Shown here one piece after another: positions 1-32,634 of a DNA stretch of 32,634 bases. Location of the stretch: positions 1 through 32,634 of the forward strand of contig RDXV01000043.1 of assembly GCA_004292695.1 (NCBI GenBank), written 5' to 3'. The DNA comes from Nostocales cyanobacterium (GTDB taxonomy: Bacteria > Cyanobacteriota > Cyanobacteriia > Cyanobacteriales > Nostocaceae). The notes beneath the pieces are model-generated. The model saw only the letters and a program-made list of their open reading frames with translations. It had not been told where the DNA came from and searched no databases. Made by a program: the position numbers and the translations under genes. Each line of letters opens with the position of its first letter. Positions within the stretch are counted from its first letter, which is position 1.

Positions 1-52
1 GGGGGACTTTAACTCTAGTTCCCCCCTTTGTAAGGGGGGTTAGGGGGGATCT
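1..52. repeat. GC-rich hairpin repeat (cyanobacterial intergenic type)
   Basis: A C-run/G-run hairpin: cccccctt at 21-28 pairs with aagggggg at 32-39 around a 3-base loop, followed by a second G-run at 43-48. This resembles the dispersed 'ccccccttt...aaggggggt' repeats common between cyanobacterial genes. It ends exactly where the reading frame of the following gene fragment opens, since that frame has TAG at 41-43. It may therefore have inserted into that gene or mark where the gene was truncated. Confidence 0.6.
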
Positions 53-277
53 CCAAGTCCTGAATACTACACGAAAAAAGTTTTCAAACACCCTCTAAGC
101 ATTTTTTGTGGAATTAGTCGAGAACTCACCAGCAAACGCCTTCACGAACTGAAAACGATTCATGGTTTAGGGGGTGCGGATAATGTCAACTTCGACTTTT
201 CTGGGGGAGTGTACAATACTATCACAGGGGAATTGCTAGGAAGTCTGACTGCTGGAGGCGCGAAGGAGAAAGCCTAA
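44..277 (+). pseudogene. 3' fragment of an unknown gene, no start codon
   Basis: An open frame without any ATG or convincing GTG/TTG start runs from just after the TAG at 41-43 to TAA at 275-277. The C-terminal residues include GLGGADNVNFDFSGG and GELLGSLTAGG, which read as real protein rather than noise. The stop overlaps the next gene's ATG as TAATG, the usual mark of translational coupling, so the two were probably an operon. The 5' part is missing, with the GC-rich hairpin repeat in its place. I do not recognise the family. A small C-terminal toxin-like domain followed by a coupled partner is one possible reading, but this is speculation. Confidence 0.45.
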
Positions 278-1005
278 TGAAAAAATCAGATGCTTGGGTT
301 GTACTCCGACTGGATGGAGACGCTGTAGAATTTAAAGATTATATAGCAGTAAAGGGAGTGTATGATACTGAAGATGCTGCACAATCAGCAATACACAGCT
401 TATCTCAACAATCCAATTATATAGTAACTAGGTCTAGGTATTATTCTGAAGATCAAAAATCAGATATTACAAATAATCATTTAGATAAAGTTCAAGGGTT
501 GAAAATTCACTCTGCAAATGGACATACAAGGAATCATGGTTTGTATGAGAAACTCAATGTAATTCGAGATTTTTGGAATCAGTTTCCACAATCAAATCGT
601 CGAGAAATGATTATTCCAATTTTATCAAAATTCACCGAATTAGCGATCGCTCAAGTTATGAATGCTTCAATAATTGAAGATTCTAGTTTAGGAGGAGATT
701 TAAAGTTACCCAACGGTAAAATAATTGAAGTTAAAACCATCATCCTAGATCCTGAACGGAAAAAATCTCCTCATCTTCAGTTTTCCGCAGAGGCAAATTT
801 TGATTTTTTAGCAATAGTAATCTTTGATCCAGACTTGAATCTTGAAACATCAAGAATGATCCCTGTTGATGCACTGAAAATATATGCAAATCCAGTATCT
901 CAAGGTAGTCATCAAAAGATAAATCTTAGAGTCACACAACCGTTTTTAGACTATCCTGGATATCAAAATATTAATTTTTTAAATTACTCACTCAACCCAG
1001 GTTAA
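277..1005 (+). CDS. PD-(D/E)XK nuclease-like protein, unknown family
   Basis: A 242-residue protein. The C-terminal half carries a plausible PD-(D/E)XK core: helix Glu at about residue 121, Asp141 in GGDLKLPNGK, then Glu151-Val-Lys153 on the next strand, followed by FDFLAIVIFDPDL, which fits the later beta strand seen in restriction-endonuclease folds. The N-terminal ~60 residues look like a separate small alpha/beta domain (WVVLRLDG, then a helix). The start is coupled to the upstream fragment's stop (TAATG). Fold assignment is inferred from motif spacing only. The protein could be a restriction enzyme or a nuclease partner of the lost upstream gene. It is the only gene between the window's left end and leuS and shares no operon with leuS. 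Confidence 0.6.
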   Translation: MKKSDAWVVLRLDGDAVEFKDYIAVKGVYDTEDAAQSAIHSLSQQSNYIVTRSRYYSEDQKSDITNNHLDKVQGLKIHSANGHTRNHGLYEKLNVIRDFWNQFPQSNRREMIIPILSKFTELAIAQVMNASIIEDSSLGGDLKLPNGKIIEVKTIILDPERKKSPHLQFSAEANFDFLAIVIFDPDLNLETSRMIPVDALKIYANPVSQGSHQKINLRVTQPFLDYPGYQNINFLNYSLNPG

Positions 1006-1060
1006 TCTTAATTTTAGAATATAAAGTTTCACATCAATATAAAATAGAAAACATTAATTT

Positions 1061-1090
1061 ATCTGCGTTTATCTGCGTTTATCTGCGTTC
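1061..1090. repeat. 10-bp tandem repeat, three copies
   Basis: The decamer atctgcgttt occurs three times head to tail (1061-1070, 1071-1080, 1081-1090, the last ending in c). It lies between the nuclease-like gene and leuS. It is short, perfect apart from one base, and probably a slippage-derived intergenic repeat related to the 'tctgcg' cyanobacterial repeats. Confidence 0.8.
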
Positions 1091-1214
1091 AATAGACTAA
1101 GTAAAGTTTTGAGTTTTTATGATCTGGGGGCGATCGCCTGGCTAAATGACTTCAGGACAAATCTATATTATGCCACAATAGCGAAACTAGGAAAAATATT
1201 AGGAGTTTTTAGTT

Positions 1215-3794
1215 GTGGAGTCCACCCAAAAAACATCATACAACCCGGCCGCAATTGAAGAAAAATGGCAACAAACATGGTTAGAATTAGGCTTAGATAA
1301 AACGCCTCAAGACAAAAACAAACCTAAATTTTACGCGCTTTCCATGTTCCCCTACCCATCCGGTAGCTTGCACATGGGTCATGTCCGTAACTACACCATT
1401 ACAGACGTAATCGCCCGCTTTAAAAAAATGCAAGGGTATAGAGTATTACATCCAATGGGTTGGGATGCCTTTGGCTTACCCGCAGAAAACGCCGCCATTG
1501 ATCGGGGCGTACCTCCTGCCCAATGGACATATAAAAATATAGACCAGATGAAACAACAGTTAAAACGTCTGGGATTATCCTTAGATTGGGATGCAGAATT
1601 GGCTACCTGTTCTCCCGATTATTATAAGTGGACACAGTGGATCTTTTTGCAATTTTTAGAAGCTGGTTTAGCTTATCAAAAAGAAGCGGCTGTAAATTGG
1701 GACCCCATTGATCAAACCGTACTAGCTAACGAACAGGTAGACAGTGAAGGACGTTCTTGGCGTAGTGGAGCAATAGTAGAACGTAAATTATTGCGTCAGT
1801 GGTTTTTAAAGATTACCGATTATGCCGAAGAATTATTAAATGATTTGGATAAATTACCCGGTTGGCCAGAACGAGTTAAAGTAATGCAAGCTAACTGGAT
1901 CGGAAAATCCACTGGTGCATATTTAGAATTTCCCATAGTCGGCTTAGATGAAAAAATCGCCGTTTATACGACCCGTCCCGACACCGTTTATGGCGTGAGC
2001 TACGTCGTATTAGCCCCAGAACACCCTTTAACTCAAATTGTCACCACTTCAGACCAAAAAACGGCTGTAGAGGCTTTTATCAAGGAAGTTACCAACCAAA
2101 CCGAGTTAGAAAGAACCGCAGAAGACAAACCAAAACGGGGTATACCCACCGGGGGGAAAGCTATTAACCCCTTCACCGGGGAAGAAGTACCCATTTGGAT
2201 TGCAGATTATGTACTCTATGAATATGGTACTGGTGCGGTGATGGGAGTACCTGCCCATGATGTGCGAGATTTCAAATTTGCAAAGGAGCAGAATTTAGGG
2301 GTTAAAGTGGTAATTGTTCCAGAAATTGGAGCAGATGAAAATTTAAAAGCTGCATATACAGAACCGGGAATTTTAGTTAATTCTGGTGAGTTTAATGGCA
2401 TAAATTCTGTAGATGCGAAAAAGGCAATTACTGAATTTGCAGAAAAACAAGGTTTTGGAAAAGAAAGGGTACAATATCGCTTGCGAGATTGGTTAATTTC
2501 TCGTCAACGTTATTGGGGCGCACCTATTCCTGTTATTCATTGTCCTGAATGTGGAATTGTCCCCGTACCAGAAAAAGATTTACCTGTACAATTGCCAGAA
2601 GAAATTGAATTAAGTGGCCGTGGTGGTTCACCTTTAGGACAGTTAGAAAGTTGGGTAAATGTGCCTTGTCCAAGTTGCGGTACTCCAGCAAAAAGAGAAA
2701 CTGACACGATGGATACTTTTATTGATTCTTCTTGGTATTTCTTGCGGTTTACTGATGCCACAAATGCAGAAAAGATTTTTGATGGTGGTAGGGTAAATGA
2801 TTGGATGCCGGTTGATCAATATGTGGGCGGTATTGAACACGCAATTTTACATTTGTTGTATTCTCGTTTCTTTACCAAGGTATTAAGAGATAGAGGTTTG
2901 TTGAATTTTGATGAACCATTTCAAAAGTTATTAACTCAGGGAATGGTACAGGGTTTAACATACATGAACCCGAAAAAAGGAGGGAAAGATAAATGGATTC
3001 CTTCCAATTTAGTTGATGCAAATAATCCTGTTGATCCGCAAACTGGAGAACCTTTAGAAAAGGTTTATGCTACCATGTCTAAATCAAAAGGAAATGGTGT
3101 AGCACCGGAAGATGTGATTAATAAATATGGCATTGATACGGCGCGGATGTTCATTTTATTTAAAGCACCTCCAGAGAAAGATTTAGAATGGGATGAAGCT
3201 GATGTTGAGGGGCAATTTAGATTTTTAAACCGTGTTTGGCGGTTGGTTACAGATTACGCTGCGGCGGGAGTTTGTAAGCAGAAAGTTGAAGTTGATAAGT
3301 TAAGTAAAGAGGAAAAGGATGTTAGGAGGGCGATTCATTTAGCAATTCAAGCAATTACGGAAGATGTGCAGGAAGAATATCAATTTAATACTGCTATTTC
3401 GGAGTTGATGAAGTTAAGTAATGCGTTGACTGATGCTAAGTGTAATAATTCACCAATTTATGCGGAAGGTATTCAAACTTTGGTGATTATGTTAGCGCCT
3501 TTTGCGCCCCATATTGCTGATGAATTATGGCATTTGTTGGGGAATAAGGGGACTGTGCATATTGAAAATTGGCCGAGTTTTGATCCTGCGGCGTTGATAG
3601 CTGATGAGATTACTTTGGTAATTCAAATTATGGGTAAAACTCGCGGTTCTATTCAAGTTCCTTCGCAGTTGGATAAGGTTGAGTTGGAGAAGTATGCACG
3701 GGAGTCTGAGGTGGCGAAGCGTTATATTGAAGGGAAGGATGTTAAGAAGGTGATTGTTGTTCCTGGTAAGTTGGTGAATTTCGTTTTGGGTTAG
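1215..3794 (+). CDS. leuS: Leucyl-tRNA synthetase
   Basis: Cytoplasmic class Ia aminoacyl-tRNA synthetase that charges tRNA-Leu with leucine. At 859 residues it is the normal bacterial LeuRS length. HMGH (HIGH motif) is at residues 53-56. The CP1 editing domain shows TTRPDTVYG and, later, [10 protein letters not shown], whose Asp is expected for leucine-specific editing. The catalytic loop reads TMSKSK at about 620-625, so the first Lys of the KMSKS consensus is Thr. A Cys pair (CPECG) and a second one (CPSCG) may bind zinc. The start is GTG at 1215, supported by TAGGAG at 1200-1205. The gene appears to be transcribed alone and ends in terminator-like inverted repeats. A HIP1-containing palindrome (ggcgatcgcc) lies about 80 bp upstream of the start. 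Confidence 0.98.
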
Positions 3795-3795
3795 G

Positions 3796-3828
3796 TTTTC
3801 TCACGCAGAGACGCAGAGGCGCGGAGAG
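3796..3828. repeat. 'ttttctcacgcagagacgcagag' dispersed repeat
   Basis: Copy of an intergenic repeat that recurs in this window near 15688, 22683, 23514 and, as an inverted pair, at 25538-25603. It follows the leuS stop directly. Its position after gene ends suggests a mobile or transcript-end element; its function is unknown. Confidence 0.65.
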
Positions 3829-3835
3829 TTTTTGA

Positions 3836-3921
3836 GGTGGGTTGGCGAAAGTTTAACCCACCAATTAGAGGTTGTTTCAAAAGTTTTTAATATATCATTA
3901 GGAACTTTTAAAACATCCTCT
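3836..3921. terminator. Paired inverted repeats between convergent genes
   Basis: Two stems lie in tandem. The first has perfect 8-bp arms, ggtgggtt at 3836-3843 and aacccacc at 3855-3862. The second has 19-base arms with 17 matches, 3867-3885 against 3903-3921, and T/A-rich flanks. It sits between leuS (plus) and the minus-strand gene ending at 3921, so it could terminate transcription from both sides. Confidence 0.55.
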
Positions 3922-4328
3922 TAAATAACCCATTCATGATCAGGATCATCAAGGGCTGCTGTTACTGATTGCAAGTTAGCAAAATCTTTAAATGGACTAG
4001 ACTTTGCTATTTCTGTAATAGAATGCAAAACTAAAGTTAATTGGTTATTATCACCTGCTGCTATTGCCTGATCTACTTTTTCAAACAGAAAGCTAAAATT
4101 TTTAGCTCTTTCATCAAATGAGCTTTCAAGATATTTGAGGAGAATATCACGATCAGCTTTAATTTTGGTGATGGTTGCTTTTTCCCAGGCTGCTATACCA
4201 CGTCGTTTAGTTTTTTCTTCTTCTGCAACGATTTTGTATTCAGTGTAGGCTTCAACAATAGCCCGTAAGGTTTGAGCCGCATCTGCACCTGTACCTAATA
4301 CTTCTACATGAACTTTTTTGGCTGTCAT
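3921..4328 (-). CDS. Conserved small protein, third gene of glycine-zipper operon
   Basis: 135 residues, charged and mostly helical, with no membrane segment or signal peptide. The central stretch (about 40-95: EEEKTKRRGIAAWEKA then LLKYLESSFDERAKNF) looks like a long amphipathic helix or coiled coil. The end (SSPFKDFANL, DDPDHEWVI) is compact and acidic. I do not recognise a named family. It starts two bases after the stop of the gene at 4331-5086, and that junction repeats the one between the two upstream paralogues, so it is almost certainly the third gene of one operon. It may be a soluble partner or regulator of the two glycine-rich membrane proteins. Function is unknown. Confidence 0.75.
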   Translation of the reverse strand: MTAKKVHVEVLGTGADAAQTLRAIVEAYTEYKIVAEEEKTKRRGIAAWEKATITKIKADRDILLKYLESSFDERAKNFSFLFEKVDQAIAAGDNNQLTLVLHSITEIAKSSPFKDFANLQSVTAALDDPDHEWVI

Positions 4329-4330
4329 TT

Positions 4331-5086
4331 TTATTTACCTGGTAGAATGCGATATTTTTCGATAATGGTGACAGTCCCAATGTTAAGCTGTCTATCACTG
4401 TTTAATACTGGAGTTTTCAAAATTTCTACAAGCCCTTTGATTAGAGTTCCTGTTTGTCTAAATTTCTCCACATCTCTCTTTGCATTAAAAGGTTTAGCTT
4501 TAAGTTCATTAAAACTTTTAATAGCAAGATTATTGATTGATTCCAGTTCTTTATACAAATTATTAATTTTCTCCCGAATCTGGTTTATATAATCTAAAGC
4601 TATATAAATATCACTTGTGATTTGTTTAATTTGTGCTTCGCATTCAGCATCAACCTTTATTGAGTTTTGAGCTATAATTAAGGCTGGAATTATAGCAACA
4701 CCCCCTAGAATTGCAGCACCAAGAACTATACCACCACCTCCCGCTGCAAGTGAGCCACCACCCAGCCATGCTAACATTGGAAGTCCACCATATTTAGCAG
4801 CTTTAATACCTGCCTTTACATAATCTGTAAATTCTTCAATTTTTCCTGCTGGAACTTCAGAATTTTGGATTGGTGTCAATGAAAATTCTAAACTATCTAA
4901 AATTAGCTTTTCACTTTGGGAACATAGCCTTCCGGTAGACCTAACAAACTCTGCAAAATTATCAATTGTACCTATAATGACGTTGATTTGAAGTTGACTG
5001 TAATCCTGTGCTAACTTATTTATTGCTTCTTCTTCTATCTTTAACTTTTCAATAGCTTGTTTATATCTTTCTAGGAGATTTGTCAT
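4331..5086 (-). CDS. Glycine-zipper membrane protein, paralogue 2
   Basis: 251 residues. The N-terminal ~80 are helical and charged (coiled-coil-like). A glycine-rich hydrophobic stretch follows at about 105-140 (LAWLGGGSLAAGGGG, then an Ile/Leu/Ala run), able to form one or two membrane helices of glycine-zipper type. A second helical region comes next, with a conserved C-terminal block (KPFNAKRD, KFRQTGTLIKGLVEILKTP, EKYRILPGK). It is a clear paralogue of the 300-residue protein encoded at 5089-5991. The two are nearly identical over the last ~75 residues and in DNA there, but diverged in the N-terminal half. The shared architecture suggests a membrane-inserting or pore-type protein. The role is not established. 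Confidence 0.75.
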   Translation of the reverse strand: MTNLLERYKQAIEKLKIEEEAINKLAQDYSQLQINVIIGTIDNFAEFVRSTGRLCSQSEKLILDSLEFSLTPIQNSEVPAGKIEEFTDYVKAGIKAAKYGGLPMLAWLGGGSLAAGGGGIVLGAAILGGVAIIPALIIAQNSIKVDAECEAQIKQITSDIYIALDYINQIREKINNLYKELESINNLAIKSFNELKAKPFNAKRDVEKFRQTGTLIKGLVEILKTPVLNSDRQLNIGTVTIIEKYRILPGK

Positions 5087-5088
5087 TT

Positions 5089-5991
5089 TTATTTACCTGG
5101 CAGAATGCGATATTTTTCTATGACGTTTACAGTTCCAAGATTAAGCTGTCCATCACTGTTTAATACTGGAGTTTTCAAAATTTCTACAAGTCCTTTGATA
5201 AGAGTTCCTGTTTGTCTAAATTTCTCCGCATCTCTCTTTGCATTAAAAGGTTTAGATTCAAGTTCATTGAGACTTTTAACAGCATAATTATTAATAGATT
5301 CAAATACATCTCTTAATTCAGTAATGCGCTGTTTTACCTTTTGGGAATATTTTTTAGCCGTGTTAATTTCTGTAATAGCCTTATTTACTTTTGCTTCATA
5401 CTCTATGGCTTTTGTCATTGCTTTTTCACCTTCACGAGCCGCAAAAAAGCCGCCAATAGCCAAAGCTGGCAAAATGGTGATACCGCCTAAAACAACAGTA
5501 CCCAAAGCCATACCACCACCACCAGATGCGATCGCTCCACCGCCAAACCATGCCAACATTGCATTTGTAGCTGCTGCTCCACTGAGGCTTGAGATAGCTG
5601 TTCCAGTGCTTGCTACTCCTATGGATGTCGCAACAGTTATAGCACCACCGTAACCTGCTGCTGCTGCTCCAGCCGCTTTAGCACCAGCCATGAAATATTG
5701 TTCTGCTGCTATAGCCGCAGCTTTATATTCTTGTATTTGCTTAACTGTAAAGTCTATACCTTCTAAAAGCCGCTTCTCACTTTCAGAAGCCTTTCTCCCA
5801 GTACGCTCAACGAAATCAACAAATCTTTTAATAGTTTCTTTTATAACCTTTAATTGGAGTTCACCATACTCCTCAGCTAGTTTATTTGTTGCTGCTTCCT
5901 CGGTTTTTAACGACGCTAAGGCACGTTCATATCTTTCTTGAGCGCCTTTAGCCAGTTCATTGGCTTTCTGCCCTGGATAAAATGAAACCAT
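5089..5991 (-). CDS. Glycine-zipper membrane protein, paralogue 1
   Basis: 300 residues, first gene of the operon. An N-terminal helical segment (YERALASLKTEEAATNKLAEE) is followed by an Ala/Gly-rich stretch (about 95-135) and a second glycine-zipper hydrophobic region (LAWFGGGAIASGGGG, then VVLGGITILPALAIGG). The C-terminal half is a long helix pair with the same terminal block as the downstream paralogue. It carries an extra ~45-residue Ala-rich insert relative to that paralogue. An AAGGA Shine-Dalgarno precedes the ATG at 5989-5991. The gene is divergent from the HTH gene at 6101, sharing a ~110 bp promoter region. It may form homo- or hetero-oligomers with its paralogue at the membrane; this is inference. 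Confidence 0.75.
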   Translation of the reverse strand: MVSFYPGQKANELAKGAQERYERALASLKTEEAATNKLAEEYGELQLKVIKETIKRFVDFVERTGRKASESEKRLLEGIDFTVKQIQEYKAAAIAAEQYFMAGAKAAGAAAAGYGGAITVATSIGVASTGTAISSLSGAAATNAMLAWFGGGAIASGGGGMALGTVVLGGITILPALAIGGFFAAREGEKAMTKAIEYEAKVNKAITEINTAKKYSQKVKQRITELRDVFESINNYAVKSLNELESKPFNAKRDAEKFRQTGTLIKGLVEILKTPVLNSDGQLNLGTVNVIEKYRILPGK

Positions 5992-6100
5992 AAAGAAATC
6001 CTTAAATTCTCTAAAATTAGACTAACACTGCTGATTTTAGGTATGTACTAGCTAAGATTAGAAGTTAGGCTAGTATAAGGTTAGGAATTTTATATACACA

Positions 6101-6598
6101 ATGTTGATAATGGCATCTGTTGAAGAAAGATTTGCTCAGGCTGCTAAATACTGGGATTTGGAAACGCTGTATACTGATCTTGCATCTGCTAAGGGAAAAC
6201 GTCTTACACCTATTGAGAAACTGCATTTGCGGGGGTTACTTTGTGGTTACAGTCCTTCGGAAATAGCTGAGAGGCTGAATAAAAATGTTAAAGGTGTTGA
6301 AGTTGATCTATGTAACACTTTGTACAAATATGTGAAAAATCTAGTAGATAAATGTGATGAAAAAATAGAAAATTGGAGAAATATTAGTGAATGGCTTGAG
6401 GAAGCAGGATATAAAAGTCAGCTTTATATTGAATCAGAAAGTAGTGATGGTGTATCTATCAAATTATCGGTACAAAAAGCAAATATAATTCTTGAAAAAA
6501 ATCAATTAATAATTGACTTTAACCTCCGAATAGTTGCTCCTTCACCAGCAGAAAATCCGGTAATACAAGACTTTAACAGCAATGGTAAGTTGAATTAA
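6101..6598 (+). CDS. Small HTH protein, effector-associated type
   Basis: 165 residues. The segment LTPIEKLHLRGLLCGYSPSEIAERLN (about residues 35-60) followed by VEVDLCNTLYKYVKNLV is a typical sigma-factor/LuxR-like helix-turn-helix. Similar N-terminal modules precede NTPase, CHAT or WD40 effector domains in cyanobacterial conflict-system proteins, as I recall the family. Here the HTH is followed only by a short beta-rich tail, so it is free-standing. The ATG at 6101 may be replaced by the ATG at 6110, since no strong Shine-Dalgarno decides. It is divergent from the glycine-zipper operon and could regulate it, or be an adaptor. The 141-bp repeat begins about 35 bp after its stop. Confidence 0.7.
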   Translation: MLIMASVEERFAQAAKYWDLETLYTDLASAKGKRLTPIEKLHLRGLLCGYSPSEIAERLNKNVKGVEVDLCNTLYKYVKNLVDKCDEKIENWRNISEWLEEAGYKSQLYIESESSDGVSIKLSVQKANIILEKNQLIIDFNLRIVAPSPAENPVIQDFNSNGKLN

Positions 6599-6634
6599 CA
6601 ACTCTAAATCTAGATGATTAATCACAAACCTATC

Positions 6635-6775
6635 ATAAAAATGAAAATATTATAGTCGGCTTCAGCCGACTTTTGCTATTAGACTGGGAATTAATTCCCA
6701 GGCTTTAAAAAATATGGTATCATTTAAAATATATGTATAAATATTATTACCTCAACACAAACGAGTTAGAATCAT
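6635..6775. repeat. 141-bp repeat, copy 1 (leader of prlF-yhaV)
   Basis: Aligns without gaps to 13078-13218 with 7 mismatches in 141 bases. It contains an 8-bp perfect hairpin (agtcggct 6654-6661 / agccgact 6664-6671) followed by TTTT, then an 18-bp perfect palindrome ctgggaattaattcccag (6684-6701), then an AT-rich promoter-like tract. The similarity stops at the ATG of prlF. The first hairpin plus TTTT could end transcription from the upstream HTH gene. Confidence 0.9.
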
Positions 6776-7076
6776 GAAAGTGAAACTTCGCAACAATGCA
6801 AACTCTTCTAGCACAGTTGTAAATCGTTCCAGCAAGTACATAGTTGTTTATCACAAAAAAGGAGAAACGCTAGGAATGAATAGAATATTGTCCCCAAATA
6901 TGGAAAAGCATTCTTTTGTTAAGGCGTTCTTAGATTTCCTTGCTAGAGATATCAAAAAAAATCCCAGCCATATTGAACCACTTACCGAAGAAATGTATCG
7001 TCGTGCATCTATTCTTACAGAAGGAATGGAAGCTGATCTGGATGAAGAATTACCAGAGGATTTCATGTTTGTATGA
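6774..7076 (+). CDS. prlF: PrlF/SohA-family antitoxin
   Basis: 100 residues, partner of the YhaV toxin encoded next. PrlF-type antitoxins neutralise YhaV by direct binding and repress their own operon. Visible support: the toxin immediately downstream is a clear YhaV, the genes overlap by 4 bases (ATGA), and the C-terminal half has the expected helical SFVKAFLDFLARD / LTEEMYRRASILTEGM pattern ending in an acidic tail (EADLDEELPEDF). The N-terminal part should hold the AbrB-like swapped-hairpin DNA-binding domain, although the motif is weak here. The operon leader is the 141-bp repeat, whose two palindromes are candidate operator sites. Confidence 0.8.
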   Translation: MKVKLRNNANSSSTVVNRSSKYIVVYHKKGETLGMNRILSPNMEKHSFVKAFLDFLARDIKKNPSHIEPLTEEMYRRASILTEGMEADLDEELPEDFMFV

Positions 7077-7546
7077 ATGTTAATGGGTGGACATTAAAAA
7101 TTCATCCTGCCTTTGGTGAAAAATATAAAAAATTAATTATTCAGGTTGAGGAACTTAAAGAAAAAGATTCTGAAGGATATCAGCAACATCCAGCTACAAA
7201 GTTTCTCAACAATATTAATGAGCTTATTTTTAGGAGAATACCTGAAGATCCTAGCGCACCAGAATTTAGGCAAGGTAAAACATTAGGAACAGATAAAAAG
7301 CATTGGTTTCGAGCTAAATTTAATAGAAGATTTCGTTTATTCTTTCGTTATAGCAGTACGGAAAAAGTCATTATTTATGCTTGGATAAATGATGAAAATT
7401 CGCTTAGGAAAGAGGGAGCAAAAACAGATCCATACAACATTTTTACTAAAATGCTTGCAAGTGGTAATCCTCCAGATAGTTGGGATGATCTTTTAAAGGC
7501 TTCAGACGATCTAGAATCTGTTTCAGAAGATGTTGATAATGGTTAA
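7073..7546 (+). CDS. yhaV: YhaV-family ribonuclease toxin
   Basis: 157 residues. YhaV is a RelE-superfamily ribosome-dependent or free mRNA endoribonuclease that inhibits translation. The sequence follows the family closely: NGWTLKIHP at the start, KDSEGYQQHPATKFL, PSAPEFRQGKTLG, HWFRAKFNRRFRLFFRYSS, then WINDENSLRKEGAKTDPY and FTKMLASGNPPDSWDDL. The basic block around RFRLFFRY carries the expected active-site Arg/Lys residues. It is intact and full length. The start codon overlaps the antitoxin stop (ATGA), giving translational coupling. A partial 'gtaggttgggtt' element follows the stop. Confidence 0.92.
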   Translation: MNVNGWTLKIHPAFGEKYKKLIIQVEELKEKDSEGYQQHPATKFLNNINELIFRRIPEDPSAPEFRQGKTLGTDKKHWFRAKFNRRFRLFFRYSSTEKVIIYAWINDENSLRKEGAKTDPYNIFTKMLASGNPPDSWDDLLKASDDLESVSEDVDNG

Positions 7547-7566
7547 TTTATAACTTAAATTACTCT

Positions 7567-7641
7567 TGTAGGTTGGGTTAAATTAAATGCAAACCCACAC
7601 ATTTTAAATTATTGGTTGATGTTGGGTTTTCTTACGTCAAC
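7567..7641. repeat. 'gtaggttgggtt' MITE-like element, truncated copy
   Basis: Starts with tgtaggttgggtt at 7567-7579 and runs through gatgttgggtttt and cttacgtcaac, matching the full copies at 8217-8298 and 14068-14149. It lacks the closing right arm (aacccaacctaca), so it can no longer form the long stem. It lies just after yhaV. Confidence 0.75.
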
Positions 7642-7675
7642 TAGATGGTCTTTGGCGAATTTATCATGTATAGCT

Positions 7676-7927
7676 TTAGCTTGCAACCTTTCCTAAAAAA
7701 CTGTCGAAAGAATTGGTATTGATTAACCCATTTTCTACCAAGATTCGACGTACAGCCACCAAATGCACGGGTTGAACATACGCCTGTTTTTCGTAAGCTG
7801 GTAAAATAACCAAAGTTCCTGACAATGGATATTGATAGATTTGTTGAGAACCTGTTGTTGGTACTTTTGTAAAACCTATCTTGAAAAGCAATTGTTCTAA
7901 GTCAGTAAACTGAATATCTCTAACCAT
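7676..7927 (-). CDS. HicA-like (YcfA) dsRBD-fold protein, catalytic His replaced
   Basis: 83 residues, the usual HicA size. It matches the HicA pattern: GFTKVPTTGS, then YQYPLSGTLVILPAY, then VHLVAVRRILVENGL. In active HicA toxins the motif is G-S-H, with His catalysing mRNA cleavage; here it reads GSQQ, so the catalytic His appears to be Gln. This suggests an inactive or repurposed member. No HicB partner is adjacent. The ATG overlaps the 3' end of a short upstream nuclease-fragment ORF. Family assignment is inferred from motif order. Confidence 0.6.
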   Translation of the reverse strand: MVRDIQFTDLEQLLFKIGFTKVPTTGSQQIYQYPLSGTLVILPAYEKQAYVQPVHLVAVRRILVENGLINTNSFDSFLGKVAS

Positions 7928-8075
7928 GATGATGATATGTAAAAAGAATTAAATCAAACCCATAATCATATTGAACTCTTTCTACGGAATAACCACATAA
8001 GAAAACATATCGTTCAACATGATTTACGCTCAAATCTGCTATTATATGTTCTCTAGGTCGTTTCTTTTTTGCCAT
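7920..8075 (-). pseudogene. N-terminal fragment of a DUF4365-like nuclease
   Basis: 51 residues beginning MAKKKRPREHIIADLSVN and containing ERYVFLCGYSVERVQYDYGFDL, then ending in HHHG. The DYGFDL motif followed by a hydrophobic strand resembles the first half of DUF4365-type PD-(D/E)XK proteins, in which a Lys-containing strand and a longer body follow. That remainder is missing, and the frame ends in the HicA-like gene's start region (8-base overlap, ATGGTTAG). It is most likely a truncated remnant. A short functional peptide coupled to the HicA-like ORF cannot be excluded. Confidence 0.45.
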
Positions 8076-8173
8076 TAGTTAAATTTGACTAAACTTTCGT
8101 GGATTGATTATACCAAAAAATGTTTTTCATAGTTTGAAATCATAACTATTAATACTACTTTTTAGTATTTGGT

Positions 8174-8221
8174 AAACAACTTACTAAATCTATGGCAATT
8201 TTGCAAGAATTACTGTTGTAG
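8174..8221 (+). pseudogene. 3' remnant of a PIN toxin gene
   Basis: Reads K-Q-L-T-K-S-M-A-I-L-Q-E-L-L-L-stop, matching the last residues (KQQLTKSMEILQELLL-stop) of the intact PIN toxin at 13503-14072. At DNA level the match continues straight into the MITE-like element that follows both stops. No further upstream homology is seen. This is a leftover of a second PIN gene, deleted except for its tail. Confidence 0.75.
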
Positions 8222-8298
8222 GTTGGGTTAAATGAAATGCAACCCAACACATTTATTATTGGTTGATGTTGGGTTTCCTTACGTCAACCCAACCTACA
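8217..8298. repeat. 'gtaggttgggtt' MITE-like element, full copy
   Basis: Perfect 13-base terminal inverted arms: tgtaggttgggtt at 8217-8229 and aacccaacctaca at 8286-8298, with inner copies of the same motif (gcaacccaacac, gatgttgggttt) that allow nested hairpins. It lies between the PIN remnant and the end of the minus-strand PIN-like gene, so it could also act as a terminator for both directions. Confidence 0.85.
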
Positions 8299-8303
8299 GA
8301 TTA

Positions 8304-8864
8304 CTATTTTTTCTCACAATAATTTATTAGTAGGCGATCGCTCTCTGTTTTAGCCCCATTTCTTAACCATTCAATCGGTTTTTCTTCTTCTACTTTATCT
8401 GGATTTACCCAAACAATATCCTTGAGTTCATCTATTTTTACAGATGCTTCACTAAAAAATTTTCTCGCAGTATTATCATCCAATGATATAACAATTTTAT
8501 CTGTTGCTAGTGCTGCTTCTATTAAACATAAATCTTTCGTCATTTCTGCTATTCTTTTATTACCAACATGAGCAGCAATACTTTCTATCTCAGTCCATAA
8601 ACTATCATTTATTGATATTTCTAAATAGTTCCATTTTTTCTTCGCTACCATTTGTCGTCGCCAAGTTAGGGCAAATTTCGATTGATGTTTGTCCCATTCT
8701 GCTTTTATAGCTGGTGTCATCACAACTTGATGACAAATTTTTAAAACTGCTTGTAGAAAGTCACGACAGTGAACTGATTTTGGATAAGTAGCACCTTCAT
8801 CTCCAGCAGCACGCGCTACAGAAGCATCAATTACCAAACGTTTAGAATATTCTTTATCTACCAT
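8304..8864 (-). CDS. PIN-like nuclease partner of the ABC-type ATPase
   Basis: About 186 residues. PIN-like features: an N-terminal strand ending in Asp (RLVIDASVARAAGDE, Asp at about residue 13-15), a central acidic position (TPAIKAEWDKH), then TKDLCLIEAALATDKIVISLDDN, which matches the third and fourth acidic positions of PIN domains (D-x-x-x-I-x-A, then D). PIN proteins are Mg-dependent RNases or DNases. It is downstream of, and overlaps by about 11-17 bases, the ATPase at 8854-10236, so the two are translationally coupled and likely one complex. The ATG at 8864 is preferred; an in-frame GTG at 8870 is also possible. The substrate is unknown. Confidence 0.65.
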   Translation of the reverse strand: MVDKEYSKRLVIDASVARAAGDEGATYPKSVHCRDFLQAVLKICHQVVMTPAIKAEWDKHQSKFALTWRRQMVAKKKWNYLEISINDSLWTEIESIAAHVGNKRIAEMTKDLCLIEAALATDKIVISLDDNTARKFFSEASVKIDELKDIVWVNPDKVEEEKPIEWLRNGAKTESDRLLINYCEKK

Positions 8865-10236
8865 GTACACCCTGCATTAAACGAGCTTCCGCAGCACTTA
8901 AATAACGATTTTCTAGCTGTAGAGATACATCACCAAAATCTTCTGGCCAATCTCCAAAAGCACCAGTTTCATCTAAATCAGCACTATTGATTTTAGTTAT
9001 ACCATTGTCTTGGCGTGTAAACCAATGCAGTTTTACTAAATCTGTTGATAAATTACCTTCTGCAACTAAAGATTGAATTGCTAAAATTAGGCGATCGCTA
9101 TGAGTTTCTATAACTACTTTTACACCGCGTTTTGCTGCATTAGCTAATATTTCTGCCATAGCAACTTGAGCGCGGGGGTGCAGGTGAATTTCTGGTTGTT
9201 CAATATATACTAATTGTCCTGGTTTTGCGACTAATAAAGCAACTAAAACAGGTAATGTTTGGGAAACACCAAAACCAACATCGGCTATATTAACCATATC
9301 ATCTTTATAATCTGAGTTTTTTGGTAAACGACCAACTCTCAATTCAACTTGTGTATCATTAACTTGTTTAGCCTGAACTTTACAAGTTAATCCTAGAGTT
9401 TCCAGGGCGTTAGCTAATTCATTCAGACGCTTATCTTTAGGTTTTTGCCAATGATTGATAATACTAGCAACATAATTTTCAAATGTACCAGGAAATGCAC
9501 TACCTATAGCTGTTGTTTTATAGTTACGCTCTGGGTTTCCTCTGAGTCCTGGTAAATGTATCATTTCTCTGATATATCTACCGAAGATTTCAGTGTTACT
9601 AGGATATATAGGACTTAAAAATGTATTACCGATAGTCAATTTTTGATTGTTTATTAAATCAAATAATGCAAATTCTAAAAAACACCTATTTCTATCAATT
9701 ATGAAAAATAATTTACCTTTAATTGGGTCTGTATTTTTAATGAAATCATACATTTCTTTATATTTATCTGGCAATATATTAATCACATCTCCTGGCAGTA
9801 TATCAGAGGACATTTCAATTACTTGGTCTTTTTCTTGAACTATTGTTTTCGTCAATTGAAGTCCTTGCCTGGGTAATTTTCTAAATACATTTTTTACATG
9901 ATCTCCATTTTCTATTTCAATCGAAATTGAGAATTGATCATTACGTTCTCTACCAGGTACATTAGAAATTAATTGTTCTGCTGAAGTAAATTTAACATTT
10001 GCTCCATCAAGTAACAAAGCACCTGGATCATAAGTTGCTTCTAGAGTTTGTTTCATCAACAATAAAGGTTGCATGATGCTAGATTTTCCTGAACTGTTAG
10101 CACCTGCAAGAATTGTTAATGGGCGTACTTCTATACTGCATTCATCATAAAGTGATTTATAACCACTGACAGAAATTTTTGTAATACCTTTGGCATTTTT
10201 ATTTTGATTGCTATTATTAGAATCAGATTGATTCAT
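8854..10236 (-). CDS. ABC-type (OLD/AAA_21-like, DUF3696-like) ATPase
   Basis: 460 residues, cytoplasmic. Walker A GANSSGKSS is at residues 45-53. An ABC-signature-like segment, DVGFGVSQTLP, precedes Walker B (LVYIEQPEIHLHP), followed by the H-switch (VVIETHSDRLI). The IEQPEIHLHP...ETHSDR combination is typical of SMC/Rad50/OLD-related ATPases that sense foreign nucleic acid or damage in defence systems. The C-terminal region (GAFGDWPEDFG) resembles DUF3696 proteins. GGGAGAG precedes the ATG, a good Shine-Dalgarno. It is coupled to a PIN-like nuclease. Together they resemble a two-gene ATPase-effector defence module; activity is inferred, not shown. Confidence 0.8.
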   Translation of the reverse strand: MNQSDSNNSNQNKNAKGITKISVSGYKSLYDECSIEVRPLTILAGANSSGKSSIMQPLLLMKQTLEATYDPGALLLDGANVKFTSAEQLISNVPGRERNDQFSISIEIENGDHVKNVFRKLPRQGLQLTKTIVQEKDQVIEMSSDILPGDVINILPDKYKEMYDFIKNTDPIKGKLFFIIDRNRCFLEFALFDLINNQKLTIGNTFLSPIYPSNTEIFGRYIREMIHLPGLRGNPERNYKTTAIGSAFPGTFENYVASIINHWQKPKDKRLNELANALETLGLTCKVQAKQVNDTQVELRVGRLPKNSDYKDDMVNIADVGFGVSQTLPVLVALLVAKPGQLVYIEQPEIHLHPRAQVAMAEILANAAKRGVKVVIETHSDRLILAIQSLVAEGNLSTDLVKLHWFTRQDNGITKINSADLDETGAFGDWPEDFGDVSLQLENRYLSAAEARLMQGVHGR

Positions 10237-10468
10237 AATTTGACTCTCCCTAATTTCAGGTTATACTATTATATATAATAACACTATGTGATTTCTAATA
10301 AGTTGCGTGTTATGAATACATATATAATATGTGCGTTTATGTAACCAAATTGATTTCTTTTTATAGATCACTACTGATAGATTTATGTAGTAGTTTCTCA
10401 TCAAGAGAGAAAAACACACCAACCTACAGACTATAATTGATAAATAACAAATATCCTTAATTAGCATT
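10237..10468. promoter_or_regulatory. Divergent AT-rich intergenic region with palindromes
   Basis: Separates the minus-strand ATPase operon from the plus-strand genes starting at 10469. It holds a 12-bp AT palindrome attatatataat (10268-10279), an imperfect acata/tatgt dyad near 10318-10332, and 6-bp arms actact/agtagt (10370-10375, 10389-10394). These are candidate operators or -10 regions. A short scrap matching the right arm of the MITE-like element (ccaacctacagacta) lies near 10420-10434. No gene is convincing here. Confidence 0.35.
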
Positions 10469-10831
10469 ATGACTACAGTTGCTATTGTACCTACATCAAA
10501 TGCCAGTGGCGAAAAATCCTATTGTGCTATTGCTGGAGATAAACAGTCTATTGGTAAAACAGCCGGTCAAGCTTTAGATGCGTTAACTCAACAATTAGGT
10601 GAAGTTGAATTTCGAGCATTATTAATTATTGATAATTTTCAACCTGATCAATTTTTTACTAGCGCACAACAACAGCGTTTATCTGAACTCATGACTATGT
10701 GGAGAAATGCAAGAGATCAAGGAAATTCATTTTCCAAATAATTACAAATTAAATTTGATAATTTTGTGAATCTTGAACTCAACGCTGCTACAGCTAGAAC
10801 TGCATCTTTAGTACAACAATTGAATCAATGA
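10469..10831 (+). pseudogene. Small conserved cyanobacterial ORF with in-frame stop
   Basis: The open frame gives 90 residues (MTTVAIVPTSNASGEKSYCAIAG..., GKTAGQALDALTQQLG) to TAA at 10739-10741. The same frame then continues without a shift to TGA at 10829-10831, encoding a sensible C-terminus (FDNFVNLELNAATARTASLV). A CAA to TAA change would explain it. From memory, cyanobacterial homologues run through this region, end in a similar Glu/Leu/Ala-rich helix, and often precede an HNH nuclease gene. None is found downstream here. It is thus probably a decayed half of a toxin-antitoxin or nuclease pair. A functional 90-residue product remains possible. Confidence 0.6.
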
Positions 10832-10854
10832 ATGCTGAGATTATTTCCGTAAAC

Positions 10855-10896
10855 TTGGCAATTATATAAACTAATTTGCGGTATAATAGGTATAAT
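10855..10896 (+). promoter_or_regulatory. Candidate promoter of the ATPase-Toprim pair
   Basis: Two TATAAT hexamers (10882-10887 and 10891-10896) lie 33-47 bases before the ATG at 10929. TTGGCA at 10855-10860 is a possible -35, but its 21-base spacing to the first TATAAT is long. Only the -10 elements are convincing. Confidence 0.35.
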
Positions 10897-10928
10897 TAAT
10901 TTATCAAGTTACAACAATAAATATATTT

Positions 10929-12110
10929 ATGCACATACAAAGAATCCAAGTACCTGATTTTCGGGCTTTGAAAAATGTAGATATTACTTTTGAGAAGGAA
11001 TTTACTCCGCGTATTTTTCCCCTTGGTAGTCTAAATGGAGGGGGTAAAAGTACGTTGTTACAGTTGATTTTTGTATTGTTGCATTGTTCTGTTAATCCTG
11101 ATCGGGTGGAGTTTATTCAAAATTTAATTGATGATTTTGAGGTTCATGATGAATCTGGTAAAAAGACTTTAGCTATTATTGACATTTGGGATGGTAGTAA
11201 AACCATACAACTTGATTTTTTTGTTTGTAATAAAACTTATCTTTTAAACTTATTACCAGAAGAGGAAAGATTACTTGCAATACTGGAAGGAACAGAAATA
11301 TTGGATCAATTAAATGTAATATTTAAGGAACATTTAAAAACAAATGATATAATAAAAATTTGTGATTTACACCGTATCAATAAAAATGAAAAAGGCTTAA
11401 TATTATGCCAATTAAATTGTGAAGAATTAATTGATCAACCATTTTTAAAGGAATTGTCAAATAAAATATTCCTAACTGCTCATATTTCACAAATATTCCT
11501 ATTTTTACAACCAGACAACAGAAAATCACTATTTAAAAAACAGGAAAATAATCAAACTAACTATTACCAACAAATTAAAACAGCTAATTCTAAACTACCA
11601 GGATTTTTTACTTATGACTTTCTAGCAATAGATATCCTCATTGAAGCATTCAAAAAAGCACGGGATGAAGATTTTAAACAAGCTGTAGAACAAGGGGGAA
11701 ATTATGGTAATAATTATGTAAAACTATTAGCTGAAATGAATAATGTTTTAACCAATAAGAAAATTAATGTACAATCAGATTTATCTGGAATCAATTTTAA
11801 AATTGATGGTGATGAAACAGAACTTTATCCAGAAGATTTAAGTCACGGAGAATTAAAAAGATTATGTATTTATATGTGGTTAAAGTATAATAATATAAAA
11901 GATGCAATTGTGCTGATGGATGAATTAGAAATATCATTTCATCCAGATTGGCAATATCAAATAGTTAGAGATTTAGAAGAATGGGGTGCGACTAATCAAT
12001 ATATTTTAGCTACCCATTCCTATGAAATTTGTCAAGCGGTTACACCTGCTCATGTTAAGGAATTAGAACCAAAACTAGAACCAAAATTACAATCAAAAAC
12101 AATTCAATAA
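10929..12110 (+). CDS. ABC-type ATPase of a two-gene ATPase-Toprim system
   Basis: 393 residues, cytoplasmic. Walker A GSLNGGGKST is at 33-42. The ABC signature LSHGELKRL is at 304-312, Walker B AIVLMDELE at 326-334 and the H-switch ATHSYEI around His363. The ~240 residues between Walker A and the signature are helical and poorly conserved-looking, with room for an arm or coiled coil. The ATPase is of the AAA_15/AAA_21/OLD group. It is followed 17 bases later by a Toprim-like gene, the arrangement seen in PARIS (AriA-AriB) and related defence systems. The C-terminus ends in a repetitive ELEPKLEPKL tail. Its role as a sensor that holds or triggers the nuclease is inferred from that analogy. 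Confidence 0.8.
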   Translation: MHIQRIQVPDFRALKNVDITFEKEFTPRIFPLGSLNGGGKSTLLQLIFVLLHCSVNPDRVEFIQNLIDDFEVHDESGKKTLAIIDIWDGSKTIQLDFFVCNKTYLLNLLPEEERLLAILEGTEILDQLNVIFKEHLKTNDIIKICDLHRINKNEKGLILCQLNCEELIDQPFLKELSNKIFLTAHISQIFLFLQPDNRKSLFKKQENNQTNYYQQIKTANSKLPGFFTYDFLAIDILIEAFKKARDEDFKQAVEQGGNYGNNYVKLLAEMNNVLTNKKINVQSDLSGINFKIDGDETELYPEDLSHGELKRLCIYMWLKYNNIKDAIVLMDELEISFHPDWQYQIVRDLEEWGATNQYILATHSYEICQAVTPAHVKELEPKLEPKLQSKTIQ

Positions 12111-12127
12111 TTAAATAAAAACAAAAT

Positions 12128-13081
12128 ATGAGTCTTAATGAAACTGAACTTAAAGAACATTGTTTAAATATTATTAAATCTGCGAGAATCAGAAATAGAA
12201 TAGTGATTCTCTGTGAAGGTGTGATTTCGGAAGTACAAGGGAGACGTTCACCGCAATTATACAAGCAAATGGAACAAATGCCAGATGCTAATTTTTATAG
12301 TGCTTGTGTACCTACATGGTGGAAAGAATACAGACCGCAATTTTTTAATTGTGGAGGTAGAAGTAGTGTCTTAAAGACATATTTTAAAATTCTAGAATTG
12401 CATAATGCTAACAGTAGTCAATCATTTTTAAATCCTGATCAACTTTTTGCTATTGTAGATTTAGATATTCAATCAGAAGAGATTAAAGAAGATTACAATT
12501 TTCAAAATACAGAAGATATTTTTTATCATCTTTATCATCAAGGAAATATCAATGAATCTAACACAGACTATCATCGTATTTGGGTGACTGGTTTAATTCA
12601 TAAAGAGGCATATTTTTTATCCCCTGGTATTCAGGAAGTTTTTGATAATCATTATGTTAGTTATCCTTTATATAAAGGGAATGCTGTGAATTTAGAAAAT
12701 ATTTACTTAGACATGGTTAATGATATGACTAATGATAAAGAATTACAAGATCATTGGTCAAGGGTAATTCAGAGAATTAGTTATCTTGCTAATTTGCATG
12801 GTGTGGAAATAGATAAATTTCAATATTGCTGGAATCAAGAGTATTGTAATTATCAAAGTTTATATGATAAGCATAAATTAATTAATGGGTTGTTAATGTT
12901 GCTGAAATCTAAGGAATATTGGAAACAGATTTTACCCGATAATAATTGGCCGCATTCGGAACATAAATTTAGAGAACAGTTATCTTTAAAAATTGGTCAA
13001 TTTTATTCAAAACAAGATGGAAATGTTGAAAATCATATTCCTTTTTTCTTTAAGACACTATATAAATTAATTGAAAAATAA
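12128..13081 (+). CDS. Toprim/DUF4435-like putative nuclease effector
   Basis: 317 residues, unrecognised as a named family. Toprim-like landmarks occur in order: a hydrophobic strand ending RIVILCEG (Glu30-Gly31), then LFAIVDLDIQ (Asp111, Asp113), then WVTGLIHKEAYFL (Glu160), which parallels the E...DxD...E arrangement of OLD/DUF4435 Toprim nucleases. Between the first two lies a Trp/Cys-containing segment (ACVPTWWKEY, FFNCGGRSS). The second half is helical without clear motifs. The gene starts 17 bases after the ATPase stop, with no strong Shine-Dalgarno, so coupled expression is likely. A cleavage effector role (tRNA, RNA or DNA) is a hypothesis. A 141-bp repeat begins at its stop codon. 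Confidence 0.6.
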   Translation: MSLNETELKEHCLNIIKSARIRNRIVILCEGVISEVQGRRSPQLYKQMEQMPDANFYSACVPTWWKEYRPQFFNCGGRSSVLKTYFKILELHNANSSQSFLNPDQLFAIVDLDIQSEEIKEDYNFQNTEDIFYHLYHQGNINESNTDYHRIWVTGLIHKEAYFLSPGIQEVFDNHYVSYPLYKGNAVNLENIYLDMVNDMTNDKELQDHWSRVIQRISYLANLHGVEIDKFQYCWNQEYCNYQSLYDKHKLINGLLMLLKSKEYWKQILPDNNWPHSEHKFREQLSLKIGQFYSKQDGNVENHIPFFFKTLYKLIEK

Positions 13082-13218
13082 AAATGAAAATTTTATAGTC
13101 GGCTGAAGCCGACTTTTGCTATTAGACTGGGAATTAATTCCCAGGATTTAAAAAATATGGTATCATTGAAAATATATGTATAAATATTATTGCCTCAACA
13201 CAAACCAGTTAGAATCAT
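13078..13218. repeat. 141-bp repeat, copy 2 (leader of HTH-PIN pair)
   Basis: Gap-free match (134/141) to 6635-6775 in the same orientation, 6443 bp away. The first hairpin has the same 8-bp arms (13097-13104 / 13107-13114), but its 2-base loop is ga instead of tc, i.e. the complement. The 18-bp palindrome is at 13127-13144 and identical. Similarity ends at atcat, 30 bases before the HTH gene's ATG. Confidence 0.9.
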
Positions 13219-13247
13219 CGTTAAAATTTGTAGATTAGGTTAATAAA

Positions 13248-13502
13248 ATGCAAACCAGAAAAGTGAATCTTACTACATCCGATCAATTAACCACACAAGA
13301 AGCAGCTAAAATTCTCAATGTTTCCCATCCGTATCTGATTCAATTATTAGAATCTGGTGAAATTCCTGATCATAAAACGGGAAATCATCGCCAAATATTC
13401 TATCAAGATTTAATAGATTATAAAAATACAATTGATGCTAAACGTCAAGAAACTTTAGCAGAATTAGCAAAACAAGCTCAAGAATTAAATATGGGATATT
13501 AA
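13248..13502 (+). CDS. HTH antitoxin (excisionase/MerR-type)
   Basis: 84 residues. TTQEAAKILNVSHPYLIQLLESGEI (about 15-40) followed by a basic NHRQI wing is the excisionase-type winged helix of HTH_17-like proteins, and the rest is a helix (DAKRQETLAELAKQAQEL). Small proteins of this type are antitoxins for PIN toxins. The PIN gene begins on the very next base after its TAA, so the two are one operon. It probably binds its own leader, where the 141-bp repeat and its palindromes lie. The pair was called from gene order plus domain type. Confidence 0.8.
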   Translation: MQTRKVNLTTSDQLTTQEAAKILNVSHPYLIQLLESGEIPDHKTGNHRQIFYQDLIDYKNTIDAKRQETLAELAKQAQELNMGY

Positions 13503-14072
13503 ATGCAAGCAATTGGTTTGATAGTTGTTTATGATGCTTGTGTTTTATATCCTGCACCTCTCAGAGATTTTTTGATGTGGTTAGCTTTAACTGATTTATT
13601 TCAGGCGAAATGGACTGAAAAAATTCATGAAGAATGGATGAATAATGTTTTAAAAAATCGCCCTGATCTGACTTATAAACAGTTAGAAAGAACGAAAAAT
13701 TTAATGAATCAAAATGTTCGAGATTGTTTAGTAACGGGATATGAACAATTAATTGAGGAATTAGAACTTCCAGATGCAGATGATCGTCATGTTTTAGCAG
13801 CAGCTATTAAAAGTTGTGCTGAGATAATTGTTACTTTTAATTTAAAAGATTTTCCATCTGAATATATTGAAAAATATGGTATTAAAGCACAACATCCAGA
13901 TGATTTTATTTGGAATTTAATTAAGTTTAATTCTGAGCTTGTTTGTCAAGCATTTAAAAATCAATTGAATACTTTAAAAAATCCCCCAATAACATCAGAT
14001 CAATTATTAGATATTTTAATTAAACAACAACTTACTAAATCTATGGAAATTTTACAAGAATTACTGTTGTAG
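13503..14072 (+). CDS. PIN-domain toxin (COG1569-like)
   Basis: 189 residues. PIN landmarks: VVYDACVLYPAPLRDFL (Asp11), HEEWMNNV (Glu44), LELPDADDRHVLAAAI (Asp91/93/94), and IIVTFNLKDFP (Asn113/Asp116). These form the expected acidic Mg site of an RNase. The C-terminal ~55 residues are an extra helical part (LLDILIKQQLTKSMEILQELL). It is translated directly after the HTH antitoxin (stop and start adjacent). A partial duplicate of its 3' end survives at 8174-8221, so the locus has been copied before. It probably cleaves RNA and is neutralised by the HTH protein. Confidence 0.85.
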   Translation: MQAIGLIVVYDACVLYPAPLRDFLMWLALTDLFQAKWTEKIHEEWMNNVLKNRPDLTYKQLERTKNLMNQNVRDCLVTGYEQLIEELELPDADDRHVLAAAIKSCAEIIVTFNLKDFPSEYIEKYGIKAQHPDDFIWNLIKFNSELVCQAFKNQLNTLKNPPITSDQLLDILIKQQLTKSMEILQELLL

Positions 14073-14149
14073 GTTGGGTTAAATGAAATACAAACCAACA
14101 CATTTACTATTAGTGGATGTTGGGTTTCCTTGCGTCAACCCAACCTACA
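14068..14149. repeat. 'gtaggttgggtt' MITE-like element, full copy
   Basis: Same 13-base perfect arms as the 8217 copy (14068-14080 and 14137-14149), overlapping the last bases of the PIN gene: its TAG stop is within the left arm. With the preceding ~40 bases of coding sequence it forms one ~120-bp block duplicated at 8174-8298. The hairpin may terminate PIN transcription and that of glcD, which ends 26 bases beyond. Confidence 0.85.
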
Positions 14150-14174
14150 GACTAATAACTAATTTATCATCAAA

Positions 14175-15656
14175 TTAAAACCTATCCACCCCCACAAACT
14201 GAGTAGATGAGACTTTCGCCGCTTCCCCACAGGTACGGGGTGTGGGAAAAATCTTCCCAGGGTTAGCCAAACCTTGAGGATTAAAAACAGCCCTTACCCA
14301 TTGCATAGTTTCCAAATCTGCATCACTAAACATATCCGGCATATAACATTTTTTATCAGCACCAATGCCATGTTCACCGGAAATACTACCACCTACTTTC
14401 ACACACAATTTGAGAATTTCTCCTCCCACTTCTTCCACCTTTTCTAATTCTCCAGGAATAGAATTATCAAACAAAATCAAAGGATGTAAATTCCCATCTC
14501 CCGCATGAAAAACATTTGCAATTCTGTAACCATGTTTTGCACCTAAAGCCTCAATTTCCTTTAAAACATAAGGTAATTGAGTCCGAGGAATTACCCCATC
14601 CTGTACATAATAATCAGGGCTGATATGTCCCGCTGCTGCAAAAGCCGCTTTTCTACCTTTCCATAATTTTAACCTGGTTTTTGGATCAGATGCAGTAGTA
14701 ATATTTCTCGCTCCATTTTTTAAACAAATATCAGCAACCTTTTGTTTATTTGCGGCAACTTCTACTTCTAAACCATCAATTTCTACTAACAAAATTGCCG
14801 TCGCATCACGGGGATAACAATTAGTAGCAACCACATCTTCCACAGCGTTAATACTAATATTATCCATCATTTCCATACCACCAGGAATAATCCCCGCGCT
14901 AATAATATCAGAAACACTAGCTGCGGCAGCTTCAACACTGGTAAAATCTGCTAATAAAACACAAATTGATTCAGCCGTTTTGAGGATTTTTAAAGTTATT
15001 TCCGTCGCAATTCCTAAAGTTCCTTCTGAACCCACAAATACACCTGTTAAATCATAACCTGGCATTTCGGGAATTTGTCCACCAATATCAGCAATTGAAC
15101 CATCAGGAAGGACAATTTTTAAACCTAAAACATGATTAGTTGTGACACCGTATTTTAAACAATGCACACCCCCGGAATTTTCAGCAATATTCCCACCAAT
15201 AGAACAAATAATTTGACTAGAAGGGTCCGGTGCAAAATAAAAACCAGCACCGCTAACAGCTTGTGTTACCCAACTATTAATAATTCCTGGTTGCACAACT
15301 ACACGCTGATTTTCTAAATCAGTTTTAAGAATTTGCCGCATTAAAGATGTGACAATTAAAACTGAATCTTCAACGGGTAATGCACCACCTGATAAACCTG
15401 TTCCTGAACCTCTAGCGATGAAAGGAACGGAATATTGATTACATATTTTGACAATTTCTGCTACTTGTTCAGTGGTGCGGGGTAATACTGCTACTGCTGG
15501 TTCTTGACGGTAGCTAGTTAAACCATCACATTCATAGGTTAATAGTTCTTCTTTGCGTTGAACTACTCCTTTTTCTCCGAGTACAGCGATGAATTTTTTG
15601 ATGATGGGTTTCCAGTTGATTTGAGTTTTTGCTTGTTTTTTATCTTGGATAAGCAT
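14175..15656 (-). CDS. glcD: FAD-linked oxidase, glycolate dehydrogenase GlcD-type
   Basis: 493 residues, cytoplasmic or membrane-peripheral. It oxidises glycolate (or D-lactate) to glyoxylate in photorespiratory metabolism; cyanobacteria use GlcD rather than a plant-type oxidase. The N-terminal FAD-binding (PCMH) domain shows FIARGSGTGLSGGALP (about 79-94), GGNIAENSGGVHCLKYG and GSEGTLGIATEITL. The C-terminal oxidase domain shows FHAGDGNLHPLI and SGEHGIGADKK. It is the full family length. It stands alone, with the accessory island ending right behind its stop and a gene-free ~330 bp region before its start. D-lactate dehydrogenase activity is the main alternative. Confidence 0.92.
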   Translation of the reverse strand: MLIQDKKQAKTQINWKPIIKKFIAVLGEKGVVQRKEELLTYECDGLTSYRQEPAVAVLPRTTEQVAEIVKICNQYSVPFIARGSGTGLSGGALPVEDSVLIVTSLMRQILKTDLENQRVVVQPGIINSWVTQAVSGAGFYFAPDPSSQIICSIGGNIAENSGGVHCLKYGVTTNHVLGLKIVLPDGSIADIGGQIPEMPGYDLTGVFVGSEGTLGIATEITLKILKTAESICVLLADFTSVEAAAASVSDIISAGIIPGGMEMMDNISINAVEDVVATNCYPRDATAILLVEIDGLEVEVAANKQKVADICLKNGARNITTASDPKTRLKLWKGRKAAFAAAGHISPDYYVQDGVIPRTQLPYVLKEIEALGAKHGYRIANVFHAGDGNLHPLILFDNSIPGELEKVEEVGGEILKLCVKVGGSISGEHGIGADKKCYMPDMFSDADLETMQWVRAVFNPQGLANPGKIFPTPRTCGEAAKVSSTQFVGVDRF

Positions 15657-15992
15657 AGAGTTTTAATTATTGATGGTAGATGTTTTTATTTTCTCACGCA
15701 AAGACGCAAACGGGAGGAATGATACAATTATAATTGTAAATCGTTATTTTGGGTATTTTTACGGTATTAATTTACTAAATAAATGCTATATTTGCAATAT
15801 TATTTAATCATTTCTTAATAAAATGAACTGATTATTTTCAGAGATAATTATAAAAAATAATTAATGGCTTAAATATTGGATTAATTGCTGTATGGATGCA
15901 GTATGAATATGTGAGAATTACCAGCAATTATGTAATCGAAAGTAATTTTAATAATAGTTTTGTAACCTATTAAATAAAATGTCAGGATGCCC
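15657..15992. other. Gene-free divergent region between glcD and the glycan cluster
   Basis: About 330 bases, AT-rich. It contains a 'ttttctcacgcaaagacgcaaa' repeat at 15688-15710 and otherwise no convincing ORF, RNA gene or clear -35/-10 pair. It must hold the promoters of both flanking divergent genes. Confidence 0.6.
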
Positions 15993-17297
15993 ATGAAAAA
16001 TTTATTGACTAACCCTAGAAAAATAGAGCTATTAGGGGCTGAAGAAAAACTAATACAACTTATTAGTTCATCGAGGAATCATCAATGGCGCATTGCTTTA
16101 TATTCCCATGATACAATGGGGTTAGGACATAAAAGACGGAATTTATTAATTGCCCAAACATTGGGATATTCACCATTAGAAACAGATATTTTAATTATTA
16201 GTGGGATTCAAGATAGTTGTAATTTCCCCATACCTTCAGGGGTAGATTGTTTGAGTTTACCAGCTTTGTCCAAAAATATAAATGGTGAGTACAAAGCCAG
16301 GAGGTTAAGTTTATCATTACAGGAGATTATCAAACTGCGATCGCAAATTATTCTCACCACTATGAAAAATTTTCAACCAGATATTTTTATTGTTGATAAT
16401 GTACCCAGAGGTGCAGTTAGAGAACTAGAACCAACACTCAATTATTTACGTCATCAAGGAAAAACACACTGCATTTTAGGTTTACGAGATGTGTTAGATG
16501 AACCAGTTTCCGTCAAGCGAGATTGGAAACGGATGGAAAATGAAAAAGCGATTCAAACTTATTATGATGCAGTTTGGGTATATGGAGATCCTAGAATTTA
16601 TGATTTAGCCAAAGAATATAATTTTCATTCAGAAACAATTAAAAAACTCCATTACATTGGTTATCTAGATCAACGAAAACGCCTCAAGTTTATTGATAGT
16701 GAAAGCATTCAGGCTTTTAAATCTCTCAATTTATCTGAAAAAAAATTAGCATTATGTTTAGTAGGTGGTGGACAAGATGGAGCGAATTTAGCAGAAACCT
16801 TTGCCCATACTCAACTACCACTAGATATGAATGGCATTATTTTAACAGGTCCATTTATGCCCAGAGAGGTACAACAAAAATTGCAAAAATTAGCGGCTAA
16901 ACGTGATAATTTACAGGTATTGAAATATTTATCTGAACCCACACTTTTAGTCAATCGAGCAGAGCGGGTTATTGCAATGGGAGGATATAATACAACCTGT
17001 GAATTATTGTCATTTCAAAAAAAATCCCTAATTATTCCCCGCATCAAACCGAGAAAAGAACAATTTGTGAGAGCAGAACGTTTACAGTCTCTTGGTTTAG
17101 TGGATATGCTACACCCCCAAAACTTTACATCTGAAACATTAACAAATTGGTTAAATACAGAAACGAAAAAACCACAGGTTCGTAATTTTGTTAACCTCAA
17201 TGGACTCAATCATATTTCTCAATTGATAGACGAAATACTCATAGATAAGTATTCAACTAACAAAAATCAGCTTTTTCAAAAAGTTAAAATGCAGTAG
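15993..17297 (+). CDS. GT28/MurG-like glycosyltransferase
   Basis: 434 residues, no signal peptide. The N-terminal domain has the HDTMGLGHKRRNLLIA loop typical of GT-B enzymes acting on membrane acceptors. The C-terminal donor-binding domain has CLVGGGQDG, then AMGGYNTTCELL with a basic KPRKEQFVRAERL, as in MurG/UDP-dependent GT28 proteins. ATG 15993 is favoured over ATG 15987 because AGGA at 15984-15987 is properly spaced only for the former. It opens a five-gene plus-strand cluster with two GT4 enzymes, an ABC exporter and a kinase, so it probably adds a sugar in making an exported glycan. Donor and acceptor are unknown. Confidence 0.75.
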   Translation: MKNLLTNPRKIELLGAEEKLIQLISSSRNHQWRIALYSHDTMGLGHKRRNLLIAQTLGYSPLETDILIISGIQDSCNFPIPSGVDCLSLPALSKNINGEYKARRLSLSLQEIIKLRSQIILTTMKNFQPDIFIVDNVPRGAVRELEPTLNYLRHQGKTHCILGLRDVLDEPVSVKRDWKRMENEKAIQTYYDAVWVYGDPRIYDLAKEYNFHSETIKKLHYIGYLDQRKRLKFIDSESIQAFKSLNLSEKKLALCLVGGGQDGANLAETFAHTQLPLDMNGIILTGPFMPREVQQKLQKLAAKRDNLQVLKYLSEPTLLVNRAERVIAMGGYNTTCELLSFQKKSLIIPRIKPRKEQFVRAERLQSLGLVDMLHPQNFTSETLTNWLNTETKKPQVRNFVNLNGLNHISQLIDEILIDKYSTNKNQLFQKVKMQ

Positions 17298-17320
17298 TTT
17301 TAATAGTTCACAAATACGAA

Positions 17321-17350
17321 TTACCTATTACCTATTACCTATTACCTATT
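17321..17350. repeat. STRR heptanucleotide repeat (ttaccta)4
   Basis: Four perfect head-to-tail ttaccta units plus tt, ending immediately before the ATG at 17351. Heptamer STRRs are characteristic of heterocystous cyanobacteria. Here the array occupies the place of the Shine-Dalgarno, so copy-number change would alter translation initiation of the downstream gene. Confidence 0.92.
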
Positions 17351-18568
17351 ATGCCTATAATTGGTTACATTCTCAAACGTTATCCCCGCTATTCTGAAAC
17401 CTTTGTAGTTAATGAAATTTTGGCACATGAAACAGCAGGTTTAAAGATAGAAATTTTCGCTTTAAGACCACCTAGCGACAGTCATTTTCAAAATATTATT
17501 TCTCAAGTTAGAGCGCCTGTAAATTACATTAAAAAACCAATTCAAGGCCGTGTGAGTCCATCTCTTAATAGTCTTGCTCCCACAGCGGCCAGTTATTTTT
17601 GGGCAGAATTACAAGAAGCTGCTAAAATCATTCCTGATTTTTGGTTAAAATTAGCTATTGCTGAAGGTGAACAAGCAAGCACTGTATACCAAGCTGCATG
17701 GTTAGCAAGGGAAGCAAAACTCAAAGGTATCACTCATTTACACGCTCATTTTGGTACTGTTGCCACCAGTGTAGCCAGGTTAGCTTCCCATTTTACAGGT
17801 ATTCCCTACACTTTCACGGCTCATGCTAAAGATATCTTTCATGAAAGTGTTGATTTTGCAGATATGGAACGTAAATTACAAGATGCTGCGACGGTGGTAA
17901 CTGTTAGTGATTACAACTTAAATTATTTACAAACAAAATATCCTCAAGCTAAACAAAAAATTCAACGTATTTATAATGGTTTGAATTTAGGAAGATTACA
18001 ATATTCTGCACCTGCTCAACGTCTTCCCGTAATTATTTCTGTGGGGCGTTTGGTTGAGAAAAAAGGAATGTCTATTTTAATAAATGCTTGTGCAATTCTC
18101 AAACAAAAAAATTGTGAATTTCAATGTCAAATTGTGGGTACTGGTTCATTAGAAACGGCATTAAAAAAACAAATTCAAGATTTAGAATTGTCATCTTTGG
18201 TAGAAATTATTGGTCCACGTCCGCAAAATGAAGTGTTTCAATTAGTGCAACAAGCGGCTGTGTTTGCAGCACCTTATATAATTGGTAAAGATGGCAACAG
18301 AGATGGATTACCTACAGTTTTATTAGAAGCGATGGCTTTAGGAACTCCCTGTGTAAGTACGGATGTGACGGGTATTCCTGAAGTTGTTAAACATGGTGAA
18401 ACTGGGTTGATTGTACCACAAAATAATGCTGAAAAGTTGGCTATTTCACTGCAAGAACTTCTCACTAATTCTGCTTTGCGGGTAAGGTTGTCAACCCAAG
18501 CTAGAAATTTAATTGTATCTGAGTTTGATATTGCTCATAATACTCAAATTTTACGAAAATTATTTTGA
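17351..18568 (+). CDS. GT4-family glycosyltransferase
   Basis: 405 residues, GT-B fold. N-terminal: GYILKRYPRYSETFVVNEI, the typical opening of WcaL/EpsF-like enzymes for exopolysaccharide synthesis. Middle: HLHAHFGTVATSVARLA and YTFTAHAKDIF. C-terminal donor domain: VGRLVEKKGM, and DGLPTVLLEAMALGTPCVST with GIPEVV, the family E-x7-E region. It retains nucleotide-sugar binding. The ATG is preceded by the STRR array, not by a visible Shine-Dalgarno. A 53-base gap separates it from the GT28-like gene upstream, and the next GT4 gene starts 18 bases downstream. It probably extends the same glycan. Confidence 0.85.
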   Translation: MPIIGYILKRYPRYSETFVVNEILAHETAGLKIEIFALRPPSDSHFQNIISQVRAPVNYIKKPIQGRVSPSLNSLAPTAASYFWAELQEAAKIIPDFWLKLAIAEGEQASTVYQAAWLAREAKLKGITHLHAHFGTVATSVARLASHFTGIPYTFTAHAKDIFHESVDFADMERKLQDAATVVTVSDYNLNYLQTKYPQAKQKIQRIYNGLNLGRLQYSAPAQRLPVIISVGRLVEKKGMSILINACAILKQKNCEFQCQIVGTGSLETALKKQIQDLELSSLVEIIGPRPQNEVFQLVQQAAVFAAPYIIGKDGNRDGLPTVLLEAMALGTPCVSTDVTGIPEVVKHGETGLIVPQNNAEKLAISLQELLTNSALRVRLSTQARNLIVSEFDIAHNTQILRKLF

Positions 18569-18586
18569 TGAAGAGGAGGTTGGAAG

Positions 18587-19744
18587 GTGAGAGTTGCTTA
18601 TGTTTGTGCTGATTTGGGGATTCCTGTGTTCGGCAAAAAAGGCTGTTCTATTCATGTACAGGAGGTGATGAGAGCTTTACAAAAACAAGGTTGTGATGTG
18701 GAATTGTTAGCGACTCGTTTAGGAGGAATAGGACCGCCAGATTTAGGTGATATTGTTGTTCATCAATTGCCAAATATCCCCAAGGGAGAAATATCTATCA
18801 GGGAAAAAATGGCTTTGGGAATTAATGATGATTTGGTTGATAAGTTAGAGGTTTTGGGAAGTTTGGATTTTGTTTATGAACGTTATTCTCTGTGGAGTTA
18901 TGGGGCAATGGAATTTGCCAAAATAAAGGGAATTGTTGGTTTGTTAGAGGTTAATTCTCCTTTGATTATAGAACAAGCAAAGCATCGTGGGTTAATAGAT
19001 ATTGATGGGGCAGAAAAGGTGGCAAAACGAGTTTTTAAAGCTGCTACTGCTGTGATTACTGTTTCTGAGGAAGTGAAAAAATATGTGATGAATTATGTGG
19101 AGGATGATAAAATTTATGTAATTCCTAATGGTGTAAATCCTGAAAGGTTTTCTAATATTAATAATTCCACTAATTCAGAAAACTTTACTGTGGGATTTTT
19201 GGGGAGTTTGAAACCTTGGCATGGTTTATCAATACTCACCGAGGCTTTTTTTAGACTTCATCAAAAAATTCCCCAAGCGCGACTTTTGATTGTGGGTGAT
19301 GGTCCAGAAAGGGAAAAGATAGAAAGGGAATTATTGGCTAGAGGATTAGATAGTTATACTCAATTTACTGGGGCGATAAATCCTGAACAAGTTCCCGAAT
19401 TATTAGCAAAAATGGATGTAGCAGTTGCACCTTATCCACCACAAACAGACTTTTATTTTTCACCTTTGAAAGTGTATGAATATATGGCGGCTGGTTTACC
19501 TGTGGTAGTGAGTAAAATTGGACAATTAGTGAATTTAATAGAACCAGAAATTGATGGTATTTTTTGTCCTCCCGGTGATGATATCGCCCTAGCAGATGCT
19601 TTAGAAAAATTATGGCGATCGCCTACACTCCGTCAAAATCTTGGACAAGCTGCACGTCAAAAAGTCATGAAATATCATACCTGGGATACCATAGCTAAAC
19701 AAATTTTACAGATAGCCAAATGTTATGGGGGTGTAAAAGGATAA
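18587..19744 (+). CDS. GT4-family glycosyltransferase, second
   Basis: 385 residues, GT-B fold. The GTG start has a strong Shine-Dalgarno GAGGAGG at 18573-18579, 7 bases upstream. N-terminal: VAYVCADLGIPVFGKKGCSIHVQEVMRALQ with a glycine-rich acceptor loop. Middle: YERYSLWSYGAMEF and LLEVNSPLI. C-terminal: VGFLGSLKPWHGL, LLIVGDGPEREKIE, and SPLKVYEYMAAGLPVVVS, the GT4 donor-site E-x7-E region. It follows the previous GT4 by 18 bases and the ABC exporter starts one base after its stop (taa a atg), so these are co-transcribed. Confidence 0.85.
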   Translation: MRVAYVCADLGIPVFGKKGCSIHVQEVMRALQKQGCDVELLATRLGGIGPPDLGDIVVHQLPNIPKGEISIREKMALGINDDLVDKLEVLGSLDFVYERYSLWSYGAMEFAKIKGIVGLLEVNSPLIIEQAKHRGLIDIDGAEKVAKRVFKAATAVITVSEEVKKYVMNYVEDDKIYVIPNGVNPERFSNINNSTNSENFTVGFLGSLKPWHGLSILTEAFFRLHQKIPQARLLIVGDGPEREKIERELLARGLDSYTQFTGAINPEQVPELLAKMDVAVAPYPPQTDFYFSPLKVYEYMAAGLPVVVSKIGQLVNLIEPEIDGIFCPPGDDIALADALEKLWRSPTLRQNLGQAARQKVMKYHTWDTIAKQILQIAKCYGGVKG

Positions 19745-19745
19745 A

Positions 19746-21575
19746 ATGACAAAATCCCTTAAAAAAACTATTCCAGGTCTGTGGGAAATTTTAGCTTATT
19801 TCTGTCCAGAAATTCGCCCCCACTATAAACTATTAATAATTTCCGCGATCGCCTTAGTTGCAGATATTGTACTCAGGGTACTAGAACCTTGGCCACTCAA
19901 GTTTGTATTTGATTATGTTTTAATTAACAATAATCAACCAATTAATATTCCCATCATCGGCAATTTACAACCCATTAATTTACTGACTATTTCCGCACTT
20001 TCATTCATGATCTTGACAGGATTACGTGCCTTAGCAGCCTATTTTAGTACAGTCACATTAGCCACAGTTGGCAGTCGTGTCATGGCGAAAGTTAGAGATA
20101 ATTTATATCGTCATCTGCAAGATTTATCTTTAAGTTATCACACCCAAACTCGTAGCGGTGACTTAATTATTAGAGTCAGTAGTGATGCCAGTAGTTTACA
20201 AGAAATCATGATTACCGCAGCATTACCCCTGATAGTTAGTATACTCAGTCTTTTAACAATGATAACGGTGATGTTATGGATTAATTTTAGCCTTACCTTC
20301 ATATCACTTCTCACCTTACCTTTATTTTGGTTAATCACCAATCGTCTCAGTCAAAAAATTAAAAACTCCTCATTAAAACAACGTCAACAAGAAGGTACTG
20401 TTGCTGCTATTGCGGCTGAATCTATTGCTGCCATTAAATTAGTAAAAGCTTTGTGGTTACAAGAAGCATTTGCCCAAGTATTTTCCCAACAAAATCAACG
20501 TAGCCTCAAAGAAAGTGTCAAAACTCAAAAACTATCAGCCAACTTAGAAAGAAGCGTAGATGCCATCATAGCTTTAGGAACAGCAATTGTACTTTGGTAT
20601 GGTTCTTGGTTAGCATTGCAAAAAACACTCACCCCAGGGGATGTACTCATATTTATCACCTATTTAAAAAATGCCTTCAAACCCATTCAAAACTTTGCTA
20701 AATACACCAGTAGACTAGCAAAAGCTGCCGCTTCCGGGGAAAGAATTTTAGATATCTTAAAACAAAAACCAGAAATTACAGACTTACCAAATGCCATTCC
20801 CGCGCCAAAATTTCAAGGTGAAATTAGTTTTGATCATGTTCACTTTAATTATCAACCAGGACAAACTTTATTAACAGACATTAACTTAAACATTCAACCA
20901 GGAAAAACAATAGCCATTGTCGGTACTTCTGGCAGTGGAAAATCCACATTAATGAACTTATTATTACGACTTTATGAACCTACTTCCGGTAAAATTTGCA
21001 TTGATGGTAGAGACATTAGAGAATACACATTAGCATCATTCCGCCCACAAATCAGCGTAGTTTTACAAGAGAGTATCTTATTTGCCGCCACCATCAAAGA
21101 AAACATAGCTTATGGTATTTCAGAAGTATCAGATGTAGAAATTGAAAATGCAGCGCGTTTAGCAAATGCACATAAATTCATTCAAAAATTACCCCAAGGA
21201 TATAACACATTAGTAGGAGAAAGAGGAGCAACATTGTCAGGAGGACAACGCCAAAGAATTGCGATTGCTCGTGCAGCTATTCGTCAAACTCCCATCCTCA
21301 TTTTAGACGAACCCACCACAGGTTTAGATAAAAACAACGAAAAAAACGTCATTGAATCTTTACAAAAACTCTCCCAAAACCGCACCACATTTTTAATTAC
21401 CCATAACCTGAACTTTGCCACCTATGCAGATGAAATAATTTACCTCAAAAATGGCCAAATAATAGAACAAGGAACACACACAGAACTAATGCAAAAAAAT
21501 CATCACTACGCAACACTACATCAACTCCAAAACACAACCCAAAATCAAACCTTACAAAAAACACAAATCAATTAA
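19746..21575 (+). CDS. MsbA-like ABC exporter (fused membrane and ATPase domains)
   Basis: 609 residues, inner membrane. The N-terminal ~310 residues hold the six-helix type-1 exporter domain (LLIISAIALVADIVLR, and hydrophobic segments near 60, 140, 160, 250 and 275). The C-terminal nucleotide-binding domain has Walker A GTSGSGKST (about 392-400), LSGGQRQRIAIARA (about 497), Walker B ILILDEPTTGLD and the H-loop FLITHN. Full length and intact. It lies one base after the second GT4 gene and likely flips or exports the lipid-linked glycan made by the transferases before it. Homologues serve heterocyst envelope polysaccharide (HepA) or lipid export, so that is one possibility. Confidence 0.92.
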   Translation: MTKSLKKTIPGLWEILAYFCPEIRPHYKLLIISAIALVADIVLRVLEPWPLKFVFDYVLINNNQPINIPIIGNLQPINLLTISALSFMILTGLRALAAYFSTVTLATVGSRVMAKVRDNLYRHLQDLSLSYHTQTRSGDLIIRVSSDASSLQEIMITAALPLIVSILSLLTMITVMLWINFSLTFISLLTLPLFWLITNRLSQKIKNSSLKQRQQEGTVAAIAAESIAAIKLVKALWLQEAFAQVFSQQNQRSLKESVKTQKLSANLERSVDAIIALGTAIVLWYGSWLALQKTLTPGDVLIFITYLKNAFKPIQNFAKYTSRLAKAAASGERILDILKQKPEITDLPNAIPAPKFQGEISFDHVHFNYQPGQTLLTDINLNIQPGKTIAIVGTSGSGKSTLMNLLLRLYEPTSGKICIDGRDIREYTLASFRPQISVVLQESILFAATIKENIAYGISEVSDVEIENAARLANAHKFIQKLPQGYNTLVGERGATLSGGQRQRIAIARAAIRQTPILILDEPTTGLDKNNEKNVIESLQKLSQNRTTFLITHNLNFATYADEIIYLKNGQIIEQGTHTELMQKNHHYATLHQLQNTTQNQTLQKTQIN

Positions 21576-21628
21576 AAAATAAAGGGAGCATCCCAACTTC
21601 GCAAAAATAACTCAGCCACACCAAAAAC

Positions 21629-21680
21629 TCTCTGCGACTCTCTTACCTTTGTGTCCTTTGCGCCCTTTGCGGTTCATTAA
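21629..21680. repeat. 'cctttgtgtcctttgcg' intergenic repeat
   Basis: A degenerate run of ctctgcgactctcttacc, tttgtgtcctttgcg and ccctttgcggttcatta, of the cyanobacterial intergenic repeat type also seen near 25480-25506. It lies between the exporter and the kinase. Confidence 0.55.
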
Positions 21681-21700
21681 AAAAACAATACTCAACTAAA

Positions 21701-22672
21701 ATGAAAGATCCCCAAATACCCTTTCTCTCAACAACAATTGACCCTTTACAAGTAAAAAAACAATTCACCCAAAACCTACAAATAACCCAAAACACCCAAA
21801 TTGAAAAAATCCAAATAATTCGCCACAAACCCGGAAGACGCTGTTTAATAGAATATCAATTAATCAACGAACATAGACAAAAAATCACATTAATCGGAAA
21901 AATCCGAGCCAAAGAAACAGACATTAATAGTTATCAACTCCAAAAAACTTTATGGGAAACAGAATTTAATGAAAACAGCACTGACGGAATTTCTGTACCT
22001 GAACCTGTGGGTATAATTCCCGAATGGCAAATGTGGTTACAGCGTAAAATTGAAGGTGTGACATTTACGAAAAGATTAACAACCAATCAAGATTTTTTAA
22101 ATTCAAAAATTGCCGAAATTGCCCATAAACTACACACAACTAATATTCCTCCCCATCGTTCTCACACAATGAATGATGAATTAAAAATATTACATGATAA
22201 AATCCCCTTAGTTTGGGAAAAAAATCCCCAATGGCAAGAACGATTAGAAAGAATTTTAGAGGAATGTAATCAATTAGGAAATAGCCTGATAGAAAACCAA
22301 ACCTGTGGTATTCATAGAGACTTTTATCCAGAGCAAATTATTGTTAATAATCAACGTTTATATTTAATTGATTTAGATTTATATTGCCAAGGAAACCCAG
22401 CATTAGATATTGGTAATTTTATTGCCCATATCCAAGAATACAGCTTGCGGGTGTTTGGTAATGCTAGATATTTACAAGATTTAGAAACAGCTATAATTCA
22501 AAGATTTATACAACTGACAAGTGAGGAATTTAGAGTAGCAATTGAAATTTATACCACATTAACATTAGTCAGACACATTTATATTAGCAGTTTATTTTTA
22601 GAACGTGCTGTTTTTACGGAATCAATATTAAACCTATGCGAACAACGTTTAAATATAATTGATAATTTGTAA
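21701..22672 (+). CDS. APH-like kinase/phosphotransferase
   Basis: 323 residues, cytoplasmic. The C-terminal lobe has GIHRDFYPEQIIV (catalytic HxD; the usual Asn is Gln, as in the HRDFYPxQ subgroup) and LIDLDLYCQGNPALDIGNF (metal-binding DxD). The N-lobe has IRHKPGRRCLIEYQL, in which the usual ATP-binding Lys region is not obvious. APH-like kinases phosphorylate small molecules such as choline, sugars or antibiotics. It lies 125 bases after the ABC exporter on the same strand and probably modifies the same product or its precursor, but the repeat between them leaves co-transcription uncertain. Confidence 0.7.
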   Translation: MKDPQIPFLSTTIDPLQVKKQFTQNLQITQNTQIEKIQIIRHKPGRRCLIEYQLINEHRQKITLIGKIRAKETDINSYQLQKTLWETEFNENSTDGISVPEPVGIIPEWQMWLQRKIEGVTFTKRLTTNQDFLNSKIAEIAHKLHTTNIPPHRSHTMNDELKILHDKIPLVWEKNPQWQERLERILEECNQLGNSLIENQTCGIHRDFYPEQIIVNNQRLYLIDLDLYCQGNPALDIGNFIAHIQEYSLRVFGNARYLQDLETAIIQRFIQLTSEEFRVAIEIYTTLTLVRHIYISSLFLERAVFTESILNLCEQRLNIIDNL

Positions 22673-22682
22673 GATGTTTTTA

Positions 22683-22720
22683 TTTTCTCACGCAAAGGAT
22701 CAAAGGTGCAAAGGTAAGAA
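22683..22720. repeat. 'ttttctcacgcaaaggatcaaagg' dispersed repeat
   Basis: Variant copy of the same repeat as at 3796, following the kinase stop. The next 150 bases up to 22871 are AT-rich with no convincing gene. Confidence 0.55.
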
Positions 22721-22871
22721 GGGATTTTTAATACATGATATACCATTAGTTTTTTGTTCTATTCCTTTCCTTATGCTACACTATTAAAATACAAATAAAA
22801 TATCATACCTCTCTCAGTTTTGATTAAGATTACAGTTTCTTATTCGTTTTTAGCAATAATTAATTATAGCT

Positions 22872-23501
22872 ATGCCTTACAGTGATTTTACACTTAAAAA
22901 AGTCCGCCAAGATTTAGCAATTACTATCCATGAAGGCGGAAGATTTTTTCCAGATATTCCACCTGTAGAAGCAGATAATTTATTACGTCAAGAACTAGAA
23001 GATGGTTTACCATTGGTACTAGCACGGGGTAGTGAAAAAGCACGTTCTGAATGGATTATTAGCCCTGTATTAACAGCAGTGAGAAGATTATTAAATCGTC
23101 AAGTTAGTCTGTTTTCTGGGGAAGATTTTACTGTTGATCCCAATTTGGGACTTAATGGTATTTGTGATTTTTTGATTAGTAAATCACCTACTCAATTAGA
23201 AATTCAAGCCCCGGTTATTATCATTATAGAAGCAAAAAAAGAAAATCTTAATGGTGGTTTAGGTCAGTGTATCGCGGAAATGGTAGCTGCTCAAAAATTT
23301 AATGCTGCCAATAATATAAATATTCCGACTATTTTCGGTTCAGTCACCAGTGGTACAGCTTGGAAATTTTTAAAATTAGATGGTAATTCAGTGACTATTG
23401 ATATTACTGAATATCCATTACCACCAGTTGAGCCAATTTTAGGGTTTTTGCTGTGGATGTTATCACCAAATACAGGAATTTTACATTCCGAAAATACTTA
23501 A
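22872..23501 (+). CDS. PD-(D/E)XK nuclease-like protein
   Basis: 209 residues, no membrane segment. Core motif: helix Glu60 (EKARSEWIISPVL), then GICDFLI (Asp99), then VIIIIEAKKEN (Glu120-Ala-Lys122), then GLGQCIAEMVAA (Gln132), the classical E...D...ExK...Q layout of PD-(D/E)XK nucleases. The C-terminal half contains TIFGSVTSGTAWKFLKLDG, a beta-rich tail. It is a small protein of the type common in cyanobacteria without an adjacent methylase, so it may be a solitary nuclease or a remnant of one. The function is unproven. It is transcribed convergently with the xisHI pair. Confidence 0.65.
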   Translation: MPYSDFTLKKVRQDLAITIHEGGRFFPDIPPVEADNLLRQELEDGLPLVLARGSEKARSEWIISPVLTAVRRLLNRQVSLFSGEDFTVDPNLGLNGICDFLISKSPTQLEIQAPVIIIIEAKKENLNGGLGQCIAEMVAAQKFNAANNINIPTIFGSVTSGTAWKFLKLDGNSVTIDITEYPLPPVEPILGFLLWMLSPNTGILHSENT

Positions 23502-23550
23502 ATTATGTTTTGATTTTCTCACGCAGAGTCGCAGAGAGGAAGAGAGATTT

Positions 23551-23886
23551 TTAGGCTACTCCATAATCTGTATAGGGACGTTTATAAGGAGGATGTAAAC
23601 CTAGTATGATATCTTCTTTGGGTACTCCCATTTTTACTAAATCTGCGGCGGGATTTTCTTCTGTTAAATTTTGTTGTAGCCAAATTTTGCCGTTTTTAAT
23701 ATCTAGATGGATGATAGTTATATACACGCGGTTTAAATGTTCCCATCCCACGTTCATCCATTGATAATGGTCATTTTCTGTATCAAAAATGAGTTGTACA
23801 TCTACTTCTTCGGTGGAAAGATCATCTTTGGCGTAATTTGTGAGTAAGGTTTTAATGTATTCTCGATATTGGGTTATTTTATCCAT
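23551..23886 (-). CDS. xisI: XisI protein (fdxN element excision controlling factor-like)
   Basis: 111 residues with the family markers DKITQYREYIKTLLTNYA, LIFDTENDHYQWMNVGW, IHLDIKNGKIWLQQN, and the C-terminal MGVPKEDIILGLHPP...RPYTDYGVA. XisI was described with XisH as controlling excision of the Nostoc/Anabaena fdxN element, but most cyanobacterial copies are stand-alone. The biochemistry is not established. Its ATG overlaps the end of the upstream xisH by 13 bases, as in the second pair. XisI homologues may act as partners of the nuclease-like XisH. Confidence 0.9.
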   Translation of the reverse strand: MDKITQYREYIKTLLTNYAKDDLSTEEVDVQLIFDTENDHYQWMNVGWEHLNRVYITIIHLDIKNGKIWLQQNLTEENPAADLVKMGVPKEDIILGLHPPYKRPYTDYGVA

Positions 23887-24290
23887 TTGATAATTACCTC
23901 ATTCTCTGGTTCATATACCACTAATAAAACTTGATACCTTTTGAGAGCGATTTGTGTAAACTCAAGTTGAAAAAATGTCTGATACACTTCAAATGGAACT
24001 GCCATATATAGTATACGATCTGGTTCAATAGCTTCTAAAGCAAGACGATAACTGAGAAACTGACCCAAAGCAGCGTAAAAATCGGTAATAGCCGAAGGAT
24101 TAATAAAACTTTTGATTTCTACTGCTATTTTCTCATTTTCTCTTTCAGCAGCAATTACTTTTTCAGCACCTAAGTCAATTTTAAATTTGACGTTACCAAA
24201 TTTGAATTGTAGTGGATCATCTGTAATTAACCACTGCTCTTTTTGTAAAGCGGTTTTTACTGCTTCGTGAAATATATCTTTTGCAGACAC
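23874..24290 (-). CDS. xisH: XisH protein, PD-(D/E)XK nuclease-like
   Basis: 138 residues, full length. SAKDIFHEAVKTALQKEQWLITDDPLQF opens it. IDLGAEKVIAAERENEKIAVEIKSF holds the Asp...Glu-x-Lys pair of the PD-(D/E)XK superfamily. AALGQFLSYRLALE and LYMAVPFEVY follow. The start is GTG (cac at 24288-24290) and matches the family's MSAKDIFH opening. It overlaps the xisI gene by 13 bases. It may cut DNA, or act only as a scaffold for XisI. In this window it is the intact counterpart of the internally deleted copy at 25272-25397. Confidence 0.88.
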   Translation of the reverse strand: MSAKDIFHEAVKTALQKEQWLITDDPLQFKFGNVKFKIDLGAEKVIAAERENEKIAVEIKSFINPSAITDFYAALGQFLSYRLALEAIEPDRILYMAVPFEVYQTFFQLEFTQIALKRYQVLLVVYEPENEVIIKWIK

Positions 24291-24307
24291 TAATTTATGT
24301 TACCTCA

Positions 24308-24625
24308 CTACTCAACTTGAAGTTTTGCTAATATCTCTAAACGTTTCAGATAATTTTTCATGTCTTGAGAACTATTTGTAGGAATACAACCATCATTATA
24401 AAGATAGATGATGTCTGTATTGGAATCACCATTCCAAGATAATTTTGCTGCTGTTTTTGAACCTAGTCCTTTCAATTTTACACAAATAGGATACTTTTCA
24501 TACTCGATATGCTCTAGGGTATTAAAACCTAATGGTTTATATCGCCTATTCAGAACTACATATCGTCCATCTGATTGTTTCTGAAGGCAATAAGGAAAAA
24601 AGATTGCTCTAAATTCAAGTGACAT
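24308..24625 (-). CDS. Conserved protein of unknown function
   Basis: 105 residues. Landmarks: EFRAIFFPYCLQKQSDGRYVVLNRRYKPLGF, then VKLKGLGSKTAAKLSWNG, IIYLYNDGCIPTNS and a C-terminal amphipathic helix (YLKRLEILAKLQ). From memory it resembles a small widely distributed unknown protein found in several bacterial phyla. No catalytic motif can be seen. It precedes xisH by 17 bases on the same strand, so it may be part of the same transcript. No strong Shine-Dalgarno is visible. Confidence 0.7.
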   Translation of the reverse strand: MSLEFRAIFFPYCLQKQSDGRYVVLNRRYKPLGFNTLEHIEYEKYPICVKLKGLGSKTAAKLSWNGDSNTDIIYLYNDGCIPTNSSQDMKNYLKRLEILAKLQVE

Positions 24626-24695
24626 ATCTTTTACTTAATTCAAAAATTACCATATTTATTATACATTGAAATAGTCAAAATACCTGAATCAACTC

Positions 24696-24917
24696 TTATT
24701 TATGACTGATTAACTCAAAACTAATAGAACCTAAATAATCAGCAGGTACAATATTATTCAAAACCAATAATTCGGGAATCATAACTCGCAATTTTTCTGT
24801 TAAAACTTCAATTGTAGAAGATTCTGTAACCAAACCTGGTACATCTTCGCTAGTTGCAACCCAAACTTCCGCTTCTGCATCCCAGAATGCTGAAATTTTA
24901 TAAGTTGTTTGGTTCAT
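24696..24917 (-). CDS. DUF1902/HicB-like small protein
   Basis: 73 residues from MNQTTYKISAFWDAEAEVWVAT through EDVPGLVTESSTIEVLTEKL. This is the HicB-like partial RNase H fold of DUF1902 antitoxin-type proteins. The ATG at 24917 has GGAG upstream at a usable distance; a longer frame to 24986 would overlap the xisI gene and is rejected. No toxin partner is adjacent. It could be a solitary antitoxin or the remains of a pair. It lies 25 bases downstream of the second xisI. Confidence 0.7.
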   Translation of the reverse strand: MNQTTYKISAFWDAEAEVWVATSEDVPGLVTESSTIEVLTEKLRVMIPELLVLNNIVPADYLGSISFELISHK

Positions 24918-24942
24918 GATCAAAAACTCCAAAAACTCAAAA

Positions 24943-25284
24943 CTAAGCCACAGCAAAATCAGTATACTGCCTAATGTTTGGATCATGAAAAGCTAAAACA
25001 ATATCTTCTTTAGGAACACCAGCTTTAACTAAATCTGTAGCAATACCATTTTCTGTCCAATCTTCCTCAATCCAAAATTTACCATCTTTCAAACGTACAT
25101 AAACCGTCATTCCTGTAATTCTTTCGCCATTTTGCCAGCCCAGATTCATCCAAATATAATGACCATTTTCTGCATCTATAATTAAAAATGTTTCCATATC
25201 TTTTTGAGGACGGTGCTGACAAATTTCAATATATTTATTTAAAATTTTTTTGATCAATTTTGGATATTCATTTAATTTATCCAT
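24943..25284 (-). CDS. xisI: XisI protein, second copy
   Basis: 113 residues with MDKLNEYPKLIKKILNKYIE, LIIDAENGHYIWMNLGW, VYVRLKDGKFWIEEDWTE and LVKAGVPKEDIVLAFHDPNIRQYTDFAVA, clearly paralogous to the first xisI (23551). It is intact. Its expected partner xisH is reduced to a 41-residue deletion derivative immediately upstream, so this XisI is orphaned. It may now act with the XisH at 23874. Confidence 0.9.
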   Translation of the reverse strand: MDKLNEYPKLIKKILNKYIEICQHRPQKDMETFLIIDAENGHYIWMNLGWQNGERITGMTVYVRLKDGKFWIEEDWTENGIATDLVKAGVPKEDIVLAFHDPNIRQYTDFAVA

Positions 25285-25397
25285 TGTTTAACCTCTTCTA
25301 TTTCTGTATCTACAATAAAAGGATCATCTGTAATCATCCAGCCATCTTTTATCAGTGCATTTTTAACAGCATTGTGAATTAAATCTAACTTAGGCAT
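25272..25397 (-). pseudogene. xisH: Internally deleted xisH, 41 residues
   Basis: Reads MPKLDLIHNAVKNALIKDGW, then MITDDPFIVDTEIEE and VKQWIN-stop. The first ~28 residues match the intact XisH's N-terminus (FHEAVKTALQKEQWLITDDPLQF) and the last ones its C-terminal end (IIKWIK). The ~95 central residues, including the whole nuclease core, are gone. The frame is kept, and the overlap with the xisI start is the same 13 bases as in the intact pair. This looks like an in-frame internal deletion rather than a shortened start. A peptide could still be made. Confidence 0.7.
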
Positions 25398-25537
25398 AAT
25401 CTAATTATATATCAAAATTTAGCAAAATAAAGGTAAGATATGACTATTTTTTTTCTCTCTTCTTCCCTCTTCTCTTCCTTCGTGTCCTTCGCGTTCTTCG
25501 TGGTTCAATCCTATCTTTTTTTTAACGAACCGCTCCA

Positions 25538-25603
25538 GACGCAGAGAACGCAGAGAAAGAAAAATTTTTATCTTCTTCTCTTCCTTTGCGTCTTTGCGTG
25601 AGG
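25538..25603. repeat. Inverted 'cgcagagacgcaga' repeat, sdhA end
   Basis: gacgcagagaacgcagag and similar (25538-25559) face ctttgcgtctttgcgtg (25584-25600) around an AT-rich stretch, making an imperfect hairpin downstream of the sdhA stop at 25622. It is the same repeat family as 3796. A second, related segment (ccttcgtgtccttcgcg) lies at 25480-25506. It may end sdhA transcription. Confidence 0.5.
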
Positions 25604-25621
25604 AAATTCCTCTAAATAACT

Positions 25622-27349
25622 TTAATACTTCCTCTCTTTTGGTTCAAACATATTCACCACTACCGGCATATATTGAATATCAATTCCCGCAGGTGAATAA
25701 TAAGCCATTGTATGTTTCAAAAACTTCCCATCATCTCTATTGGGAAAATCTTCCCGAAAATGCGCCCCCCTACTTTCTTGCCGATTAAATGCTGATTGTA
25801 AAATCGTATTTCCCACCACCATTAAACTTTTTAATTCCAAGGCTTCTACTAATTCTGTATTCCAACAACTGCCTTTATCATCTAAATAAATCTCATCATA
25901 TTTCTGTTGTATTGCTCCTATTTTATCCAACCCTTCACCCATTAATTCTGAAGTTCTAAATACTCCACAAAATTGAGTCATTGTGTCTTGAAATTCTTGG
26001 CGAATTTGATTTATGCGATATTTTCCAGTTTGATCTAATAAACTTTGAATTTCTTGTTTTGCTTCTGTTATGTATTGTTGTTCATTTATTGCTGGTAATT
26101 TACGGTTCTGCACATATCTGGCTATACTCACTCCTGTACGTCTGCCATAAACTACACATTCCAATAGCGAGTTACTACCTAAACGGTTCGCTCCATGCAC
26201 AGATACACAAGCAGTTTCCCCAGCGGCAAAAAACCCTTCTACTAACTCATCGGCATTGCGGCGCACTTGTCCATCAGTGTTCACTGGTATACCACCCATG
26301 CAATAATGAATGGTAGGGCGTACTGGCATGGGTTGGGTGACTGCATCTACACCAACTAAACGGTGTGCTTCTTCCCAACAAAAGGGTACACGACTCATGA
26401 TTTTTTCTTTACCCATGTGTCGCAAGTCCAGGTAAACAAATTTACCTCCTGCACTTCCGTCAGGATTAATACCTCTCCCTGCGCGAATTTCGTAGGCGAT
26501 CGCCCTAGATGTAATATCACGGGGTGCAAGCTCCATCCGGCTTGGGGCATAATTAGCCATAAAGCGATCGCCTTGAGCATTGATTAAATAAGCACCTTCC
26601 CCCCGCACCGCTTCGGAAATTAATACCCCCACCGGATACAACCCTGTTGGGTGAAATTGCACAAACTCCATATCTTCCAAAGGTAAACCCGCTAATGCCG
26701 TCATTGCCAAACCATCACCAGTGGAAGCATAATCATTAGAAGTAGTGTTATAAACGCGACCATATCCCCCCGTTGCAAACATCACGGCTTTAGCCCGCAC
26801 TACTTCAATATGCCCATCTACCAAGTGAAACATCACCAAACCTTTCGCTTCACCATCTTCTAAGATCAGGCGCATTACATACCACTCTTGGTAAATTTGC
26901 ACACCATAACGCCGCAAATTATTCACTAATTCATGTAAAATGGCATGACCGGTTTTATCCGCAGCGTAACAGGTGCGATTATGGGAATGGCCACCAAAAG
27001 CCCTTTGTGCAATTCTCCCATCCGGTAAACGGGAAAATAACACCCCCAAATGCTCTAAATCAATCACCACATCCGGTGCTTCCTGTGTCAGAATAGCTAC
27101 AGCGTCTTGATCCGCCAAATAATCAGAACCTTTCACCGTATCAAAAGCGTGTGCTTCCCAGCTATCTTCAGGATCAACATTTTTCAAAGATGCAGCCATC
27201 CCACCTTGAGCAGCTACAGAGTGGGAACGAATCGGATGAGTTTTGGCAACTAAAGCTACATTTAAACTAGGGTTAATACGGGCAATTTCTAAGGCCGCTC
27301 GACATCCCGCTAAACCACCACCAACAATAATTACATCATGTTCTAACAT
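25622..27349 (-). CDS. sdhA: Succinate dehydrogenase/fumarate reductase flavoprotein subunit
   Basis: 575 residues. It oxidises succinate to fumarate with FAD, feeding electrons to the respiratory/plastoquinone chain on the cytoplasmic side of the membrane. FAD loop GGGLAG at 10-15; His43 in RSHSVAAQGG is the expected covalent FAD attachment site. Substrate-site landmarks are FHPTGLYPVG, RLGSNSLLECVVYGRR and HYCMGGI. The ATG at 27349 has AGGGG at good spacing. A longer TTG start (27355) is possible but less likely. No iron-sulfur subunit gene is adjacent, as is common in cyanobacteria where sdhB is elsewhere. Confidence 0.95.
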   Translation of the reverse strand: MLEHDVIIVGGGLAGCRAALEIARINPSLNVALVAKTHPIRSHSVAAQGGMAASLKNVDPEDSWEAHAFDTVKGSDYLADQDAVAILTQEAPDVVIDLEHLGVLFSRLPDGRIAQRAFGGHSHNRTCYAADKTGHAILHELVNNLRRYGVQIYQEWYVMRLILEDGEAKGLVMFHLVDGHIEVVRAKAVMFATGGYGRVYNTTSNDYASTGDGLAMTALAGLPLEDMEFVQFHPTGLYPVGVLISEAVRGEGAYLINAQGDRFMANYAPSRMELAPRDITSRAIAYEIRAGRGINPDGSAGGKFVYLDLRHMGKEKIMSRVPFCWEEAHRLVGVDAVTQPMPVRPTIHYCMGGIPVNTDGQVRRNADELVEGFFAAGETACVSVHGANRLGSNSLLECVVYGRRTGVSIARYVQNRKLPAINEQQYITEAKQEIQSLLDQTGKYRINQIRQEFQDTMTQFCGVFRTSELMGEGLDKIGAIQQKYDEIYLDDKGSCWNTELVEALELKSLMVVGNTILQSAFNRQESRGAHFREDFPNRDDGKFLKHTMAYYSPAGIDIQYMPVVVNMFEPKERKY

Positions 27350-27381
27350 TTTCAATCCCCTTATTTTTAATCCTTAATTCC

Positions 27382-27408
27382 AAAAAAATACCCTGTCTAT
27401 CAACAGGG
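27382..27408 (-). terminator. Rho-independent terminator of the two-helix membrane protein gene
   Basis: On the minus strand a stem ccctgt/acaggg (27408-27403 with 27396-27391, loop of six) is followed, after two bases, by seven T. It lies 60 bases after the 27468-27785 gene and just before sdhA, so it should stop readthrough into sdhA. Confidence 0.7.
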
Positions 27409-27436
27409 ATGTTATCTTATTGATTATTTTCTTGCC

Positions 27437-27463
27437 ATTACCCATTACCCATTACCCATTACC
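27437..27463. repeat. STRR heptanucleotide repeat (attaccc)3-4
   Basis: Three perfect attaccc units plus attacc, in the 3' flank of the gene ending at 27468. It is the same class of heptamer repeat as 17321-17350, with one base changed in the unit (ttaccta versus ttaccca). Confidence 0.88.
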
Positions 27464-27467
27464 AATA

Positions 27468-27785
27468 TTAACTGGTAGCTTCAATAGGTTTTTGCTGGGA
27501 AATATTACCGGGTATCGGTTCAGTTTTTGTTCCCGGTTCTACCGCCGTTAATTCAATATGATTTAACAACGTTGTCACAAAAGCAAACAGTAAGAAAGGC
27601 AAAGTAAGAACTATTACAAGTGCTACAGTAGCTAAAGCATAAACCGGTCTTCTTGCTCCCATCAACGCCAAAGCTGAAGCTAAACTAATGGTAATGGTAA
27701 TTAACCAAGCAATGATTTGACCGTAAATATCACCAAAAGTTAAAGTACAGACAAACCGATAGTTTTGAATATTATTTTTATTCAT
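27468..27785 (-). CDS. Two-helix membrane protein of unknown function
   Basis: 105 residues. Two strong hydrophobic segments: IIAWLITITISLASALALMG (about 23-43) and ALATVALVIVLTLPFLLFAFVT (about 50-72), with a short positive loop (ARRP) between them, then a polar Pro/Thr-rich C-terminal tail (VEPGTKTEPIPG). This fits a small inner- or thylakoid-membrane protein with the tail on the same side as the N-terminus. GAGG precedes the ATG. It is transcribed in the same direction as DUF2470, but 120 bases downstream of it, and a terminator separates it from sdhA. I do not recognise a family. Confidence 0.75.
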   Translation of the reverse strand: MNKNNIQNYRFVCTLTFGDIYGQIIAWLITITISLASALALMGARRPVYALATVALVIVLTLPFLLFAFVTTLLNHIELTAVEPGTKTEPIPGNISQQKPIEATS

Positions 27786-27908
27786 CTGAATTGCCTCAAG
27801 TTTATCCTATTGGTTCTACCTTAAAACTATGTTTGGCTGACTGACGATTTCTCAATATTTTTCCAAGGTTTGTAATATCACTTAACAATCTGCGGCTTAA
27901 CCCTAAGA

Positions 27909-28190
27909 TCACATTTTTTGTCTTCCTTGTTTCACCATAGCTATCAGTGTTTGGTGAGCATCTTCCGCATCTGCTAAAGTATGGTCAAATTGAATCCGTA
28001 CAGGAAAAGTTTTTTCATTACTTTTTACACTTAAATTCATGCCTTCCGCATCAATTGATAACATTTCCGCTGCTGTGGCATCCTTAAAGTCACTAAAAGC
28101 CTGAGCATATATGATGACAGCATCTGCGTGATCTTCATTCATATGTTTGCAGATACGAGAGCTAATTTCTGGAGAAAACTGATCAGACAT
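27909..28190 (-). CDS. DUF2470 (HugZ-like) domain protein
   Basis: 93 residues from MSDQFSPEISSRICKHMNEDHADAVIIY. The domain's conserved HMNEDHADA motif, then MLSIDAEGMNLSV and VRIQFDHTLADAEDAHQTLIAMVKQ, are all present. The free-standing DUF2470 domain also forms the C-terminus of HugZ-type heme-binding proteins and is linked in plants/cyanobacteria to tetrapyrrole or oxidative metabolism. The ATG at 28190 has AAGGAAAG at correct spacing. The longer frame to 28277 has a basic N-terminal extension unlike the family, so the shorter start was chosen. Confidence 0.85.
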   Translation of the reverse strand: MSDQFSPEISSRICKHMNEDHADAVIIYAQAFSDFKDATAAEMLSIDAEGMNLSVKSNEKTFPVRIQFDHTLADAEDAHQTLIAMVKQGRQKM

Positions 28191-28374
28191 GATTACTTTC
28201 CTTGTTCTATCTAAATATGTTGAAAACTCCGGCACGGAACTTTTTTTCAAGTATAATAAGTTAACAGGAAATTTCAACAGATGTTAATTTTTATGGTAAG
28301 GAAGCATCAAACTAATAATATGATCTCATAACAAATTTGTTTATTCAATTCAATTCAAGTCAAGGCAATAGCGG

Positions 28375-29136
28375 ATGAGCGACACTAACCCACGCAGAAT
28401 AATTATAGGGGATGTACATGGTTATTATCATGGTTTAATGAGACTCCTAGACAAAATTGCACCCACATCAACAGATAAAGTGTATTTTTTGGGAGATTTA
28501 ATAGATCGTGGTCCAGAAAGCGCACAGGTAGTAGATTTTGTCAAGCAAAATAACTACCCCTGTTTGCTAGGTAATCATGAGCAAATGCTTTTGAGTGCAT
28601 TAAGTGGTGGTTTTAGCTCCAGTCAAGGCATACAAGCATGGTTGTTTAGTGGTGGACAAGCAACTATTACCAGCTACAAAACAGCCCAAATCCCTACAGA
28701 TCACATAGAATGGTTGAGACAATTACCCACATATATAGATTTAGGAGATGTGTGGTTAACTCATGCTGGTGTAGATCCCAATAAAGCTGTTACCGAGCAA
28801 ACCACCGAAGAATTATGTTGGATACGTGATGAATTTCACAGTATGGAATTGCCTTATTTTACCAATAAGTTGATTGTTGTCGGTCATACAATCACCTTTA
28901 CTTTACCGGGAGTTGCACCAGGGGAACTAGCCCAAGGAGCGGGTTGGTTAGACATTGATACCGGTGCTTATCATCCCCGTAGCGGTTGGTTAACTGGTTT
29001 AGATATTGATAACCAAATGGTCTATCAAGTCAATGTTTTTAATAATCAAGTACGTAATTTACCCCTAGAAGAAGCTATGACTAAAATTGACCCCTCAAAA
29101 ATTAAAGGTGGTAATCGTCGTAGACAAAGAGTTTAA
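28375..29136 (+). CDS. PPP-type metallophosphatase (Ser/Thr phosphatase-like)
   Basis: 253 residues. Canonical PPP motifs: GDVHG (about 12-16), GDLIDRG (about 40-46), GNHEQM (about 66-71) and TLVVGHT-type VVGHTIT (~175), with DIDTGAYHPRSGWL near the C-terminus. These place two metal ions for phosphoester hydrolysis. It is likely a protein or small nucleotide phosphatase in the cytoplasm. The family includes bacterial PrpA/PrpB-like and diadenosine tetraphosphatase (ApaH)-like enzymes; the C-terminal region fits the former better. A dyad (ggctgg/ccagcc, 29156-29175) follows its stop. Confidence 0.92.
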   Translation: MSDTNPRRIIIGDVHGYYHGLMRLLDKIAPTSTDKVYFLGDLIDRGPESAQVVDFVKQNNYPCLLGNHEQMLLSALSGGFSSSQGIQAWLFSGGQATITSYKTAQIPTDHIEWLRQLPTYIDLGDVWLTHAGVDPNKAVTEQTTEELCWIRDEFHSMELPYFTNKLIVVGHTITFTLPGVAPGELAQGAGWLDIDTGAYHPRSGWLTGLDIDNQMVYQVNVFNNQVRNLPLEEAMTKIDPSKIKGGNRRRQRV

Positions 29137-29155
29137 ACAAATCAATTCAGTTACA

Positions 29156-29175
29156 GGCTGGAACTTTCACCAGCC
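29156..29175. terminator. Short hairpin between convergent genes
   Basis: ggctgg at 29156-29161 pairs with ccagcc at 29170-29175, between the phosphatase stop (29136) and the M48 gene stop (29188). No long T-run follows on either strand, so termination is only possible. Confidence 0.3.
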
Positions 29176-29187
29176 ATAGCTAAATCT

Positions 29188-30045
29188 TTAGTACCACATT
29201 GAACGAACTCTAGCTTTATAAGCAGCGTTATCTAAACCATCTCTGTTGGTACTGGGTTGTTGTTGTATTTTTCCTGCCAAGGATCTAACGCGATCGCCCG
29301 CTCCTGGGTGGGTACTCAAAAATGTAGGAATGGAACTTCTACCTTGTAACTTTTGCATAAAAGAAACCATTGCTGATGGTGCATAACCAGCCCTGGTTAA
29401 AATTTCTAATCCTCTATTATCAGCATCATATTCATCTTGGCGACTGCGAGGCCTCCTGAGTGCTAATTCTACACCCAGACCCACTGCACGGTTACGATCT
29501 AAACCAGCTAAAGTAGCAACACCAGAGGCGATCGCCTGTTGTCGCATTTGTTTAACTAAATGTCTACCTTGAATATGCCCTATTTCATGTCCCATCACAC
29601 TGGCCAATTCCGCCTCATTATCCGCAGCTTCAATTAAACCAGTATGTACATAAACATAACCACCAGTAGTAGCAAAAGCGTTAACTGCATTATCTTCAAC
29701 CACCTGGAAAGTATAGCGGACATTTCGGCGATCGCCACTATTTTCCACTAACCTATTACCTATACTCTGAATATAGCCAGTTAACTGCTGATTTCTAGAA
29801 ATTCTCACCTCTTGACGTACCTGATCATTAATCTGTGTACCTAGTTCATATTCCTGACGAGGAGATAAATTCTGCAATTGATATACTTGCACACCTCTGA
29901 GTAAAAAAGGTAATAACTCTATTGCCTGAGTTGGTACAGCAGTAGTTAAACATAAACTTACAGCAACGACTAGGGAAATGGCAGGATAAAGTAAACTTCG
30001 TCGCCATGAACGATATTTTTTTAACAATTCATTCCAGTTAATCAT
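29188..30045 (-). CDS. M48-family zinc metallopeptidase, exported
   Basis: About 285 residues. An N-terminal basic region and hydrophobic helix (about 17-40, LLYPAISLVVAVSLCLTTAVP, ending TQA) suggest a signal peptide or anchor into the periplasm/thylakoid lumen. HEIGH is at about 153-157 and the third zinc ligand is in DEYDADNRGLEI. FATTGGYVYVHTGLI marks the usual M48 fold. It probably degrades damaged exported proteins, like BepA/YfgC or LoiP. The ATG at 30045 is preferred over an upstream TTG (30051). It faces away from DUF4330 across a ~400 bp gene-free stretch. Confidence 0.9.
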   Translation of the reverse strand: MINWNELLKKYRSWRRSLLYPAISLVVAVSLCLTTAVPTQAIELLPFLLRGVQVYQLQNLSPRQEYELGTQINDQVRQEVRISRNQQLTGYIQSIGNRLVENSGDRRNVRYTFQVVEDNAVNAFATTGGYVYVHTGLIEAADNEAELASVMGHEIGHIQGRHLVKQMRQQAIASGVATLAGLDRNRAVGLGVELALRRPRSRQDEYDADNRGLEILTRAGYAPSAMVSFMQKLQGRSSIPTFLSTHPGAGDRVRSLAGKIQQQPSTNRDGLDNAAYKARVRSMWY

Positions 30046-30051
30046 AATCAA

Positions 30052-30449
30052 GTTAAAACAGATAAATGTGAAAACCTAAAATCAGCGACGTATTCATATA
30101 TTACTAAGTTTCAATTACAACTCTAAGTAGGTAGGCTTTAAAAATTGTCGTTATGACAAGGGAACAGGGAAGAGCTTTTTTGGATCTTTTACTTTTCGTT
30201 ACATATTTCGGTTTTTTATGTTCACTTACTCATATCTGTCACGGCACAAAATCCACAGAGAAAAAAATCTTTATCAGAAAAACCTGATCAGTCTAAGCTA
30301 TGATCAAAAACTGCAAATTATCCTACTCACAGAATTTTACTTCCTCAATTTTCTCATCCAAACACTGACAACTGTGATAGGCTATAGCTAAATTCTAACA
30401 TCAACCACTTTAGGTTATTAAAAAACCTCTACCTTAAACAAATTAAACT
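30052..30449. other. Gene-free ~400 bp divergent region
   Basis: Intergenic between the M48 protease and DUF4330, both transcribed away from it. AT-rich with several T-runs, and no ORF with a start and Shine-Dalgarno. No convincing -35/-10 pair was identified. It must contain the promoters of both genes. Confidence 0.6.
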
Positions 30450-30983
30450 ATGTCAATTTTAGATTCTAAAGGTCGTTTATTCGGTAAAATCAACCTACTA
30501 GACTTAGGTGCTGCACTTGTAATCTTAATGGTTATAGTTGGTATATTTATATTTCCCGGAACTTCCGGTTCTGTAGCGCAAGTTGGTACAAAAACAATTC
30601 CTATTGAAGTAGACTTAGTAGTACGTGGTCTTAATGTTAGAGATCCTCAGCGATTATTTGCACAAGGATTTACTAAAGGTGGCAAAACTAACGTCATCAT
30701 CCGTAATCAACCCTACGGACAGATTGCCATTAAATCTATTCAAGAACTACCAAGAACTATCACCGTCCCCCAACCCGATGGAACAGTTAAAGAATTACCA
30801 GATCCCAGAGCAAATAACTTTAGTACCGATTTCCTCTTAACCTTAGAAGGAAAAGCTACCCTCACTGATAACGGACCAGTGTTAGGTAATAGCAAAGTTA
30901 AAATTGGGATGCCCTTTGAATTAGAAGGTTTTAACTATAACTTCAACTCTTCCGTCATTGATATTCGCTTACAGGAAAAATAA
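30450..30983 (+). CDS. DUF4330 membrane-anchored protein
   Basis: 177 residues. It starts MSILDSKGRLFGKINLLDLGAALVILMVIVG: a cytoplasmic opening followed by one transmembrane helix (about 17-38) and an exported beta-rich body (TKTIPIEVDLVVRGLNV, then FAQGFTKGGKTNVIIRNQ and GKATLTDNGPVLGNSKVKIGM). This matches the cyanobacterial DUF4330 family, of unknown function, which looks like a YdjM/periplasmic adaptor. It appears monocistronic. An inverted repeat follows its stop. Confidence 0.88.
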   Translation: MSILDSKGRLFGKINLLDLGAALVILMVIVGIFIFPGTSGSVAQVGTKTIPIEVDLVVRGLNVRDPQRLFAQGFTKGGKTNVIIRNQPYGQIAIKSIQELPRTITVPQPDGTVKELPDPRANNFSTDFLLTLEGKATLTDNGPVLGNSKVKIGMPFELEGFNYNFNSSVIDIRLQEK

Positions 30984-31018
30984 TTTTCTCCTCTCCCTGT
31001 CTTCTAGTAATAAGTATT

Positions 31019-31060
31019 AACTGTGGTTTTTGTGTTAATCTAAACAAGAGAACCACAGTT
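31019..31060. terminator. 10-bp perfect inverted repeat after DUF4330 gene
   Basis: aactgtggtt (31019-31028) and aaccacagtt (31051-31060) are perfect arms around a 22-base loop, 35 bases after the DUF4330 stop. The right arm is not followed by a long T-run, so it could be a terminator, a processed-RNA end or an operator. Confidence 0.4.
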
Positions 31061-31176
31061 TACACTTGAATAAAAATTAATCCATCTCCTACTTTCAGAT
31101 ATTTGCCAAAATTACTGTGTTATTAAAAGCAAACTTAAACATCTTCATTTTACAAACAATATAAACGCGGTGTATC

Positions 31177-31764
31177 ATGTTAAACCAGGCTAACCAATCA
31201 AATCAAATACAAACCTTGACAGAAACGAAACAAAAGCCTGACAGTTATGCAACAAAACAACCCACTTACACATCAGGTTTCTCAAATCAACTTGAAAAAA
31301 ATACCCATTCCCAAAATAAGTTTTTACCTGAATGTATTAGATTAAACTTTAACGACTTAAAACCATTTGAAAAACTTAACGACCAATTTCAAGAATTAGG
31401 AATAGTATTTGACAATTGCCTAGTTATACAGCCTTCTAACCCATCATTTCCTAGTTTATCAGGTCTAAAAGTTATTATGGCATCTCCTAAAAGTGGATTA
31501 ATGGAAATCAGCTTTTTACGCCCTGTCAACTGGGTGAGTGGTTTAGTAACTAGCTCACAACGCCTAGTAATTTATGCTCATAATCAGAATGGAGAAATAG
31601 TAGATAAATCAGTCTTACCAAAAGCTAATTTGGCAAATTCTGACTCGGATATACCTCCCAATGTCATCTTATCTGTCAGTGCAGAAAACATCACAAAAGT
31701 GAAATTTATCTGCTTCGATGGTAACTTTACCCTCGATGAATTTAGGTTTTGTGTTTCCACCTAA
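31177..31764 (+). CDS. Secreted/beta-rich protein of unknown function
   Basis: 195 residues. The N-terminal ~55 are polar and low-complexity (Gln/Asn/Thr/Lys-rich). The rest reads as a beta-sandwich-like domain: IRLNFNDLKPFEKLNDQFQELGIVFDN, then PSLSGLKVIMASPKSGLMEISFLRPVNWVSGL, then AENITKVKFICFDGNFTLDEFRF. The 'LNFNDL...LGIVFDN' start and 'FTLDEFRF' end resemble carbohydrate-binding-like or PEP-CTERM-type domains with an FDxL fold, but there is no signal peptide or anchor motif I can identify. Function is unknown. Confidence 0.65.
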   Translation: MLNQANQSNQIQTLTETKQKPDSYATKQPTYTSGFSNQLEKNTHSQNKFLPECIRLNFNDLKPFEKLNDQFQELGIVFDNCLVIQPSNPSFPSLSGLKVIMASPKSGLMEISFLRPVNWVSGLVTSSQRLVIYAHNQNGEIVDKSVLPKANLANSDSDIPPNVILSVSAENITKVKFICFDGNFTLDEFRFCVST

Positions 31765-31765
31765 A

Positions 31766-31783
31766 GCTAAGGAAAAACTTAGC
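31766..31783. terminator. Short hairpin after the unknown beta-rich gene
   Basis: gctaag (31766-31771) and cttagc (31778-31783) form a 6-bp stem with a 6-base loop, directly after the stop at 31764. There is no T-run on the plus strand. On the minus strand ctaagttttt lies within the stem-loop. Weak evidence. Confidence 0.3.
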
Positions 31784-31870
31784 CACATTCGTCACACCCT
31801 TGTCAATAGTTAAATCCTAAATATATTCTAAATCAGTTCATATTTTAGCCACATTAGTTAGGTACAAACT

Positions 31871-32620
31871 GTGAGTCAAGCTTCGTCTTTTTGGCTGCAA
31901 CTAATTCAGCAACTTCCAGAACTCAAGACAGGAAGCTTAAAACAACAAAATTTAAAACGTTTTTATGAACCAGGTAACATTCTGGGATTATTAACATTTA
32001 TCGTTGCTATGCTGTTTTGGAACTGGAAGTTGCTAATAGCACTTTTGATCGGTATTGGAGTCATGTTATTTGCTTACTCCATACCCAAATGGAACTGGGA
32101 CATCAACTGGTCAGAAATTCGGCAATTTTTAAATAGTCCCAAAATTCGATTAGCTTTAGCCGTTGTCAGTGGAGGAATTACAACCTTTATGAGCTACATG
32201 GCGATCGCCATTGGGCTGAATTCTCCCAACATTTGGATTGCTACAGGTGCTATTTTACAAGGATTGGGAACAGTCGTAACTCTAATTTTATTAGTTTGGC
32301 AAATCTTTAATTTTCAAGGATATCAAGAAGAAGATCAGTTACAACAACTGCTAAATAATTTAACAGAAACAGACCCTTTAAAAAGACTACTAGCAGTGCG
32401 TCAAATCAATAAATTACTTACTCGTAAGAACTTTGATGATACTGTCAAACAAGATATCATTAATTGCCTAAAAATCCTTTTAGGTAGAGAAGAAGAAACA
32501 GCAATTCGTGAAGCAGTTTTGTATAGTTTACAAAGTTTAGATATTCTACAAACTCCTGTTGTTAATTCTTCTCAACCACTCGCACCCATACCCAAAAAAG
32601 TTAAGCACAAAGTCTATTAA
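31871..32620 (+). CDS. Membrane protein with C-terminal helical (armadillo-type) domain
   Basis: 249 residues. Hydrophobic segments at about 38-70 (ILGLLTFIVAMLFW, LLIALLIGIGVMLFAY) and 92-145 (LALAVVSGGITTFMSYMAIAIG, GAILQGLGTVVTLILLVW) indicate four membrane helices. The C-terminal ~85 residues are soluble and helical (QLQQLLNNLTETDPLKRLLAVRQINKLL, then AIREAVLYSLQSL), resembling one or two HEAT/armadillo repeats. The start is GTG at 31871 (ttagg at a workable distance). I do not know its role. It reaches close to the window end but is complete, with its TAA at 32618-32620. Confidence 0.75.
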   Translation: MSQASSFWLQLIQQLPELKTGSLKQQNLKRFYEPGNILGLLTFIVAMLFWNWKLLIALLIGIGVMLFAYSIPKWNWDINWSEIRQFLNSPKIRLALAVVSGGITTFMSYMAIAIGLNSPNIWIATGAILQGLGTVVTLILLVWQIFNFQGYQEEDQLQQLLNNLTETDPLKRLLAVRQINKLLTRKNFDDTVKQDIINCLKILLGREEETAIREAVLYSLQSLDILQTPVVNSSQPLAPIPKKVKHKVY

Positions 32621-32634
32621 TCAGTTATTAGGTG

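Follow-up and report, generated by a model that had tools for sequence, protein, structure and literature searches.

A C-type variant of the PDC-M09A candidate-defence family in a Nostocales cyanobacterium, with a second membrane-protein gene of composite appearance

The genes at 3921-5991 are part of a system that is real, conserved and already catalogued as a candidate. It appears here as a variant, in which a small helical protein, C, replaces PDC-M09B and a second membrane protein, B, brings a chimeric second head. In full, the locus runs H-A-B-C and can be classed as a C-type variant of the PDC-M09A family. It lies in the window, by which I mean the whole 32,634-nt stretch of DNA that was analysed. 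A sequence-only reading of the window had described an operon of two membrane-protein paralogues (A and B) and a third small protein (C), and the open reading frames are present where it placed them, all three on the minus strand and read from 5991 down to 3921. The parts are as follows.

5089-5991, minus strand: gene A, 300 aa, PDC-M09A-like; a helical N-terminal arm, a core (residues 106-185), a second helical arm and a tail (about residues 236-300)
4331-5086, minus strand: gene B, 251 aa, a paralogue of A with divergent head and core and a tail nearly identical to that of A
3921-4328, minus strand: gene C, 135 aa, a predicted four-helix bundle, conserved partner of A
4329-4543, minus strand: tail of B, stop codon and 2-nt spacer, one copy of a 215-bp block
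5087-5301, minus strand: tail of A, stop codon and 2-nt spacer, second copy of the same block
6110-6598 (alternative start 6101), plus strand: gene H, divergent from A, HTH-like
5992-6109, no strand: H/A intergenic region, 118 bp, between the divergent genes

The sequence-only reading had found the two junctions within the operon almost the same. Both the A/B and the B/C junction read AGGTAAATAAAAATGACA, with identical spacers. On the other side of A, the region between H and A has a mean column identity of 88% over the four genomes compared. It contains a 10-nt inverted repeat (6011-6020/6031-6040), a possible candidate for an operator. In a scan for promoters and terminators, promoter-like sites were no commoner than in shuffles (5 vs a mean of 8.6). 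H has HTH-like matches, all of them under curated cut-offs. The H domain also heads an NTPase-like protein of the same genome (E=1.7e-30), which, from its own sequence, I take to be NB-ARC-like. Further defence-like genes lie in the window at 6774-12110, and that stretch is mostly without a match in the locus of genome G032 with which it was compared.

Placement of A in a catalogued family

That A belongs to the PDC-M09A family is close to certain. The PADLOC model for PDC-M09A matches A at E=1e-32, with residues 11-250 aligned to positions 4-255 of the 282 in the model, and so takes in most of its length. B matches the same model at E=2.8e-7. The model for PDC-M09B (PDLC04408) has no match in this genome, the proteins A, B, C and H included, and the locus is therefore a variant of PDC-M09 and not a member of it. 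The resemblance extends to H, which stands divergently beside the A-M09B pair of one locus (L094) just as it stands beside A here. The difference is that the window has C in the place of M09B, together with the tail and the second A-type gene.

The sequence-only reading did not recognise this layout, a statement that does not hold as it was made, since A matches PDC-M09A and its relatives stand in several candidate or named defence operons. It had also said that its case would fall if the homologues proved to be a known family. They are indeed catalogued, but, as far as found, PDC-M09 is only a computed candidate-defence family, whose function is itself a candidate one. A literature search did not find the name PDC-M09, nor did it find cyanobacteria, TerB and YkgJ together. 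Neither A nor B nor C has a match over the curated cut-offs of Pfam and NCBIfam. PHROGs yielded nothing better than E=0.002, the weak match of A to PHROG 1942 standing at E=0.0025.

Iterating a profile over the fetched loci brought together 61 A-family rows in 58 loci, or 56 loci after removal of the duplicates L066 and L104. B scores 366.5 bits against the profile A1, where 50 local shuffles score at most 30.8, but B itself was in A1. The fair test of similarity beyond composition is provided by 13 distant A-like rows that were not, and each of these scores above its own 50 local shuffles (35.9-157.3 bits vs best shuffle scores of 13.9-37.6). The paralogy that was claimed for A and B is supported. 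The hydrophobic stretch of A recurs by itself in large cyanobacterial proteins. Seven of the nine such loci that were fetched match the A-family profile (E 4e-15 to 2e-21; 48-69 bits, vs at most 18.5 in shuffles), and the other two, L119 and L120, have no match to it.

The family is spread unevenly. Matches to PDC-M09A at E<=1e-5 are found in 34 of the 292 genomes sampled from the phylum, some of which owe the match just to the hydrophobic stretch of a 600-900-aa protein, and in none of the 14 control genomes. With B as the query, 14 of 60 genomes respond, its own included. The nearest named orthologues of A are those of Iningainema, Aphanizomenon, Anabaena and Nostoc. The A family occurs also on plasmids of Proteobacteria, Streptomyces and Deinococcus, and a distant query finds relatives on plasmids of Klebsiella, E. 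coli and Photobacterium as well.

An origin in a phage tape-measure or other structural protein was considered and rejected, there being just weak coiled-coil matches and neither phage context nor phage homologues. The phages and viral contigs searched contain no relative of A, the viral contigs no relative of C, and wider searches of viral contigs with two distant A proteins found none.

The partner C, the shared tail and the origin of B

A and C make up an old, tightly spaced pair. A gene of the C family is found no more than 4 kb from A in 37 of the 56 distinct A loci, and with L030 and L065, where a six-frame search detects C, the count rises to 39 of 56 (that search also finds C in L034, whose A fragment falls outside the 56). 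Cyanobacteria have the pair, as do a few plasmids from other phyla. C typically begins 2 nt after A. A gene of a TPR cluster separates the two in L064, L067 and L069, and in the Deinococcus locus L092 C lies upstream of A with TerB between them. The small helical protein that was read as the third member of the operon is a conserved partner of A. At 14 of the 56 loci H stands divergently to A, in L099 as just a 76-aa piece, and beyond C and H no neighbour family occurs in more than six loci.

The pair may be viewed from the side of C as well. A search of 60 genomes found 16 C-like loci, 12 of which adjoin A or an A fragment. The four without A are a copy in G030 with an in-frame stop and short fragments in G003, G033 (contig C149) and G015. 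Two Priestia plasmids carry C, and the one examined has no annotated A within 8 kb and none by profile.

A small conserved partner adjoining a protein with a glycine-rich hydrophobic core calls to mind a toxin-antitoxin system, in which A and B would be membrane toxins, C the antitoxin and H the regulator. The C remnants that lie without A at four of the 16 C-like loci would suit such a system. Several observations make it improbable. C comes after the supposed toxin gene, and other relatives of A are partnered by large proteins in place of C. Moreover, the A frame stays open where no C is recognised (L107, L040) or where there is a remnant of C only (L096, L097), which suggests that A has no strict need of C.

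The C-terminal tail of A and the gene C tend to occur together. A tail profile built from the 15 rows of A1 was used to score 57 A rows, after two fragments and two duplicates had been removed. Tail and C are both present in 35 rows (window A and B among them), the tail and a remnant of C in two, the tail without C in two, C without the tail in five, and neither in 13. The rows share descent, so these counts are not independent. The exceptions with a tail are the four loci just named. The five rows with C that fail the tail profile are distant plasmid copies, four from Proteobacteria and one from Deinococcus (L092, whose A frame ends early), and inspection by eye suggests kinship for some of their tails. 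As for the rows with neither, three of their A genes lie upstream of PDC-M09B (L094, and L036 twice), three upstream of BnzB (L110, and L111 twice) and three before a PDC-M40B-like protein (L087 and L088, with L089 in the same order); the others are L086, L091, L095 and L109. Since the tail tracks C across the A rows, it may be the site where C acts, a proposition to which I would give slightly less than an even chance.

It had been proposed that in the window a gene was duplicated together with its spacer. The near-identical C-terminal block that was also noted is there. The 3' ends of A and B agree at 193 of 215 bp (90%), stop codon and 2-nt spacer included. Elsewhere the identity is lower, at 66% in the 5' stretch that aligns best and 73% in 80 bp of core. 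Synonymous divergence differs sharply along the genes: dS is 0.24 in the tail (the last ~65 codons of B) vs 1.07, 1.21 and 2.77 (near saturation) in head, core and second arm. A sliding window of 30 codons shows a single dip in the upstream part, to 0.52 (B 61-90). The proposal therefore holds for the tail and spacer, which are recent, but not for the head, core and second arm. With dS of at least 1 in the upstream segments, this was not a simple recent duplication.

Trees of the two ends also conflict over where B belongs. The head tree places B outside a clade of 16 rows that contains A and the orthologues closest to it (SH-aLRT 84), though this was a quick tree of 55 heads in which the clade's support was not starred, and B sits in it on an end branch of 1.4 and carries a flag for length and unusual composition. 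The tree of the tails, a careful one with 28 rows, groups B with window A and the A of G032 (100/99). G032 is the nearest relative found, and its locus is H-A-C, with B absent; its A differs from window A at 14 of 903 nt (two amino acid changes) and its C at 4 nt. B was found only in this genome, and was either gained here or lost in G032.

The contrast in dS and the conflict between the trees mark B as a divergent head joined to a tail that was homogenised with that of A in recent times. The tail and spacer were copied between the two genes by gene conversion or recombination not long ago, the remainder of B being old, foreign or fast-evolving. One may go further and imagine the tail as a constant socket: C would recognise the constant tail, recombination would join different membrane heads to it, and one regulator would then serve several effectors. 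B would be an old or foreign head with a freshly homogenised tail, put between A and C. I regard this extension as quite unlikely.

Membrane action and the case for defence

A coiled-coil-like N-terminus and a hydrophobic, glycine-rich core of membrane type had been ascribed to the paralogues, and both descriptions stand up. The AF2 model of A is poor (mean pLDDT 51), but it has long helices at residues 6-64 and 184-245 and leaves the hydrophobic part between them without resolved structure. The core, set between the helical arms, is rich in Gly and Ala, hydrophobic and devoid of charged residues. The uncharged run extends over residues 106-185 in A (80 residues) vs 99-143 in B (45 residues), making the core of B 35 residues shorter, and the best 19-residue Kyte-Doolittle means are 2.13 for A and 2.69 for B.

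A fold search with the model of A, in which the core is not shown, gave no PDB match below E=0.4. By sequence, the close profile gave two weak PDB matches and the wide profile A7 gave 198 at E<=10, led by coiled coils and by fusion proteins of viruses, with a best E of 5e-4. Kinship with these was rejected, the matches being read as composition, a glycine-rich hydrophobic stretch plus coil, and not as common descent.

The predicted four-helix bundle of C has a pLDDT of 72. Its best Foldseek match is a FliS entry at E=0.93, which is not significant. VIA puts designed four-helix bundles first (Z 10.9) and FliS flagellar export chaperones at about 8.3-8.8, under the level that its note counts as telling for helical bundles. 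FliS is a chaperone that binds the C-terminus of flagellin, and the likeness of the modelled C to it is only a hint.

Two known kinds of membrane-active protein come to mind for A. The first is dynamin. Bacterial dynamins have a helix, a hydrophobic tip and a helix in the same order (PMC4159319), and the A of a Vibrio matches the PADLOC model LeoBC at E=7e-7, so that A might be pictured as the trunk and paddle of a dynamin that has no GTPase. This is very improbable. The likeness to the LeoABC dynamins is one of layout only, a glycine-rich hydrophobic tip between helices; A and B of the window have no match to a Pfam dynamin GTPase domain, and no kinship could be detected with the dynamin-like proteins tested from this genome. 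That comparison covered proteins from four contigs of the genome that match Dynamin_N. They score hardly better than their local shuffles, if at all: 15 of 100 shuffles attain the best score, 2.5 bits, and for the most unusual score, 1.3 bits, 5 of 100 do. The hhalign probability is at most 2.7%.

The second is an alpha-pore-forming toxin that is exported from the cell, of the ClyA/xenorhabdolysin type, in which A and B would be the two subunits of a binary toxin. Long helices around a hydrophobic part would fit, and A weakly matches xenorhabdolysin A of NCBIfam (E=0.042), but the 13.1 bits of that match are far under the cut-off of 125, and there is no meaningful PDB match by sequence or, with so poor a model of A, by fold. 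With B found in no other genome, a binary A/B toxin cannot be typical of the family. I consider such a toxin extremely improbable.

The partners of A in other genomes bear on a role in defence. Relatives of A are paired with PDC-M09B (L094, L036) or stand next to or near BnzB, of the Bunzi system (BnzA/BnzB), in L110 and L111, and the A of L111 weakly matches BnzA (E=1e-4). The window differs from Bunzi in that this genome has no match to BnzA at E<=1e-5, and the four proteins searched, A, B, C and H, have no match to BnzB and contain no TerB. In L087 and L092 a TerB gene immediately precedes A, and so it does in L090 by a match under the curated cut-off. PMC10952713 lists a TerB domain for Shango and Bunzi. 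In a further set of operons, from Proteobacteria, the A-family protein comes first, followed by a protein of ~540 aa (PDC-M40B-like in the two tested) and YkgJ, some having WYL or TerB. C was not found in these operons, which have instead the larger partner and the cysteine-cluster protein; YkgJ also follows A-C in L083, L084 and L085.

Neighbouring genes offer a second line of evidence. Seven of the 11 plasmid A loci have clear defence-type genes within ~8 kb, a count that has no matched control. These genes are Csc3 (CRISPR), SIR2, a restriction-modification operon directly upstream, AbaSI, SAVED and, at two loci, a Dnd-associated methyltransferase. One locus is borderline (DUF3320, WYL and PD-(D/E)XK genes), and the other three offer no more than a RelE toxin, transposases or Ter genes. 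For cyanobacteria, 90 of the 236 neighbour ORFs from 31 A loci, three of the 90 from the window, were set against 90 of the 165 ORFs in 20 regions whose positions were chosen arbitrarily in 15 genomes of the phylum. The number of PADLOC families at E<=1e-20 was 81 near A vs 32 in the control, counted in one sampling, with redundant families and at most two members per listed family. Among the 25 families listed for each set, those near A include DpdF, PtuA, a CBASS cyclase, NsnA, PDC-S02, PDC-S03 and DndA/SspA (the last possibly an ordinary desulfurase), and those of the control Cas12f-like, PD-T4-6, MzaA and PDC-M38B. The test is suggestive, not strong, and many chromosomal copies of A-C adjoin ordinary genes.

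Plain surroundings in many genomes would be expected if the module served the cell itself, organising membranes or responding to stress, with A and B as tether or scaffold, C as regulator and no part played by phage. Several copies seem to have been inherited vertically at a single chromosomal site, since six loci have a homologous downstream gene (~475-512 aa) and five of these share one more gene, and the few amino acid changes between the A genes of the window and G032 speak of purifying selection. Against this stand the patchy distribution by either query (14 of 60 genomes, 34 of 292), carriage on plasmids across phyla, the existence of decayed remnants, and relatives partnered by PDC-M09B and BnzB. 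A purely cellular role is somewhat unlikely.

I propose that the locus encodes a membrane-acting, probably anti-phage module in which a soluble helical C engages the tails of A and B. This is the most likely explanation overall, if a tentative one. Its parts differ in strength: action at the membrane is fairly probable, and a role in defence could go either way. A and B would sit in or insert into the cell membrane via their hydrophobic stretches and oligomerise through their helical arms. The bundle formed by C would bind the shared tails and hold or trigger the complex, and H would control expression. Upon a trigger such as phage infection, the complex would perturb or clamp the membrane. 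B would be a second head served by the same C.

One membrane-protein family with exchangeable partners ties together PDC-M09, Bunzi-like and WYL/YkgJ plasmid candidate-defence operons. Within it, A-C is a conserved two-gene unit, small enough for direct testing, and the link between tail and C predicts that binding will depend on the tail. If B is a head swap, then it shows a route by which such systems diversify.

Probable variable stretch beside the operon

Next to the operon in the window lie several defence-like features:

6774-7546, PrlF/YhaV toxin-antitoxin pair (Pfam)
8304-10236, AAA ATPase, a strong match to NsnB of Menshen (PADLOC, 6.4e-62), with an overlapping 188-aa ORF
10929-13081, ATPase resembling PtuA (1.7e-20) and AriA (3.3e-18; both PADLOC), followed by a 317-aa ORF

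Searches of Pfam and PADLOC gave no family match for the 188-aa ORF, and the 317-aa ORF has no meaningful one; we take the arrangement of the latter with its ATPase to be reminiscent of PARIS-type pairs. When the window is compared by sequence with the locus of G032, the nearest relative compared, positions 6776-13077 are nearly unmatched, one short piece excepted, and so this stretch is likely to be a variable defence island.

Elsewhere in the window, an imperfect 25-nt inverted repeat (3867-3921, 84% complementary) stands at the end of C, the gene for A's predicted helical partner, and is a putative terminator or small repeat element. The ORFs at 23551-24290 and 24943-25284 are presumably XisI/XisH-like.

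Operon components in other settings

Genes related to those of the operon, or lying between or beside them, were found at these loci:

L064 8998-10446, L069 8998-10446 and L067 8998-10389, TPR-repeat gene between A and C (Tychonema and Microcoleus; assigned by a domain scan in L064)
L058 9353-10657, gene related to the TPR-repeat gene, directly after C (Iningainema)
L164 1474-3123, 549-aa NTPase-like protein that begins with a domain of the type of H, the divergent HTH-like gene (same genome as the window)
L114 2132-4126 and L115 1911-4001, cyanobacterial proteins of 650-700 aa sharing A's hydrophobic stretch
L036 7064-8980, tandem A genes upstream of the partner gene PDC-M09B
L111 218-2429, tandem A genes upstream of the partner gene BnzB

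The last two loci place tandem A genes in other lineages as well. The hydrophobic stretch is partly repeated in the 650-700 aa proteins, whose N-terminal start looks, by eye, twin-arginine-like.

Plasmid operons

In four stretches from Enterobacterial and Photobacterium plasmids (L153, L154, L155, L157), the gene after A encodes a product of about 523-568 aa that frequently carries the annotation cobalamin adenosyltransferase. YkgJ also follows in three of these stretches, and WYL lies upstream in L153 and L154. This arrangement is a candidate defence operon that merits separate study.
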